Shown: piece by piece, positions 1 through 64,000 of the stretch | How positions within the stretch are numbered: position 1 is the stretch's first letter | Layout: every line of letters begins with the position of its first letter | From: Thiolapillus brandeum | GTDB lineage: Bacteria > Pseudomonadota > Gammaproteobacteria > Chromatiales > Chromatiaceae | Reading direction: 5' to 3' | NCBI RefSeq assembly: GCF_000828615.1 | Contig: NZ_AP012273.1 | Location: 1,612,001 to 1,676,000, forward strand | Length of the DNA stretch: 64,000 nt | Program-made: the position numbers and the translations under genes | The notes under the pieces: model-generated | Seen by the model: only the letters and a program-made list of their open reading frames with translations | Told to the model about the DNA's origin: nothing | The model's database searches: none

Positions 1-9
1 GAGTTGGTC

Positions 10-189
10 ATGAATTACAGCAGCTATCTTATGCGGGAACAGGCCCACGATGTGGTATCCAGCCTGGATCGGGCAACCCGCCATCAAAAACAACAGTTGA
101 GAGTGCGCCGACTGCGCTCCCTGATTGAAATCAGTGCGTTCATTGCAGCCGTAGCCAGCTACATGGTGGCCCTTTCTCTGGTGGCTTGA
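10..189 (+). CDS. Small single-pass membrane protein, unknown function
   Basis: A 59-residue reading frame from ATG at 10, with an in-frame TTG at 4. There is no stop before it in the window, so the true start could lie upstream. The N-terminal two thirds is charged and helical-looking, with a basic patch around residues 28-40. The last 20 residues (IEISAFIAAVASYMVALSLV) form one hydrophobic segment. It converges on uvrB with 58 bp between the stops. I do not recognise the family. A tail-anchored inner-membrane peptide is the simplest reading, but a spurious or N-terminally truncated frame is possible. Confidence 0.45.
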   Translation: MNYSSYLMREQAHDVVSSLDRATRHQKQQLRVRRLRSLIEISAFIAAVASYMVALSLVA

Positions 190-247
190 TGCCCGACTAC
201 GGCATGGATTGCCGTTTCAGGCCCCCTCCCCCTCCATTCGGATTCGC

Positions 248-2263
248 TCAGGCCACCAGCCCCATTTCCTTGAGATGCCGGATCTCATCCCGCATCCTGG
301 CCGCTTCCTCGAACTCCAGGTTGCGGGCATGTTCGTACATGGCTTCTTCCAGGGCTTTGAGTTTCTTCGCCAGTTCCCCGGGTGACAAGCGGCCATATGC
401 CGCCTCCTGTTCTGCTACCCGCGCATATTCCCTGGCGGATTTTTGCCCTCCCGGATAAGCGGATTCCATAATATCGGCGATTTTCTTCTGTACCGTTCTG
501 GGTGTAATGCCATGAGCTTCGTTGAAAGCCATTTGTTTGGACCGGCGTCTTTCAGTCTCTTCCATGGCCTGTTTCATGGAGCCGGTAATCCGGTCGGCAT
601 ATAGAATGGCCTTGCCCCGGGCATTCCGCGCCGCCCGGCCAATGGTCTGAATGAGAGAACCCACAGACCGCAGAAACCCTTCCTTGTCCGCATCCAGGAT
701 GGCGACCAGAGAGACTTCCGGCATATCCAGACCCTCACGCAACAGGTTGATGCCCACCAGCACATCGAACTCCCCCAGACGCAGGTCGCGGATGATCTCC
801 ACCCGCTCCACGGTATCGATATCCGAGTGCAGGTAGCGCACCCGAACATCATGCTCCATGAGGTAATCGGTGAGATCCTCCGCCATCTTCTTGGTCAGAG
901 TGGTGACCAGCACCCGGTCTCCCTGAGCGACACGCAGATGTATCTCCGACAGCAGGTCATCCACCTGGGTGGTGGCGGGGCGCACTTCCACTTCCGGATC
1001 CACCAGGCCCGTGGGACGCACCACCTGCTCCACCACTTCACCTGAGTGCTGAATCTCGTAATCCCGGGGCGTGGCGGACACATAGATGGCCTGGGGACAG
1101 CGGCTTTCAAATTCATCGAAACGCAGAGGCCGGTTGTCCAGAGCCGAGGGCAGACGAAATCCGTATTCCACCAGGGTTTCCTTGCGTGAACGGTCGCCTT
1201 TGTACATGGCTCCCAATTGCGGGATGGTGACATGGGATTCGTCCACCACCAACAGGGAATCCGCGGGCAGATAATCGAACAGGGTCGGCGGTGGTTCCCC
1301 TGGCGCCCGGCCACTGAGATAGCGGGAATAGTTCTCGATACCCGAGCAGTAGCCCAGTTCCAGCATCATCTCCAGATCGAAACGGGTGCGCTGCTCCAGC
1401 CTCTGGGCCTCGAGCAACTTGTTGCTGTCCCGCATCTGATCCAGGCGCTCCTTGAGTTCCCCCTTGATCTGCTCCACGGCGTTCAGGATGGTCTCCCGGG
1501 GGGTGACGTAATGAGTCTTGGGATACACGGTATAGCGCGGCACCCGGCGCTGGACCTCTCCCGTGAGGGGATCAAACAACGCAATAGACTCGATCTCATC
1601 ATCGAACAGTTCGATACGCACCGCCTCATCTTCGGTTTCTGCCGGGTGGATATCGATGACATCCCCCCGCACCCGGTAGGTGCCGCGATGCAGCTCCACC
1701 TCGTTGCGGGTGTACTGCAAGTCGCTGAGGCGACGCAGGATGGCGCGGTGATCCACGGTTTCACCCCGCACCAGATGCAGGAGCATGGACATATACTGAC
1801 GGGGATCCCCCAAACCATAGATGGCGGAGACGGTGGCGACGATAATGGTGTCGCGGCGTTCCAGCACTGCCTTGGTGGCGGACAGGCGCATCTGTTCCAC
1901 ATGTTCGTTGATGGAAGCATCCTTCTCGATGAAGGTGTCCGAAGCCGGCACATAGGCTTCCGGTTGGTAGTAATCGTAGTAGGAAACAAAATATTCCACA
2001 GCATTGTTGGGGAAGAACTCCCGGAATTCGCCATACAGCTGTGCCGCCAGGGTTTTGTTCGGCGCCAGAACGATGGCCGGGCGCTGCAGGCGCTGGATGA
2101 CATTGGCAATGGTGAAGGTCTTGCCCGAGCCGGTCACCCCAAGCAGGGTCATGCCCGCCTCACCGTTGGATATGCCTTCGGAAAGCCGTTTGATGGCTTC
2201 CGGCTGATCACCGCCCGGCTCGAACCGGGAAACCAGCTTAAATTCCTTGAAATCTTTGCTCAT
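248..2263 (-). CDS. uvrB: UvrABC excinuclease subunit B
   Basis: UvrB is the damage-verifying helicase-like subunit of nucleotide excision repair; it is loaded by UvrA and recruits UvrC. The 671-residue product has the normal family length. Walker A is GVTGSGKT at residues 42-49. The damage-probing beta-hairpin with its run of tyrosines ([10 protein letters not shown]) begins at about residue 95. A DESH box lies near residue 340, helicase motif V/VI sequences ([19 protein letters not shown]) follow, and the C-terminal UVR coiled-coil motif that contacts UvrC is at about 630-665. The ATG at 2263 gives the canonical N-terminus ([11 protein letters not shown]). It is divergent from the aminotransferase gene across a 68-bp gap that must hold both promoters. 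No SOS LexA box was evident there. Confidence 0.98.
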
Positions 2264-2331
2264 GGGGATTCTTGTCAGGGCCTTGTTGGGCTATGATAAC
2301 AAGTATGTGAACCCGGAGCCGCAGAACACTG

Positions 2332-3510
2332 ATGAACTCAAAACTTTCCACTCGCGTACAAGCTGTAAAGCCTTCTCCCACACTGGCCATCACCGCCCGG
2401 GCCGCGGCCCTGCGCGCCGCCGGTGAGGACGTTATCGGCCTGGGGGCCGGAGAACCGGATTTCGATACGCCTGAACATATCAAGGTGGCCGCCAAGGCAG
2501 CCATCGACCAGGGCAAGACCAAATACACCGCTGTGGATGGAACCGCCACTCTGAAGCAGGCCGTCATCGACAAGTTCAAGCGCGACAATGGTTTTGACTA
2601 TCAGCCGGAACAAATCCTGGTCTCCAGCGGGGGCAAGCAGAGTTTCTTCAACCTGTGCCAGGCCATACTCGATCCCGGCGACGAAGTCATCATCCCTGCT
2701 CCCTACTGGGTTTCCTACCCTGACATGGTGGTGTTGGCGGGAGCCGCGCCAGTGCTGGTGCATGCCGATGCATCCCAGCAGTTCAAGATCACCCCCGCCC
2801 AGCTGGAAGGCGCGATCACGGACAATACCCGCCTGTTCGTGATCAACAGTCCTTCCAACCCCACGGGAATGGCCTACAGCCAGGAAGAGCTGGCAGCCCT
2901 GGGGGAAATTTTGCTTAACCACCCGCGCATTGTTGTTGCCACAGACGACATGTATGAACACATCCTCTGGCCGGGCAAGTCCTTCGTCAATATCCTCAAT
3001 GCCTGCCCGGATCTGTACCCACGCACACTGGTACTCAATGGCGTATCCAAAGCCTATTCCATGACAGGATGGCGCATCGGTTATGCCGGTGGGCCGGCGG
3101 ACATCATCAAGGCGATGAAGAAAATCCAGTCCCAGAGCACCTCCAATCCCTGTTCCATCTCCCAGTATGCGGCAGAAGCCGCCCTGAACGGGCCGCAGGA
3201 TTGCATTGCAGAAATGCTTACGGCTTTCAAGTCCCGTCATGACTATGTAGTGGAACGGCTGAACAGCATCGATGGAATGCAGGCCCTGCCCTCGGACGGC
3301 ACTTTTTATGTGTTTCCCCAGGTGGAAGGCTTCATCGAGCGCCTGAACGGCATCAACGATGACCTGGAACTGGCAGAGTACCTCATCGAAAAAGCCGGAG
3401 TAGCTTTGGTGCCGGGCACCGCCTTTGGTTCGCCGGGGCATATTCGGCTGTCCATCGCCACCAGCATGGAAAATCTGGAAAAGGCCCTCGACCGTATTGC
3501 CGCCATCTGA
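2332..3510 (+). CDS. Class I PLP-dependent aminotransferase, aspartate aminotransferase type
   Basis: Transfers amino groups between aspartate (and possibly other amino acids such as aromatics or prephenate) and 2-oxoglutarate, using pyridoxal phosphate. The 392-residue product matches the aspartate aminotransferase 1-gamma subgroup. It shows the N-terminal GAGEPDFDTP motif, the cofactor-binding SPSNPTG motif near residue 175, the PLP lysine in NGVSKAYSMTGWRIGY near residue 239, and the C-terminal substrate arginine in HIRLSIA. It is divergent from uvrB and followed by a hairpin before purB. The exact substrate cannot be told from sequence, so I do not assign aspC. Confidence 0.9.
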   Translation: MNSKLSTRVQAVKPSPTLAITARAAALRAAGEDVIGLGAGEPDFDTPEHIKVAAKAAIDQGKTKYTAVDGTATLKQAVIDKFKRDNGFDYQPEQILVSSGGKQSFFNLCQAILDPGDEVIIPAPYWVSYPDMVVLAGAAPVLVHADASQQFKITPAQLEGAITDNTRLFVINSPSNPTGMAYSQEELAALGEILLNHPRIVVATDDMYEHILWPGKSFVNILNACPDLYPRTLVLNGVSKAYSMTGWRIGYAGGPADIIKAMKKIQSQSTSNPCSISQYAAEAALNGPQDCIAEMLTAFKSRHDYVVERLNSIDGMQALPSDGTFYVFPQVEGFIERLNGINDDLELAEYLIEKAGVALVPGTAFGSPGHIRLSIATSMENLEKALDRIAAI

Positions 3511-3528
3511 GAAGACATCCCATCATTG

Positions 3529-3552
3529 CATCCCCTTCTGTGGAAGGGGATG
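3529..3552 (+). terminator. Perfect 10-bp hairpin between aminotransferase and purB
   Basis: CATCCCCTTC, loop TGTG, GAAGGGGATG. The stem is perfect, but no T tract follows on the plus strand, so it is a weak intrinsic terminator, an attenuation or processing site, or an mRNA stabiliser rather than a classical terminator. Confidence 0.5.
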
Positions 3553-3553
3553 A

Positions 3554-4954
<1,401 letters not shown>

Positions 4955-5538
4955 TCCGTTGCCAACCCGGCATGGTGAAAGAACATCTTCAGCCGGGCGC
5001 ATGGATTTGCCAAGAAGATCACCCAGCCATTGCAGAACGGGTGATACTCTTGAGAAATCTGTTCAACACATCGGACAACCGTATGGCCTTGTCTCGTCAT
5101 TTCCGGGCACTGATTGGCGCTACCATCATGCAGGCTGCGCTGCTTCCCCATGCTGATGCCGAAGTCATTCTCTTGGATGGTTTTGAAAATCCGCCACCGG
5201 AAGTTCCGGTAATCGGCGGCTGCCCCATCCTGCCCGCAGACAACATGTGGAACACCCCCGTGGATACGGCCCCCCTGCATCCGGACTCTTCCACCTACAT
5301 TTCCCACATTGGCACCGGTACATCCCTGCACCCGGATTTCGGCACGAGCTGGGCCGGGCAGGATATAGGTATCCCCCTGAATATCGTTCCCCTGGGACAG
5401 GCCAGAGTGCCCATCAGTTTCGAATGGTGGGACGAGAGCGACCTGGAAGCCGACCGCTGCAATATCGGCGGCGCCCAGGATACGGGCTGCTATCCCATTC
5501 CGGACAACCCCGCCATAGAGGGAGCTCCCGTGGATGAA

Positions 5539-6936
5539 GAGCTATAGTCAAATCTGGTGTACAGCCTGATCAGGCGACGTTCCTGCTGTCGTCGGTTTCG
5601 TTGTTCACTTCCTCTTCCACTCCATCTCTGAATTTTACACCCTCGATGATTTTGGCCAGGTAATTGAATCCCCGGATCCTGCGCCAGCGCTTCTCGGCAC
5701 TCATCCCCAGCTTGTAGAGCATCGCCAGCATGGTGTTCCGGCTCACGCAGCCTTTCGTCTGGTCCGTTCGGTGACGGATCGTGGCAAAAGTCGATTCGAT
5801 CGGATTCGTCGTCCGAATATGCACCCAGTGCTCGGCCGGGAAATCGTAGAAGGCCAGCAGGGCCTCCCGGTCCTTCTCCAGGCAGGCCACCGCCTTCGGG
5901 TACTTGGCTTGGTAGGTCTTCACAAAGTGAGCGAGGGCCTTGTGGGCCGAGGCCCGGTTCTCGGCCATCCAGATCTCCTGCAACGCCTTCTTCGCCTTGG
6001 GCTGTACACCCTTGGGAAGATAGTTCAGCACGTTCGCCGTCTTATGCACCCAGCAGCGCTGATGACGGGTCTCGGGATACACCTCATCCAGCGCTGCCCA
6101 GAAGCCCAGAGCACCATCTCCCGCGGCCAGTTTCGGCGCTTCCTCAAGACCATGCTTCTTCAGGTCCAGCAGTACCTCCCGCCAACTCTGAGTGGATTCC
6201 CGCACCCCGTCCTCAATGGCCAGAAAATGCTTTTCGCCCCGCTCATTGACCCCGATGATCACCAGGGCGCACAGCTTCTGGCGCTCGGCCCTCAGGCCGC
6301 TGTAGATGCCGTCTGCCCACCAATAAACCCAGCGATCCCGGCTCACATCCCGGCAGCACCATTCGGTATATTCCGCTTCCCAGTCCCGTTTCAGGCGGCC
6401 AATCACCGAGGCCGACAACCCTTTCGCCTCGGAACCGACCAGCACCTCCAGGGCCTCCTGCATCTGACCGGTCGAGATGCCTTTCAAATACAGCCAGGGC
6501 AGGGCTGCCTCTACCCGACGGGCCTTCCTCACGTAGGGTGGCACCAGCGAGGATCTAAATACCACCGCCTCCTCACCGCGGCTGCGAACCTTCGGCACCT
6601 TGACCGACACCGGACCCACGCCGGTCAGGATCTCCCGCTCCGGCAGGTAGCCATTGCGAACCACCGTTCGCCGGCCCTGTTCGTCCACTTCCCCCGTGTA
6701 GCGGGCCAGCAAATCGGCCAGTTCTGCCTCGATCGCCTGCTGAATCAGTCGCTTGGCGCCGTTGTGTAACAGCTCGGTCAACGGATCCTCAATCTCCTCT
6801 GGCGACGACAAGGCAACTACGTTATCTTTGCTCATGGTGGCGTACTCCTCTGCTGTTCATCAGTTCCGAAAAACCGATTTCAGCAAGGTACGCCGCCTTT
6901 TTCAATTACTCCGTACACCAGTTTCGAGCATAGCTC
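5539..6936 (-). mobile_element. IS256-family insertion sequence, complete
   Basis: A 1398-bp element bounded by imperfect inverted repeats. The left end reads GAGCTATAGTCAAATCTGG and the complement of the right end reads GAGCTATGCTCGAAACTGG; both continue TGTAC. It is flanked by an exact 9-bp duplication, GTGGATGAA, at 5530-5538 and 6937-6945. It holds a single transposase gene on the minus strand. Intact ends, an intact transposase and an undegraded duplication indicate a recent insertion. Confidence 0.95.
5570..6835 (-). CDS. IS256-family (Mutator-type) transposase
   Basis: A 421-residue DDE transposase that catalyses movement of the surrounding element. The N-terminal DNA-binding region (about 25-150) is followed by the catalytic core. 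The DDE triad is visible as D175 in WWADGIYSG, D240 in AAGDGALGF and E347 in TTNPIESTFATIRHR, with the CWVHKTANVL helix between the second aspartate and the glutamate, as is typical of the family. The ATG at 6835 leaves about 100 bp to the right inverted repeat, room for the promoter. Length and triad are intact, so the element is potentially active. Confidence 0.97.
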   Translation of the reverse strand: MSKDNVVALSSPEEIEDPLTELLHNGAKRLIQQAIEAELADLLARYTGEVDEQGRRTVVRNGYLPEREILTGVGPVSVKVPKVRSRGEEAVVFRSSLVPPYVRKARRVEAALPWLYLKGISTGQMQEALEVLVGSEAKGLSASVIGRLKRDWEAEYTEWCCRDVSRDRWVYWWADGIYSGLRAERQKLCALVIIGVNERGEKHFLAIEDGVRESTQSWREVLLDLKKHGLEEAPKLAAGDGALGFWAALDEVYPETRHQRCWVHKTANVLNYLPKGVQPKAKKALQEIWMAENRASAHKALAHFVKTYQAKYPKAVACLEKDREALLAFYDFPAEHWVHIRTTNPIESTFATIRHRTDQTKGCVSRNTMLAMLYKLGMSAEKRWRRIRGFNYLAKIIEGVKFRDGVEEEVNNETDDSRNVA

Positions 6937-7545
6937 GTGGATGAAGGCGACAGGCATTTGCTGATCCTGGAACAGGGAAGCTGCAAGCTCTACGAAACCT
7001 TTGCCACCACCCATGCGCCGGGTTACTGGACAGGTGGTTCCGGCGCCATCTGGGATCTGAATCAGAACCAGCAACGCCCGCAGGGCTGGACATCGGCGGA
7101 CGCATCGGGACTGGCCATACTGCCGGGGCTGATTCGCTACCACGAAGTCATGGTGGAGGGAGAGATCCGCCATGCCATACGCTTCACCCTGAGCAGTATC
7201 CGTTCCGCTTACATTCCCCCGGCCAGCCACTCGGACGGGCGGGCCGGGTGCAGCACCAGCGCGCCCGCCATGGGACAACGTTTCCGTCTGCGTGCGGATT
7301 TCGACATCTCCGGTTTCAGCGCTCCCGTGCAGGTCATCCTGCGCGCCATGAAGAAATGGGGCATCGTGCTTGCGGATACGGGAAGCAATATGTACATCAG
7401 CGGAGAGCATCACGACGATTGGGACGACGGGATGCTGGCGGAACTGGGCCAGGTTACTGCCGGCGACTTCGAGGCGGTCTGTACCGGCGACCCGGTAGGA
7501 TACGGCTCCTGCCAGTAGCTCCGAAAGGAGAGGAACAGCCCCCTT

Positions 7546-9078
7546 TCAACGATTCCTGCCCAGACCTGTTGCCGCACGCATGACATGGTAAATGACATTC
7601 TGTTCCTGGACCCCGTGGAACAGCCAGGCCCCCGGACCGCCCGCATAGATGGCCACGTCCTCCCCGCTATGGGTCTCGGCCTCCAGGGGCACCAGGGCCT
7701 GCTGGTGGAAACCCTGATCCGCTGTGTCGATATCTCCCAGGTCCATATCCCTGCCTGCATCGATGGGCACGCCGTAGTGGGTGTCGCCACCCTTCTTCAG
7801 CATGGCCGCGCCCCGGCCATTGGCATATGAAAGGGTCGTGTAGGGTTTGCCATCCGCCGCCAGCTCATACCCTTGCTCGCCGTCGCCCTTGTCCACCTTG
7901 CCCAGGATGGGATTGCCCCTGGACGGATAGCCTGCCATGGTGAATACATGGCTGTGATCGGCGGTTACGATGATGAGGGTGTCATTGCCCGCCTTTTTCC
8001 GCGCCAGCTTCACCGCGTTCGACAGCTCTATGGCATCGGTCAGGGCGCGGAAGGCATTTCCGGCATGGTGGGCATGGTCGATACGGCCGGCTTCCACCAT
8101 GAGAAAATAGCCTTTCGGATTCCGCGACAGGATATCCATGGCCTTGGCGGTCATTTCCGACAGCGAAGGCTCGCCGCCGGCATCCGTGGGCCGGTCGTGC
8201 TCGTATTCCATGTGCGAATACTCGAACAGGCCCAGCAGGTGGTCTGTCTTGCCCGGGTCCAGGACATCGAATTGGGACTTGTTCCAAACATACGCGGCAT
8301 TGGGGTATTTCTTCAGCCATTCCCGGGTCAGGTTCCGCCCGTCCTTGCGCGATCCCTTCCTGCCTTTGTCCTCGGGATCATTCAGGCTTTCGGGAAGAAA
8401 TCCCCGCCGGCCGCCGCCCAGGGCCACTTCCAGGCCATCGCCGAATGGAAACTCGATGAGCTGGCGGGCAATATCGCGGCAGCCGTTCCTTTTCGCTTCC
8501 CCGCTCAGGCGGGAATCGTCCTCCCAGGAGCGGTCCGGCACATGGGCATAGGTCGCCGCCGGCGTGGCATGGGTCAGACGCGCCGTGCTGACCACACCTG
8601 TAGAAAGCCCCGCTTCCTCGGCTTCTTCCAGGAAAGTCTTCAGCTTGGCATCCTTGGCAGACGCACAGTTTCCCGTCTGCACGCGCTGGTCAACGGAAAT
8701 GACGCCGGCCCGGGTCTTGACCCCGGTGATGATGGCGGACATGGTGCCGGCTGAATCGGGAGTCTGCATATCCGTGTTGTAGGTTTTGGACAGCGCCAGA
8801 TATGGCAGTGTTTCGAAGGCCAGCAGGTTCTCCTCACCCGTCTCGCCACGCAGCTGGCCTTCGAGAATGCGGGCCGCAGTAACGGTGGCGATACTCATGC
8901 CGTCACCGATGAACAGAATGACATTGCGGGCAGGACGGGTATCTGCGCGCAGGCCCACCGCTGTCTGCACGGACTGCTGGCCCTGTTCGTACCAGAAGCG
9001 CGAATTTTCCTCCCTGGCCTGAACAGCGGTCAGCCCAAGTACAGAGCCCAGTATGAGAACGAAGGAAAGCTTTTTCAT
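7546..9078 (-). CDS. phoA: Alkaline phosphatase, periplasmic
   Basis: Hydrolyses phosphomonoesters in the periplasm to release phosphate. The 510-residue precursor has a signal peptide with cleavage after residue 21 (LGLTAVQA). Metal ligand D59 is in ILFIGDGMS, the phosphorylated serine S109 is in TPDSAGTMSA, and metal ligands lie in VEAGRIDHAHHAG and TADHSHVF. A conserved C-terminal tail (GPGAWLFHGVQEQNVIYHVM) closes the fold. Its ATG overlaps the stop of the truncated arfB frame (ATGA), suggesting translational coupling. No clear Pho box was seen nearby. It converges with the split secreted-protein gene. Confidence 0.95.
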   Translation of the reverse strand: MKKLSFVLILGSVLGLTAVQAREENSRFWYEQGQQSVQTAVGLRADTRPARNVILFIGDGMSIATVTAARILEGQLRGETGEENLLAFETLPYLALSKTYNTDMQTPDSAGTMSAIITGVKTRAGVISVDQRVQTGNCASAKDAKLKTFLEEAEEAGLSTGVVSTARLTHATPAATYAHVPDRSWEDDSRLSGEAKRNGCRDIARQLIEFPFGDGLEVALGGGRRGFLPESLNDPEDKGRKGSRKDGRNLTREWLKKYPNAAYVWNKSQFDVLDPGKTDHLLGLFEYSHMEYEHDRPTDAGGEPSLSEMTAKAMDILSRNPKGYFLMVEAGRIDHAHHAGNAFRALTDAIELSNAVKLARKKAGNDTLIIVTADHSHVFTMAGYPSRGNPILGKVDKGDGEQGYELAADGKPYTTLSYANGRGAAMLKKGGDTHYGVPIDAGRDMDLGDIDTADQGFHQQALVPLEAETHSGEDVAIYAGGPGAWLFHGVQEQNVIYHVMRAATGLGRNR

Positions 9079-9284
9079 AAGATATATTCCTTGGATATTC
9101 GCCTGAGGATCCTGGTTTTTCCCCGGCGGGTCTTGGCATCCAGGCGCCGTTGTTTCGCGGTCTTGCCCGGTCTGGCAGGGCGCCTTGCCTTGTTGACGTT
9201 CTGGCCACCCGCGCCTGGGGTACGAATGGCACTGACATGGATTTCGTCATCAGGAATGCCAACCGTGTTGGATATCTTCAGCAT
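9075..9284 (-). pseudogene. ArfB-like peptidyl-tRNA hydrolase with a large internal deletion
   Basis: A 69-residue frame that joins two separate conserved parts of ArfB (YaeJ), the ribosome-rescue hydrolase. The N-terminal part matches the start of the family and keeps the catalytic GGQ (residues 26-28 in PGAGGQNVNK). It passes directly into the basic C-terminal tail (KARRPARP...KQRRLDAK) that enters the mRNA channel in the intact protein. The family is about 130-140 residues, so roughly 70 central residues (the rest of the catalytic domain and the linker) are missing, in frame. ATG at 9284 has a GGGGA ribosome site. It is most likely a pseudogene; a functional miniature protein is less likely because the GGQ domain core is gone. 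Confidence 0.75.
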
Positions 9285-9303
9285 TCCCCATGAACTCCGG
9301 CAT

Positions 9304-10371
9304 TCAACTGCCGGCAGCAGGAATGGTATAGATGGTCTGTGTCGGGAAGGCAAACTCCAATCCCGCTTCATTGAAGCGCCTGAGTATTTCCAGGTTGACC
9401 CGGGTTTGCACGCCAAACACACTTTCCCCTTTCCTTACGTAATAGATAAAACGGATATTCAGGGAAAAATCATTGAATGCGGTGAAAGCCGTTACCACCT
9501 TGTTTTCCGTGCTTTCGTTGTTGGCGATGATATCCTGAAGAATATCCATGCCCTGCTGCATTTGTTCATCGCTGGTATCATAGGTCAATCCCAGATCCAT
9601 GGTGATCTTGCGACAGGGTTCGGAACTGATATTCTCGATGCATTCATCGGCAACCTGGGAATTGGGAAGAGTCACAATCCGGCCGTTCAGGGTTTCCAGG
9701 CGGGTACTGCGCACACCAATCTCCCGAACGAAACCATCATAGCCACTCAGTAATACGCGGTCTCCCACGACGAAAGGCTTGTCCACGAATATGGTGAAGC
9801 TGCCGAACAGGTTTGCGATGGTGTCCTTGGCTGCCATGGCAAAAGCAATACCGCCAATACCCAGGCTGGCCAGCACCGCGCCTACATTGTAGCCCGCATT
9901 GTTCAGGGCAATGAGCAAGGCCATGATCCAGAGTGCGATTTTCAGCCCTTTCTGGATAATGGGCAGTAGCTGGTCATCGAGCTTGCTCTTGGACTGCTGC
10001 ACCAGGGGCACGATATAACGCTTGATGAGCGCATCCATCACCCTGGACAGGAACCAGGTCACGTCGAATACGATCAGTATGTAGTACGCCGTGGAAATAA
10101 CCGTTTGTGTGGTTTCTGAGGTGTGCAGCAACTGCAGAGAGAACCAGATGCCGATAATGGCGATGGCAAACACCACGGGTTCTTCCAGCATGTCGACGAG
10201 AATGTCGTCCAGACGATTCCTGGTCTTGCGAGTGATTTTTTTTATTACATGCCCAATCGACCAATAAACCACCCTGGCAAGCACTACGGTTCCTATAATC
10301 AGCAAAAAGGACAGCATGTAAGTGCCAATGGTGTTTCCGTAATAGGTCTTGGTAAGGATATCCACGAACAT
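9304..10371 (-). CDS. MscS-family mechanosensitive ion channel
   Basis: An inner-membrane channel of the small-conductance mechanosensitive family that releases solutes on hypo-osmotic shock. The 355-residue product has hydrophobic segments at about 18-38, 67-85, 92-112 and 140-160. The pore-lining TM3 follows with its glycine/alanine pattern (GAVLASLGIGGIAFAMAAKD), then the beta domain (FVVGDRVLLSGYDGFVREIG) and the alpha/beta C-terminal domain. It is longer at the N-terminus than E. coli MscS, with extra membrane helices as in YbdG/YnaI-like members. It is transcribed in the same direction as, but separated by a terminator from, tRNA-Ser. Confidence 0.93.
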   Translation of the reverse strand: MFVDILTKTYYGNTIGTYMLSFLLIIGTVVLARVVYWSIGHVIKKITRKTRNRLDDILVDMLEEPVVFAIAIIGIWFSLQLLHTSETTQTVISTAYYILIVFDVTWFLSRVMDALIKRYIVPLVQQSKSKLDDQLLPIIQKGLKIALWIMALLIALNNAGYNVGAVLASLGIGGIAFAMAAKDTIANLFGSFTIFVDKPFVVGDRVLLSGYDGFVREIGVRSTRLETLNGRIVTLPNSQVADECIENISSEPCRKITMDLGLTYDTSDEQMQQGMDILQDIIANNESTENKVVTAFTAFNDFSLNIRFIYYVRKGESVFGVQTRVNLEILRRFNEAGLEFAFPTQTIYTIPAAGS

Positions 10372-10447
10372 TTGTTGTTTTCCTGATGTGCGTCGGCTGT
10401 GTAATCAACCAAAAATAAGGCAGTGTACCCAATCTCCCGTGAACCAC

Positions 10448-10468
10448 AAGGGGCCGCCGAGGCCCCTT
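10448..10468. other. GC-rich hairpin in the mscS upstream region
   Basis: AAGGGGCC, loop GCCGA, GGCCCCTT: a perfect 8-bp stem. The 10372-10576 interval between mscS and the tRNA terminator holds no convincing gene. An 82-residue frame there is low quality, and this hairpin is the main structure visible. It could be part of a structured mscS leader or an unrecognised small RNA. Confidence 0.35.
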
Positions 10469-10576
10469 TGCGTGGCGTGGACTGATCTTTCGAATCTGAA
10501 AACTGATGGGGCATGCCCGCCGGGTACAGGCATCCGCCTTTCCACATAGGGGCAAGACCCGGGGAAAAGCCACTCG

Positions 10577-10609
10577 GAAAAAAGAAAACCCGCTGATAAT
10601 CAGCGGGTT
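10577..10609 (-). terminator. Intrinsic terminator of tRNA-Ser
   Basis: On the minus strand an 11-bp inverted repeat (AACCCGCTGAT / ATCAGCGGGTT) is followed by TTTTCTTTTTT. It lies 12 bp beyond the encoded CCA of the tRNA, so the tRNA is probably a single-gene transcript. Confidence 0.85.
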
Positions 10610-10621
10610 ATCGGTAGTACA

Positions 10622-10712
10622 TGGCGGAGAGGCAGGGATTCGAACCCTGGATGGGCTACAAACCCATGCCGGTTTTCAAGACCGGTGCATTCAACCGCTC
10701 TGCCACCTCTCC
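10622..10712 (-). tRNA. tRNA-Ser (anticodon TGA)
   Basis: A 91-nt class II tRNA on the minus strand. The acceptor GGAGAGG pairs with CCTCTCC, with discriminator G and an encoded CCA. The anticodon arm CCGGTCTTGAAAACCGG exposes TGA. A long variable arm (GCATGGGTTTGTAGCCCATCC region) and the T arm GGTTCGAATCC are present. It reads UCA and, by wobble, other UCN serine codons. Confidence 0.97.
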
Positions 10713-10839
10713 GAAGGAGCAAAAGGATACCGTATTTTTCGCTAAAAACAAGGGCAAATTTCTGCTTTTCATCGACTGCCTGGTGGCAAGGAGAATGGTA
10801 TAGAATTCCATGGGAATATCCACAGCCCGGCAGGTTCCC

Positions 10840-11997
10840 ATGCAGTTGCAGCTACCCTCTTCCATTTCCATACAGGACTTTCTGGACGACTACTGGCAGA
10901 AACAACCCTTGCTCATGCGCCGTGCGGTGCCTGACCATGATTTCAACCTGTCCCCGGAAGAACTGGCGGGTCTTTCCTGTGAAGAGGACGTGGAGTCCCG
11001 CATGGTGCTGCGCCATGGCGAAAAAGACTGGGAACTGCGCCATGGTCCTTTCGACGAGGCGCTGTTTTCCGGGTTGCCGGAACAGGATTGGACCCTGCTG
11101 GTTCAGGATGTGGACAAATATCTGCCCGAGGCGGCTGCCCTGCTCCGTGCGTTTCATTTTATCCCTTCCTGGCGCTTCGATGATGTCATGGTCAGCTATG
11201 CCGTTCCCGGCGGTTCCGTGGGCCCCCATACGGACACCTATGATGTCTTCCTGATCCAGGCCCGGGGCCGGCGGCGCTGGCAGATCGGCAACCGGGTGAA
11301 AAATCCCGGGCTGCTGCCGGATCTGCCCATCCGGGTGCTGGCGGATTTTGAGCCCGAGGATGAGTGGCTGCTGGAGCCGGGCGATGTGCTCTATCTGCCC
11401 CCCGGCATCGCCCACTGGGGCATCGGTGAGGACGGTGACTGCATGACCTGGTCCGTGGGCCTGCGCGCCCCTTCGGTACCCGAAATGCTGGGCAGTTTCA
11501 CTCAGTACCTTCTGGATCATGTCCCCGAAGAAGTCCATTTCACCGACCCGGCGCTGTCTCCCCAGGAAAGCCCTTCCCGGATCCGGCCCGAAGCGCTGAC
11601 GGTCACCCATCGGCAGTTGGATGCCTGGCTGCTGGATAACGATCTGCGCCAACGCTGGTTTGGCTGTTTCTCTACGGAAGTGAAAGAGCATCTGTTCATC
11701 GAACCCCGGGAGGATACCGTGGAGCCGACACAACTTACTGCCCTGTTTTCCGGGCAGACCTGGCAGCGTCATCCCTTCAGCCGCTGGGCCTGGTCGGAGA
11801 GAACCGGCGGCCAGGGGCTGTATCTGTTCGTCTGCGGCGAAGTCTTTGAGCTCCCCGGCAACTGCCGGGAAAAAATCCGCCTGCTATGCGATGCAGAGCA
11901 ACTGGACGAAACCCTGTTACAGCATGACAGTCCCGAACTGCTGACGGTGCTGACCCGGCTGATCAACGAAAACTGGCTGGAACCTGCTGATGAATGA
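10840..11997 (+). CDS. roxA: Ribosomal protein L16 arginine hydroxylase, cupin family
   Basis: A 2-oxoglutarate and Fe(II)-dependent JmjC-type oxygenase (YcfD/RoxA) that hydroxylates an arginine of ribosomal protein L16. From the ATG at 10840 the product is 385 residues, about the family length. The iron site is H130 and D132 in SVGPHTDTYDVF and H192 in PPGIAHWG. RGRRRWQIG follows the first pair, as in RoxA. An ATG at 10810 is in frame, but the one at 10840 has AGG at a suitable distance and better matches homologues. A winged-helix-like C-terminal domain follows from about residue 260. The stop overlaps the start of the next gene. Confidence 0.92.
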   Translation: MQLQLPSSISIQDFLDDYWQKQPLLMRRAVPDHDFNLSPEELAGLSCEEDVESRMVLRHGEKDWELRHGPFDEALFSGLPEQDWTLLVQDVDKYLPEAAALLRAFHFIPSWRFDDVMVSYAVPGGSVGPHTDTYDVFLIQARGRRRWQIGNRVKNPGLLPDLPIRVLADFEPEDEWLLEPGDVLYLPPGIAHWGIGEDGDCMTWSVGLRAPSVPEMLGSFTQYLLDHVPEEVHFTDPALSPQESPSRIRPEALTVTHRQLDAWLLDNDLRQRWFGCFSTEVKEHLFIEPREDTVEPTQLTALFSGQTWQRHPFSRWAWSERTGGQGLYLFVCGEVFELPGNCREKIRLLCDAEQLDETLLQHDSPELLTVLTRLINENWLEPADE

Positions 11998-12424
11998 AAG
12001 CCCCTGGCATGTGCGCCTGGCCCACTGGCCCGGTGATGAACCCGCCCTGCGCCAGGTGCGCGAGAGGGTGTTCGTTCAGGAACAGCAGGTTCCCCTGGAG
12101 CTTGAATGGGACGGCATCGATGATCAGTGCCTGCACATGCTGGCGGAAGACAAATCCGGCAACCCCATCGGTACGGGACGCCTTCTGCCCGATGGCCACA
12201 TTGGGCGCATGGCGGTGCTCAGGGAATGGCGGGGCCGGGGCGTGGGAAGCGCTCTGCTACAGGCACTCATGCAGGAAGGCGAAAAACAAGGCTTCCGCAA
12301 CATGGTGCTGGCCGCCCAGCTCCAGGCCATGCCCTTCTATGAAAAGGCAGGCTTCACCGCAGAAGGGGAAATATTTGATGATGCGGGCATCCCCCACCGC
12401 AACATGGTGTGGCGGAAATCCTGA
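11990..12424 (+). CDS. GNAT-family N-acetyltransferase
   Basis: A 144-residue single-domain acetyltransferase. The acetyl-CoA-binding motif A appears as IGRMAVLREWRGRGVGSALL (residues 69-88), with the R/Q-x-x-G-x-G/A loop RGRGVG. Motif B with the tyrosine (AMPFYEKAGF) lies near residue 115. The N-terminal ALRQVRERVFVQEQQVP block is typical of the ElaA/YjcF-like group. It overlaps roxA by 8 bp, so the two are cotranscribed. The substrate is unknown; a ribosomal or small-molecule amine is possible given the partner, but that is only inference. Confidence 0.88.
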   Translation: MNESPWHVRLAHWPGDEPALRQVRERVFVQEQQVPLELEWDGIDDQCLHMLAEDKSGNPIGTGRLLPDGHIGRMAVLREWRGRGVGSALLQALMQEGEKQGFRNMVLAAQLQAMPFYEKAGFTAEGEIFDDAGIPHRNMVWRKS

Positions 12425-12439
12425 ACCCGACCTGCGGCG

Positions 12440-13036
12440 TCAGGAACCCCAACGCTGTTGCAGCTCCTGCCAGTGTTGGGACAGCCATTGCAGCCCCACC
12501 ACGATGCTGGTGGAATTGGCCCGCCGGAACAACTCTTTCAGGGCGACTTCCCGGGACATGACCCGCACCAGGATATCCTCGCCCTCATGATCCAGGCCGT
12601 GGACGCCTGCGGCTCCGGTGCTGTCCACCCGTCCGCAATACAGGGAAATACGCTCTCCACACCATCCCGGCGTGGTAAAGAACCGGCCAATAAACTCAAG
12701 AGCCAGCAACTCACAACCGGTTTCCTCCCGGGTTTCCCGGCGGGCGACCTCTTCCGCCGCCTCGCCTTCCTCCATGTACCCACCCACGGTCTCCAGCAGC
12801 CAGGGATCATCGGCATGCCCCATGGCGCCTATGCGGAACTGCTCGATGAGCACCACGGCATCTTCCCGCGGATCATAAAGCAGTACGGATACGGCATGGT
12901 TGCCTTCCACCCGCTCCCGCCGCACCCGGGGACACCAACCACCCTCGAAGCATTCGTGTTGCAGAAGATAGCTCTTCAGTTTGAGGAAACCATTGTGCAC
13001 GGCATCCATGGACAGGATCTGATAGCGTTTTTTCAT
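12440..13036 (-). CDS. nudF: NUDIX hydrolase, ADP-ribose pyrophosphatase type
   Basis: Hydrolyses ADP-ribose and related nucleoside diphosphate sugars. The Nudix box is complete: GYMEEGEAAEEVARRETREE followed by TG. The upstream VVLIEQFRIGAM and downstream FIGRFFTTPGWCGERISLY segments are those of the ADP-ribose pyrophosphatase subgroup. I chose ATG at 13036 (198 residues) rather than the in-frame GTG at 13057, because GGTGGA sits about 10 bp before it. It converges with the GNAT gene across 15 bp. Upstream is a tandem 13-bp repeat and the sat terminator. Confidence 0.9.
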   Translation of the reverse strand: MKKRYQILSMDAVHNGFLKLKSYLLQHECFEGGWCPRVRRERVEGNHAVSVLLYDPREDAVVLIEQFRIGAMGHADDPWLLETVGGYMEEGEAAEEVARRETREETGCELLALEFIGRFFTTPGWCGERISLYCGRVDSTGAAGVHGLDHEGEDILVRVMSREVALKELFRRANSTSIVVGLQWLSQHWQELQQRWGS

Positions 13037-13055
13037 GTTTTCATTATCCACCAAC

Positions 13056-13081
13056 ACAAATCACAGGCACAAATCACAGGC
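13056..13081. repeat. Tandem 13-bp repeat upstream of nudF
   Basis: Two exact copies of ACAAATCACAGGC in tandem, about 20 bp before the nudF start and directly after the sat terminator. Probably a small replication-slippage duplication within the nudF leader or promoter. Confidence 0.7.
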
Positions 13082-13084
13082 AAG

Positions 13085-13112
13085 AAAAAGCCCGCCTTGC
13101 GGCGGGCTTTTT
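13085..13112 (-). terminator. Bidirectional intrinsic terminator downstream of sat
   Basis: AAAAAGCCCGCC, loop TTGC, GGCGGGCTTTTT: a perfect 12-bp stem with A and T tracts on both sides. It lies 20 bp after the sat stop and separates sat from nudF. Confidence 0.92.
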
Positions 13113-13131
13113 CAGTACCGGTTCCCCGGTC

Positions 13132-14331
13132 TTACTTGTCCAGGGACTGGTAATAATCCATCAGGATCTTGGCCACCTCGGGACGGGAGAACTCAGGGGG
13201 AGGCGCTTCACCCCGGCCCAGCATCTCGCGCACCTTGGTGCCGGACAGGAGAACGAAGTCTTCCTTGGTGTGGCCCTCGGGGGCATCACGCATCATGATG
13301 ACCTTGTTCAGCTTGGTGGAATAAGCCGTATGGTCAGCCTTGTAGATCTCGATCTGCATGGCGCCTGCAGGCACTTCCTCGTCGAAGATGGTCTGGGCAT
13401 CGAAATCGCCGTAGTAGTCGCCAACACCTGCGTGGTCGCGGCCCACGATGAAGTGGGTGGCACCCATGTTCTGACGGAAATAGGCGTGCAGCACGGCCTC
13501 ACGGGGACCGGCGTAGAGCATATCGAAGCCATAACCGGTGATCATCACGGTATTGGGCGGGAAATACAGCTCGGCCATCTTGCGAATCGCCGCATCACGC
13601 ACGGGAGCAGGAATATCACCCGGCTTGAGCTTGCCCAGCAGCATGTGAATGACCACGCCATCGGCGTTCACGTCTTTCATGGCCATGTGGCACAGCTCTT
13701 CGTGGGCGCGGTGCATGGGGTTGCGGGTCTGGAAGGCCACTACGGTATTCCAGCCGTGCTCCTTGATCTCGTTGCGAATTTCCACGGCGGTACGGAAAGT
13801 ATCGGGGAAATCCGTCTGGAAGTAGGAGAAGTTCAGCACCTTGATGGGGCCGGAAATGGCATTGCGCCCCTGACCCATGAAAGCCGCCACGCCGGGATGC
13901 TCGGGATCGTCAGTGCGATAGACCTTGTCACGCATGACCGCCATCTGGTCTTCGCTGACCTTCTCGATATTCTCGACATCCATCACGGCCAGCACCGGGT
14001 TGCCTTCCACGTTGGGATCACGCAGAGCAATGCGCTTGGCGTCGCCGATGGCGGCAATGGCTTCATCATCCACCAGGTTCATGACGGGAACCGGGAAGAA
14101 GGAGCCGTCGGTAAGGATCATCTTCTCGGCAGCGCCCATGGCGTCAGCCACGTTCATGAAGCCCTTGAGAGGTGTGAAATAGCCACCGCCCAGCATGACC
14201 GCATTACCGGCGGCCGGTGAAGTGATGGTTACGGAAGGCAGGCTTTCGGCTTCCTTGGTAAGAGCATGGTGCTCGTCCACATCATAGACGAACAGGGGAA
14301 GCAGAGTATCAGAGCCAATGGGGTTGATCAT
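13132..14331 (-). CDS. sat: Sulfate adenylyltransferase (ATP sulfurylase), monomeric type
   Basis: Interconverts sulfate plus ATP with adenosine 5'-phosphosulfate plus pyrophosphate. The 399-residue homo-oligomeric Sat form (not CysDN) carries the nucleotide-binding QTRNPMHRAHE motif, GRDHAGVG, and the MMRDAPEGHT region. Established knowledge: this form is used for assimilation in some bacteria. In sulfur-oxidising gammaproteobacteria it runs in reverse with APS reductase to make ATP from sulfite oxidation. The gene is single here, with no aprBA or cys genes adjacent, so direction is inferred from lineage. AGGAGA lies 8 bp before the ATG at 14331. It ends at a strong terminator. Confidence 0.95.
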   Translation of the reverse strand: MINPIGSDTLLPLFVYDVDEHHALTKEAESLPSVTITSPAAGNAVMLGGGYFTPLKGFMNVADAMGAAEKMILTDGSFFPVPVMNLVDDEAIAAIGDAKRIALRDPNVEGNPVLAVMDVENIEKVSEDQMAVMRDKVYRTDDPEHPGVAAFMGQGRNAISGPIKVLNFSYFQTDFPDTFRTAVEIRNEIKEHGWNTVVAFQTRNPMHRAHEELCHMAMKDVNADGVVIHMLLGKLKPGDIPAPVRDAAIRKMAELYFPPNTVMITGYGFDMLYAGPREAVLHAYFRQNMGATHFIVGRDHAGVGDYYGDFDAQTIFDEEVPAGAMQIEIYKADHTAYSTKLNKVIMMRDAPEGHTKEDFVLLSGTKVREMLGRGEAPPPEFSRPEVAKILMDYYQSLDK

Positions 14332-14793
14332 GCGGCAATCTCCTGGAAAGTTGGGTTGACCTGGTTACGTATTTTGCATTTTGCAGCGGACGGGCCAACA
14401 ACATCCATAGTAATTACAGGAAATTATCAGATACTGAACTTTGGCGCCCCTAGTTTCTCTTTATGACCTTAGTAATTTTTGCCATACAAGGACAAAGCGG
14501 CAGGCAGCCGCAGGCGTCAATCACCGGGGGAAATAACCAGAACATACCCTTTATTTAACAAGATCTTATTGATTATTATTGATGTGATTTGTTTGATGTT
14601 ATCCCGATCTTCAGGTTGGCTCCAAAGCCCCTCGGTTTCCCCAAACCGTAGGGTGCAGGTATTGACGGCAGGTTTGCTGCCCCCATTCTTCTATGGCATT
14701 GTTTGCTGATGTTCATGCACTTGTTTGCCATCACCATCGCCCTGGAGCCTTGAAACAGCTCCTGCAAAGCGATTTTTTAGGGACTTTTCCATC
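14332..14793. other. Intergenic region upstream of sat; no gene recognised
   Basis: About 460 bp between the divergent sat gene and the small membrane-protein gene. It is locally AT-rich near 14555-14600. Short frames on both strands lack ribosome sites and plausible composition. It presumably holds the sat promoter; I cannot assign one with confidence. Confidence 0.5.
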
Positions 14794-15009
14794 ATGGACA
14801 ATCTCAGGAAAAAACTGGATACCCTGGTTGGTACGGTGATTGTTTTCACTCCAACGGTGGCATTTTTTGTCGTCGCTCTCCGAGGTGATGATCCAATCGC
14901 CTGGCTCGAAAAGATCGTCGCAACGGGGGCAGCCTATGCGATCATGGCAGCCTGTCTGGTAGTCGTACTGATGATACCGTGTTCGATACTGAAATTGCTG
15001 AATCGTTAA
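14794..15009 (+). CDS. Small two-helix membrane protein, unknown function
   Basis: A 71-residue product from ATG at 14794, preceded by AGGGA about 10 bp upstream. Two hydrophobic helices are clear: residues 12-31 (VGTVIVFTPTVAFFVVAL) and 44-66 (ATGAAYAIMAACLVVVLMIP), joined by a short acidic loop (RGDDPIAWLEK), with basic ends (NLRKKLD, LKLLNR). I do not recognise the family. The hairpin topology and charge pattern support a real inner-membrane peptide. Confidence 0.55.
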   Translation: MDNLRKKLDTLVGTVIVFTPTVAFFVVALRGDDPIAWLEKIVATGAAYAIMAACLVVVLMIPCSILKLLNR

Positions 15010-15247
15010 GGGCGCAGGGTCTACAACCCCGGCATGGCCGTTTTGGCGCGCCCCGACACTTGTACTTGGGTGCTCCTCTCACTGCAACTCATTTCCAGCT
15101 CAGCGCGGAACCGCCGCTGATCCTTCGCATCCTTGCGGGTCGTGGCATTGAACGACCGAAGCTCTTCTCGGATCAGCCTGACGGCCTGCACGCCACCACG
15201 GACGTCTCCGGTGATAATCAGGCCGGTTTTATGGTTTTCTCTGCCCA

Positions 15248-15275
15248 ACAAAAAAAACCCGCCGTAGCAGGGTTT
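15248..15275 (-). terminator. Intrinsic terminator after the 35-residue membrane peptide
   Basis: On the minus strand AAACCC(T)GC, loop TACG, GCGGGTTT is followed by TTTTT. It is 20 bp beyond the stop of the small gene, which supports that gene being expressed as its own unit. The preceding 15010-15247 stretch holds nothing I can recognise. Confidence 0.75.
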
Positions 15276-15295
15276 GGTTCGTTTTATTGCCTGCC

Positions 15296-15403
15296 CTACA
15301 GGCCCTTGCTGGCCAGCCAACTGAATAAGCGGTAGATGATGTACAGCCCGATGGCCAGCACAATCCAGTGCAGGTACATCAGCATCCAGCCAAGTATGAA
15401 CAT
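15296..15403 (-). CDS. 35-residue single-pass membrane peptide
   Basis: ATG at 15403 with AGG 7 bp upstream, 35 codons and TAG at 15296-15298, followed by a good intrinsic terminator. The product is almost one continuous hydrophobic helix: LGWMLMYLHWIVLAIGLYII (residues 4-23), then YRLFSWLASKGL. Aromatic residues at the membrane edges and a basic C-terminal end suggest insertion in the inner membrane. Ribosome site, composition and terminator together argue for a real small gene. The function is unknown; it lies just outside the CRISPR trailer end. Confidence 0.6.
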   Translation of the reverse strand: MFILGWMLMYLHWIVLAIGLYIIYRLFSWLASKGL

Positions 15404-15445
15404 AAGCGCCTCATGTGCTGATTCGATGTTATCAACATAGCAAAT

Positions 15446-15571
15446 TCAGCGATTTTTTTCCATGCCACGCTTCACCAGCGTCAGCTCGTTGCGCTTCCCT
15501 TCCAGCCCGGCCACGCCGGACACAGTCACCAGCTGCTCATGCGCTCTAAGCAGGACCAGATCATCTTCGGC
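15446..15571 (-). other. Possible C-terminal gene fragment abutting the CRISPR array
   Basis: On the minus strand a frame of about 40 residues ([20 protein letters not shown], then [14 protein letters not shown]) runs out of the degenerate terminal repeat and stops at 15446. Its composition looks like genuine protein, unlike the repeat-derived frames across the array. It may be the end of a gene truncated by the growth or rearrangement of the array. I do not recognise it. Confidence 0.3.
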
Positions 15572-17866
15572 GGTTCGTCCCCCCCTGTGGGCGTGGGGAA
15601 CACGGGTTGGCCAGAGGTGCCACAGATCCGATGCGCGGTTCATCCCCACGGGCGTGGGGAACACCCGGATCTACGGGCAACGGGTCCTGATACCCCCGGT
15701 TCATCCCCACGGGCGTGGGGAACACTTGGGTCAATAGGGGGGCGTCCTGCCCCCCTTCGGTTCATCCCCACGGGCGTGGGGAACACGTATCTGACGATTG
15801 GGCGGGCTATTTTCATCACGGTTCATCCCCACGGGCGTGGGGAACACGGGGCTGGTCTGTGGTGAGCGCAAGGCTGGCGCGGTTCATCCCCACGGGCGTG
15901 GGGAACACGTCCTTGAACTCGTCGATAGTCATTGCTGTTGGCGGTTCATCCCCACGGGCGTGGGGAACACGGCTGGCGTCATGCGCTTGGCAACATGCTG
16001 AACGGTTCATCCCCACGGGCGTGGGGAACACTGTTGAGGTCATCGGTCCCCGGCAGATCAATACGGTTCATCCCCACGGGCGTGGGGAACACTCGATGGC
16101 GCCCGCATTGCCCCATAACTTGAACGGTTCATCCCCACGGGCGTGGGGAACACATCGAGCCGTCGTTGGCGAAGCGGAACACGCCCGGTTCATCCCCACG
16201 GGCGTGGGGAACACCAACACCTCAAACTGCTCTTCTGGCTTTAGATCGGTTCATCCCCACGGGCGTGGGGAACACCAGCGTCCGTCGCGTTCAATGGATA
16301 GGGCGCGCGGTTCATCCCCACGGGCGTGGGGAACACGGTATGATCATAGTTACACTGAAACCACCGATGCGGTTCATCCCCACGGGCGTGGGGAACACGA
16401 GCGCCCCCAGATATCCTGCGCGATACGGACCGGTTCATCCCCACGGGCGTGGGGAACACGGCGATGGCGTCGGCCAGGTCAAACAGGTGGTCGGTTCATC
16501 CCCACGGGCGTGGGGAACACGCCGATAGGCACGCCGTTGATGGTGAGCGCGTCGGTTCATCCCCACGGGCGTGGGGAACACGGGCTGGTATTGCGCTCGG
16601 GCCATCCCCTGCGCGGTTCATCCCCACGGGCGTGGGGAACACTTCATGTGTGGATATTTGCCCGTAACAATGCTCGGTTCATCCCCACGGGCGTGGGGAA
16701 CACCTTGCAGAATCACGTTCATTGCTCTGGTCGTGCGGTTCATCCCCACGGGCGTGGGGAACACGCCTTGACATACTCCGGAGCGTCTTTGCCCGCCGGT
16801 TCATCCCCACGGGCGTGGGGAACACACTCTTGAACATACCAAGCGTAGCTAAAACTGCGGTTCATCCCCACGGGCGTGGGGAACACTTGCCCAATAGATT
16901 TTTTGGCACTCGAAAACACGGTTCATCCCCACGGGCGTGGGGAACACGACGTTGTGCCGTCGGTGATCGTCACTGATCGGCGGTTCATCCCCACGGGCGT
17001 GGGGAACACGCTGGCCCCTACCCGGGCATTCACCAGGGCGGCGGTTCATCCCCACGGGCGTGGGGAACACATTTCAGCGAATAATTGCCTGATTCGGTAA
17101 CGCGGTTCATCCCCACGGGCGTGGGGAACACGGCCTCCAGTGGGCTGGTCACCCCTGCTGCGCCGGTTCATCCCCACGGGCGTGGGGAACACGCCCGACT
17201 GATCCAACAAAAGGCATCGGGTGGCCGGTTCATCCCCACGGGCGTGGGGAACACTGCCGGTCTGCCGGTGGCACCATTTGCCCAGGGCGGTTCATCCCCA
17301 CGGGCGTGGGGAACACTTTTTCGCCAGTTGCGGTATCAGCAATAACCACGGTTCATCCCCACGGGCGTGGGGAACACCCGACCATAGTCCATTGTTACAT
17401 TTAATTGTGCGGTTCATCCCCACGGGCGTGGGGAACACCCTACCTGCGCGACCTGATCTCGCAGATAGGACGGTTCATCCCCACGGGCGTGGGGAACACC
17501 CGTGCTTTTTCAACAGTGCCTGACATAGTTCCGGTTCATCCCCACGGGCGTGGGGAACACTGACCTGCCGATTGCCAGGCGCTGTACGGCACCGGTTCAT
17601 CCCCACGGGCGTGGGGAACACTGTGTTGCTGTAAATCATTGTGATCTCCTCGCCGGTTCATCCCCACGGGCGTGGGGAACACACGTCGGTCTCCTGGATG
17701 TTGCTGATCTGCACCGGTTCATCCCCACGGGCGTGGGGAACACTGTGGCGTTTGAGCGCATTGTAGATGGCGTTGCCGGTTCATCCCCACGGGCGTGGGG
17801 AACACGAGTCGCTTCCCATGGAACCCTTTGGTCAGGGCGGTTCATCCCCACGGGCGTGGGGAACAC
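15571..17866 (-). CRISPR. Type I-E CRISPR array, 38 repeats and 37 spacers
   Basis: Thirty-seven identical 29-bp repeats begin on the plus strand at 15636 and then every 61 or 62 bp to 17838. Each reads CGGTTCATCCCCACGGGCG then TGGGGAACAC. A 38th, degenerate copy (15571-15603, about 4 bp longer) closes the low-coordinate end. Spacers are 32 bp, with 33 bp in six cases. The repeat is the type I-E palindrome, and its transcribed strand is minus: GTGTTCCCC, hairpin, then the 8-nt handle ATGAACCG. The leader is therefore at 17867-17990 next to cas2, and the degenerate repeat is the trailer end. The perfect conservation of 37 repeats suggests active or recent acquisition. One spacer (17622-17653), read on the transcribed strand, looks like a ribosome site plus start codon (GAGGAGATCACAATG). 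Confidence 0.99.
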
Positions 17867-17990
17867 ACCAATCATAATCGATTGATCTTAAAAAGAAAAA
17901 GCAGACTGAAAAATTTTACCGATTTTTAGGTTTTTTCGGCAATTCGTAAGCATCTGTTTTTATTGGGTTCCTTGTTATTAAAGAGCCATG
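17867..17990 (-). promoter_or_regulatory. CRISPR leader with promoter
   Basis: An AT-rich 124-bp interval between the first repeat and the cas2 stop. On the minus strand a sigma70-like promoter is visible: -35 TTGCCG (17937-17942), 18-bp spacer, -10 TAAAAT (17913-17918). This would start transcription about 40-45 nt before the first repeat. By analogy with other type I-E leaders it should also hold the integration-host-factor site for spacer acquisition; I could find only near matches. Confidence 0.75.
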
Positions 17991-19210
<1,220 letters not shown>

Positions 19211-19215
19211 AACTG

Positions 19216-19527
19216 TCAGGCTACGCGGGGTTTGACCTCTCGGCGGATGGTGGCATCCTTCTCCCGCCGCGCTTGTCGCAGGTCATAATCGGTTTGCAGA
19301 TTGAGCCAAAACTCCGCACTGGTTTCAAAATAGCGCGCCAGACGCAGTGCGGTATCGGCAGAAATGGCACGTTTGCCTTGTAGAATGATGCTGATACGGT
19401 TGGGCGGAACGTGCAGAGCGCGTGCCAGGGCGTTGGCCGACAGCCCCAGCGGTTCCATGAACTCCCGACGCAGAATATCACCCGGTGTGCTCAGGGGAAG
19501 CAGGTCGTTGTTGTCCGGTTTATTCAT
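19216..19527 (-). CDS. higA: HigA-type antitoxin, XRE family, within the cas operon
   Basis: A 103-residue antitoxin and transcriptional autorepressor of the HigA/VapI type. The helix-turn-helix is at about residues 30-62 (LSANALARALHVPPNRISII, then LQGKRAISADTALRLARYF), followed by the typical AEFWLNLQTDYDLRQAR block. It would neutralise HigB by direct binding and repress the shared promoter. It starts 9 bp after the higB stop and ends 5 bp before cas1, so it is translated from the same mRNA as the adaptation genes. It appears intact, unlike its partner. Confidence 0.93.
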   Translation of the reverse strand: MNKPDNNDLLPLSTPGDILRREFMEPLGLSANALARALHVPPNRISIILQGKRAISADTALRLARYFETSAEFWLNLQTDYDLRQARREKDATIRREVKPRVA

Positions 19528-19536
19528 GATGGCTCC

Positions 19537-19983
19537 TCAATGATAGTCGGTGATCTCCACGTCGAAGGCGTGACCTCTATCCCAGCGAAAACAAATCCGC
19601 CATTGATCGTTGATGCGGATGCTCCACTGTCCCGCCCGGTTGCCCTGGAGTGGCTCCAGGCGATTGCCGGGCGGAACTTTAACAGGATGTTGAAAAAGCC
19701 CTTCCATGGGCTTTTTCAACTCGGAAAGACAAAAATGTGATTTTGTCTTTCCTCCATTTTCAATGACTGATGGCCATTGAAAATGGCCGCACATCCTTGT
19801 GCGGCAATCAGGCTGCCGAAAAATGGTGTTTTTCAACAGCCTTTTAAGGTTTTCCAGATCGACGGCTGCATCCAGCATGCGCAGTTTGTCGAATGCCCGG
19901 AGCTGAATCTGGGGCGGGAGCTTCCTGATCCGTCTGCCCTCGAAAAGCGTGGCGGTCACCTTGTTGCGGAAACTCTTGATCAT
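19537..19983 (-). CDS. higB: HigB-type toxin carrying an in-frame 55-residue insertion
   Basis: HigB toxins are RelE/ParE-fold ribosome-dependent mRNA endonucleases of about 92 residues. The flanks match the family: MIKSFRNKVTATLFEGRRIR and KLPPQIQLRAFDKLRMLDAA at the N-terminus, VPPGNRLEPLQGNRAGQWSI and RINDQWRICFRW at the C-terminus. Between LENLK and VPPGN lie 55 extra residues, encoded by a 160-bp MITE-like element plus its 5-bp duplication, with no stop and no frameshift, giving 148 residues. ATG at 19983 fits homologues; the TTG at 19989 is less likely. Activity of the enlarged toxin is uncertain: the insertion falls before the catalytic strands, possibly in a loop. Confidence 0.88.
   Translation of the reverse strand: MIKSFRNKVTATLFEGRRIRKLPPQIQLRAFDKLRMLDAAVDLENLKRLLKNTIFRQPDCRTRMCGHFQWPSVIENGGKTKSHFCLSELKKPMEGLFQHPVKVPPGNRLEPLQGNRAGQWSIRINDQWRICFRWDRGHAFDVEITDYH
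19678..19847. mobile_element. MITE-like element, copy 1, inserted in higB
   Basis: A 160-bp element at 19683-19842 flanked by the 5-bp duplication TTTAA (19678-19682 and 19843-19847). The ends form an imperfect terminal inverted repeat, CAGGATGTTGAAAAA against AGGCTGTTGAAAAA. The interior is a chain of hairpins: GAAAAAGCCC/GGGCTTTTTC, GACAAAA/TTTTGTC, CCATTTTCAATG/CATTGAAAATGG, CCGCAC/GTGCGG, and GAAAAA/TTTTTC. It has no transposase gene, so mobilisation would need one in trans. A near-identical copy lies at 38453-38604 and a short one at 39844-39905. Confidence 0.9.
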
Positions 19984-19988
19984 CGACA

Positions 19989-20017
19989 AGGATAGTACGC
20001 GATACGTAACACGTCAA
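19989..20017 (-). promoter_or_regulatory. Predicted internal promoter and operator for higBA
   Basis: On the minus strand: -35 TTGACG (20012-20017), 17-bp spacer, -10 TATCCT (19989-19994), just upstream of the higB ATG at 19983. The transcript would be nearly leaderless. The small palindrome ACGTAACACGT (20004-20014) overlaps the -35 end and is a plausible HigA operator. It would also give cas1-cas2 an expression route independent of the cse1 promoter. Confidence 0.5.
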
Positions 20018-20018
20018 A

Positions 20019-20705
20019 TCAGGCACGCCGCACCAGCATCAACCCGCAGCCGAAGGCCTTGGCGCGCCCCATGCCCTTCATCATTTGCTCCATGAATCGG
20101 TCCGTGTCAGTCACCGTCAGCGTCCCGAAAACATCGATACTGGTGAATTGACGCAGATTGTCATCTCCCGGTTTTCTGACCTTGTGGTGGCTGTGGTTGG
20201 CGACGAGTAATTCAGAAACCTCGAAGCCGTGCTGCTCGCCTTGGCGCTGCATCCATTCCTCGGCGGCTTCCTGGTGAATCACCGATGGCGGTGGCCGGTC
20301 CGCTGGATCGGGGCAGCGGGCCTTGTACTCGTCCACCTTGGCCTCGATGATGTCGCGGCGTAACCGCCGCTTGCTGTTGTCGCCCGCCTTGCGGGTGATC
20401 ACGGCATTGGCGCGCAGCTCGAACCGCAGCTGGTCTCCGGCTTGCAGGTGTGGTTCGAAGGATTTTGTTTCGACGGTGAGATAACTGTTCCCGGCCTTCG
20501 GTTGGCGCGCGGACAACAGATAATAGAACGGCGGTTTGCCGGGTCGATCTTCGCGCCGGTAGAGAAAATCGCGCGTCTGATCCGGTGGATTGTCGAACAA
20601 ATCCCAGATCATCTGATGCTCACGGAACGGGTTGGCGACCACGCCCTTGCGGCATTGAGCGCGGATGCCTTCGGGTGTAAAGCGAATACGGCTCAGATAC
20701 ATCAT
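20019..20705 (-). CDS. cas6e: Cas6e (CasE) crRNA-processing endoribonuclease
   Basis: Cleaves the repeat hairpin to make mature crRNA and stays bound to its 3' end in the Cascade complex. The 228-residue product has the double ferredoxin-like Cas6e pattern: N-terminal MYLSRIRFTP and NPFREHQMIWDLFDNPPDQT, then FLYRRED. The C-terminal glycine-rich loop is GMGRAKAFGCGLMLVRR, and basic residues with histidines (ANHSHHKVRK) lie in the RNA-binding region. It overlaps cas5e by an ATGA junction. Downstream the operon continues after 35 bp into higB rather than directly into cas1. Confidence 0.97.
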   Translation of the reverse strand: MMYLSRIRFTPEGIRAQCRKGVVANPFREHQMIWDLFDNPPDQTRDFLYRREDRPGKPPFYYLLSARQPKAGNSYLTVETKSFEPHLQAGDQLRFELRANAVITRKAGDNSKRRLRRDIIEAKVDEYKARCPDPADRPPPSVIHQEAAEEWMQRQGEQHGFEVSELLVANHSHHKVRKPGDDNLRQFTSIDVFGTLTVTDTDRFMEQMMKGMGRAKAFGCGLMLVRRA

Positions 20706-21412
20706 TCACCTCCCAAAAAGACGTATTCGTCACGTGGTGCAAATTGCCAGCGGCGGCGGCTGAGAGGTTGATCGTGACGTGGCGCGCGGTAGTCGTGGCG
20801 CATGCCGGTGTTCATGCCCGCCTCCCAGTAGTATCGTGGAGTGCCGGTTTGCAGGCGAGCCAACACCGGCGCAATGCAATAACTGTCCAGCGCTGAGCGC
20901 AGATCCGGAGCCGCTATGACTTCAGGATCCAATGGTGCGGCGGGCGGACAGGATTTGCGGCCTAGATAGAGCGGAAAGACCGGCTCCAGCAGGGCGTCAG
21001 CCAAACGCTCCACGCCATAGTCAGCATCGCTGGAGAGGGCGGCGACCAGACACAGGGCGTCTTGCCGATAGCTGCGGAACGACAGCATGGTGCCGAGTTT
21101 GGGCTCGCGCAGCTCGTCACGGCGGGTTTTAAGATGCTGTTGCTTGCGCGCGCCGGGCGGTACCTGAATGGTATGGAAGTCACGCAGCATCAGCCCCGGA
21201 GAAAACAGCTTGATGCCAAAGCGGCAGGCATCGCGTAGTTGCGCGTGGGCTTGTTCCTGCTCCCGTTTCAGACCCAGCGCGGCAGCCAGCAGGCCGAGGA
21301 GCGCAGAGCGACCGGGATGGTCATTCGTGGGGCGTTCCTGTCCCACCGCCTGCCCACCCCAGGCCGCGAGCGGCGCGTAGAGTTGGAATACCAGATAGTC
21401 GTCCATGGTCAT
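20702..21412 (-). CDS. cas5e: Cas5e (CasD) Cascade subunit
   Basis: Cascade subunit that caps the crRNA 5' handle. From ATG at 21412 the product is 236 residues and starts MTMDDYLVFQLYAPLAAWGG, a typical Cas5e N-terminus, followed by DHPGRSALLGLLAAALGLKR. The start is set by the ATGA overlap with the cas7e stop; the frame is open further upstream, but that would only overlap cas7e. The middle region REPKLGTMLSFRSYRQDALC and the C-terminal YYWEAGMNTGM are also family-like. Confidence 0.97.
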   Translation of the reverse strand: MTMDDYLVFQLYAPLAAWGGQAVGQERPTNDHPGRSALLGLLAAALGLKREQEQAHAQLRDACRFGIKLFSPGLMLRDFHTIQVPPGARKQQHLKTRRDELREPKLGTMLSFRSYRQDALCLVAALSSDADYGVERLADALLEPVFPLYLGRKSCPPAAPLDPEVIAAPDLRSALDSYCIAPVLARLQTGTPRYYWEAGMNTGMRHDYRAPRHDQPLSRRRWQFAPRDEYVFLGGE

Positions 21413-22443
21413 GCCTTCACAAAGTCGATGATGTCCTGCAGGCTGCCTTCGCCGGTCTGTGCATTCAGGCTGCACCGTTGATCGGCACAGTCGCCGTAAA
21501 CCTTGTCGAAGTTGTCACGTTGTTGCTCCAGGCGCTGGATCGCTGTACCGAGCAGGTCGCCGCCTCGCACCGCCTGAAGAAAGGCCACGGAGAGGCTGCG
21601 TGGCTGCTGGCTGCCCTTCTCCGCCAGCAGGTAGGAGGTGTAGGCACGGGAGGCAAAGCTGTTCTGCTTGCCGGTGGGGGCCACTTTGGCGGCGGCCTCG
21701 ACCAGCGCTGCGATGGCCTGTTGGGCCAGTTCCTCGTCGCCTTGCAGGTTCTCCACCAGCCGGTCGCGGTCGATGCAGATGTATTGATAGAAGATGCCGG
21801 AGCTGAAACCGGCATCGCCCATGTGGCCCGCGCCCGCGTCTTCCTCATGGGTATTGAGGTCATCCACGGCGGTGAAAAAGTCATCCTCGATTTTCACCTG
21901 ATTGACGGTGATGGCGTGGGCAACCTGGGTCGCCGCCTCGACGTTGTAGGCAGGGCTGGATGCCAGCATGCGACCAAACAGGGCGATATCAACGGCCTTG
22001 GGGTTCTTGCGCAACAGATTCAGCTCTTCCTTTTCCGGCGCACGGTCTTCGTTGGCTAGGGTATCGACCAGATTCTCGACGGCTTGCCTCTCTTCCGGCG
22101 ATACATGGGCCAGCTGTTCGATCTCGAAGGAATCCTTTTTCAGCTTGCCGAAAACACCGGCGATTTCGGCGGCCCATTTCTTCGCCTTGCTTTCCGATAC
22201 GCCTTTTTCGATTAAGCCTTCGAACACCTGCTCGCCCAGGCGTTTGGTCCGTGTACCCCGAAAATCGGCCAGGGCCGATTCGAAGTGTTCCGAGGTGCGC
22301 CAGGCGCGTTTCAGGCTTTGCGAGGAAATGCGCAACCGCTCCGTTCCGCCAACGATGGCGGTCTTGGGACGCCCCAGGTCGTCGCGGTTGAGGTTGGATG
22401 GTGGGTAAGCGGTCAGCATGTGTAGCTGGATGAATTGCGTCAT
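21409..22443 (-). CDS. cas7e: Cas7e (CasC/Cse4) Cascade backbone subunit
   Basis: Forms the six-subunit backbone along the crRNA spacer. The 344-residue product starts with TQFIQLHMLTAYPPSNLNRD and DLGRPKTAIVGGTERLRISS, the diagnostic Cas7e N-terminus. AAATQVAHAITVNQVKIEDD, then FFTAVDDL and GDAGFSSGIFYQY, match the thumb and fold regions. It is translated 22 bp after cse2 and overlaps cas5e. Confidence 0.97.
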   Translation of the reverse strand: MTQFIQLHMLTAYPPSNLNRDDLGRPKTAIVGGTERLRISSQSLKRAWRTSEHFESALADFRGTRTKRLGEQVFEGLIEKGVSESKAKKWAAEIAGVFGKLKKDSFEIEQLAHVSPEERQAVENLVDTLANEDRAPEKEELNLLRKNPKAVDIALFGRMLASSPAYNVEAATQVAHAITVNQVKIEDDFFTAVDDLNTHEEDAGAGHMGDAGFSSGIFYQYICIDRDRLVENLQGDEELAQQAIAALVEAAAKVAPTGKQNSFASRAYTSYLLAEKGSQQPRSLSVAFLQAVRGGDLLGTAIQRLEQQRDNFDKVYGDCADQRCSLNAQTGEGSLQDIIDFVKA

Positions 22444-22465
22444 GATTTTCTCCTTGTGAACGGGG

Positions 22466-23002
22466 TCAGGCGTTGTTCAGGGATTGGGGTTCGTAATAGG
22501 CACGGGCGAGGCGGTATTGCCACTGGTGTACGCCTGTGTAGCTGTCCGGCCATTGCCGCTGAGCCTGCCAGTGCAGGGTCTCATCGGCCAGTTGCACGGG
22601 ATCGGCGGTCTTGTTCAGTTGCATCACCGCGCGGCGCAGATTCTGGAACAGGTCTTCCGGCGTATTGGACGCCAGCAGACGCTGAAAGCGCAGTTCGCTG
22701 AATACGGGCGTATCACCACCTGGATCCCTCGGGTTGCCGAGCAACCGGGCGGTGGGGCGCTCGTCCCTGTTTTCCACCCAGGCCAGAATGCCTGCGACCA
22801 GTGCCAGGGCTTCCGGTGGTTGCTTGCGCAGGGCGCCCTGCCGGCACAGCCGGTAATAGGCCGGTTGCAGCATGATCTCGTCCCGGCTGTCGCAACGCCG
22901 CAGCCGGGCGCGGTCGCCGCGCTGGTTCTCATGGTGCAGCCAGGCATGCCATTCAGTGATGGCCTGCTGGCTGTCCGGGTCTCGCAGTCTTTGCAGATTC
23001 AT
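22466..23002 (-). CDS. cse2: Cse2 (CasB) Cascade small subunit
   Basis: The small subunit, present as a dimer in the belly of Cascade, which stabilises the R-loop. The 178-residue product is helical and basic, as expected: WHAWLHHENQRGDRARLRRC (residues about 18-37) and the C-terminal PVQLADETLHWQAQRQWPDS, then YTGVHQWQYRLARAYY. It starts 14 bp after the cse1 stop and precedes cas7e. Confidence 0.95.
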   Translation of the reverse strand: MNLQRLRDPDSQQAITEWHAWLHHENQRGDRARLRRCDSRDEIMLQPAYYRLCRQGALRKQPPEALALVAGILAWVENRDERPTARLLGNPRDPGGDTPVFSELRFQRLLASNTPEDLFQNLRRAVMQLNKTADPVQLADETLHWQAQRQWPDSYTGVHQWQYRLARAYYEPQSLNNA

Positions 23003-23016
23003 GTTTCCTCCGTGGG

Positions 23017-24594
23017 TCAGGCGGCCAGTGCCTTCATTACCCGGCTGCCGTTGAGGTGGTGGTTCAGTCCGCCCTTGCCATCGCGCGCCTGGACCACGCG
23101 CTTGAGATCGCCGTCTTCATTCAGGCTGGACAGGGCATACTGGTCGAACAGCTCGCGGGCCTGCCGTTTGAGGATATTGGCCCAGCGTTGCAGGGCTTCG
23201 TCGATGGCCTCTGCGTTGTCACCGGCGGCGATCAATTCGTGCAGACCACCATAGAAACCGGGTTCGGTGGCTGACCAGAAATTGGCGTCGATGAAGGAAA
23301 GATCCCCCTTGGCGTCCTTGGGGCGATCGAACCAGGCGCTCTTCAAGGCCGACTTGAGCATTTTCAGGGCATCACTGGCAGCCTCGATCATCTTTTTTGC
23401 CAGTTCCACGACATCTTCACGCTGTTCCTGTTCCAGGTTGAACAACGGCATCTCAGCCTCGTACCAGCAGCGCGCCTTCATGTTGTCCATGTCGTAGCCA
23501 AAGGCCCACAGGCGTGGCTCGAAGTCCAGCTCGCTGATCCGGCGCTGGCGGTCTTCATAACGCCGCACCGACAGCGCGGGGGTCCGTGTGAGCTTGCCCT
23601 GTTGGGCAGTCACGGCCAGTCCGAGCCAGTGGCGGTAACCCAGCCCGCCCGGCTGCGCCTTGATGGACAACGGTTCCTTGTCGCCCTCGAATACATAGGG
23701 CGTAAGGGGGTGTTGCCAATGTCCGGAATAGTTGATCCCGTAGTTCCTGGTGTGAAAGCCCGTCACCAATCCGGTTGACAGCTCTCCGGTCAGGTCGCAT
23801 TGACCTTGCTCTTCCGGGAAATGCAGGCGGATACGCCGCGGCATGCACCAGTACACCTGCAGCGGATGGGCCTGTTCAGGATAGGTTTCCGTCCCCTTCT
23901 TCTCGCTGGTTCGGGTTAGGGCCAGCCAGGGAAAGATGCGCTCCGGGGAAGTGTCTTGTGTGTCACCGGCAAGCTCGGCCATTTCGTCCCGGGTGAGGAC
24001 ATTCAGCCACAGTCGCTTCCAGAGGGTATCCTCTTCGCCACCTTCCGGCGGCAGAATCAGTGTCGTCAGCGGCCCGCCGCCCCGTACCGAAACGCGGTGC
24101 CCGACGCCGCCGGAAGGCGCATTGATCTGTAGCGTGAACAGAGCAAGGATGGCGGAAATGGGTGAAAGCTGGTTGATTCGGCCCCGTTTGACGAAGTGGT
24201 CCTGATTGTCCTTCAGCGTTTTTCCACCGGGTGCGTCGATGAAAAGCGCAGCGATTTCCTTGTCTTCTCCCTCGTCCAGCGTGAGGTCCTGCATGAAGGC
24301 AGGTTCGCCTATGGGGGCGTCGATATTGAAAGCGGGCAGCCAGGGCTCGAACGCATTCTGCAAGGCTGCTGCGTCGGGCGGGCTGCTCCAGTAATGCCGC
24401 CAGGTTTTGAGGTCTTTGGGAGCAAAGGCGGTTTGCAACAGGCCGATCAACAACTGGTAGATGGCACCGCGGAAATCGGCGCGGGGGGCAACGATGTCGG
24501 TGATGTCGGAAGTGGCGATGTCATGAGGACTGATTTCCCGACGCTCACCGTCGCGGCAAGCCACTTCAATCCATGGATGTGTCAGCAGATTCAT
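23017..24594 (-). CDS. cse1: Cse1 (CasA/Cas8e) Cascade large subunit
   Basis: The large subunit that recognises the PAM and recruits Cas3. From ATG at 24594 the product is 525 residues and begins MNLLTHPWIEV, the classic Cse1 start, with GGAG 7 bp upstream. An upstream in-frame start at 24627 lacks this support. The glycine-rich region (INAPSGGVGHRVSVRGGGPL) near residue 165-185 corresponds to the L1/PAM loop zone, and the C-terminal four-helix bundle covers about 390-525. It is the first gene after the regulatory intergenic region, with its own predicted promoter at 24711-24740. Confidence 0.97.
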   Translation of the reverse strand: MNLLTHPWIEVACRDGERREISPHDIATSDITDIVAPRADFRGAIYQLLIGLLQTAFAPKDLKTWRHYWSSPPDAAALQNAFEPWLPAFNIDAPIGEPAFMQDLTLDEGEDKEIAALFIDAPGGKTLKDNQDHFVKRGRINQLSPISAILALFTLQINAPSGGVGHRVSVRGGGPLTTLILPPEGGEEDTLWKRLWLNVLTRDEMAELAGDTQDTSPERIFPWLALTRTSEKKGTETYPEQAHPLQVYWCMPRRIRLHFPEEQGQCDLTGELSTGLVTGFHTRNYGINYSGHWQHPLTPYVFEGDKEPLSIKAQPGGLGYRHWLGLAVTAQQGKLTRTPALSVRRYEDRQRRISELDFEPRLWAFGYDMDNMKARCWYEAEMPLFNLEQEQREDVVELAKKMIEAASDALKMLKSALKSAWFDRPKDAKGDLSFIDANFWSATEPGFYGGLHELIAAGDNAEAIDEALQRWANILKRQARELFDQYALSSLNEDGDLKRVVQARDGKGGLNHHLNGSRVMKALAA

Positions 24595-24689
24595 GGTGGT
24601 CTCCAGAAGTCTCAATATCGATCTCAACGCGTAGCCAGCGCCCCAATTTCAAAAAGATTCGAACAACAAAATTGCGCATTTCATGATCC

Positions 24690-24708
24690 ATGAAAACCCG
24701 GTTTTCAT
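24690..24708. promoter_or_regulatory. Operator-like palindrome at the predicted cse1 start site
   Basis: ATGAAAACC-C-GGTTTTCAT: 9-bp perfect arms around one base, centred on the predicted transcription start of the cse1 promoter (about 24703). The position would suit a dimeric repressor. The overlapping smaller palindrome TCATG-ATC-CATGA lies at 24681-24693. Confidence 0.6.
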
Positions 24709-24710
24709 AA

Positions 24711-24740
24711 ATCATAAGTTTTGGGCTGGTTGACAGTCAA
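24711..24740 (-). promoter_or_regulatory. Predicted cse1 operon promoter
   Basis: On the minus strand: -35 TTGACT (24735-24740), 18-bp spacer, -10 TATGAT (24711-24716), both 5 of 6 to consensus. It gives a leader of about 110 nt before the cse1 ATG. The -35 lies in the palindrome TTGACAGTCAA shared with a divergent promoter. Confidence 0.7.
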
Positions 24741-24758
24741 GGCATTATTCTCCAAAAT
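24730..24758 (+). promoter_or_regulatory. Predicted divergent promoter for an antisense CRISPR-like RNA
   Basis: On the plus strand: -35 TTGACA (24730-24735, perfect), 17-bp spacer, -10 CAAAAT (24753-24758, 4 of 6). The start would be near 24765, just before the first degenerate repeat, so the RNA runs toward the 3' end of cas3 on the opposite strand. Confidence 0.6.
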
Positions 24759-24771
24759 AGCCAGCACCTCA

Positions 24772-24848
24772 GCTTTCCCTACGTTGTGGGGATGAACCTT
24801 TTTGAGCTGGGTGCGAAATAGGCTCCCCACCATTGTGGGGCTGATCAG
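24772..24848 (+). ncRNA. Candidate CreR/CreA-like RNA: two degenerate repeats around a short spacer
   Basis: The first degenerate repeat (24772-24799) matches 22 of 29 positions of the transcribed array repeat with one gap, including an unbroken GTGGGGATGAACC, so the Cas6e cut site and 5' handle are kept except for the last, PAM-derived base. Its stem is CCCTAC/GTGGGG with a G-U pair. The second (24820-24848) matches 19 of 29 and keeps CCCCAC/GTGGGG; it overlaps the cas3 stop. About 20 nt lie between them (TTTTGAGCTGGGTGCGAAAT). Both sit in plus orientation, opposite to the array and cas genes. The class assignment is inference by analogy with CRISPR-like regulatory RNAs in other type I loci. 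Confidence 0.5.
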
Positions 24849-27562
24849 GGAGGCGGCGCATCGCCGTCTCTCTGAATTTCCAGGCCTGCGTCCGCCGTAT
24901 AACAAAGATTGAGGGCGCTACCGATCTTGTCTCTGGCCTTAGTGATCCCCCCCTCATTCGTCGGCCTCAGCGGCACGATAAAGCTCTCATCATCGAACCG
25001 CTTCTCTTGTTCCCGTAGGGTGTCCAGCGCCGCCCGCAAAGCAGCATCCTCGATCGGCGCCAGTTCTCGCAGCTGCCCGGCGCGAATCCGCAGGCTGGAG
25101 CGATCCCAGCGGTAAGGGCCTTCGTCGGCCCAGGGTTGCAGTTTTCCGTTTTCCCAGCGGGCCAGATAGAGGGTCTGGCTCTCGTCGCCCAGGCGGGTGG
25201 CAATGCGGGCGTCTTCGTCCCACAGGGGGCCGCCACGATAACCAGACTCCAGCCGCAGGCTGGCGAATCGGCCGGCGTCTCGCTGGCTCAGGGTCTCGCC
25301 CTCGACGGCCAGCGAGGCGTCGGCCAGTCCCGGTGGAATATCGCCCACCTCGTTGTAAACAAATTCCAACAGATCCCGGGCGTCTTCCGGCATGCGCCAG
25401 CCGCCCTTTTCCTGCAACAGGCGGGCAGTGCGCCACAAAATCAGGGTGTCGGGATAGACGTAATGCGCTTTTGGGAAGAATGCCTTGTACCAGTCCGGCT
25501 GGGGGACGTCGATGGGCTCCGGCGTCAACAGATCCAGCACCGGCTGACCGCACTTGCCCCGGGCGTGCCGGTGCAGGCGCCCGGCGCGCTGGATCAGCAG
25601 GTCGATGGGTGCCACGTCGGAAATCATGCGGTCAAAGTCAAGATCGAGGGATTGTTCCACGACCTGGGTGGCAATGAGCACTTGGCCCCGACGTTCGTTG
25701 TCCGTCGAATCCTTGCCAAACCGGTTCAACATTGCCTGCTCGATGCGTAGCCGGTCGCAGAGGGCGAAGCGGCTGTGGAACAGGTGCAGGCTTTCTTTCT
25801 TTAGCCATTCGGCATTGCGCAGGGCTTGCCAGGCTGAGCGGGCATCCGCGACCGTGTTGCGTATCCAACAGATGCATTCGCCGGCCTGCACCGCGGCGCG
25901 AATCTCCTCCAGAATCGCTGCTTCTTCGTGATACAGCCTTATCTGCACCTGCCGCGCCACGCTGGCGCGAGTGTGTACGGGTTGTTCGGCCAGCAGCGCC
26001 TCGCGCGAGGCATGCGTCAGCAAGGGGTAAGCCATGGCTTCCGGTTCAATTGAGTTGTTTGCCTGGAAAGCGACGATGAGTTGTCCGCGTTGTTTTTTTG
26101 TCAGGGTGGCCGAAAGCAGGATGACGCTGCCGCCAAGGGCAGCGTGGAAGCTGATCAGCCGCTTCAGGGGTTCGGAAGTATAAGCGTCGTAGGCATGCAC
26201 CTCATCGAGAATCAGGATCTTGTTTTCCAGCCCCAGCAGGCGCAGGGACTGGTGCCGGGCGGGCATCACCGCCAGCAGGGCCTGGTCGATGGTGCCGATA
26301 CCCACATCGGCCAGCAGCGCCTTTTTGCGGTTGTCGGCCAGCCAGCGGTTGCACTGGGCGACGATGCTTTCCTCTTCTCGGCCATAGCGCGGATCGTCCA
26401 CCTGCAGTGCCAGCAGGGATTGCCGGAAGGCCTCGGACAGGTGGCGGGCGCCGTGACTGAGGATCAGGCTGGGCGGTTGATCGTCCGACTCATAGAGCCG
26501 CCGGTACACCCCGGCCATGCGTTCATACATGGCATTGGCCGTGGCCATGGTGGGCAGCCCGATATAGAGGCCCTCCCCCTGACCGGCGGCCATCAGGCGC
26601 GCGGCCAGGATCAGCGCCGCCTCGGTCTTGCCGGCGCCGGTGACGTCTTCGAGGATGAAGAGCTGGGGTTCCGGCTCGATGGGCAGTTCGAGGCAAGCCT
26701 GCTGCAAGGGCGTGGGTTGTTTGAGATAGTCGAACAGGTCACCGGGATCGCGCAGGATTCGAACCGGTGGGGGAAGAATTCCGGCATGACGGACAGCGTT
26801 CACCGCCGCAGGCAGGGCATGCCTTTCCCAGTAGTCCCGCAGTGGCGTCGGCGTATCGATAAACGCGAAATATTCCCGGTTCGAGCCCAGCCAGTCGGCC
26901 AGCACGGCGATGCCTGCGAGCAGCCAGCTGGCCTCACGTTGACGGTGGACGAATTCGGCATCATCAAAATGTTGCTTTAGCGCATCCAGGTCCGGGCCGA
27001 TGAGTTCCAGCCATTGTCGGCTGAAGTCGAGCGCGGCCTGTTGGTCGAACTCCCGGAAATGGCGTTTGAGTCGCTCGCTTTTGCCCGGCATGTCGGGTGG
27101 CCAGCCGTGATGGCCGGTGACCGCCGCCATCCAGTAGTCCATGGCATCTTCGATGAAGTCCTGGAATGCTTCGTCGAATAGTTCGAAGCACAGGAATTCC
27201 CGCCACAGCAGCCAGCCGAGGGCGTCATGGCGCAGGCTGTAATTCTTGTTGCGGGTCTTTTCATCAGGCCACAGCGCGAGACGAAGATCTTCGCGCAGTT
27301 GCTGGAAACTTTCGGCGAATTTTCCCAGGTCGTGAAGGCCTAGGAGGAAGAGAACCCAAACCCGAGTCTGATCCTCCGGCAGTCCCATCAATCGAGACAG
27401 TCTGCGCAGCAATTCCGGGCGCTGCTCAAACAAAACCGCTGCCACCGCCGCCACATCCAGGGAATGATACGCCAGCAGGTGAAAACCCGCCTCACCAGCC
27501 TCTCGGGAACCGGCTTTTCCCCAGTATCGAAAAAAATTTGGATTTGTGCGGTGTTCTTTCAT
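24845..27562 (-). CDS. cas3: Cas3 helicase-nuclease, type I-E
   Basis: Recruited by Cascade to unwind and degrade target DNA. The 905-residue product has an N-terminal HD nuclease domain with H33 and D36 (AYHSLD), the HD pair H77-D78 (GLHDLGK) and later histidines (VTGHHGWPP, 149-156). The superfamily 2 helicase has Walker A DVTGAGKT at 306-313, DEVH at 453-456, LSATLTK, and motif VI QRAGRLHRH. A C-terminal accessory domain follows. ATG at 27562 follows a small hairpin that may hide its ribosome site. It is first in the cas gene order and is separated from cse1 by a 250-bp regulatory region. Between pyrF and cas3 lies only 53 bp. Confidence 0.98.
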   Translation of the reverse strand: MKEHRTNPNFFRYWGKAGSREAGEAGFHLLAYHSLDVAAVAAVLFEQRPELLRRLSRLMGLPEDQTRVWVLFLLGLHDLGKFAESFQQLREDLRLALWPDEKTRNKNYSLRHDALGWLLWREFLCFELFDEAFQDFIEDAMDYWMAAVTGHHGWPPDMPGKSERLKRHFREFDQQAALDFSRQWLELIGPDLDALKQHFDDAEFVHRQREASWLLAGIAVLADWLGSNREYFAFIDTPTPLRDYWERHALPAAVNAVRHAGILPPPVRILRDPGDLFDYLKQPTPLQQACLELPIEPEPQLFILEDVTGAGKTEAALILAARLMAAGQGEGLYIGLPTMATANAMYERMAGVYRRLYESDDQPPSLILSHGARHLSEAFRQSLLALQVDDPRYGREEESIVAQCNRWLADNRKKALLADVGIGTIDQALLAVMPARHQSLRLLGLENKILILDEVHAYDAYTSEPLKRLISFHAALGGSVILLSATLTKKQRGQLIVAFQANNSIEPEAMAYPLLTHASREALLAEQPVHTRASVARQVQIRLYHEEAAILEEIRAAVQAGECICWIRNTVADARSAWQALRNAEWLKKESLHLFHSRFALCDRLRIEQAMLNRFGKDSTDNERRGQVLIATQVVEQSLDLDFDRMISDVAPIDLLIQRAGRLHRHARGKCGQPVLDLLTPEPIDVPQPDWYKAFFPKAHYVYPDTLILWRTARLLQEKGGWRMPEDARDLLEFVYNEVGDIPPGLADASLAVEGETLSQRDAGRFASLRLESGYRGGPLWDEDARIATRLGDESQTLYLARWENGKLQPWADEGPYRWDRSSLRIRAGQLRELAPIEDAALRAALDTLREQEKRFDDESFIVPLRPTNEGGITKARDKIGSALNLCYTADAGLEIQRDGDAPPP

Positions 27563-27563
27563 T

Positions 27564-27577
27564 TAGCATCCATGCTA
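27564..27577 (-). promoter_or_regulatory. Short hairpin over the cas3 ribosome site
   Basis: TAGCAT-GG-ATGCTA on the mRNA strand, ending 1 nt before the cas3 ATG. The only purine-rich candidate for a ribosome site (GGA) lies in the tip of the hairpin, so cas3 translation may be limited by structure. Confidence 0.4.
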
Positions 27578-27583
27578 GCAAGG

Positions 27584-27610
27584 CCAGTGGCTCAACAGAT
27601 GAGCCACTGG
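27584..27610 (-). terminator. Hairpin between pyrF and cas3
   Basis: A perfect 10-bp stem, CCAGTGGCTC / GAGCCACTGG, with a 7-nt loop, 5 bp after the pyrF stop. There is no T tract on the minus strand after it, so termination may be partial and cas3 may receive pyrF read-through. Confidence 0.5.
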
Positions 27611-27615
27611 ATAAT

Positions 27616-28308
27616 TTATTCCTTCAGGCTTGCTGTAATATCCCTGAGAGCCTGCAAGGGATCTTCTGCCGCAGTCACCGGCCGCCCGATGACCAGGTAG
27701 TTGGAACCTGCGGCCATGGCATCGGCGGGAGTCATGACCCGTTTCTGGTCATCCAGAGAAGCCGTAGCAGGACGCACACCCGGAGTAACCAGCAGGAAAT
27801 CCTTACTGGCTTGTTCACGGATGGCCGCAGCTTCCAGGGGGGAACAGACCACACCATCCAGTCCGGAAGATTCGGCCAGGGCGGCCAGGCGCAGGACATT
27901 TTCTCCCGGTGTGCCGGAGAAGCCGATTTCCTGTATATCGCTCTCACCCAGACTGGTGAGTATGGTGACGGCGATAAGTTTGGGCTGGTGGGACTTGCCT
28001 GCCAGGCGTTCCCGGGCGGCTTCCATCATCTTGCGTCCACCGGAGGCATGGACATTCATCATCCAGACGCCCAGATCCGCCGCCGCATCACAGGCGGCTG
28101 CCACGGTATTGGGAATATCATGGAATTTCAGATCCAGAAAGACATCGAAGCCCCGCCCCACCAGTTTCTCCACGAAGTCCGGTCCCAGGCGGGTGAATAG
28201 TTCCTTGCCCACTTTGAGGCGGCACAGGGAGGCATCGAGTTGATCCACCAGCGCCAGGGCTTGGGCTTGGTTGGGAAAATCCAGGGCGACGATTACGGGG
28301 CTGGTCAT
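27616..28308 (-). CDS. pyrF: Orotidine 5'-phosphate decarboxylase
   Basis: Last step of UMP biosynthesis; a TIM-barrel enzyme. From ATG at 28308 the product is 230 residues. Catalytic residues lie in [10 protein letters not shown] (about residue 62-71); the N-terminal VIVALDF and C-terminal TPGVRP and YLVIGRPVT phosphate-binding motifs are present. The start is set by the ATGA overlap with the lapB stop, matching the conserved lapA-lapB-pyrF order of gammaproteobacteria. Confidence 0.97.
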
Positions 28309-29477
28309 GAGTGCTTGTCCTCGGGTTCTGATTTGCGCCGGATGGTACTCCAGCTGCGGCAACTGGGGCACTGCCAGTGCAGGGTATTGGCGGCAAAGCC
28401 GCATTTGGCGCACTGGTAGGCCGGGCGTTCGGCCAGCAGCTGCTCGACGTGGGATTTCATGCTCACCAGCATTTGTCCGGCCTGCAGATCCGGCAGATTA
28501 GCGTTGAGCTCTATGAGACGCAGCAGCCCTTTCAGGGTGGGATGCTGGCGCATTTGATCGCCGAGAAATTCCCGGGCTGCCGTTTCGTTGTCTGTTTCGG
28601 TGATGATATCCACAATGGCCAGGGCTACGGCGACATCCATGCCATTGCCCAGAAAGCCCTGCAGGTATTTCTGCAGCTGAGGCAGACTGGACTGACGCCG
28701 ATGGCATTCCATGAAATCCGCCAATACCTCCGGCAGGTAGCGGACATCTTTTTCCACGGCTTTCTGCAGCAGCTTGTTGGAAGCCTTGCAGTCTCCCCGG
28801 GACATGGCGATACGCGCCTGCATGTGCAGGGGGCGCACACCACTGGCATCGGCAGAAATCGCTTTTTTCAACAACCTGCCGGCATCTTCGGTATTGCCCT
28901 TGCGCAAAGCCTCTTCCGCCAATTCGCAGAAATAGTGGGAACGCGCCAGGCTCAGGGGTTCCTTGACCAGGGACTCCAGTTCTTCTGCAGTCTGCAGGCA
29001 GGATTGCCAGTCCTTTTCCTGCTGATAGATGATGAGCAGGTTCTCCAGGGCCTTGCGCACATGGAGCTTCATTTCCTTGAGCTCCAGGAACAGGTTTTCA
29101 GCACGATCATAGAGGCCCGCGCGCATGTAATCCATGCCGAGTTCCAGCAGGGCCTGGGCGCGTTGTTCCTGGCTCAGGGCTGGCCGGGCGATGAGATTCT
29201 GGTGAATGCGGATGGCGCGCTCCACTTCCCCCCGGCGGCGGAACAGGCTGCCCAAAGCCAGGTGGGTCTCCACAGTTTCGCTGTCCACCTCCAACAATTG
29301 CACGAAGACATCGATAGCCTTGTCCGGCTCTTCGTTGAGCAGGTAATTCAGGCCGCGAAAGTAGGCGGGCGTGGTGCGCCGGTCCGACTCGTTGCAATCC
29401 CGGGCTGCACTGCGCCGGGCCATCCACCAACCGGAGGCGGCAGCGACTGGGAGCAACAGCCATACCAGTTCCTGCAT
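28305..29477 (-). CDS. lapB: Lipopolysaccharide assembly protein LapB
   Basis: An inner-membrane-anchored TPR protein (YciM) that promotes FtsH-dependent turnover of LpxC and so controls LPS synthesis. The 390-residue product has an N-terminal membrane anchor ([18 protein letters not shown]), a series of TPR-type helices from about 40 to 330, and a C-terminal rubredoxin-like zinc ribbon with two CxxC pairs (CAKC and CPSC, about 357-375). It starts 2 bp after the lapA stop. A run resembling the MITE terminus within the gene is coincidental coding sequence. Confidence 0.96.
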
Positions 29478-29479
29478 GA

Positions 29480-29770
29480 TCAGCGGTCCTTCACCGGAAT
29501 GGTGCGCAGGTTATTGACCTCTTCACTCGCCAGACGCGCCCGGCGGCGCAGACGTTGATTCTCCCGGCGCACCCGGGCCATGAGCAACAGGCTGCTGGCC
29601 ACCCCGAGTACGGCGCCCAGGCCAATCATGACCAGCACCATCAGTCCCAGAGGAACAGTGATATCGGAAAAATAGTAGTTGAGAGTGACCGGCTCGGGAT
29701 TGATGGATGCAAAACCCGCCCCCAGCAGAGCCACGCCCAGCAACAGTATGAATTTGATCAGCTTCAGCAC
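29480..29770 (-). CDS. lapA: Lipopolysaccharide assembly protein LapA
   Basis: A small inner-membrane partner of LapB (YciS, DUF1049). The 96-residue product has two transmembrane helices (about 4-23 and 41-66), the conserved NPEPVTLNYYF segment between them, and a basic coiled cytoplasmic tail. It is translationally close to lapB. The 85 bp upstream, before the dapB stop, is the likely promoter region. Confidence 0.95.
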   Translation of the reverse strand: MLKLIKFILLLGVALLGAGFASINPEPVTLNYYFSDITVPLGLMVLVMIGLGAVLGVASSLLLMARVRRENQRLRRRARLASEEVNNLRTIPVKDR

Positions 29771-29855
29771 CCGGAATCTCCAGACGGCGGAAAATCGATA
29801 GTTTCAGCTGACAATGATACCTGAATTTTGCCCTGGCCAGTTTCCCGGGGATTCC

Positions 29856-30662
<807 letters not shown>

Positions 30663-30667
30663 TCACC

Positions 30668-31816
<1,149 letters not shown>

Positions 31817-31861
31817 GATTTTTCCTGTTATGAAAGCATTTCCCCCAAGGGGACCAAAACG

Positions 31862-31894
31862 CAAAAATCCGGGAGCAGCCAACGCTGCTCCCGG
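31862..31894 (-). terminator. Intrinsic terminator between dnaK and dnaJ
   Basis: A perfect 10-bp stem, CCGGGAGCAG / CTGCTCCCGG, with a 6-nt loop, followed on the minus strand by ATTTTTGCG. The weak T tract suggests partial termination, which would set dnaK above dnaJ expression. Confidence 0.75.
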
Positions 31895-31921
31895 TTTCCG
31901 TCAAAGGACCATGATCAGCCC

Positions 31922-33862
<1,941 letters not shown>

Positions 33863-33919
33863 TTGTAATTCTCCGTTAAAAATTCGTTAGTTAGCGTTCA
33901 AAATTTGTTACTGCTACCC

Positions 33920-33947
33920 AGATGGGGGCGGTTCAGGAAAATTCAAC
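33920..33947 (-). promoter_or_regulatory. Sigma32 heat-shock promoter of dnaK
   Basis: On the minus strand: -35 GTTGAAT (33941-33947), 13-bp spacer, -10 CCCCATCT (33920-33927), a perfect match to the sigma32 -10 consensus CCCCATNT. It sits between grpE and dnaK, so dnaK can be induced independently of grpE. Confidence 0.8.
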
Positions 33948-33965
33948 CTGAATCGTTGATAAGGT

Positions 33966-34526
33966 TCAGGAACCGGCCTGGGAAACCATGACCATGGCAG
34001 GCCGCACCAGGCGACCGTTCAGGGTGTACCCTTTCTGCACCACCTGCACCACGGTATTGGGAGGCACATCATTGGTGGGCACCATACCCATGGCCTGGTG
34101 GAGTTCCGGGTTGAAGGGCTGCCCTTCGGGATCGATTTGCTCCACGCCGAACTTGTTCATGGCATCGCCCAGCATTTTCAGGGTAAGCTCCGTTCCTTCA
34201 AGGAGTTTTTCCACGTCGTGATTCTCCAGGGCGGCGTTGTAGCCCATTTCCAGACTGTCCCACACGCCCAGCAGCTCAGCCACGAACTTTTCCAGCCCGT
34301 ATTTGTGTGCGTTCTCCAGTTCCCGCTGATGGCGTTTTTTCAGATTGTCCATTTCAGCCCGGGTACGCACCACCTGCTCCCAGTGCTCGTCGGCCTTGTT
34401 GCGCGCATCCTCAAGCAGATTGCCCAACTCATCGGGAGAGAGTTCCTGCTCGTTTTCCTGAGCAGATGCATTCTGATTGTCGTTATCGGCGATTTCCTCG
34501 CGCGCTTGTTCCTGCTCTTTGTCCAC
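33966..34526 (-). CDS. grpE: Nucleotide exchange factor GrpE
   Basis: Releases ADP from DnaK. The 186-residue product has an acidic, disordered N-terminus, a long coiled-coil (about 35-90), and the C-terminal beta domain with the family signature (HQAMGMVP, then VVQKGYTLNGRLVRPAMVMV). The start is GTG at 34526, supported by GAGGTG upstream. The hrcA-grpE-dnaK-dnaJ order is conserved outside the enterics. Confidence 0.97.
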   Translation of the reverse strand: MDKEQEQAREEIADNDNQNASAQENEQELSPDELGNLLEDARNKADEHWEQVVRTRAEMDNLKKRHQRELENAHKYGLEKFVAELLGVWDSLEMGYNAALENHDVEKLLEGTELTLKMLGDAMNKFGVEQIDPEGQPFNPELHQAMGMVPTNDVPPNTVVQVVQKGYTLNGRLVRPAMVMVSQAGS

Positions 34527-34571
34527 TGTTCACCTCTACGAGAATAAAACAATCCATTTCTTCCGCGCCGG

Positions 34572-34603
34572 GGATGGCGAGCCGGAAGAAACCATGATTC
34601 AAA
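34572..34603 (-). promoter_or_regulatory. Weak sigma32-like promoter candidate for grpE
   Basis: On the minus strand TTTGAAT (34597-34603), 17 bp, then CGCCATCC (34572-34579). The -35 is good, but the -10 has mismatches and the spacing is slightly long. No CIRCE (TTAGCACTC-N9-GAGTGCTAA) was found in this gap. Confidence 0.3.
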
Positions 34604-34627
34604 AACTGGGAATAAAATAAGGACGGC

Positions 34628-35674
34628 TCAGGCGGATTTCAAGGCTGCTCCCAACATTTTTGCCGTAATATCCACGATCGGGATCACCCGGTCATAGGCC
34701 ATGCGCGTGGGGCCAATGACTCCCAGAACCCCGACGACCCGGTCCTCCACCTCATAAGGCGCCGTAACCACGCTGCACTTGTCCAGGGGATCGTAACCGG
34801 ATTCTTCACCAATGAAGATCTGCACGCCGTCGGCCTGACCGCAGCGATCCAGCAAATGCAATATTTCCTGTTTCTCGGAGAATGCCTCGAACAGGCTCTT
34901 GATGCGGTCCAGTTGCGCCAGCTCGTCAAAATCCATGAGATTGGTCTGACCGGAGACCACGTAATCCTGCTCGCCGCTCTCTTCCTCCAGGGCCTGGCCG
35001 GCAATACTCAGGGCCTCGCGCATGAGCTTGTCCATGTCCTGCTTGTGGGACTGCATTTCCTGCAGGATGAGATTCCTGATGGCTTCCAACTCCAGGCCCC
35101 GGCAATGGGTATTGATGAATTTGCTGGCCTGTTCCAGTTCACTGCGGGTGAACAGGCGCGAAGTCTCCACGATGCGGTTGAGCACCTCGCCCTGACTGGT
35201 CACCAGGATGGCCAGCACCCGGGTATCGGAAAGATGCACGAATTGCAGTTCACGAATAACGATCTGGTCATGCCGGGGAATCATCACCACCCCGGCCATA
35301 TGCGTCAGACCTGAAAGCAGGCGCGAGGCATGTTCCACCAAGTTCTGGGACGCTTCCTCCTCTGCCAGTTCGTTGTGCAAGCGTTCCACCAGCTGCTCTT
35401 CCATGGGCTGCAGTGAAATCAGGGAATCGACGAACAACCGGTAACCATGCACCGTGGGCACCCGTCCCGCAGAGGTATGCGGCGAGGTGACCAGGCCCTG
35501 CTCTTCCAGGTCGGCCATGACATTGCGGATGGTCGCCGGACTCAGTTCCATGCCCGCATCCTTGGCCAGGGTGCGCGAACCCACCGGCTGTCCATCGCGG
35601 ATATACCGTTCTATCAGTACTTTGAGAAAATGCTGCGCACGTTCATTCGGTGCCTGTTTGCCTTGCATGTCCAT
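34628..35674 (-). CDS. hrcA: Heat-inducible transcription repressor HrcA
   Basis: Repressor of chaperone genes acting at CIRCE operators, stabilised by GroEL. The roughly 348-residue product has an N-terminal winged helix (LSPATIRNVMADLEEQGLVT then SPHTSAGRVPT, about 45-80) and a C-terminal GAF-like domain ending with YDRVIPIVDITAKML. ATG at 35674 is one of three near-equal starts (GTG 35677, ATG 35668). It is divergent from nadK. I see no CIRCE upstream of hrcA, grpE or dnaK, so its targets probably lie elsewhere, for example groESL. Confidence 0.95.
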   Translation of the reverse strand: MDMQGKQAPNERAQHFLKVLIERYIRDGQPVGSRTLAKDAGMELSPATIRNVMADLEEQGLVTSPHTSAGRVPTVHGYRLFVDSLISLQPMEEQLVERLHNELAEEEASQNLVEHASRLLSGLTHMAGVVMIPRHDQIVIRELQFVHLSDTRVLAILVTSQGEVLNRIVETSRLFTRSELEQASKFINTHCRGLELEAIRNLILQEMQSHKQDMDKLMREALSIAGQALEEESGEQDYVVSGQTNLMDFDELAQLDRIKSLFEAFSEKQEILHLLDRCGQADGVQIFIGEESGYDPLDKCSVVTAPYEVEDRVVGVLGVIGPTRMAYDRVIPIVDITAKMLGAALKSA

Positions 35675-35797
35675 CACGTCCGGTAAGAATTCAATGCAAA
35701 CCCATGATAGAGAATTATATCGTCAATGAGCCTGCCCCTTTCATTTTTTCTGGTGAATGTTATCTTGTGGCCCAATCTCCAGGAAAAAACCCGTGCC

Positions 35798-36673
35798 ATG
35801 AACCCCACAGACAGTAAATTCCAAAATATCGGCCTCATTGCCAAGCCTGGTGACAGCCGCATTGCCCCGGTTCTGGAAAAGCTGCGCGGCTTCCTCCTGA
35901 ATATGGGGCTGAGTGTGCATCTTGCAAGAAGCGCGGCTCTGACATTGGGAGAAAAGGAATACCTGCCTTCCAAGGCCGAGTTGGCCCGGATCTGTGATCT
36001 GACCCTGGTGGTGGGTGGAGACGGCAGCTTTCTCAACGCCGCCAGGGAAATGGCCGATCAGGACACTCCCCTGGTGGGCATCAACCAGGGACGCCTGGGC
36101 TTCCTGGTGGATATTTCTCCCGAGCACATGCTCGAAGCTCTGGCTTCCATCCTCCAGGGACACTATATAGAAGACCAGCGCTTTCTCCTGGAAGCGCGCA
36201 TCGGCAGGGACAAGCGCCAACTGGCCTTGAATGACGTGGTTCTGCACAAGTGGAACACGGCGCGCATGATTGAATTCGAAACCCGGATCAACGGTCGCTA
36301 TGTGGACTCCCAGCGCTCGGACGGCATTATCATCTCCACACCCACGGGCTCCACGGCCTATGCCCTGTCCGGAGGTGGCCCCCTCCTGGAACCCAGCCTG
36401 GATGCCATTGCCCTGGTGCCGATCTGTCCGCATCACCTGAGCAACCGTCCCATCGTGGTCCATGGGGACAGCAATATCTGCATCGAAGCCAGCGGGCGCA
36501 CGGACCCCAATCACCTGCGGGTCACCTGCGATGGGCAGTTCAGCCTGACCCTGGAAGAGGGAGAACATCTGGAAGTGCGCAAATACCCCAAACCCATACG
36601 TCTGTTCCATCCCCTGGAGCACGATCATTTCACCCTGCTGCGCGCCAAACTGGGCTGGGGCGGCAGGCCCTGA
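35798..36673 (+). CDS. nadK: NAD kinase
   Basis: Phosphorylates NAD to NADP. From ATG at 35798 the product is 291 residues. It carries GGDGSFLNAAR (residue about 70), NQGRLGFL, the conserved NDVVLHK, and the SDGIIISTPTGSTAYALSGGG block with the substrate site. It is divergent from hrcA, and recN begins 12 bp after its stop, the usual gammaproteobacterial order. Confidence 0.97.
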   Translation: MNPTDSKFQNIGLIAKPGDSRIAPVLEKLRGFLLNMGLSVHLARSAALTLGEKEYLPSKAELARICDLTLVVGGDGSFLNAAREMADQDTPLVGINQGRLGFLVDISPEHMLEALASILQGHYIEDQRFLLEARIGRDKRQLALNDVVLHKWNTARMIEFETRINGRYVDSQRSDGIIISTPTGSTAYALSGGGPLLEPSLDAIALVPICPHHLSNRPIVVHGDSNICIEASGRTDPNHLRVTCDGQFSLTLEEGEHLEVRKYPKPIRLFHPLEHDHFTLLRAKLGWGGRP

Positions 36674-36685
36674 GGATGTTCTGAG

Positions 36686-38344
36686 ATGCTTCAGCATATC
36701 CAGATTCGCAACCTGGTCATCGTCCGTGAACTGTTCCTGGATCTGGAACCGGGAATGACCGCCCTGACCGGGGAAACCGGTGCGGGAAAATCCATCCTCG
36801 TGGATGCCCTGGGACTGGCCCTCGGCGGCAAGGCGGACAAAAGCCTGATACGCAACGGCTGTGATCAGGCGGAGATCAACGCGGTTTTCGACATCAGCAA
36901 GCACCAGGCTGTCCGGTCCTGGCTGAAAGAACAGGCTCTGGACAGCGACGACGAATGCATTCTGCGCCGGGTGCTGTCACGCCAGGGACGTTCCCGGGCG
37001 TTCATCAACAGCCGCCCGGCACCCCAGGCCCTCCTTCGGGAACTGGGCAGCCTGCTGATCAGCATCCACGGGCAGCATGAGCACCAGACCCTGATGCGCA
37101 CCTCCACCCAACGGGAACTCCTGGACGCCTGGGCGGGACATGCCCCCCTGTTGCAGGCCATGAAAGACCACTACCGGGAGTATGGCGCAGCCCGCCGGGA
37201 GTTGGAGGAACTGGAACATCAATCCCGCGAACGCGCCCAGCGCCTGGACTACCTGCAGTTTCAAATCGATGAACTGGAAAAACTGAACCTGGCAAAAGAT
37301 GAACTGGACACACTGGAAAGCCGCCAAAAACGCCTGGCGCACGCCGAGGAGCTGGGGCAGGAACTGGACAGTCTGATGCAAACCCTGTTCGAGGCAGAAC
37401 CGGCAGTACAGCCGGCACTGGCCCGGGCCTGTGTGCAGCTGGAGACACTGGGGCGTCTCGATGCTGGCCTGATACCCGCCGCAGAACTCCTGGAAAGTGC
37501 CCGCATTCAGGTGGAAGAAGCCGTCAGCCTGTTGCGGGAGCAGGTGGCAGATATCGAGCTCGATCCTGCTTTGCTCGAAGAAATCGATGCCCGTCTGGGC
37601 AGCATTCATGAACTGGCGCGCAAGCACCATGTAAACGCCCGCGAACTGCCTGGGCTGCTGGAGCAGTTCCACCAGGAAAGGAACACTCTGAACAATGCGG
37701 ATCATGCCCTGGCCAACCTGGAGCAACAGGTTCAGGAACTGGACAGGCGTTGCCTCGAAGTGGCCCGTGAACTGTCACGCAGCCGACAACGGGCTGCGGT
37801 AAAACTTGCGGAAACCATTACCGCCAGCATGCAGGAACTGGGTATGCAGGGTGGTACATTTGACGTAGCGGTCAAGCCTCTCGCCCCGGAAGAAATGACG
37901 GCCAATGGCATGGACAGCATTTGTTTCATGGTCAGTGCCAACCCTGGCCAACCTTTGTCACCCCTGGCGAAAACCGCTTCCGGGGGCGAGCTGTCACGCA
38001 TCAGCCTGTCGATTCAGGTGGCCACCACCAGCTGTGCCGAGATCCCCACCCTGATCTTCGATGAAGTGGACTCAGGCATCGGCGGCGCTACCGCTGAAAC
38101 CGTTGGACGGTTACTGCGCCAGTTGGGCAAAACCAATCAGGTTCTGTGCGTCACCCATCTGCCACAAGTCGCTTCCCAGGCCGATCATCAGATGAATGTA
38201 CGCAAGGTCAGGGTCGGACAACAAACAGAAACCACCATACATGCACTGAACAAGGCACAGCGGATCGAAGAAATCGCCCGAATGCTGGGCGGCGTGACAA
38301 TCACCGATCAAACCAGGGCACATGCCCGGGAAATGATCGGTTAG
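36686..38344 (+). CDS. recN: DNA repair protein RecN
   Basis: An SMC-like ATPase that acts in double-strand break repair. The 552-residue product has Walker A GETGAGKSILVDAL (about 29-42), long coiled coils (about 150-350), the ABC signature TASGGELSRISLSI, and Walker B LIFDEVDSGIGG (about 455). Cotranscribed with nadK. It converges with fur, with REP- and MITE-type repeats in between. No clear LexA box is visible in the 12 bp before it. Confidence 0.97.
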   Translation: MLQHIQIRNLVIVRELFLDLEPGMTALTGETGAGKSILVDALGLALGGKADKSLIRNGCDQAEINAVFDISKHQAVRSWLKEQALDSDDECILRRVLSRQGRSRAFINSRPAPQALLRELGSLLISIHGQHEHQTLMRTSTQRELLDAWAGHAPLLQAMKDHYREYGAARRELEELEHQSRERAQRLDYLQFQIDELEKLNLAKDELDTLESRQKRLAHAEELGQELDSLMQTLFEAEPAVQPALARACVQLETLGRLDAGLIPAAELLESARIQVEEAVSLLREQVADIELDPALLEEIDARLGSIHELARKHHVNARELPGLLEQFHQERNTLNNADHALANLEQQVQELDRRCLEVARELSRSRQRAAVKLAETITASMQELGMQGGTFDVAVKPLAPEEMTANGMDSICFMVSANPGQPLSPLAKTASGGELSRISLSIQVATTSCAEIPTLIFDEVDSGIGGATAETVGRLLRQLGKTNQVLCVTHLPQVASQADHQMNVRKVRVGQQTETTIHALNKAQRIEEIARMLGGVTITDQTRAHAREMIG

Positions 38345-38379
38345 TCAGCAGGAGTCTGCCGGGTTTGGCCGTTTGGCCA

Positions 38380-38404
38380 ATGATTGCTCCTGCATAATCG
38401 GCAT
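38380..38404 (-). repeat. REP-like dispersed repeat between recN and fur
   Basis: A 25-bp segment (ATGATTGCTCCTGCATAATC then GGCAT) identical to the complement of 47423-47447, and related to the three units at 43154-43374. It lies 36 bp after the recN stop. Confidence 0.75.
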
Positions 38405-38452
38405 CCAGGGATGTGCAGCCAAACCGTGTTATATCCGACAGCTGCTCCTAGA

Positions 38453-38604
38453 AGGATGTTGAAAAAGCCCTTCCATGGGCTTTTTCAACTCGAAAAGACA
38501 AAAATGCGATTTTGTCTTTCCTCCATTTTCAATAACTTACAGTCATTGAAAATGGCCGCACATCCTTGTGCGGCATTCAGGCTGCCGAAAAACGGTGTTT
38601 TTCA
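38453..38604. mobile_element. MITE-like element, copy 2, between recN and fur
   Basis: About 152 bp, nearly identical to the element inside higB: AGGATGTTGAAAAAGCCC at the left, the same five hairpins, and a right end that stops at TTTTTCAG, short of the full terminal repeat. It fills the gap between the convergent recN and fur genes; its last hairpin (GAAAAAC/GTTTTTC) begins about 7 bp after the fur stop and could act in 3' end formation. Confidence 0.88.
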
Positions 38605-38611
38605 GTTGCTG

Positions 38612-39037
38612 CTAGTCCGGGCGATTCGGGCATTTCGGGTTGGTGCATTCCCCATAGAGAATCAGGGAGTGATCAGTAATATTGAAACCATGCTTGTCCG
38701 CGATTCTGGCCTGGCATTTCTCAATGGTTTCATCCATGAATTCCTCCACCTTACCGCAGTTGAGGCAGACGATGTGATCGTGATGCTCACCCCGGTTGAG
38801 TTCGAAAACCGCCTGTCCGCCCTCGAAATGATGACGTTCCGCAAGTCCGGCTGCCTCGAACTGGGTCAACACGCGGTAGACCGTTGCCAGTCCGATTTCC
38901 TCGTCCCTGGCCAGGAGTTCCTTGTACACATCCTCGGCCGTCATGTGCCGTTGGGAATTCTCTTCCAGAATCTCCAGAATTTTCATCCTGGGCAAAGTGA
39001 CCTTGAGGCCCGCCTTGCGAATGGTTTGCTGGTCCAT
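38612..39037 (-). CDS. fur: Ferric uptake regulator Fur
   Basis: Iron-responsive DNA-binding repressor. From ATG at 39037 the product is 141 residues: winged helix (about 10-80, with ATVYRVLTQFEAAGL), the HHDH metal motif in GEHHDHIVCLNCGKVEEF (about 87-104), and a second cysteine pair (CTNPKC) at the C-terminus. The longer upstream frame overlaps bamE regulatory DNA and is not conserved. It is divergent from bamE. Confidence 0.97.
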   Translation of the reverse strand: MDQQTIRKAGLKVTLPRMKILEILEENSQRHMTAEDVYKELLARDEEIGLATVYRVLTQFEAAGLAERHHFEGGQAVFELNRGEHHDHIVCLNCGKVEEFMDETIEKCQARIADKHGFNITDHSLILYGECTNPKCPNRPD

Positions 39038-39167
39038 GGTTTCCTGCTCTCTAGCTGGGTATTGAAGATCCTGCTGTTGGTAACGTGTTTCAGCACCAGG
39101 GATGCCGCCAGGAGCAGAATCCGCTATCATGTGCGCTTGCCAATATTTCAGCCCACACGGGATGCCA

Positions 39168-39770
39168 ATGCGTAAGCTTCTCATTTCTGTTGCCCTGACT
39201 GCAAGCCTTACGGGGTGCAGTAGTATCGATATCGATAAGGATACCTGGGATCTTTTCGGCAATGTCATACCCAAGTCATTGGAAAAACTGCCTTTTGTGT
39301 ACCGTCCACAGATCATCCAGGGCAATCTCATTGTTCAGGACAATGTCAATGAACTCAAACCCGGCATGCACAAGAAGCAAGTGGAACTGGTCATGGGAAC
39401 AGCTTTGCTCCAGGATGTGTTTCACGACAACCGCTGGGATTACTACTATGGCATGGGCATTGGTACCATTGAACTGGAAAAGCGCCTAACCCTGTATTTC
39501 GAGAACGACAAACTGGTGCGCATCGTCGGTGACTATCAGCCTTTACCCCCGTTGAAAGGAGAAGGGGCACCCAAGAATCCCAAGGCGCTCATCAGCGTAC
39601 CCGATTGGCAACCCGCACCCAGCAGCCTGTTTGAAAAAGCCATAAGCACCGTCGGCCTGGGAGAAAAAGCCGAAGCGGCCATGAAGGAAGAGGCTGAAAA
39701 GCAAGCAGATGCCCAACAAGGGGATATGGAAGCCATGCCCAAAGGAGATTCTCCCTCCGGCTCCGAATAG
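39168..39770 (+). CDS. bamE: Outer-membrane assembly lipoprotein BamE
   Basis: Component of the BAM complex that inserts beta-barrel proteins in the outer membrane (SmpA/OmlA). ATG at 39168, with GGGA 6-9 bp upstream, gives 200 residues. The lipoprotein signal MRKLLISVALTASLTGCSS has its lipobox cysteine at residue 17. The BamE fold follows (QGNLIVQDNVNELKPGMHKK, then QVELVMGTALLQDVFHDNRWDY). The C-terminal 70 residues, rich in E, A and K, are longer than in E. coli BamE. It sits back to back with fur, as in many relatives. Confidence 0.95.
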   Translation: MRKLLISVALTASLTGCSSIDIDKDTWDLFGNVIPKSLEKLPFVYRPQIIQGNLIVQDNVNELKPGMHKKQVELVMGTALLQDVFHDNRWDYYYGMGIGTIELEKRLTLYFENDKLVRIVGDYQPLPPLKGEGAPKNPKALISVPDWQPAPSSLFEKAISTVGLGEKAEAAMKEEAEKQADAQQGDMEAMPKGDSPSGSE

Positions 39771-39843
39771 CTGATACCCGGAAGTGGCCATCCCCCGCCA
39801 GCACTATTTTTCAATCCAGCCCCTGTTTTTCCCGCCCTGCTCT

Positions 39844-39905
39844 CAGGCTGTAGAAAAACAGCGCTTTATTGAGAAAGCCCATGAAAAGGCTTTTTCAACA
39901 TCCTG
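39844..39905. mobile_element. MITE-like element, copy 3, internally deleted
   Basis: A 62-bp relic keeping both ends of the higB element, in reverse orientation: CAGGCTGTAGAAAAAC at the left and GGCTTTTTCAACATCCTG at the right, with the middle lost. It lies between the convergent genes bamE and orn. Confidence 0.75.
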
Positions 39906-39944
39906 CCAGAAGCATCCAGGACAAATTGCCTTTTGGCCAGGAAT

Positions 39945-40496
39945 TCAGACTCTGATGAAGTTTTCACGATAGTAGGCCAGTTCGGCAATGGAGTCCCGGA
40001 TGTCGTCCATGGCCAGGTGGGAGCCCTGCTTGCGGAATCCTCCGGCCAGTCCCGGCGCCCAGCGATTGACCAGTTCTTTCAGACTGCTCACGTCCAGGTT
40101 GCGGTAGTGAAAGTAAGCTTCCAGCTCAGGCATCAGCCGGGCCATGAAACGACGATCCTGGCAGATACTGTTGCCACACATGGGCGAGGCGCCCACCGGC
40201 ACCCATTCCCGCAAAAAGGCAAGGGTCTGTGCTTCCGCCCCGGCTGCATCGCAATTGCTGTTTCTGACTCTCTCGGTCAATCCGGACTGGCCGTGTTGAC
40301 GGGTGTTCCACTCATCCATGCCCGCCAATATCTCATCCGGCTGATGAATGGCAAGCTCTGGTCCTTCAGCCAATACATTCAGTTCACTATCAGTGATGAT
40401 GGTGGCAATCTCGATGATCTGATCATTGTCCGTATCCAGACCGGTCATTTCGAGATCGATCCAGATCAGGTTATCTTTTGAAACAGGCATACTCAT
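39945..40496 (-). CDS. orn: Oligoribonuclease
   Basis: A DEDDh 3'-5' exonuclease that degrades nanoRNA and the linear dinucleotide products of cyclic-di-GMP breakdown. The 183-residue product has [12 protein letters not shown] (D and E of the first motif, about 14-16), [16 protein letters not shown], and the last motif [11 protein letters not shown] with the histidine and aspartate. An essential gene in many gammaproteobacteria. It is divergent from the M48 protease. It is functionally relevant to the HD-GYP phosphodiesterase encoded at 51880-52989. Confidence 0.97.
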
Positions 40497-40588
40497 ACCG
40501 CAGGTTGGAAAATCGATAGGATTATTTTACGGCATGCCAGGGGGGGATTGCGTAAAATGTGTCTTTGCTGAAATTACCCCTTATCCCA

Positions 40589-41836
40589 ATGAACCTGTTT
40601 ACCTGGATATTTCTGACCCTACTGGTTGGCGGCGCCCTGCTGGAATACTGGTTGCTCTGGCGTCAGGTCAACTCCGTGCGCAGCCACCGTGATCTTGTGC
40701 CCGCGGCCTTTGCAGAGCGCATCACCCTGGCACAACACCAGAAAGCCGCTGACTACACCCTGGCGCAAATCCAGGTGGAACGGATCACCATCCTGTTCAA
40801 CGCCGTCCTGCTGCTGGGATGGACCCTGGGTGGAGGACTGGAAGCGCTCCATGACCTGTGGCAGCGGACGGGGTGGCCCGAGTTATGGCAGGGTGCCGGG
40901 CTGCTGATTTCGGTACTTGGGATCTCCACCCTGCTGGAGCTGCCCATCAGCATCTGGCGCACCTTTGGCATCGAAGAACGATTCGGATTCAACCGCAGCA
41001 ATATTCGCCAGTTCCTCAGTGATCAGTTGTTGCAATTGGGACTGATGCTCGTCATCAGCATTCCCCTGGTGGCCAGCATACTCTGGCTCATGGGCCAGGC
41101 TGGCAGCCTGTGGTGGCTGGAAGCCTGGCTGGTATGGATGCTGTTCACCTTGTCTATCACCTGGGCCTATCCAACACTGATTGCCCCTCTGTTCAACAAA
41201 TTTTCACCTCTGGACGAACAGCAACTGAGAAACCGCCTGGAGGCGCTGTTGCAACGCTGTGGTTTTCACAGCCGGGGGATGTTCGTCATGGATGGCTCAA
41301 AGCGCTCCGCTCATGGCAATGCCTATTTCAGTGGTTTCGGCAGAAACAAGCGCATCGTGTTCTTCGATACGCTGCTGGAACAGCTGGCTCCTGACGAAAT
41401 AGAAGCCGTACTGGCTCATGAGCTGGGACATTTCAAACACCATCATGTGCTCAAGGGCATGTTGCTCATGGCAGTGATTTCACTCCTTGGACTTGCCCTG
41501 CTGGGCTGGCTGCGCCAACAGGCCTGGTTCTTTGCCGGACTGGGGATTTCAGTGCAGAGCGACGCCATGGCCCTTTCTCTGTTTCTCCTGGTAATTCCGG
41601 TATTTACAACCGTTTTTACCCCTATTTTCTCAGCCCTGTCCCGCAGGCACGAATTTGAAGCAGATGACTACGCTGCTTCCCAGGCAAGTGCCGAGGCGCT
41701 CATCAGCGGGCTGGTAAAAATGTACCGGGACAATGCCAGCACCCTGACCCCCGACCCCCTGTATTCGGCGTTTCATCATAGCCACCCGCCTGCCGCAGTG
41801 CGGATTGCGCATTTATCTCCTAAAATCAAAAGATAA
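40589..41836 (+). CDS. M48-family membrane metalloprotease, Ste24-like
   Basis: A zinc endopeptidase embedded in the inner membrane, related to the CAAX protease Ste24. The zinc motif is HELGHFKHHH, with the third ligand in RRHEFEADDYA. At least seven hydrophobic segments surround it, including MNLFTWIFLTLLVGGALLEY at the N-terminus. The ATG at 40589 fits homologues but lacks a ribosome site; GTG at 40559 is an alternative with GGGGG upstream. It is between orn and a cytochrome gene. The substrate is unknown; membrane-protein quality control is plausible. Confidence 0.9.
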   Translation: MNLFTWIFLTLLVGGALLEYWLLWRQVNSVRSHRDLVPAAFAERITLAQHQKAADYTLAQIQVERITILFNAVLLLGWTLGGGLEALHDLWQRTGWPELWQGAGLLISVLGISTLLELPISIWRTFGIEERFGFNRSNIRQFLSDQLLQLGLMLVISIPLVASILWLMGQAGSLWWLEAWLVWMLFTLSITWAYPTLIAPLFNKFSPLDEQQLRNRLEALLQRCGFHSRGMFVMDGSKRSAHGNAYFSGFGRNKRIVFFDTLLEQLAPDEIEAVLAHELGHFKHHHVLKGMLLMAVISLLGLALLGWLRQQAWFFAGLGISVQSDAMALSLFLLVIPVFTTVFTPIFSALSRRHEFEADDYAASQASAEALISGLVKMYRDNASTLTPDPLYSAFHHSHPPAAVRIAHLSPKIKR

Positions 41837-41856
41837 TTCTCATTCTGGACAACATC

Positions 41857-42135
41857 ATGAAAAAAGTTTTGTTTATCGCAGTATGCATCATCCTGTTCTC
41901 GACTACGGCACAATCCGGTGAGGATTTCCACCCGGAGAAGTTTCACCAAAGCAACTGCACCGGCTGCCATGACAGTAAGGTCTATACCCGCAGCAACCGA
42001 CGGGTGAATTCACTGCCACGCCTGGAATCTCAGGTACGCATGTGTGATGCCAACCTGGGTAAAAAGCTGTTTGACGATGACATACTGTCCCTGACCCAGT
42101 ACCTCAACGACAACTACTACCGGTTCGAAAAATGA
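41857..42135 (+). CDS. Small periplasmic monohaem cytochrome c
   Basis: A 92-residue precursor with signal peptide (MKKVLFIAVCIILFSTTAQS, cleaved near GED) and a single haem-binding CTGCH at about residues 34-38. A methionine in QVRMCDANL is a possible axial ligand. The C-terminal ILSLTQYLNDNYYRF is typical of small class I cytochromes. It starts 21 bp after the protease and ends 14 bp before rsgA. It probably serves as an electron carrier in the periplasm; partner unknown. Confidence 0.88.
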   Translation: MKKVLFIAVCIILFSTTAQSGEDFHPEKFHQSNCTGCHDSKVYTRSNRRVNSLPRLESQVRMCDANLGKKLFDDDILSLTQYLNDNYYRFEK

Positions 42136-42148
42136 GCAAACCCTGCTG

Positions 42149-43138
42149 ATGGCCCGCCGCCGGCTCACCAAGCGACAACGCGAACGCATTGCCCAAGTCC
42201 AGGAAGAGCGGCGTGACCGCCTCGCCCGACAGGCATTGAATGCCAGTGAAGGTGAGGAGGTTCACCAGGGACGCGTGATCAGTCGGCATGGCCAGCACCT
42301 GCTGGTACAGGCGGTCAACGGCCAGCAGTATCACTGCCTGTTCCGCCAGAATCTCGGAGAAATCGTCTGTGGTGACAAAGTACTATGGCAGCCCGTGGCC
42401 GATGACCAGGGCGTGGTGGTATCCCTGCTCCCGAGAAATACCGTATTGTCCCGGCCGGACTACAGCGGCAGAGACAAGCCTCTGGCCGCCAACATTACCC
42501 GGCTGGTGGTCGTACTGGCGCCCCGCCCTCCTCCCACGGGTTACCTCACGGATCAATATCTCATCGCCGCTGAACTCATTGGCGTCAACGCCCTCATTAC
42601 CCTGAACAAGGCCGACCTGCTATCCCCTGACGAGTGGCAAGCATTCCAGCAGGAGTTTTCTCGCTACGAAAACATTGGGTATCCCGTCATTTCCGTAAGC
42701 GCCAAAAAAGAACATGGCCTGGAACCCCTGCTGGAGCACCTGAAAGGCCAGACCAGCATTCTGGTCGGTCAATCCGGCGTGGGAAAATCTTCCCTGATCA
42801 ACGCCATCCTTCCTCATCGGGATGAAGCCGTGGGAGCACTGTCGGAAACCAGCGGCCTGGGACGGCATACGACATCCGTAGCTACCCTGCACTTTCTGGA
42901 CAATGGCGCAGAAATCATCGACTCCCCGGGTGTGCGCAGCTTTCGTCTCGGGAAAATAGATCGACGGGAGCTGGAAACCGGTTTCCGGGAATTTTCCCCC
43001 TACCTGGGAAAATGCCGATTCAGCAACTGCCGGCACCGTAACGAACCCGGGTGCGCCCTGATCGAGGCAGTGGAAGCAGGCAATATTCATCCCGAGCGAT
43101 TGAAGAACTTTCTGCACATGGCCGAACAGCTCGATTAG
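42149..43138 (+). CDS. rsgA: Ribosome small subunit-dependent GTPase A
   Basis: A circularly permuted GTPase for late 30S maturation. The 329-residue product has an N-terminal OB domain (about 40-110), the permuted G motifs (NKADLL first, then VGQSGVGKSSLINAI at about 205-220, then DSPGVR), and a C-terminal zinc domain with C-x4-C-x-H-x5-C (CRFSNCRHRNEPGC). The basic N-terminal tail ARRRLTKRQRERI is normal for the family. Its association with orn is conserved in gammaproteobacteria. Confidence 0.97.
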   Translation: MARRRLTKRQRERIAQVQEERRDRLARQALNASEGEEVHQGRVISRHGQHLLVQAVNGQQYHCLFRQNLGEIVCGDKVLWQPVADDQGVVVSLLPRNTVLSRPDYSGRDKPLAANITRLVVVLAPRPPPTGYLTDQYLIAAELIGVNALITLNKADLLSPDEWQAFQQEFSRYENIGYPVISVSAKKEHGLEPLLEHLKGQTSILVGQSGVGKSSLINAILPHRDEAVGALSETSGLGRHTTSVATLHFLDNGAEIIDSPGVRSFRLGKIDRRELETGFREFSPYLGKCRFSNCRHRNEPGCALIEAVEAGNIHPERLKNFLHMAEQLD

Positions 43139-43153
43139 GTGGCCGTTGTCCGG

Positions 43154-43374
43154 CGACCGCCAGGGATGGAGGAAATGCTGGAAATGCCGGGAGCATTTTC
43201 AGTGCCCTGCGCCCGCGGCATACGACCGCCAGGGAGGGCGGAAGTGCCGAAAATGCAGGAGCATTTTTCGGCCCGTACATCCTTTGAGACCGCCGCTTCG
43301 GCCTTCCATGGCCTCTCACGGCATACGACCGCCAGGGATGGTGGAAGTGCCGGAAATGCAGGGAGCAATTCCGG
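43154..43374 (+). repeat. Three REP-like units downstream of rsgA
   Basis: Units at about 43154-43200, 43223-43271 and 43326-43374 share CGACCGCCAGGGATGG, then GGAAGTGCCGGAAATGCAGG and AGCA. Each contains potential stems (CCGCC/GGCGG-like, and CCG...CGG around GCAGGAGCA). Related single copies are at 38380-38404 and 47401-47454. A 129-residue frame spans the region, but it is a product of the repeats. Confidence 0.8.
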
Positions 43375-43375
43375 C

Positions 43376-43494
43376 CCGTACATCCTGTACATCGCCGCTC
43401 CTGCGCATCCCTGCGCCCGCGGCATACCGTACATCCTGTACATCGCCGCTCCTGCGCATCCCTGCGCCCGCGGCGTACCGTACATCCTGTACAT
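43376..43494 (+). repeat. Tandem 51-bp repeat, 2.3 copies
   Basis: Copies begin at 43376, 43427 and 43478 (partial), each opening with CCGTACATCCTGTACAT and continuing CGCCGCTCCTGCGCATCCCT then GCGCCCGCGGC. The two full copies differ by about one base (ATA/GTA). The unit is a multiple of three and leaves frames open on both strands, but I see no ribosome site or homologue. It lies between the convergent rsgA and hemerythrin-like genes. Confidence 0.85.
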
Positions 43495-43518
43495 AAAAAA
43501 ACCGGCGCTGGGCCGGTT
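43494..43518 (-). terminator. Intrinsic terminator of the hemerythrin-like gene
   Basis: On the minus strand AACCGGC, loop CCAGC, GCCGGTT, followed by TTTTTAT. It lies 28 bp after the gene's stop. Confidence 0.85.
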
Positions 43519-43546
43519 GATAAATTGAGCAGTTACAATCTTTCCC

Positions 43547-43984
43547 TCAGGCTGTTGCGAAGATCTCCGCCTTCTCCAGCTTGGGAATGACCGTAGTCTT
43601 CTCCAGATCCATGCGTTGCTTCAGACTCTTCAGCACCCCCCGTGTATCTTCGATAAAGGCATCGGTAAACTGAAATTCACAGTCCTTCAGCCACTTTCTC
43701 TTATACTGAGAAAATTCGGGCTTGAGCAGTTTATCGTTATTGATCAGCCCCCAGGCCATATTGTTGACCGATGATTCCTCATGGGTCAACAGACTGGGAT
43801 ACAGGTCTTTGTGCTCTCCCGCCAAGTGCTCTGTCACCATTTCACACAGGTCACACAACAGTATGTGAGTGACTTTGGCAATGGCATTGACCGACAGTTG
43901 CTCGGGTGTCAGCAGGTTATCAATTACTGATGCCGTTTCAACAATATCCCGGCGTCGCCGGTGAAGTTCAGCAATAGTCGTCAT
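43547..43984 (-). CDS. Hemerythrin-like protein
   Basis: A 145-residue all-helical protein with the hemerythrin metal pattern H-x3-E-x-x-x-L-Y-P in TEHLAGEHKDLYPSLLTHEE (about residues 51-70) and helix-forming flanks. ATG at 43984 has a strong AAGGAGG 6 bp upstream. Hemerythrin-like domains bind O2 or NO at a di-iron site. The perfect FNR-type box upstream agrees with a role in oxygen or nitric oxide response. Not every expected histidine ligand can be placed with certainty, so the fold is moderately sure and the function inferred. Confidence 0.65.
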   Translation of the reverse strand: MTTIAELHRRRRDIVETASVIDNLLTPEQLSVNAIAKVTHILLCDLCEMVTEHLAGEHKDLYPSLLTHEESSVNNMAWGLINNDKLLKPEFSQYKRKWLKDCEFQFTDAFIEDTRGVLKSLKQRMDLEKTTVIPKLEKAEIFATA

Positions 43985-44073
43985 GGATACATCCTCCTTC
44001 TAAATCTCTACGTCCAGTATCTATATTAGATTTTTATTATTAACTGTATTTATCCCTATCCAGGAACAGATTT

Positions 44074-44116
44074 ATAATACACAGATATTTTATGGGAATA
44101 ACTTGATCTGTATCAA
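44074..44116 (-). promoter_or_regulatory. FNR/ANR-type promoter of the hemerythrin-like gene
   Basis: A perfect FNR box, TTGAT-CTGT-ATCAA, at 44103-44116. On the minus strand a -10 TATTAT at 44074-44079 places the box centre about 42 bp upstream of the expected start, the class II activator geometry. A second, imperfect box (TTGAC-ATTG-ATCAG) lies at 44132-44145. The rest of the 43985-44314 gap shows nothing else I recognise. Confidence 0.75.
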
Positions 44117-44269
44117 CACTAGACAGAAATATTGACATTGATCAGAAAATCAAGAATGTCTATCTCAGATAGTTCATCCATGTCTTGCATTTCCAGGCAA
44201 GTGAAGGTTGGAACATGAAGGGAGGTCGTACACCAAACACCCTTGTTTTCCGTGCCTCATATACGACAA

Positions 44270-44288
44270 AGCCGGCACATGGCCGGCT
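44270..44288 (-). terminator. Terminator-like hairpin after pntB
   Basis: AGCCGGC, loop ACATG, GCCGGCT, followed on the minus strand by TTGTC. It lies 26 bp after the pntB stop; the T tract is short. Confidence 0.5.
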
Positions 44289-44314
44289 CAGTGGCAATCA
44301 GGAAAACCATGCCA

Positions 44315-45715
44315 TCAATGTCCTCCACCCTTGAGGGCAGTAACCATACCTTCACAGACATCCTTTGCGTCGCCAAAGATCAGGGAACAGTTGTCCTGGT
44401 AGTACAGAAGGTTCTCTACCCCAGAATATCCGGGACGCATGGAACGCTTGATCACGTAGATATTGCGTGCCTTGGCCACATCGAGGATCGGCATGCCATA
44501 GATGGGGCTGGAGGGGTCTGTCTTGGCCGCAGGGTTGGTCACATCATTGGCACCCACCACCAGGGCGACATCCGTAGTCGCGAACTCAGGATTGATTTCG
44601 TCCATTTCCAGGACGTGGTCATAGGGAATATCAGCTTCGGCCAGAAGCACATTCATATGGCCGGGCATGCGCCCCGCCACGGGGTGAATCGCAAACTTCA
44701 CCTCAACTCCGTTCTCCTCGAGAAGTTCCATGAGTTCCTTGAGGGCGTGCTGGGCCTGGGCCACGGCCATACCGTAACCCGGCACGATAATGACGCGGTT
44801 GGCATCTTCCATCCAGTAGATGGCATCCTCCACGGAAGCTGCCTTTACACCCTTCTCCGCCGCCTGAGCCACGGCGCTGGGTCCAGCTTCACTGTCACCA
44901 CCGAAACCGCCGAACACCACATTGATTATGGAACGGTTCATGGCCCGGCACATGATAAAGGACAGGATGGCGCCGGAGAAACCCACCAGGGCGCCTACGA
45001 TGATCAGCAAATTGTTGCCCAGGGTAAAGCCCGTTGCCGCCGCCGCCCAGCCGGAGTAGCTGTTGAGCATGGATATGATCACAGGCATGTCGGCGCCACC
45101 GATGGGAATGATCAGGGTGAATCCGAGCACAAAAGCCAGAATGGTCATCAGCACCAGCGCCCAGGAGGCTTCCGTGGTGGCGAACACGATGGCCAATCCC
45201 ACAGTAACGAGGCCCAGCAAGGCATTGAGGGTGTGCTGCCCCTTGAATACCACCGGGGCACCGGAGATCAGCCCCTGAAGCTTGCCAAAGGCAATCACCG
45301 ATCCGGAGAAGGTAATGGCGCCAATGACGATGCCCGCGGACAACTCGCCCATTAGAACAGGGTTGAGCAGCCCCGCCTGAGCCTTGTTCAGGTAAGTGCC
45401 CAGGGCGACCAGCACCGCTGCCATACCAACAAAACTATGCAGAGCGGCCACCAGTTGCGGCATGGCTGTCATCTGCACCCTGGCGGCCAGCACCGATCCG
45501 ATTACCGCTCCTGCTGCCACGCCGGCAATGATGAAGCCATAGGATTGGACTTCACTACCCAGCAAAGTGGCGCCAATGGCGATGGCCATGCCCGCCATGC
45601 CAAAAAAATTACCCTTGCGCGCTGAAGCCGGATGGGTGAGCCCCTTCAAGCCAAGAATGAACAAAACCGCAGCAACCAGATAGGCCAGGGCCTGGGTATT
45701 GGATGAGATCTCCAT
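44315..45715 (-). CDS. pntB: NAD(P) transhydrogenase subunit beta
   Basis: Proton-translocating transhydrogenase, membrane plus NADP-binding domains. The 466-residue product has about nine membrane segments in its first 260 residues and the dIII NADP-binding domain at the C-terminus (VIIVPGYGMAVAQAQHALKE, then LVVGANDVTNPAA and SMRPGYSGVENLLYY). It starts 2 bp after the alpha-2 gene and completes a three-gene operon. It supplies NADPH from NADH using the proton gradient. Confidence 0.97.
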   Translation of the reverse strand: MEISSNTQALAYLVAAVLFILGLKGLTHPASARKGNFFGMAGMAIAIGATLLGSEVQSYGFIIAGVAAGAVIGSVLAARVQMTAMPQLVAALHSFVGMAAVLVALGTYLNKAQAGLLNPVLMGELSAGIVIGAITFSGSVIAFGKLQGLISGAPVVFKGQHTLNALLGLVTVGLAIVFATTEASWALVLMTILAFVLGFTLIIPIGGADMPVIISMLNSYSGWAAAATGFTLGNNLLIIVGALVGFSGAILSFIMCRAMNRSIINVVFGGFGGDSEAGPSAVAQAAEKGVKAASVEDAIYWMEDANRVIIVPGYGMAVAQAQHALKELMELLEENGVEVKFAIHPVAGRMPGHMNVLLAEADIPYDHVLEMDEINPEFATTDVALVVGANDVTNPAAKTDPSSPIYGMPILDVAKARNIYVIKRSMRPGYSGVENLLYYQDNCSLIFGDAKDVCEGMVTALKGGGH

Positions 45716-45717
45716 GG

Positions 45718-46017
45718 TCAGCTCCCCTGCTTCTTGTCTTTCTTCTTGAACATGGCGAGCATCCGGTTGGTAACGAGAAAGCCGCCAAACACATTGATGG
45801 AAGCCAGCAGCACGGCAAAGAAACCAATGACCTCTGCTGTGGTTCCCGCAGATTCCGCCCCGGTAACCAGCAATGCACCCACGATGACTATGCCGGAAAT
45901 GGCGTTGGTCAGGGCAACCAGCGGCGTATGCAGGGAGGGCGTGACGCCCCAGATGACGAAATAACCAATAAAGCAGGCCAGTACGAATACGTAAAGTGCG
46001 ACCAGTGTGTCTGGCAT
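45718..46017 (-). CDS. pntAB: NAD(P) transhydrogenase subunit alpha, membrane part
   Basis: A 99-residue protein equal to the C-terminal membrane portion of single-chain PntA: three or four hydrophobic helices with [20 protein letters not shown] and [14 protein letters not shown] near the middle, ending [12 protein letters not shown] separate gene for this part is the Rhodospirillum-type organisation. It lies 20 bp after the alpha-1 gene. Confidence 0.95.
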
Positions 46018-46037
46018 TGTTCGAGTCCTCGGAAAAA

Positions 46038-47135
46038 TCAGTTTTCTGGAGTAATCAGGGCGGCAGCGGTAACTTCGTCTTCGGCGAAGTCCTTGAACAC
46101 CAGACCGCTCTCCGTTTCCTCTACCATGATGGCGAGGAGGTTTGCGATATTGTGTGCATAAAAGGCACTGGCATCTCCGGCCATCATGGAGGGATAGTTG
46201 GTGTGCCCCACCAGGGTCACGCCATGTTTTTGCACGACATTGTCGGCTTCGGTCAGGGGGCAGTTGCCCCCATTGGCAGCCGCCAGATCGACAATGACAG
46301 AACCTTCGCGCATGCGTTTCACCACGTCTTCACTGACCAGCACGGGCGCAGGCCGACAGGGAATCAGGGCCGTGGTAATGATCACATGGGCTTTGGCAAG
46401 TTCATCTGCCAGCAGCTCCTGCTGGCGCGCCTTGGCCTCTTCCGAAAGCTCCCTGGCATAACCGCCTTCACCGGAACCTTCTTCCCCGATATCAAGATCA
46501 ATGGGTTTGGCACCCAATGATTCGATCTGCTCGCGGGTCTCCGGGCGGATATCATAGGCATAGACATCAGCCCCCAGGCGCCGGGCCGTGGCAATGGCCT
46601 GCAGGCCGGCGACCCCCGCTCCGAGCACTACCAGCCGGGCAGGCTTGGCAGAACCGGCCGAGGTCATCATCAGGGGAAAGAAACGCCCATAACGAGCCGC
46701 CGCTTCAATCACTGCCCGGTAACCGGCAATATTGCTCTGGGATGACAAGGCATCCATGGACTGGGCCCGGGAGATACGGGGGATGCGCTCCATGGCAACA
46801 GGACGGATACCTCGATCAAACATGGCCTTCAGTGTGCCATCGTCTTCACAGATCTCGATATGACCGATGAACAGGGCGCCGTCACTCATGGCGGCAATCT
46901 CGTCGGCATCGGGTTTGCGCACCTTGGTCACGATGGGGGCGGCCAGGGCGCTGGCACGATCCACCAAGGCAACACCTGCGGCCTGGTAATCATCATCATG
47001 ATACCCTGCGGCGAGGCCTGCGCCTTTTTCCAGGCTCAGGGTAAACCCCTTGGCGCCCAGCTTCTTCGCAATCTCAGGAGTAATCGCTACGCGGGCCTCG
47101 CCCGCCAGGCTTTCTTTGGGTATTCCAATATGCAT
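46038..47135 (-). CDS. pntAA: NAD(P) transhydrogenase subunit alpha, NAD-binding part
   Basis: The soluble NAD(H)-binding dI subunit. From ATG at 47135 the product is 365 residues and begins [20 protein letters not shown], the alanine dehydrogenase/PNT signature. [14 protein letters not shown]-type (here [20 protein letters not shown]), the Rossmann motif [15 protein letters not shown] (about 170), and [10 protein letters not shown] follow. The frame extends upstream to 47219, but that part is not family-like. First gene of the pnt operon. Confidence 0.96.
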
Positions 47136-47579
47136 ATTGTTCAGATTCTTGTCATGGTTCAATGCCACCTTCTCACGAAGACCGCAAAATGGTTCCTGGG
47201 AACCTGTCGGATTTGACACTGTTTGATCACAAACCCCTGGATGACGATTGACTCAGCTTATCCAACTCGTTGAATAGCCCTGCAGCAGTGAAGTGCCTCT
47301 CTCCACTTCACCCCTTCGGGGCTTGCTCGAAAGAACGTCCCATTCATTCTTTTCGACTTGTTTCGATAAACTGATTTGATTCGTCCCCAGCGATGTCCGC
47401 TTGACCGCCACGGATGGCGGAAATGCCGATTATGCAGGAGCAATCATCGGTCAAACAGTCAAACCCGACAAATTCCAGGATCCGGAACAGGCTGGGATTG
47501 ATCCTGATCCGGAATACAATTGCCAATTATCACATAAATTGCCGGGGTAATGTCCCTACATCTAAGAAGAAATTCTCCT
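47136..47579. other. Intergenic region with REP-like repeat and hairpins
   Basis: About 440 bp between the start of the pnt operon and the end of lptG. It holds a hairpin GTGAAGTG/CACTTCAC (47288-47311), CCCC-TTC-GGGG just after, and a REP-like unit at 47401-47454 bounded by TTGACC and GGTCAA, with inner stems CCGCCA/TGGCGG and CCGATTAT/ATCATCGG. The pnt promoter must lie here; I could not place it. Confidence 0.6.
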
Positions 47580-48644
47580 TCAAAGTGCCAGACGCCGCAT
47601 CCACAACGCCAGCACCAGTACCAGCACCAAAGGAAAGAACATCACCAGTACCGCAGGAAGATCCAGGGCCAGCACCAGGAAGGCAAACCCTCTGCTGAAC
47701 AGATAGAGCAGCGTTCCCAGCATGGCGCCCCACAGCACCCGTTGTCCCCCGGAGGCGTCCCGCCCCACCTTCATGACCAGGGGCATAGCCAGAATCAGCA
47801 TTGCCAGAGTTGTCAGAGGCACAGCAATCTTGCTCCAGAAAGTCACCTCATACTTCAGGGCATTCTGTTGACGGGATTTGAGGCTTTGTATCTGCTCCCA
47901 AAGCTGCCAGGCCGGTAGCATGATGGGGTCGATAAAAGCCGCACTGAGTACGGCAGGATCCACGACCGAGTTCCAGGCCAGCCATGGCCGCCGCTCAAGC
48001 ACGAGGCGGTCATCGTTGATGCGGGTCTGCCGCACTTGCCCCAGCACCCAGCGTTGATCGCGATACTCTCCAACAACTGCCCGAATTATATTGCTGAGAT
48101 CACCGGATTCACTGAATCGATAGATGCTAACGTCCTGTAACCGGCCTTCCGGCGTTACCCGGCGGATATTGATCATGGTATCGCCGTCTTTGGCCCAAAA
48201 ACCGTTTCGGGAACTGAAAGTGATCTGTTTCTTCTGCTTTTCCAGGCGATACTGATGGCCGTACTGCTCCAGAGCAGGGCCTATTCCATCTCCGATCACC
48301 ACCACCAGCAGCATGAGCAGCATGCCTCCCTTGAGAACGGCGACGACGATCTGCCCCGAAGTCATTCCCGCAGCACGCATCGCTACCAGTTCTCCTGCAG
48401 AGACCATGCCGCCAATTCCAAGCAGAGCACCGATGAGCGCAGATACGGGAAATGCCTGGTAGATGAAACGCGGCACCGAACAGGCCGCCACGATCATGGC
48501 ATCCAGGGTGCCATAGTTGCCCTTACCCATGTCTTCCATTTCATCCACCAGGGTCAGTACAAAAGCCAGGACAGTAAGCACCAACAAGGTCATCAGGGTG
48601 GCCTTGATGACCGTAACAGCGATATATCGATCGATGCGCCTCAC
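47580..48644 (-). CDS. lptG: LPS export ABC transporter permease LptG
   Basis: Inner-membrane permease of the LptB2FG complex that extracts LPS. Start chosen at GTG 48644, which overlaps the lptF stop (GTGA) and gives 355 residues beginning with the family-like RRIDRYIAVTVIKATLMTLL. Six membrane helices are arranged three and three around a periplasmic jellyroll domain (about 115-260). An upstream extension of the frame runs into lptF and is not used. Confidence 0.94.
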   Translation of the reverse strand: MRRIDRYIAVTVIKATLMTLLVLTVLAFVLTLVDEMEDMGKGNYGTLDAMIVAACSVPRFIYQAFPVSALIGALLGIGGMVSAGELVAMRAAGMTSGQIVVAVLKGGMLLMLLVVVIGDGIGPALEQYGHQYRLEKQKKQITFSSRNGFWAKDGDTMINIRRVTPEGRLQDVSIYRFSESGDLSNIIRAVVGEYRDQRWVLGQVRQTRINDDRLVLERRPWLAWNSVVDPAVLSAAFIDPIMLPAWQLWEQIQSLKSRQQNALKYEVTFWSKIAVPLTTLAMLILAMPLVMKVGRDASGGQRVLWGAMLGTLLYLFSRGFAFLVLALDLPAVLVMFFPLVLVLVLALWMRRLAL

Positions 48645-49747
48645 GTAAAACGTCCTTTCAGATGCCGCCACAGAGGTGAGTAGCTCAAGTTGTCCAGACG
48701 GATAATCAGCACTGCCAGCAGCACAGCAAGGCCAGGCACCCACCAGATACCCATCCATTCCGGGGTCACTCCCTTGCTCATCCACTTTCCGGCCAGACTC
48801 AGAAGATTCATATAAATAGCGTAGATAATCACGGCAAAGGTAAGCCGGCCATACACTCCCTGGCGTGGCAGGGAGCGCGCCAGGGGAACGCTCAACAGCA
48901 TCAGGGCAAAAATGGAAAGGGGTGCGGAAAGCCTGTCCTGCAGTTCCGCCTTGAGCTTGATATCACCACTGGCCATGAGTACGGATGTTGGTAGAGCTGT
49001 TGTCGATACCTTGGCAGCATCCGCCACCACATCCGGCAAGCGAATGGCATAGCGCTGAAAATCTGCTATGGAAAACGGCGTCTTGCCGGGAACGCCCTGA
49101 TAGCGCTGCCCCTCCTCCAGCAACAAGTACTTACCACCGTTATCATCCGATTCTTCCAGGCGGGCCCGCCGGGCCACCAGTATTCCCGGTTCTCCGTTCA
49201 ATTGATAGCGCACAAACACATTCCTGAGACCGTCCCCCTGTTCATCGGCCTGTCCCACATAGATCATGAAATGCCCCTTATTGAATTCGTTGAACGCTCC
49301 GGGTTTGAGCCCTCCAATACGAAACTGTTTTTTCTCCTGTTGCTGCAGATTGTCGGCATAAACCCGGGCCTGGGGAACCACTACAAGCACCAGTACTGCC
49401 ACCAACAGAGCCAGAGGGATGGCAATCAGGAAAAATACACGATACAGGCGGGACAAACCTGCCCCGGCACAGTTGAGGGCAACCATCTCACTGTCGCGAT
49501 ACATGCGCCCCAATCCCCACAGAATGGAAAAGAAAAAAGCCGGGGGCAGAATAACCCCCATCAGCTTGATGACTTTCAGTCCCACCAGCACGCCCATGAC
49601 TTTCATGCTGATACTTCCGGCTGCCACTTGCCCCAGCAGCAACACCAGGGAATTTGCGAGTATCAGCAATAGCAACACGCTCACGATAACCAGCAAGGTT
49701 TTGAAAACCTCGCGCATGAGCATTCTGTCGATAATGGAAAACAGCAA
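48641..49747 (-). CDS. lptF: LPS export ABC transporter permease LptF
   Basis: Partner permease of LptG. The 368-residue product has the IIDRMLMREVFKTLLVIVSV N-terminal helix and two further helices, the periplasmic jellyroll (about 110-265), and three C-terminal helices with SAPLSIFALMLLSVPLARSL. TTG at 49747 fits the family length; ATG at 49723 is an alternative. Divergent from pepA, the usual gammaproteobacterial arrangement. Confidence 0.95.
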   Translation of the reverse strand: MLFSIIDRMLMREVFKTLLVIVSVLLLLILANSLVLLLGQVAAGSISMKVMGVLVGLKVIKLMGVILPPAFFFSILWGLGRMYRDSEMVALNCAGAGLSRLYRVFFLIAIPLALLVAVLVLVVVPQARVYADNLQQQEKKQFRIGGLKPGAFNEFNKGHFMIYVGQADEQGDGLRNVFVRYQLNGEPGILVARRARLEESDDNGGKYLLLEEGQRYQGVPGKTPFSIADFQRYAIRLPDVVADAAKVSTTALPTSVLMASGDIKLKAELQDRLSAPLSIFALMLLSVPLARSLPRQGVYGRLTFAVIIYAIYMNLLSLAGKWMSKGVTPEWMGIWWVPGLAVLLAVLIIRLDNLSYSPLWRHLKGRFT

Positions 49748-49899
49748 GAAACTGACCTGGAGGATTCCCTTGTGGTGGGTGAATTCTACCCTTGCAGGCC
49801 GGATCTGTCTTGTTCATCCACGAGGCCAAGAAGACCATGCAGAACAGTGAAATAGATTGTAAACTCTGCTTCTTGTAACAATAACAAGCTGGAAACAAA

Positions 49900-51396
49900 A
49901 TGCGCTATCTGACGAAAACCTCTGCCGCTGACAAATTGGCCACCCAGTGTCTGATCCTGGGCATTTTTGAAGGTCGGCAACCCGGGGAAAGCCTGAACAG
50001 CCTGGACAAGGCTGCTGCCACCGCTCTTGGGTCTGCACTTAAGAAAAAAGACCTTGTCGGAAAAGCGGGACAGACCCTCATGCTTTATGATGTTGATGGC
50101 ATCCGCGCAGAACGCGTGATGCTGATTGGCCTGGGAAAGAAAAAGTCCCTGAGCGCCAAGTCCCTGGCTTCTGCCGTGGAAAAAGCGGTTGCCCAGCTCA
50201 ATGACAATGCCGCAAGGGATTGCGCCCTGTTGATGCCTCCGGAATTTACGGATGCCTCCAGCATCTACGCTGCCGCCCGGGATCTGGTACTCGCTGCCGA
50301 AGCACGGCTCTACCGGTTCGATCAGTGCAAAAGCAAAAAAGACCGTCCCGCCACCCCCTTGAACAAGATGACCCTTATTACGGGATCACGCACCGCTTCC
50401 GCAGCAGCAAAAAAGGCTCTGGCGCATGCCCAGGCCATTGCCTCCGGCATGAATCTGGCGAAAACCCTTGCCAATCTCCCCGGCAATATTTGCACACCCA
50501 GTTACCTTGCAAGCCAGGCAAAGAAGATTGGCCACAACAATACCAAGCTCAAGGTCAGCGCCCTCACAGAGAAGCAGATGGAAAAGCTGGGCATGGGCGC
50601 ATTGCTTTCCGTTTCCCGGGGAAGCCGTGAGCCGGCAAAATTGATTGTCATGGATTATCGTGGTGGCCCAGCCAACAGCCGCCCGGTGGTGCTGGTCGGC
50701 AAAGGACTGACATTCGATGCCGGAGGTATATCCCTGAAGCCCTCCGCCAACATGGACGAGATGAAATATGATATGTGCGGCGGTGCCAGCGTCATCGGCA
50801 CCTTGCAGGCCTGCGCGGAGCTGCAGCTTCCCATCAACGTCGTCGGGATCGTGCCCTCTTCCGAGAATCTTCCCGATGGTGCCGCGAACAAGCCTGGAGA
50901 TATCGTCACCAGCATGTCAGGACTGACCATTGAAATCCTCAATACCGATGCGGAAGGCCGCCTGATCCTGTGTGATGCCCTGACCTACGCGGAACGCTTC
51001 AAACCTGCGGCGGTGGTTGACGTAGCCACTTTGACCGGCGCATGTGTGGTAGCCCTGGGCCACCATACCACCGGCCTATTGGCCAATGATGACAAGCTTG
51101 CTGACGAGTTGTTCCAGGCGGGTGAAGCCATCCAGGACCCCTGCTGGCGGCTACCCATGAACGAAGACTACAGCCGCCAACTGGATAGCAACTTTGCCGA
51201 CATGGCGAATATCGGCGGCAAGGGCGCGGGCACTATCACCGCTGCCTGCTTCCTTGGCAAGTTCACTGAAAAATACAAGTGGGCGCATCTGGATATCGCA
51301 GGAACCGCCTGGAAGAGCGGAGACAAAAGCGCCACCGGGCGTCCGGTACCCATGCTCATGCAAATGTTGCTGCGGCGCAGTAAACTGGCGGAATGA
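49900..51396 (+). CDS. pepA: Leucyl aminopeptidase (cytosol aminopeptidase, M17)
   Basis: A manganese/zinc-dependent aminopeptidase; in E. coli PepA also binds DNA in recombination and transcription control. The 498-residue product has the M17 signature NTDAEGRLIL at about 348-357, metal ligands in VGKGLTFDAGGISLKPS and MKYDMCGGASVIG, and DNA-binding-type N-terminal domain residues 1-160. It overlaps holC by 4 bp. Confidence 0.97.
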   Translation: MRYLTKTSAADKLATQCLILGIFEGRQPGESLNSLDKAAATALGSALKKKDLVGKAGQTLMLYDVDGIRAERVMLIGLGKKKSLSAKSLASAVEKAVAQLNDNAARDCALLMPPEFTDASSIYAAARDLVLAAEARLYRFDQCKSKKDRPATPLNKMTLITGSRTASAAAKKALAHAQAIASGMNLAKTLANLPGNICTPSYLASQAKKIGHNNTKLKVSALTEKQMEKLGMGALLSVSRGSREPAKLIVMDYRGGPANSRPVVLVGKGLTFDAGGISLKPSANMDEMKYDMCGGASVIGTLQACAELQLPINVVGIVPSSENLPDGAANKPGDIVTSMSGLTIEILNTDAEGRLILCDALTYAERFKPAAVVDVATLTGACVVALGHHTTGLLANDDKLADELFQAGEAIQDPCWRLPMNEDYSRQLDSNFADMANIGGKGAGTITAACFLGKFTEKYKWAHLDIAGTAWKSGDKSATGRPVPMLMQMLLRRSKLAE

Positions 51397-51818
51397 CGCG
51401 GGTAGATTTTTATGTGCTCCAAACGGGCAGCCGGGGCAATCGCTATACCCTGGCGGTCCGTCTCGCGGAAAAAGCCTGGAATGCGGGACATCGCATTTTA
51501 ATTGCCACCGACAACCGGGAACAGCTGCATCACATGAACCGCCTGTTGTGGACTTACCGCGATCAGAACTTCATTCCCCATGGTCTCCTGGGAGAAGCCG
51601 ATCCTGTATTGAATCCCGTACTGCTGACGGACGGCACAGATCCGGCTGATGAACACGATGTTCTCATCAACCTGCGCACTGAGATCCCGGAATGTTTCAG
51701 CCGTTTCGAACGTGTGGCCGAATGTGTGGATCAGGAACAGGTAGAGCTATGCCGCGATCACTACCGTTTTTATCAGAACTGCGGTTATCAGTTGGCCACA
51801 CACAAGATCACAGACTGA
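51393..51818 (+). CDS. holC: DNA polymerase III subunit chi
   Basis: A clamp-loader accessory subunit that links polymerase III to single-strand binding protein. The 141-residue product shows the chi pattern: MTRVDFYVLQ, RLAEKAWNAGHRILIATDNR, LLWTYRDQNFIPHG, DVLINLRTEIPECFSRFERV and the C-terminal RDHYRFYQNCGYQLATHKI. It overlaps the pepA stop (ATGA), and the pepA-holC pairing is conserved. Confidence 0.96.
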   Translation: MTRVDFYVLQTGSRGNRYTLAVRLAEKAWNAGHRILIATDNREQLHHMNRLLWTYRDQNFIPHGLLGEADPVLNPVLLTDGTDPADEHDVLINLRTEIPECFSRFERVAECVDQEQVELCRDHYRFYQNCGYQLATHKITD

Positions 51819-51824
51819 CAGCGG

Positions 51825-51868
51825 CATGATCCACGGCTTTGTGGAAAGGATTCACGAGTCGGATCATG
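51825..51868. repeat. Inverted repeat between holC and the HD-GYP gene
   Basis: CATGATCC at 51825-51832 pairs with GGATCATG at 51861-51868, with CCAC/GTGG nested within. It lies between convergent genes, so it may help 3' end formation on both strands; no T tracts. Confidence 0.35.
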
Positions 51869-51879
51869 TCCCTGAACAA

Positions 51880-52989
51880 TCACGGCACCCCATTCGCTTC
51901 CACCAGATATTCATCCCGGAAACGAAGAGCTATGGTCTGAAAATCGCTTTCTCTTTCCAGAAATGCATCCAGTACCTGCGGGTCGAAGTGCTGCCCGCGC
52001 TCTGAGCGCATGATCTCCACTGCTTTTTCATGTGAAAAAGCAGGCTTGTACACCCTGCGGGAAATAAGCGCATCATAAACATCAGCCACCGCCATTAGCC
52101 GGCCGGAAACCGGGATCCTGTCTTCACTCAAGCCTTCCGGGTAACCCTTGCCATCCCAACGCTCATGATGGGTATAAGCGATTTCCTTGGCGGTTTCGAG
52201 AAAACCACAGATACCCAAATCATCTTCCACCCTTTCTATTGCGATCTTTCCATATATGGCATGGCGCTTCATTTCCTCCCATTCTTCACCCTGAAGAGGT
52301 CCAGGCTTCAACAGAATATGATCCGGCACACCTACCTTGCCGATATCATGCATGGGGGCAGACTTGAACAGAAGATCGATAAAAGCGTCATTGAGACACT
52401 CCCGGTACCCGGGAGCAGTGCGCAAGGCATCCGCCAGGGTCTTCACGTAGTATTGGGTGCGGTGGATATGCTGCCCGGTTTCATTGTCCCGGGTCTCTGC
52501 CAGGGAGGCCATAAGATAAATGGTGGCGTCCTGAGTACGGGCCAGTTCGGAAGTGCGTTCCTTCACTCGCTGTTCCAGCAGCTCATTTTGTTCCCGCAAT
52601 GAGCAACGAGCCTTGGCCAGGGCAAGATGCGTGGCCACACGTGCCAACACTATTGGAGGGCTGATGGGTTTGATGATGTAATCCACGGCGCCCAGTTCGA
52701 GACCCCGGATTTCATCATCGACCTCACTTTTTACCGTGAGAAAAATAATGGGAACATGACGTGTCCGCTCATCTGCCTTCAAGCGGCGACATACTTCATA
52801 ACCGTCCAGGTCAGGCATCAGTACATCAAGCAGGATAAGGTCGGGAACCTGGTTGTTCAATGCCAGTTCCATGCCCTCTGTTCCGGATTTGGCAACAAAG
52901 GTCTGGTACTTGGTGCGCAACAGCCCCACAAGCACATCAATATAAAAGCGCTCATCATCAATAATCAGGATCCTGGCTCTATCATCCAT
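51880..52989 (-). CDS. Response regulator with HD-GYP phosphodiesterase domain
   Basis: Predicted cyclic-di-GMP phosphodiesterase controlled by phosphorylation, RpfG-like. The 369-residue product has an N-terminal receiver domain with the phosphorylated aspartate in LILLDVLMPDLDGYEV (about residue 55), a coiled linker (about 125-160), and a C-terminal HD-GYP domain. That domain shows HDIGKVGVPDHILLKPGPL and HHERWDGKGYPEGL, retaining the HD pair and GYP. Its start overlaps the end of the hybrid kinase gene by 8 bp, so the kinase is its likely phosphodonor. Confidence 0.95.
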   Translation of the reverse strand: MDDRARILIIDDERFYIDVLVGLLRTKYQTFVAKSGTEGMELALNNQVPDLILLDVLMPDLDGYEVCRRLKADERTRHVPIIFLTVKSEVDDEIRGLELGAVDYIIKPISPPIVLARVATHLALAKARCSLREQNELLEQRVKERTSELARTQDATIYLMASLAETRDNETGQHIHRTQYYVKTLADALRTAPGYRECLNDAFIDLLFKSAPMHDIGKVGVPDHILLKPGPLQGEEWEEMKRHAIYGKIAIERVEDDLGICGFLETAKEIAYTHHERWDGKGYPEGLSEDRIPVSGRLMAVADVYDALISRRVYKPAFSHEKAVEIMRSERGQHFDPQVLDAFLERESDFQTIALRFRDEYLVEANGVP

Positions 52990-55900
52990 TGGTTTCTCCA
53001 GTCGTTTCCATCAATTCTTCGAGAATTTTTTTCGCCCTGGTAAATTCGTAGTCTTTCAGTTCCTGTTGCAGCACCGCCATCAGACTTGCCTGGGCTTCAC
53101 TCAAGGATGCGCTGTTTATCCGATCCAGCCTGGCCAAGGCTTCAGGGCTACCGGCATTTACAAGCTCCGATATTTCTTTAAAAACCGCCTCGTTGGAGAC
53201 TATTCCACGGGATATTCGAGTTCCAACCGCTCCCGGCATATTCCCATCGAGATATTTGTGCAGATCCGCTACCACCCAGGAAAAATTACGGCAAAACTCC
53301 TCTACCACAAAACGCAGTCCTTCTTCGTCCTCCCGCATCAGGGAATGTTCCAGCGCATCTGCTGCCCTTTCCAGTTTCCTTGCACCAATGGTAGCAGCTA
53401 CACCATGGATGGTGTGCACCAATCGCCGCGCAGACTCACAGTCATTCTCCAGCAGCTTCCCTTCCAGTTCCCGCACCGTGTCTTCATGATCATCAAGAAA
53501 CTGCCGCAACAGTTTGCGGAACAAGCGCTGGTTTCCACCAATCCGTTCCAGTCCCCATTGCACATCCACATACTGAAGCTGGAAAGTCACTGAATCCAAC
53601 TCATCAATGGCGGATATGGAAGACTGTTCTTCCTGAGGCAACCATTTTTCCAATACCCTTTGCAGTTCCGCCGGTTCTATTGGCTTGCTGAGATGATCAT
53701 TCATACCTGCCTGCAAGGATTTCTCCCGGTCACCCACCAATGCATGAGCAGTCATGGCCACAATGGGCAGATCCTGCAGTCCCGGTTCACTACGAATTTT
53801 CCCGACGACTTCATAGCCATCCATATCCGGCATCTGAATGTCCATGAACACCAGGTCGAATCGTTTGTCCCGGAGTTTGTTCAGTGCTTCCCTGCCACCG
53901 GAAGCCACTTGCACAAACAAGCCGAATTGCTCAAGAATCTCCCTGGCCACGAGCTGATTGACTGTGTTGTCCTCCACCAAAAGAATTTCACCTCTGAAAC
54001 GTTTGGCCCCTATCTCCCGAACACTGCCTTCCCTGATTTCAACAGGCTTACCGCCAAGAACCGACAAAAGTTTCATCTTCAGGAGCCACGGTATAACCGG
54101 TTTATGCACATAGCCGGCTACGCCCGAAGACAACTCGACTTCCTCTCCCACCCGTTGCAACATCAGCAAGGGCAAGCCCTGATCCATCATGGCCTTGAGT
54201 TGATCCTGCTGATCATCTGTCAGCTCCACCTCCCCAAGCATCATTACATCCGGCCATTCCTGAGCCTGGCGTCCCAGGTGGCGCAAAACATCTTCCGGAG
54301 TGGTGAATGCCTCTACCGACATACCAAACCCCTCGAGCATTTCCAGCAAAATCATTCGAGCACTTGAGCTGCCATCTATAAGGAATGCCTTTTTGCCGAA
54401 GAGCAAGTCGGCCCCCTGCCCTTCGCTCTGAGCATCCCGGATCACATCCAGATTCAGAAAGAAACGAAAACAGGTACCCTTCCCGGGTTGACTCTCCACT
54501 TCGATGTTGCCTCCCATCAGCTCCACCAGGGTCTTGCTTATGGCCAGTCCCAGACCTGTCCCACTGAAGCGGCGCCGATAGGACTGATCCACCTGGGTGA
54601 AAGCTTCAAACAGATAAGGCAGGTCTTCTTCAGCGATACCTATGCCCGAGTCCCTCACCGAAAACACCAGAGTGGCCGTCGATTGAGTATGCGATGTTGA
54701 GACTATGTCCACCACAATCTCACCCTGCTCGGTGAATTTCACGGCATTCTGCACCAGATTACTCAGCACCTGGGCCAAATGAAGGGAGTCGCCCAGATAG
54801 TGTTCCGGGATACCAGGCTGCACCCGGAACAGCAGCTCCAGGCCCTTGTTGGTAGCCGCCACACCATTCAGGGTCCCCACCTGCTCCAGTACTTCCCACA
54901 AGGCAAACTTCGATTGTTCCAGCTCCAACTTTCCGGCTTCGATGCGGGAGAGATCCAGAATATCATTGATGATATTCAACAGGGTTCTGGCAGCCCCTTC
55001 CAACTGATCCAGATAATTTTTCTGCCGCGCATCAAGAGTAGTACGGTTGCATAGGTGAGCCAGTCCAAGTATGGCGTTCATGGGGGTACGAATCTCGTGA
55101 CTCATGTTCGCCAGAAAACGGCTCTTGAAAGCGTTGGCTCTTTCTGCGTCGGCCTTGGCCCGGGCCAGCTCCTTTTCCATACGCAAACGATCCGTAAGAT
55201 TGTAGAACATGCCCAAATGTACATTTCGCCCTTCCAGCTCAATGGGGATGGCGGACATCAAGCCTTCAATCCTGTTACCCCTGTCCGTGCGCAGCGATAC
55301 GGGATAGTGGTCAACCCTTCCTTCATGAATCAGTTGCTGAATGACGTTCTGGCGTTGTTTCTGGTCAACATAGAATTCGTTCATGTTTCTCCCCAACATG
55401 CGCGAACCCTCACTTTCCATTTCTTCTGCCACCTGTGGATTGGCCAACACCAGAGTGCCATCTTCTTCCGCAACCACTACAGGAATGGGAAGTGCCCGAA
55501 GAATTCGGGTCAATTGCTGTTCACTCTTTTGCAACCGCTCCTTCTGGGAACGTATCAGGTAAATCCAGATAAAAGCCACCAGCAACACCATCAGGCTCAG
55601 GGCGACCACCCGCCACAGCAGCTGATAGTCCATCTTCACCGCATAATCCACTTGCAACCATTTCTTTCGAATAGCAGCGCGCTGTTCATCGCTGATACTG
55701 TCCAACAGCTTATCCAGAATAGTGACCAACTCCGGCCAATCCTTACGTACTCCCATACGCAGATCCAGATTGAAGGGTGTTGGTGCAGCGACCTTGATAT
55801 TGCCCAATCCGTATTGTTGCAACAGGCTGCTGGCGGTCGCCAGGTTTCCCACGTAGGCATCCACACTGCCCACCGTCAACTGTTTGAGCGCAGACAGGCT

Positions 55901-57865
55901 GTTTTTGCTCGTAACCAGTCGAATTCCCGGGTATCTGTCACGCAGTATTTCTTCCATGATATAGCCCTCTTCCACGCTGACCTTTTTTCCCTGCAGGTCA
56001 GGAAGTCCGGTTAGAAACGGGGCATTTCTGCGTGTAAAGATAACAACAGGAAAGCTCAGATAAGGGCGGGTAAAGTTCAGAAACCTGGCGCGCTCCTCTG
56101 ATTTTACTACTGCAGGCAGAAGGTCTATCTCTCCCGCCTTGACCTGTTTCAGGATGTCTGTCCGTGCCAGTTCCTTTTGCATATCCAGATGAATCCCCAT
56201 CCAGGAAGCCACAAGGGATATATAGTCAGATGCCATGCCCTTGTACTGCCCATTTTCATCCCGATACTCTACTGGTGGCCAGACCGGATCCATGCCCACG
56301 CGAATATTCGGATGGGCGCTCAGCCAGTTTTGATCCTCCAGGGAAAGATAGATACGTTCCAGACTGCTGTCACCTCTCGCCACTGGCAGCCATTTTCCAA
56401 TCAGGCGGCGTTGTTCTTCCGCTGGTATGGCATTCAGCGCTTTTTGCAGAATACCGGCCAGCATGGGATAGCTTTTCGATATTCCCATGCGCAGATTGGT
56501 ATTCCCGCGAAACAATTCCCGTACACGGATCATTCGCATGTCCGGGATGGCATTTTCCTCCAACAACCAGGCCAGGACATCCTGATTGTCCAGGACGGCA
56601 TCCGCCTTGTGCGCATGCACGGCCTGCAGACCTTGCAGGAGGCTGTCTACATCTATCTGAGTGAAGCCGGGAAATCGCCTGCGCAGGTATTCGGAAACGC
56701 TGTATCCCCGTACTATGGCGACACGCTTGTCGGCCAAATCCTCCAGCCTGTGTATGCTGCTGTCACTTCTGTTCACGACGATGGCCGCTGGAGATGTGTA
56801 GTAGGGTTGGGTAAACAGAAATTCCTGTCTCCGGTCTGGCGTGGCCACCATGGTGCAGGCGAAATACAGCTCCCCCTCACGCACTTTCTCCAACACTTCG
56901 GACCATGGGAGATCAGTACGCACATCGAAGCGCACTCCAAGCATCTTTTCGATCTTGTGAAGATACTCCGCCGCCACACCCTGATGGGTTCCGGTGTCAT
57001 CTGTAAAATCAAAAGGAGGCCAGTCGGATTCACCACCCACGGGTATCACAGGGTGCTGTTTCAACCAGTCTTTCTCCTCTTCAGTCAATTCCGGAATACT
57101 CGAAGCCATACCACTCCAGCCTACACCTATCCAGCGTGCGGATATCTGCGCACGTTCATCTGCTGATATCCGGGACAACCCCTGGTCGATCCTGTTGAGC
57201 AGGGCTTGCCTCCCCTTTTTCACCGCCGCCCGGTAAGCATGCTCATACAAAGGAGGCTGTAGTGGGCGCAATGCAGCATGATGACCAGGAAGAGAATATC
57301 GGTACTGGAGATAAATCGGCTGAGTAACAATGGCGTCCACATCCGCATTTTCCATGGCGGCAAACAATTCCTCATATCCGGGATACAACTTGAGCGTCAG
57401 GTCGGGGTAACGGCTGCGCAGATAGGTTTCATGAAAACTCCCGGCAGTAACACCAATGGAATGTCCTTTCAGATCTTCCAGATCATGAACACCGGGCAGA
57501 GAGTCCCGTATATAGGCATAGTAGGTGGCATTGAGCACCGGTTGGGAAAAATCCAGGAAAGCTTCACGCCGGGAGTTACTGAACAGGCCCGCCAAAATAT
57601 CAGCCTGGCCATTTTTTACCAACTGTTGCGCTTCCTTATTGAAGGCACCCACAAAGGTTATTGGTATACCGGTCTTCCCGGACCAACGTCTCCATAAATC
57701 AATGAAAAGTCCGTCCGCGTCTCCTTGTTGGTTTTGAAACTGCAAAGGTGCGCTATCCAGGCGATAAACGACTTTCAGAGAAGCACTCTCCTGGGATTCC
57801 GCCCATGCATTCCCCATATAACAACTGAATAGCAACAGAACCCACAGCTTATGTATACATTCCAA
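52982..57865 (-). CDS. Large BvgS/EvgS-like hybrid histidine kinase with three periplasmic binding domains
   Basis: A membrane sensor kinase with phosphorelay. TTG at 57865 (1627 residues) is preferred because a terminator closes pnp at 57972-58002; TTG at 57892 is also possible. A signal peptide ending GNAWA is followed by three consecutive SBP_bac_3 (venus flytrap) domains (about 30-260, 265-485 and 500-735), a transmembrane helix (LSLMVLLVAFIWIYLI, about 750), a PAS domain, and a HisKA domain with H923 in MSHEIRTPMN. Then come HATPase_c, a receiver that lacks the phosphorylatable aspartate, a second receiver with D1342 (VFMDIQMPDMDG) and an HPt domain with H1484 (VHTIHGVAA). Three tandem sensor domains is more than the usual two of BvgS. 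The ligand is unknown; amino-acid-like molecules are typical. Confidence 0.93.
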   Translation of the reverse strand: MECIHKLWVLLLFSCYMGNAWAESQESASLKVVYRLDSAPLQFQNQQGDADGLFIDLWRRWSGKTGIPITFVGAFNKEAQQLVKNGQADILAGLFSNSRREAFLDFSQPVLNATYYAYIRDSLPGVHDLEDLKGHSIGVTAGSFHETYLRSRYPDLTLKLYPGYEELFAAMENADVDAIVTQPIYLQYRYSLPGHHAALRPLQPPLYEHAYRAAVKKGRQALLNRIDQGLSRISADERAQISARWIGVGWSGMASSIPELTEEEKDWLKQHPVIPVGGESDWPPFDFTDDTGTHQGVAAEYLHKIEKMLGVRFDVRTDLPWSEVLEKVREGELYFACTMVATPDRRQEFLFTQPYYTSPAAIVVNRSDSSIHRLEDLADKRVAIVRGYSVSEYLRRRFPGFTQIDVDSLLQGLQAVHAHKADAVLDNQDVLAWLLEENAIPDMRMIRVRELFRGNTNLRMGISKSYPMLAGILQKALNAIPAEEQRRLIGKWLPVARGDSSLERIYLSLEDQNWLSAHPNIRVGMDPVWPPVEYRDENGQYKGMASDYISLVASWMGIHLDMQKELARTDILKQVKAGEIDLLPAVVKSEERARFLNFTRPYLSFPVVIFTRRNAPFLTGLPDLQGKKVSVEEGYIMEEILRDRYPGIRLVTSKNSLSALKQLTVGSVDAYVGNLATASSLLQQYGLGNIKVAAPTPFNLDLRMGVRKDWPELVTILDKLLDSISDEQRAAIRKKWLQVDYAVKMDYQLLWRVVALSLMVLLVAFIWIYLIRSQKERLQKSEQQLTRILRALPIPVVVAEEDGTLVLANPQVAEEMESEGSRMLGRNMNEFYVDQKQRQNVIQQLIHEGRVDHYPVSLRTDRGNRIEGLMSAIPIELEGRNVHLGMFYNLTDRLRMEKELARAKADAERANAFKSRFLANMSHEIRTPMNAILGLAHLCNRTTLDARQKNYLDQLEGAARTLLNIINDILDLSRIEAGKLELEQSKFALWEVLEQVGTLNGVAATNKGLELLFRVQPGIPEHYLGDSLHLAQVLSNLVQNAVKFTEQGEIVVDIVSTSHTQSTATLVFSVRDSGIGIAEEDLPYLFEAFTQVDQSYRRRFSGTGLGLAISKTLVELMGGNIEVESQPGKGTCFRFFLNLDVIRDAQSEGQGADLLFGKKAFLIDGSSSARMILLEMLEGFGMSVEAFTTPEDVLRHLGRQAQEWPDVMMLGEVELTDDQQDQLKAMMDQGLPLLMLQRVGEEVELSSGVAGYVHKPVIPWLLKMKLLSVLGGKPVEIREGSVREIGAKRFRGEILLVEDNTVNQLVAREILEQFGLFVQVASGGREALNKLRDKRFDLVFMDIQMPDMDGYEVVGKIRSEPGLQDLPIVAMTAHALVGDREKSLQAGMNDHLSKPIEPAELQRVLEKWLPQEEQSSISAIDELDSVTFQLQYVDVQWGLERIGGNQRLFRKLLRQFLDDHEDTVRELEGKLLENDCESARRLVHTIHGVAATIGARKLERAADALEHSLMREDEEGLRFVVEEFCRNFSWVVADLHKYLDGNMPGAVGTRISRGIVSNEAVFKEISELVNAGSPEALARLDRINSASLSEAQASLMAVLQQELKDYEFTRAKKILEELMETTGETNG

Positions 57866-57971
57866 ACCCTGGCGCCTTATAACTCCCTGCAATGAGTGTT
57901 GTTCAGAAATCCTGCTTCCCCCCCAATCCTGTTTCTTACAGGAGTGTAGCTGATATACAGGTTTTTCTGCC

Positions 57972-58002
57972 AAAAAAAAAACGGGGCCGAAGCCCCGTTT
58001 TT
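57972..58002 (-). terminator. Intrinsic terminator after pnp
   Basis: AAAAACGGGGC, loop CGAA, GCCCCGTTTTT: a perfect 11-bp stem, with a long A run on the left giving a T tract on the minus strand. It lies 27 bp after the pnp stop and separates pnp from the kinase gene. Confidence 0.93.
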
Positions 58003-58028
58003 CATATGCCGTTTGAACAGAAAGACGG

Positions 58029-60122
58029 TTACTCGCCTTCACCTACGGCTTTCATGCTCAGACGGATACGACCCTGTTTGTCCACTTCCAGAACCTTGAC
58101 CTTGACGATATCGCCCTCGGAAAGTTTGTCACTGACCTTCTCGACACGATCTTCGCTGATCTGGGAAATATGCACCAGGCCATCTTTGCCCGGCAGGATA
58201 GTGACGAAGGCACCAAAATCCATGAGCTTGGCCACTTTGCCTTCATAGACGGTACCAACTTCCACATCAGCTGTGATCAATTCCACACGCTTGCGGGCCT
58301 TTTCACCAGCCGCCTTGTCCACGGAAAAGATTTTTACCAGGCCGCTGTCATCAAGATCGACTGTCGCACCGGTTTCTTCGGTAATCGAACGGATGGTAGC
58401 CCCACCCTTGCCGATGACATCACGAATCTTGTCCGGATGAATGCGGAAGGAAATGATGCGTGGTGCATGCTCAGACATTTCCTGGCGCGGGGCATTGATG
58501 GCTCGGTTCATCTCTTCCAGGATATACATGCGGCCATCTTTTGCCTGGGTCAGGGCAATATCCATGATTTCACGGGTGATGCCCTGGATCTTGATGTCCA
58601 TCTGCAAAGCATTGACACCATTCTCGGTACCGGCAACCTTGAAGTCCATGTCGCCCAGATGATCCTCGTCACCAAGAATATCCGTAAGCACGGCAAAATC
58701 ATCGCCTTCCTTGATCAAGCCCATGGCCACACCGGCAACAGGAGCCTTGACCGGCACGCCGGCATCCATCAGGGAGAGACTGGTGCCGCACACTGAAGCC
58801 ATTGAAGAGGAGCCGTTGGATTCCGTAATCTCGGATACCACGCGTATGGAATAAGGAAAATCTTCCATACTGGGCATTACCGCCAGCACGCCGCGCTTGG
58901 CCAGACGGCCATGACCGATTTCACGCCGCTTGGGACTGCCCACACGACCGGTCTCGCCGACACAGAAAGGAGGGAAATTGTAATGCAGCATGAACGGCTC
59001 ACGGTAAGAGCGATCAAGGGCATCGACGATTTGCGCATCCCGCTCGGTGCCCAGAGTGGTAATGACCAGTGCCTGGGTTTCGCCACGGGTGAACAGGGCG
59101 GAGCCATGGGTTCGCGGCAAAACGCCGGTTTTGATACTGATGTTCCGCACGGTCCTGGTATCCCTGCCATCGATACGCGGTTCACCGGCCAGAATACGGC
59201 TACGCACGGTTTTCTTTTTCAGTTTGTTCAGAGCAGCGGAAACCTGATCCTCGGACCATTGGGGATCGTCACCCGAGCACAGGGCTTCGATTGTGGCCGC
59301 TTTGACCTCATCCAACCTGGCATAGCGATCCATCTTGTCCACGATACTGTAAGCTTCGCCAATACCCGCTCCGGCAATCTCAGCCACTTTTTCCGCCAGG
59401 TCGCTATCCTCTTCCGGAACACTGAATTCGATGGTGGGCTTGCCCACTTCCTCAGCCAGTTCCTTGATGGCTTCGATAGCCACCTGCATCTGCTCGTGAC
59501 CGAACAACACAGCGCCCAGCATGACCTCCTCAGAAAGCTCACGCGCTTCTGATTCCACCATCAGCACCGCACTGTCAGTGCCTGCAACCACGAGATCCAG
59601 ATCCGTCACTTCGCTCAATCCGGTGCCGGGAGGATTGAGCAGATACTGCCCATCCTTGTAGCCAACCCGTGCCGCGCCGATAGGCCCCTGGAAGGGCAGG
59701 CCGGAGATAGCCAAGGCTGCGGAGGTTCCGATGAGGGAAGGAATCTCCGGGTCCACATAAGGATTCAGAGACATAACCGTGCAGATTATCTGGGTCTCAT
59801 TGGTATAACCCTTGGGAAACAAGGGGCGAACCGGACGATCGATAAGCCGCGCCACCAGAATCTCTTTCTCGGATGGCCGCCCTTCACGGCGGAAGAAACC
59901 GCCGGGAATTTTGCCTGCGGCATAGGTCTTCTCCTGGTAATCGACAGTCAGAGGAAAGAAATCGCGGCCTTCCATTGCATGCTTGGAACCCACCACGGTG
60001 CACAACACCACGGTATCATCCATATTTACAATTACCGCACCGTCTGCCTGACGGGCGACTTCCCCGGTTTCCAGCGTCACTTTGTGATCGCCGAACTGGA
60101 ACTCTTTTTTGATTGCAGTCAC
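58029..60122 (-). CDS. pnp: Polyribonucleotide nucleotidyltransferase (PNPase)
   Basis: Phosphorolytic 3'-5' exoribonuclease of the degradosome. The 697-residue product has two RNase PH domains (about 10-225 and 310-545) with [20 protein letters not shown], a KH domain ([20 protein letters not shown], about 563-582) and a C-terminal S1 domain (about 620-690). The start is GTG at 60122 with AAGGAAACC upstream. It follows rpsO by 22 bp. Confidence 0.98.
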
Positions 60123-60144
60123 TTAAGGTTTCCTTCGCTTGAGA

Positions 60145-60414
60145 TTAACGACGCAGACCAAGACGCTTGATCAGTTCACGATAGCGCTCCACGTCCTTGC
60201 CTTTGAGATAGTCGAGAAGTTTACGGCGGGAGTTGACCATACGGATCAAACCCTGGCGGGAATGATGATCCTTGTTATGCTCCTTGAAATGGGGCGTCAG
60301 GTCATTGATGCGCCAGGTCAGCAGAGCAACCTGCACCTCGGTAGAGCCGGTATCACTGGGGCTCTTGCCATATTCTTCCACGATTTGTTTCTTGATCTCT
60401 GCACTCATTGCCAT
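60145..60414 (-). CDS. rpsO: 30S ribosomal protein S15
   Basis: Primary rRNA-binding protein of the small subunit. From ATG at 60414, with AGGAG 9 bp upstream, the product is 89 residues. The S15 signature ([20 protein letters not shown], then [20 protein letters not shown]) is complete. The frame continues upstream to 60525, but that part is the leader, in which S15 autoregulation normally acts. Confidence 0.98.
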
Positions 60415-60493
60415 GATATTTTCTCCTACTGGAATTATTCGCCTGCAACATGCAACGTTCCGTCCGACAATGAGTTCAGGCGGAACTGGCGAT

Positions 60494-60522
60494 ACAAAAA
60501 AGCCGAAAACCCTGTTTTCAGC
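60494..60522 (-). terminator. Intrinsic terminator between truB and rpsO
   Basis: On the minus strand GCTGAAAAC, loop AGG, GTTTTCGGC, followed by TTTTTTG. It separates the infB-rbfA-truB unit from rpsO-pnp, implying a promoter for rpsO in the 80 bp that follow. Confidence 0.8.
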
Positions 60523-60546
60523 CATAAAAAAACAATTATCCTACAT

Positions 60547-61467
60547 TCAGCCGAGATTCGCCAACATTCGGCGGGGCGCCACCAGGCCATCCTCGTCAAT
60601 TTCCCCGGCACCGATGAATTCTTCATCCACACCATAGATACGCACCCAACCTTCAGTGGGCGCCTTGGGCACCTGCACAGCCTGGCCCTGCTTGATGTAG
60701 AAGCTGCTGTCGGCCCCCAGGTGTACGGCAGGCCAGTGCGCCAGACCTGCTTCTATGGGCAACAGCAGGTTATCCAGTCCCTGCATGCCCTCATCTTCCA
60801 GGGCTTGCTGCAACTGTTCCATGCTCACCATGCCTTCCTCATCAAAAGGACCCACCTGGGTACGGCGCAACATGCTTACATGAGCCCCTACGCCCAATGC
60901 TTTGCCGATGTCCTCAGCCAGGGTACGCACATAGGTACCTTTGGAGCAATGCACTTCCAAATCAAATTCAGGGCCATCGAAATGAATCAGGCGCAGTTCG
61001 AAAATGGTAATTCGGCGCGCCTCACGTTCCACTTCCAATCCCTGACGGGCCAGTTGATAAAGACGCTGCCCCTTGTGTTTCAGCGCTGAATACATGGGTG
61101 GCAGTTGTTCGATCTCACCGGTGAACTGCGGTAGCACCGCCAGCACATCAGCTTCATTGATATGGTCGGCAGCACAGCGCCCGGTGATCTCGCCTTCGGC
61201 ATCCGCGGTGGTAGTGGTCTCGCCCAGTTTCACCCGCACATGATAGCGCTTGTCCGCATCCAGGAGAAAAGCGGAAATCTTGGTGGCATTGCCAAAGCAC
61301 AATGGCAACAGCCCGGTGGCCAGAGGATCCAGACTGCCTGTATGTCCCGCCTTCTGAGCCTTGTACAGATGTTTCACTTCCTGCAGCGCCGCATTGGAGG
61401 TCAGGCCCAGAGGCTTGTCCAGCAACAGGATACCCGAGATATTGCGCCCGCGACGGCGTCTACCCAT
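60547..61467 (-). CDS. truB: tRNA pseudouridine-55 synthase TruB
   Basis: Makes the universal pseudouridine 55 in the T loop of tRNA. From ATG at 61467 the product is 306 residues: GILLLDKPLGLTSNAALQ, the catalytic aspartate in AGHTGSLDPLATGLLPL (about residue 47), and CSKGTYVRTLAEDIG. A C-terminal PUA-like region includes the GWVRIYGVDEEFIGAG segment. It overlaps rbfA by 8 bp. Confidence 0.97.
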   Translation of the reverse strand: MGRRRRGRNISGILLLDKPLGLTSNAALQEVKHLYKAQKAGHTGSLDPLATGLLPLCFGNATKISAFLLDADKRYHVRVKLGETTTTADAEGEITGRCAADHINEADVLAVLPQFTGEIEQLPPMYSALKHKGQRLYQLARQGLEVEREARRITIFELRLIHFDGPEFDLEVHCSKGTYVRTLAEDIGKALGVGAHVSMLRRTQVGPFDEEGMVSMEQLQQALEDEGMQGLDNLLLPIEAGLAHWPAVHLGADSSFYIKQGQAVQVPKAPTEGWVRIYGVDEEFIGAGEIDEDGLVAPRRMLANLG

Positions 61468-61825
61468 CGTCTTCACCACTATCACTGGCAACAGCTTTCT
61501 GGATGAGAGCCTCCAGCCGCTGACCTTCTTCGATGGAACTGTCGTAAACGAATTTGAGTTCCGGAACAGTACGCAGTTTCATTGCCTGCCCCAGTCGGCG
61601 GCGCAGAAAGCCTGCCGCTTTGCCCAACAGCTGCGTGAAAAACCCGGCTTCCGATTTGTCCAGAATGGTGAAGTACACTTTTGCATGAGACAGATCACGG
61701 GTCACACGCACCTCCTGCACCGTCACTTCTGACAGGCGTGGATCCTTGACGGCATCCCGCAGCAGCAGGGCAAGTTCCCGCTGCATCTGAGAGCCAATGC
61801 GGTCGGCACGGCTGAATTCCTTCAT
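61460..61825 (-). CDS. rbfA: Ribosome-binding factor A
   Basis: A KH-fold 30S assembly factor needed for 17S rRNA processing and cold adaptation. The 121-residue product has the RADRIGSQMQRELALLLRDA N-terminus, DPRLSEVTVQEVRVTRDLSH, AKVYFTIL, and the C-terminal MKLRTVPELKFVYDSSIEEG. It overlaps the infB stop by one base. Confidence 0.97.
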   Translation of the reverse strand: MKEFSRADRIGSQMQRELALLLRDAVKDPRLSEVTVQEVRVTRDLSHAKVYFTILDKSEAGFFTQLLGKAAGFLRRRLGQAMKLRTVPELKFVYDSSIEEGQRLEALIQKAVASDSGEDDG

Positions 61826-64000
61826 TACAGCTCTCGTTGCACCTCGGTACGGGAGAAGACTTCGATCTGGTCGCCAGGCTTCACGTCATTATAGTTCTTC
61901 ACGCCAATACCGCATTCGGTGCCCGCCTTCACTTCGTTGACATCATCCTTGTGACGGCGCAGGGACTCCAGTTCACCCTCGTAGATGACCACATTGTCAC
62001 GCAATACACGGATGGGACTATGGCGCTTGACCACTCCTTCCACAACCATGCACCCGGCAATGGCGCCCAACTTGGAAGAACGGAATACGTCGCGAACTTC
62101 CGCCAGGCCGATGATCTCCTCACGAATTTCCGGCGACAACAGACCGGAAACCGCCTGTTTCACATCATCGATGACTTCATAGATGATGCTGTAGTAACGC
62201 AGATCGAGATCGCTTTCCTCGATGACCTTGCGCGCAGCGGCATCGGCCCGCACATTGAAACCGATGATGGCTGCACCGGAAGTCAGGGCCAGGTTGGCGT
62301 CCGACTCATTGATGCCACCCACGCCTGAGGCCACAATCTTCACCCGTGCCTCATCCGTGTGTATCTTCTGCAAGGATTCTTTCAGGGCTTCCACGGAACC
62401 CTGTACATCAGCCTTGATAATCAGGTTGACATAGGCCACATCACCTTCGCCCATACGCGTGAACATCTCGTTGAGCTTGGCGGCCTTCTGTTCCGCCAGG
62501 CGGGAATCGCGCTGCTGTTCGCGACGATTTTCCGCCACCTCACGAGCCTTCTTCTCATCCTTCAGAGCCACCAGGCCGTCACCCGCCTGAGGAGTACCGG
62601 ACAGACCCAAAACCTCCACAGGCGTTGAAGGGCCGGCTTCGGTCACGGGTTTGCCATTCTCATCGAACATGGCGCGCACCCGGCCGAACTCCACACCAGC
62701 CACTACGGCATCTCCCTTGTGCAGGGTGCCGGATTGCACCAGCACCGTAGCGACCGGGCCACGGCCCTTGTCCAGACTGGATTCAACGATGGTTCCCTGA
62801 GCCAGGCCTTCTACAGGTGCTTTGAATTCATGCATTTCAGCCTGCAGCAAAATACCATCCAACAATGCATCCACGCCCTCGCCGGTCTTGGCAGAGACCT
62901 GGATGAACTGGGTATCACCACCCCAGTCTTCAGGCACCACTTCCTCGGCCACCAATTCCTGCATGACGCGATCCGGCTGGGCTTCAGGCTTGTCGATTTT
63001 GTTCACGGCCACGATCAGTGGAACCCCGGCAGCCTTGGCATGCTGCACGGCTTCCTTGGTCTGAGGCATGACGCCATCATCCGCTGCTACCACCAGAATG
63101 ATGATATCCGTGGCTTTGGCACCCCGGGCACGCATGGCGGAAAAGGCCGCGTGCCCTGGCGTATCCAGAAAAGTAATGGTGCCATGATCGGTTTCCACCC
63201 GGTAGGCGCCAATGTGCTGGGTAATACCACCAGCCTCGCCATCAGCCACCCGGGACTTGCGGATGTAGTCCAGCAGGGAGGTCTTGCCGTGATCCACATG
63301 ACCCATGATCGTGACTACGGGCGCACGCGGCAGCAATTCACCCTGAGGTTCTTCAGAGATCTCCGCGAGCAATTTGTCTTCCACGTCTTCTTTCTTCTGG
63401 AATACGACCTTGTGCCCCATTTCCTCAACAACCAGGGCTGCAGTATCCTGATCCAGCACCTGGTTGATGGTGACCATCATGCCCATCTTCATGAGTTCTT
63501 TGATCACCTCGGCGGCCTTGACCGACATCTGCTGGGCCAGTTCTCCCACGCTGATGTTGTCAGGGACTTTCACTTCGCGCACGACCGGGGCTGTTGGTTT
63601 CTGGAAACCGTGATCCATATCCGCCTGGGCGGCATCACGGCCACGGCTCTTGCGCGACGGCTTGCGGCGGCCACTCTTGCCGGCTGCCACATGAAGCTCC
63701 TTGCGTCCGCGACCGGGTTTTCCGGCACCGGCACGACGCTGGGCCTTTTCCTTGCGCTCCCGGGCTTCCTGCTGGCTTTTACGCTGCTCCTGGGCACGGC
63801 GAGCCATCTCCAGGTCTTTTTCCTTTTGTTTCTTTTCAGCCTCCACCCGGGTCCGCTCTTCCTCTTCCGCACGGGTGCGCGCTTCCTCGGCACGCTGCTT
63901 CTCTTCCTTTTCTGCTTGCAGCAGGGCTTCCTGGGCCTTGCGGCGGGCGCGTTCCTGCTCTTCTGCCTGACGGCGCTGCTGTTCCTGCTCTGCCAAAGCC
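61825..64000 (-). CDS. infB: Translation initiation factor IF-2, N-terminally cut by the window edge
   Basis: The GTPase that brings fMet-tRNA to the 30S subunit. The visible part is about 724 residues: a highly charged A/E/R/Q-rich linker (first about 100 residues), the IF2 N-terminal domain II-type segment ([20 protein letters not shown]), and the G domain. The G motifs are [32 protein letters not shown] and SAKTGEG. Domains II, III and the C-terminal fMet-binding domain end with [11 protein letters not shown]. The gene continues beyond base 64000, so the start is not visible. First visible gene of the infB-rbfA-truB unit. Confidence 0.98.

Follow-up and report, generated by a model that had tools for sequence, protein, structure and literature searches.

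What regulates the Cascade genes of Thiolapillus brandeum, and what does the promoter predicted next to theirs, facing the other way, transcribe? The minus strand of the window (the whole stretch of 64,000 nucleotides analysed) carries a type I-E cas locus comprising cas3, cse1, cse2, cas7, cas5, cas6e, a higA-type gene, cas1, cas2 and a CRISPR array, and profile matches for Cse1, Cse2, Cas7, Cas5, Cas6e, Cas3, Cas1 and Cas2 indicate that a cognate effector and a Cas6 are present. A gap of 250 bases separates cas3 (24845–27562, with matched HD and helicase domains) from cse1 (cas8e; 23017–24594), the first Cascade gene of the operon, which begins with an ATG at 24594 (MNLLTHPW...) preceded by GGAG. 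The remaining Cascade genes, cse2, cas7, cas5 and cas6e (20019–23002, minus strand), include the nuclease expected to process the RNA proposed below. The array (15572–17866, minus strand) contains 37 exact copies of the repeat GTGTTCCCCACGCCCGTGGGGATGAACCG, with spacers of 32 nt (30 spacers) or 33 nt (6 spacers). Between cas6e and cas1, a higBA stretch (19216–19989, minus strand) holds a HigA-type antitoxin gene inside the cas operon (19216–19527; TIGR02607, 112 bits) and a HigB-like toxin gene broken by an insertion of about 190 bases with inverted ends.

Two divergent promoters are predicted in the cas3–cse1 gap from their consensus matches: that of cse1 and the Cascade operon, TTGACT-18-TATGAT (24711–24740, minus strand), and one on the plus strand, TTGACA-17-CAAAAT (24730–24758), which is also supported by its conserved position and has a predicted start near 24765. 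They meet in TTGACAGTCAA (24730–24740), a sequence that occurs once in the window, with their -35 boxes back to back and one base in common. A scan of 3 kb found no other promoter-like site; shuffled sequence yielded 0.8 (sd 0.9) compared to these two, and by number alone they therefore barely exceed chance. Back-to-back -35 boxes are also predicted in six relatives, with one to five bases common to both boxes in L010, L011, L012, L014 and L015, and six in L023. The divergent promoters overlapping at -35 that the initial annotation had described are thus both present in the prediction and conserved in their abutting layout, and the exclusion of one polymerase by the other at this site may act alongside the RNA-guided mechanism described below.

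The mini-CRISPR unit and its match to the cse1 promoter

The plus-strand promoter had been read as an antisense promoter. Its prediction stands, but it is not simply a source of antisense RNA. It heads a mini-CRISPR overlooked in the initial annotation (24771–24848, plus strand), in which a 20-nt spacer, the guide, sits between two degenerate CRISPR repeats and fits the cse1 promoter. The first degenerate repeat, psiR1 (24771–24799; GCTTTCCCTACGTTGTGGGGATGAACCT), lies six bases downstream of the predicted start. Its second half equals the array repeat except for the last base, and the 14 bases before that final T (GTGGGGATGAACC) form the sole exact copy of this repeat segment outside the array. 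psiR1 contains the 8-nt handle ATGAACCT (24792–24799), which is followed by the spacer-like guide psiS (24800–24819; TTTTGAGCTGGGTGCGAAAT) and by the second degenerate repeat, psiR2 (24820–24848), with a 6-bp hairpin, CCCCAC-CATT-GTGGGG. Both repeats align to the array repeat and retain its hairpins and the ATGAACC handle, outside the array and beside the cas genes. A further, strong hairpin after psiR2 (24844–24875, plus strand) overlaps the 3′ end of cas3, and five relatives retain it with several of its pairs altered on both sides of the stem; because the terminator scan did not list it among its hits, its probable role as the terminator of the unit is one we infer. The predicted 121-nt RNA folds with z = -4.25. 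A search of Rfam with 24560–24900, up to E = 1, gave no family match, and no similar DNA was found in the plasmid collection.

The guide (TTTTGAGCTGGGTG) matches TTTTGGGCTGGTTG at 24719–24732 with mismatches at positions 6 and 12 only. The match directly follows a PAM, AAG (24716–24718, plus strand), whose first base doubles as part of the cse1 -10 box. The full target (24719–24738, plus strand) lies between the -10 and -35 boxes of the cse1 promoter and extends into the -35 box of the opposing one. Type I Cascade turns the target base out at positions 6 and 12, which are unread; all 12 of the pairing positions (1–14 minus 6 and 12) thus fit, next to AAG and inside a predicted promoter. When the target stretch was shuffled 20,000 times with dinucleotides preserved, this outcome never occurred; at least 10 positions with AAG were reached five times, and 12 positions without the PAM condition twice. 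In the 3.15-Mb genome, exact AAG plus seed (positions 1–5 and 7–11) is found at one site, the cse1 promoter.

We hold with high confidence that this mini-CRISPR is a creR gene divergent from the Cascade operon, by which Cascade would be guided to repress its own genes. In the proposed sequence of events, Cas6e would cut the creR RNA in both degenerate repeats to yield a crRNA-like RNA of 8-nt handle and 20-nt guide, predicted to begin with ATGAACCU at 24792. Loaded with this CreR, Cascade would bind at the AAG next to the -10 box of the cse1 promoter and open positions 1–14 up to the common -35 region. RNA polymerase would thereby be blocked at cse1 and probably at creR as well; repression of creR itself is likely, since here and in the relatives with abutting -35 boxes Cascade on the cse1 promoter would also cover the creR -35 box. 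Because the guide is short and its pairing ends some 14 positions in, cutting by Cas3 is not expected. Conversely, crRNAs or anti-CRISPR proteins that draw Cascade away would release the operon. As read from the sequence, Cascade very probably limits its own synthesis.

Covariation of guide and target among cse1 loci

Up to 700 bases upstream of cse1 were scanned in related loci for a hairpin followed by an 8-nt handle and a guide with at least nine of ten pairing positions matched beside an AAG anywhere in the region; by design, this threshold disregards positions 6 and 12. The sample was picked by similarity to the window's Cse1 and is no census. In the first set, 77 of 80 loci were used (L016, L031 and L068, without the Cse1 N-terminus, were dropped) and 49 of a further 59 entered after the genome's own locus, repeats and fragments were left out; removal of four more duplicates gave 123 regions, window included. 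For the second set of 29 loci (L148–L176), 26 entered and two near-duplicates were dropped, leaving 24. Two loci, L017 and L076, could hardly score, with only 127 and 20 bases upstream.

The arrangement occurred at the handle length of 8 in 32 of 147 regions, compared to 0–3 of 147 for each of the 12 alternative lengths. The first set contributed 27 of 123 regions (0–3 at handles of 2–7 or 9–14) and the second set 5 of 24 (0–2 at other handles); with all ten pairing positions required, 19 regions of the first set remained at handle 8, against 0–1 at other handles. All 32 best guides listed lie on the strand opposite cse1 and point away from it, and a second hairpin of at least 6 bp was present downstream of the guide in every one of the 32 loci, compared to 7.5% of shuffled flanks. 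The other 115 regions had no match, and the arrangement is therefore not universal even within type I-E. Among loci in which cas3 abuts cse1, L009, L018 and L019 showed no creR-like unit in their upstream sequence, including that upstream of cas3, and none was present in the upstream sequence of L013 and L021, which ends short of the cas3 start.

Guide-target pairs were then compared between loci. L012 and L052, whose PAM is AAA, fall outside the 32 and were nevertheless added to the analyses of covariation, guide length and promoter layout; L081 and L133, with the target on the other strand, were left out of the covariation analysis, which comprised 27 pairs. Guides matched their own targets at 11.5 of 12 positions and those of other loci at 3.7 of 12 on average. 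That guide and target vary together is, within these sequence comparisons, the best evidence of function.

At the two unread positions, the target is nearly always A or T: position 6 in 31 of 35 pairs and position 12 in all 35, compared to 65% in the flanks, and in 23 and 26 of 26, respectively, after clustering. At position 6, guide and target match in 1 of 27 pairs against 6.2 expected by re-pairing (P = 0.003), and at position 12 in 8 of 27 against 7.6 expected. Such a bias could stem in part from the low cost of opening A:T pairs where no pairing with RNA is gained in return, or from the breaking of a direct repeat. Target position 15 is also A/T-rich.

E. coli K-12 was added to the analyses of guide length and promoter layout. 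Its casA–cas3 intergenic region (L177), which we take to be the site of the known divergent promoter anti-Pcas, contains a hairpin, a ATAAACCG handle and a guide with nine of ten pairing positions and AAG, divergent from casA. Compared to the window, however, the guide is 31 nt long, the target lies 154 bases before the guide and the promoters do not abut. In a layout analysis of 33 loci, based on a simple promoter score, the PAM was fused to the -10 box in 8 loci (the window, L010, L011, L012, L014, L015, L023 and L083), to the -35 box in 11 (L029, L037, L052, L057, L062, L063, L066, L095, L127, L128 and L143), and to neither promoter box in 14.

The palindrome and the short reading frame

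A second candidate control element, the 19-bp palindrome ATGAAAACC-C-GGTTTTCAT (24690–24708), covers the site where cse1 transcription is predicted to begin. Perfect palindromes with 9-bp arms are unlikely by chance in so short a region, with 0.2% of shuffled intergenic sequences containing one, although the whole window holds two such palindromes compared to 0.4 expected. The initial annotation placed this one exactly over the start of cse1 as an operator. However, cse1 begins at 24594, and the ATG in the palindrome, in the same frame, meets a stop after 19 codons, so that gene start was wrong, and the in-frame stop rules out the palindrome as the cse1 start or an operator at its ribosome site. 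Neither the palindrome nor its half-site was found in any of six relatives examined, and the genome contains one perfect copy, one further site at two mismatches and others at three; a conserved or repeated operator does not emerge. Of the compact switch proposed in that annotation for the Cascade genes, the divergent promoters, expected to exclude one another, are supported by their anatomy and by the abutting -35 boxes of six relatives, whereas the operator part is unsupported; the palindrome may bind a regulator or be accidental.

These observations bear on two alternatives to creR. A switch made of proteins only, in which the polymerases exclude each other at the common -35 region and a regulator binds the palindrome, would account for the abutting -35 boxes in seven loci and for a perfect palindrome over the predicted start site. 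It leaves the guide-target match and its covariation unexplained, and the palindrome on which it depends is absent from six relatives and has one perfect genome copy; we consider this account unlikely. Alternatively, a locally encoded regulator could use the palindrome as its operator; one example is the HigA-type antitoxin, whose gene lies in the operon over whose predicted start the palindrome sits. By eye, however, the sequence before higBA could hold a promoter of its own, and no shared motif was found; an operator of this kind is a distinctly improbable reading.

A further alternative concerns the product of the repressed promoter. Between the cas promoter and cse1 lies an unannotated ORF of 37 codons (MRNFVVRIFLKLGRWLRVEIDIETSG...; 24566–24679, minus strand), which overlaps the cse1 start and is also found upstream of cse1 in L010, L011, L012, L014, L015, L017 and L023. 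Over all pairs of these eight loci, differences at codon positions 1, 2 and 3 number 259, 126 and 324, respectively, with the second position least changed. We found no earlier report of this conserved ORF in a search that ran without the primary CreR paper. In L081 (from the same genome as L005), a different short ORF with an apparent membrane segment was seen by eye between creR and cse1. In the CreTA addiction module the repressed gene is a toxin, and here the first product after the promoter would be that of the 37-codon ORF, followed by cse1. A CreR-repressed promoter might drive a harmful small product besides the Cascade genes, as the position of the ORF directly downstream of the predicted repressed promoter and its low rate of change at second codon positions would allow. 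However, there is no sign of a harmful peptide, the ORF lies within the Cascade operon itself, a clear ATG is missing from it in L010 and L017, and the window's copy matched no Pfam family (E up to 1) and no PADLOC family (E up to 0.01); an addiction module is very unlikely. Finally, although its repeats are degenerate, a decayed array remnant without present function is scarcely credible, given that relatives preserve the repeat hairpins, the 8-nt handle and the match at the seed even as the letters of the seed change, that the arrangement occurs in 32 of 147 loci against 0–3 at wrong handle lengths, and that guide-target covariation rules out a plain decayed array.

Known CreRs and two guide lengths

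CreR, a cas-regulating crRNA-like RNA, was reportedly described by Liu et al. in Cell Host Microbe in 2023, and CreR in type I-E is already published. CreR is described in reviews with type I-E named (PMC13131331, PMC12737573), and CreRs are said to autorepress type I-B, I-E and V-A systems (PMC13131331). As these reviews portray CreR, the window's unit resembles it as a degenerate-repeat mini-CRISPR near cas genes with a limited spacer match to a cas promoter beside a PAM; it differs in its 20-nt guide, which falls 12 nt short of the array spacers, and in that the creR and cse1 -35 boxes abut. For CreA (type I-B), pairing is needed at exactly positions 1–5 and 7–11, with 6 and 12 free (PMC8501985). 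CreA of CreTA shares with the window's unit two divergent degenerate repeats, an 8-nt handle, pairing at positions 1–5 and 7–11, and a PAM inside a promoter element, but CreA represses a toxin RNA, whereas the target in the window is the Cascade operon promoter, with no toxin gene identified.

Guide length, measured as the distance to the second hairpin, is bimodal over 35 pairs (the 32 hits, L012, L052 and E. coli): 20 nt (10 pairs), 21 (4), 22 (3), 31 (3), 32 (13), 33 (1) and 35 (1), with none at 23–30 nt. A stricter hairpin definition split the 32 hits into the same two classes. The gap of about 12 nt corresponds to two Cas7 steps, and the step may have occurred within one lineage, to judge from the similar seeds of the window's clade, with guides of 20 nt, and of L023, with one of 32 nt. 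A plausible but tentative interpretation is that type I-E CreRs form classes of about 20 and 32 nt, two 6-nt Cas7 steps apart, the short class assembling a smaller Cascade with two Cas7 fewer for gene regulation and the array crRNAs the full complex. Spacers of up to 24 nt in Haloarcula repress without cutting (PMC10989794), whereas in type I-E slow cutting by Cas3 persists after 6 or 12 nt are taken off the guide (PMC7296934); short pairing, and not length alone, must therefore spare the chromosome. A literature search that did not reach the primary CreR paper or the E. coli short-spacer paper found nothing on CreR guide length and promoter layout, and no earlier report of the two length classes. 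Within several 32-nt guides (L083, L052, L029, L066 and others), the 3′ half can pair with the guide's own seed; striking by eye, such seed self-hairpins remain a lead only, with a mean z of -0.9 in long guides compared to -0.2 in array spacers (sd 1.4), strongest in L083 (-3.9).

Overall, on the creR reading, what looked like an antisense promoter becomes part of a specific mechanism open to testing, in which Cascade would sense its own free supply by way of one RNA. Roughly one in five of the sampled Cse1 loci shows the arrangement, and many bacteria thus supply guide-target pairs for testing. The two length classes point to a possible second, smaller form of Cascade that bacteria would use for regulation, an idea that lends itself to direct testing.

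What the first reader, a model, noticed from the sequence alone, without database searches (positions are those of the whole stretch)
24730..24848. CreR/CreA-like CRISPR-mimic RNA encoded antisense between cas3 and cse1
Seen: on the plus strand, opposite to the cas genes and array transcripts, a perfect -35 TTGACA and a 4-of-6 -10 lead into two degenerate type I-E repeats. The first keeps GTGGGGATGAACC, i.e. the Cas6e cut site and seven of eight handle bases. Both keep a 6-bp hairpin. About 20 nt lie between them instead of 32. Known: CRISPR-like RNAs called CreR (autorepression of cas genes) and CreA (antitoxin RNA of CreTA) consist of diverged repeats around a guide with partial complementarity to a local promoter or leader. 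Inferred: this is such an RNA, guiding Cascade to its own operon and tuning cas expression to the effector level. The cas3-cse1 location and the divergent-promoter layout make a regulatory role plausible.
Basis: partly seen in the sequence, partly recalled or inferred. Interest (0 to 1): 0.9.

Follow-up and report, generated by a model that had tools for sequence, protein, structure and literature searches.

The report
CRISPR-mimic guide repressing its own operon
Between two CRISPR genes lies a tiny gene for a fake CRISPR guide RNA that appears to steer the bacterium's own CRISPR complex onto the promoter of the CRISPR genes, a promoter that also drives a previously unlisted small, possibly toxic, peptide, so losing CRISPR may release a self-poison.

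Summary
On the + strand between cas3 and cse1 (type I-E), a sigma-70-like promoter (24730-24758) leads into two degenerate repeats flanking a 20-nt guide (24800-24819). The guide has a target 80 nt away: PAM AAG (24716-24718) plus 24719-24732. All 12 of the Cascade-read positions 1-14 match, and the only mismatches are at 6 and 12, the bases Cascade flips out (0 of 5000 shuffles reach this). The target lies exactly between the -35 and -10 of the divergent cse1 promoter.

In 51 of 145 type I-E cse1 loci the same antisense layout occurs with other guides and matching targets. PAM AAG emerges unprompted, and matching at positions 13-17, not used for selection, shows the Cascade period. The first ORF of the repressed operon is a conserved, unannotated 37-aa peptide (24679-24566), under purifying selection and overlapping the cse1 start. 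Other loci carry different small hydrophobic peptides there. Citrobacter rodentium has a proven I-E CreTA with a translated toxin in this same gap.

Best reading: a CreA/CreR RNA that represses a combined peptide-Cascade operon, giving autorepression and probably addiction. Toxicity and RNA expression are untested.

The parts
24730..24758 (+). promoter of the CRISPR-mimic RNA: -35 TTGACA 24730-24735, 17-bp spacer, -10 CAAAAT 24753-24758; expected start near 24765
   Evidence: 10 of 12 consensus; position kept in relatives L015, L017, L019, L020
24771..24799 (+). degenerate repeat 1 (psi-R1); stem 24776-24792; predicted Cas6e cut 24791/24792; 8-nt handle AUGAACCU 24792-24799
   Evidence: GTGGGGATGAACC invariant in five of six close relatives, GAGGGGATGAACC in L024
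24800..24819 (+). 20-nt guide TTTTGAGCTGGGTGCGAAAT
24820..24848 (+). degenerate repeat 2 (psi-R2), stem 24825-24840, gives the 3' hairpin; predicted mature RNA 24792-24840 (49 nt); overlaps the last 4 nt of cas3
   Evidence: a second hairpin found downstream in all 51 related loci
24716..24732 (+). target: PAM AAG 24716-24718 and protospacer 24719-24732, identical to guide positions 1-5, 7-11, 13, 14; mismatch at 6 and 12
24711..24740 (-). promoter of the peptide-cse1 operon: -35 TTGACT 24740-24735, 18 bp, -10 TATGAT 24716-24711; expected start near 24704; the target fills its spacer; its -35 overlaps the RNA's -35 in the palindrome TTGACAGTCAA 24730-24740
   Evidence: same layout by eye in L015, L016, L017, L019, L020
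24566..24679 (-). unannotated small ORF, 37 aa MRNFVVRIFLKLGRWLRVEIDIETSGDHHESADTSMD, first ORF of the repressed transcript, overlaps the cse1 start by 29 nt; putative CreT-like toxin
   Evidence: (pS 0.81-0.88, pN 0.26-0.28 against L017, L019, L020)
23017..24594 (-). cse1 (cas8e), first Cascade gene, downstream of the repressed promoter
   Evidence: PF09481, E 1.3e-118
24845..27562 (-). cas3, upstream of the element and not under the targeted promoter
   Evidence: Cas3_HD, Cas3-like_C_2
20019..20705 (-). cas6e, the predicted processing enzyme of the RNA
   Evidence: PF08798
15575..17885 (-). canonical CRISPR array (37 intact repeats in the genome, 61-62-nt period), source of the reference repeat

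Best explanation
The element encodes a crRNA mimic of the CreA/CreR kind. A short RNA starts near 24765 and is cut by Cas6e at psi-R1 and psi-R2. It is loaded into type I-E Cascade with a 20-nt guide. The complex binds 24719-24735 next to PAM AAG, inside the core promoter of the operon that begins at about 24704. The match stops after position 14 (17 in the family at large), so Cas3 should not be engaged and binding represses instead of cutting. It also covers the RNA's own -35, so the RNA should dampen itself. The repressed operon starts with a conserved 37-aa peptide and continues directly into cse1-cse2-cas7-cas5-cas6e. One RNA therefore gives feedback control of Cascade. If the peptide is a CreT-type toxin, as the I-E precedent in C. 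rodentium suggests, it also gives addiction to Cascade and an alarm against anti-CRISPRs. Shown here: the sequences, the guide-target match, its recurrence and Cascade-like periodicity, and the coding selection on the peptide. Inferred: transcription, processing, repression, toxicity.
For: Guide and target agree at 12 of 12 read positions with PAM AAG (0 of 5000 shuffles); unique in the genome. A PAM-blind scan of 145 related gaps gives 39 guide-target pairs, 32 with AAG; reversed targets give 1 pair and no AAG. In 33 guide clusters the match is 28, 21, 21, 18, 19 of 33 at positions 13-17 but background at 12 and 18 and beyond (P 1e-9 to 9e-4 at 13-17). The target lies in the -35/-10 spacer of the cse1 promoter, as in L015, L016, L017, L019 and L020. 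The peptide is under purifying selection and in 204 genomes of the order its three convincing matches lie next to cse1. Small hydrophobic ORFs follow the target in 19 of 51 element-bearing loci against 0 of 51 on the other strand and 4 of 93 without the element (Fisher 6e-7). C. rodentium CreTA: same gap, same layout, translated toxin repressed by Cascade (PMC12055562).
Against: No RNA or expression data. The window peptide is amphipathic and basic, not clearly a membrane helix (KD 0.96; helix moment 0.60), so toxicity rests on position and analogy. In L015 the peptide frame is shifted near its start while guide and target are intact, and in G003 a stop follows two codons after the ATG; either assembly errors or a hint that the RNA is kept without a working peptide. 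Several other loci have the target only 61-112 nt from cse1 with no obvious peptide.
Confidence: 0.6

Rival explanations
1. Pure CreR: the RNA only autorepresses the Cascade operon; the 37-aa ORF is a harmless leader peptide that couples translation to cse1.
For: Target in the cse1 promoter; CreR autorepression in I-E is reported (PMC13131331); the ORF overlaps the cse1 start; L015 and G003 keep the layout with a doubtful ORF; loci with the target 61-112 nt from cse1 have no such peptide.
Against: The peptide is under amino-acid selection. Unrelated small hydrophobic peptides sit at the same place in many element-bearing loci, almost never without the element. In Methylomonas (L046-L048) the target serves the peptide gene, with cse1 starting about 460 nt beyond its end.
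Confidence: 0.27
2. Pure CreTA: the peptide gene is an addiction toxin and cse1 is expressed mainly from elsewhere, so cas control is incidental.
For: C. rodentium I-E CreTA (PMC12055562); I-F CreTA in the cas3-csy1 gap with a 20-nt guide unpaired at 6, 11 and 18 (PMC10097628); association of small hydrophobic ORFs with the element.
Against: The ORF overlaps cse1, so the targeted promoter necessarily reads into Cascade.
Confidence: 0.09
3. A decayed remnant of a two-repeat array with no function.
For: Full-length repeat identity is low (18 and 19 of 29).
Against: Guide-target match, its covariation across relatives, and conservation of both promoters.
Confidence: 0.03
4. An ordinary antisense transcript on cas3 or a stray promoter, the repeats being chance hairpins.
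For: The long RNA as a whole is not unusually stable (z -1.28).
Against: Same as above; handle and hairpin are kept in six relatives with different guides.
Confidence: 0.01

Closest known systems
CreTA of Citrobacter rodentium, type I-E (Basta et al. 2025, PMC12055562)
   Same: Same gap (cas3-casA), crRNA-like RNA on the opposite strand, target at a promoter next to an I-E PAM, small ORF (96 bp) reading towards casA; Cascade represses, Cas3 not needed.
   Different: There the toxin was shown by expression and frame mutants; PAM ATG and target at the UP element. Here PAM AAG, target between -35 and -10, and the ORF overlaps cse1. The two peptides could not be compared here.
CreR (cas-regulating RNA) of types I-B, I-E, V-A (Liu et al. 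2023 by my own knowledge; reported in PMC13131331 and PMC12737573)
   Same: crRNA mimic with limited complementarity to a cas promoter, expected to repress its own effector genes.
   Different: Not coupled to a toxin gene as described in the review; here the repressed operon begins with a selected peptide. The original paper could not be read.
CreTA of type I-F in Acinetobacter (PMC10097628)
   Same: cas3-csy1 gap, two degenerate repeats, 20-nt guide with mismatch at 6 and a 17-nt reach, divergent small ORF behind the target.
   Different: Its CreT acts as an RNA (10-codon mini-ORF), and its target lies downstream of the promoter.
CreTA of Haloarcula (type I-B; PMC8501985, PMC9458426)
   Same: Two-repeat antitoxin RNA, 8-nt handle, Cascade-mediated repression through partial complementarity.
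   Different: tRNA-sequestering RNA toxin; archaeal; seed of 11 bp.

Membership tests
CRISPR-mimic guide RNA (CreA/CreR) in general | Two diverged repeats with hairpin and Cas6 handle around a guide, outside the array | tested here: met
CRISPR-mimic guide RNA (CreA/CreR) in general | Guide with partial, PAM-proximal complementarity to a local promoter and a proper PAM | tested here: met
   AAG plus 12 of 12 read positions; in the -35/-10 spacer
CRISPR-mimic guide RNA (CreA/CreR) in general | Conservation with covarying guide and target | tested here: met
CRISPR-mimic guide RNA (CreA/CreR) in general | RNA is made, cut by Cas6e and bound by Cascade | not testable with these tools
   needs RNA sequencing
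CreR (type I-E) | Target is the promoter of the cas operon | tested here: met
   promoter reads through the 37-aa ORF into cse1
CreR (type I-E) | Cascade-dependent repression of cas genes | not testable with these tools
   needs reporter assays
CreTA | A gene behind the targeted promoter, distinct from cas genes, that is conserved | tested here: met
   37-aa ORF, pS 0.81-0.88 against pN 0.26-0.28; matches next to cse1 only, apart from one marginal hit with a stop inside
CreTA | That gene is toxic when derepressed | not testable with these tools
   precedent only
CreTA | RNA toxin with rare-codon mini-ORF (archaeal type) | tested here: not met
   37-codon ORF under amino-acid selection; no tandem rare codons after the start

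The most novel reading that the evidence does not exclude
In a large share of type I-E systems the Cascade operon is headed by a small, mostly hydrophobic or amphipathic peptide gene of several unrelated, uncatalogued families. One antisense CRISPR-mimic RNA represses this shared promoter, so that Cascade autoregulation and toxin addiction are a single circuit: any loss or inhibition of Cascade raises both the toxin and replacement Cascade. The guides come in two lengths 12 nt apart (20 and 32), i.e. two Cas7 segments.
Probability: 0.45. Interest if true: 0.78.

Novelty: new member of a known kind. Interest (0 to 1): 0.6.

Why it matters
It adds a well-defined CRISPR-mimic regulator with an identified target, promoter and first gene, in a bacterium that is not a pathogen model. 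The survey suggests that one in three of the type I-E loci examined carries this device, and gives a concrete list of candidate peptide toxins that current annotation misses. It makes testable whether autorepression and addiction are one system, and how anti-CRISPRs trigger it.

Tried and rejected
Identity of the repeats over 29 nt does not by itself separate the element from chance. The whole-RNA fold is not unusual (z -1.28); only the psi-R1 hairpin stands out (z -2.35). No Pfam or NCBIfam family fits the peptides. A profile of the hydrophobic peptide family found no convincing copies elsewhere (weak partial hits only). Depletion of matches at guide position 6 (4 of 33, P 0.026) is suggestive but not strong enough to claim selection for a mismatch. 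The primary CreR paper and a survey of CRISPR-derived regulatory RNAs were not held. Many pairs with other PAMs in the first scan are palindromes or dispersed repeats, not guides.

Full report
The window carries a complete type I-E system on the minus strand: cas3 27562-24845, cse1 24594-23017, cse2, cas7, cas5, cas6e 20705-20019, then a HigBA-like pair, cas1, cas2 and an array at 15575-17885. The array repeat, read in the direction of its transcript, is GTGTTCCCCACGCCCGTGGGGATGAACCG. The genome has 37 intact copies and no other near-intact ones.

Observation. On the + strand of the cas3-cse1 gap there is a promoter TTGACA-17-CAAAAT (24730-24758). It is followed by two degenerate repeats, 24771-24799 and 24820-24848, with 20 nt between them. 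Each repeat folds alone into the type I-E hairpin. The first keeps GTGGGGATGAACC. Repeat identity alone (18 and 19 of 29) is within the range of chance sites in the window, so stronger evidence was needed.

The target. If Cas6e cuts after GTGGGG, the handle is AUGAACCU and the guide starts at 24800: TTTTGAGCTGGGTGCGAAAT. The + strand at 24716 reads AAG TTTTGGGCTGGTTG. Guide and target agree at positions 1-5, 7-11, 13 and 14; positions 6 and 12 differ. Those are the positions that type I-E Cascade flips out of the hybrid (established knowledge), and AAG is the classic I-E PAM. In 5000 first-order shuffles of the gap the best AAG-flanked match at these 12 positions was 10. The string AAGTTTTGNGCTGGNTG occurs once in the 3.15-Mb genome.

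Where the target lies. The scanner finds only two promoters in the gap, each 10 of 12: the RNA's, and a minus-strand TTGACT-18-TATGAT at 24740-24711. The target fills the spacer of the second, with the PAM touching its -10. The two -35 boxes overlap in the palindrome TTGACAGTCAA, so one bound complex should block both. The predicted operon start near 24704 leads through a small ORF into cse1.

Related loci. I collected 145 distinct cse1 upstream regions. First, perfect agreement at positions 1-5 and 7-11 was required between any site preceded by a handle-like motif and a 5-bp stem and any other site, whatever its PAM. This gave 39 pairs. AAG preceded 32 of them; the next PAMs had two each; reversed targets gave one pair. 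Second, with 1400 nt upstream, 51 of 145 loci had such a pair, all with the guide antisense to cse1. Every one has a second hairpin downstream; spacing clusters at 20-22 and 31-33 nt (one weak call each in L020 and L125).

Positions beyond 11 were not used for selection. In 33 guide clusters the match rate is 28, 21, 21, 18 and 19 of 33 at positions 13-17, but 7 and 8 of 33 at 12 and 18 (background), and background after that (P 1e-9 to 9e-4 for 13-17). A six-base period with a reach of about 17 nt is the signature of Cascade pairing. It is too short for the full R-loop that Cas3 needs (established knowledge), which argues for repression and not cleavage.

Close relatives L015, L016, L017, L019, L020 and L024 keep the two-repeat layout with different guides, each matching its own target (9 of 10 seed positions in L024); the same promoter layout was checked by eye in all but L024. 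Others, such as L014 (85 percent identical Cse1), L018 and G009, have cas3 directly abutting cse1 and no element. The cassette is therefore optional.

The small ORF. In the window the first ORF after the predicted start is ATG 24679 to TGA 24566, 37 aa, MRNFVVRIFLKLGRWLRVEIDIETSGDHHESADTSMD, overlapping the cse1 start by 29 nt. It is conserved in L016, L017, L019, L020 and more distantly L024, L027 and L100. Synonymous differences are 0.81-0.88 per site and non-synonymous 0.26-0.28 against L017, L019 and L020; among those three they are 0.30-0.47 and 0.04-0.07; shifted frames show no such bias. The comparisons with L016 were misaligned by one codon in that script and are not used. A profile of the family in 204 genomes of the order finds it in G000, G150 and G003, each just before cse1, and one marginal hit with a stop inside in G214.

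Many other element-bearing loci carry a different small peptide right behind the target. The commonest is a 33-44-aa family with one hydrophobic helix, for example MDQIKGFVSVVNSFSPAPSAVIFLALVLAIIVALKM (L062) and MDLITKLTDAVNRLSPSSSALVALALIFGILAIVKLA (L085). Strongly hydrophobic small ORFs follow the target in 19 of 51 loci, against 0 of 51 on the opposite strand and 4 of 93 loci without a detected element (Fisher 6e-7 and 5e-7). Of those without a detected element, L069 and L101 turned out to have one, and L054 has a second-repeat-like hairpin. In Methylomonas the target lies about 80 nt before the peptide gene, whose end is about 460 nt from cse1. No Pfam or NCBIfam family matches the peptides.

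Precedent. In Citrobacter rodentium the same gap holds a 96-bp toxin ORF that must be translated to be toxic, repressed by Cascade with a crRNA-like RNA on the opposite strand; Cas3 is not needed (PMC12055562). The I-F CreTA of Acinetobacter lies in the cas3-csy1 gap with a 20-nt guide unpaired at 6, 11 and 18 (PMC10097628). CreR autorepression is reported for types I-B, I-E and V-A (PMC13131331; PMC12737573). The original CreR paper was not readable here.

Mechanism. The most likely reading is one RNA with two consequences. The Cascade-CreA/CreR complex holds down the promoter of the peptide-Cascade operon and its own promoter. Free Cascade (few crRNAs, much protein) tightens repression; many crRNAs or an anti-CRISPR loosen it. 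Loosening raises Cascade and, with it, the peptide. If the peptide is toxic, loss of Cascade is punished. The regulatory half is about 85-90 percent likely on the evidence; the toxin half about 55-60 percent.

Weak points. Nothing here measures RNA or repression. The window peptide is amphipathic and basic (KD 0.96; helix moment 0.60, net charge +4 over residues 1-20), not a clear membrane helix. L015 and G003 have doubtful reading frames for it. The survey was seeded by similarity to this cse1 and is not a census; pairs such as L013/L129 and L128/L130 are close relatives, which is why clusters were used for the position statistics.

Novelty. The RNA belongs to a known kind (CreA/CreR), and a type I-E CreTA in this gap is already published. 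New here are this member with its target and peptide, the uncatalogued peptide families, and the indication that autorepression and addiction share one promoter.

Noticed in passing
window 19216-19989 (-): A HigA antitoxin (E 7e-33) and a weak YoeB/RelE-like toxin ORF sit between cas6e and cas1, a second candidate addiction pair inside the cas locus.
   Followed up: partly
L046, L047, L048, L043, L036, L041, L062 (Methylomonas, Methylobacter and relatives): A near-identical 36-aa hydrophobic peptide (..NSFSPAPxAVIxLALVLAIIxALKM) follows the guide target; in some loci cse1 is several hundred bases further on.
   Followed up: partly
L075, L089, L090, L093 upstream of cse1: A different conserved small soluble ORF (..IFRRYRKDKSGQLLDARKYGLKAWPIKI..) lies between guide target and cse1.
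   Followed up: no
L036, -173 upstream of cse1: A short ORF resembling a HicB antitoxin (MKLKVIVHEAEEGGYWAEVPSITGCVTQGDTFDELL..) lies between the hydrophobic peptide and cse1; the resemblance is by eye only.
   Followed up: no
51 related loci: Guide lengths fall into two groups, about 20-22 and 31-33 nt, 12 nt apart, which equals two six-base Cas7 segments; none near 26.
   Followed up: partly
33 guide clusters: Guide and target agree at position 6 less often than composition predicts (4 of 33, P 0.026), a hint that a mismatch at the flipped base may be favoured.
   Followed up: partly
L017, gap upstream of cse1: The target has PAM AAA, and an inverted repeat AGCATGATAAA / TTTATCATGCT brackets the promoter region, unlike its sister loci.
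   Followed up: no
L014, L018, L023, G009: Close relatives in which cas3 abuts cse1 without promoter, peptide or guide: empty sites of the cassette.
   Followed up: partly
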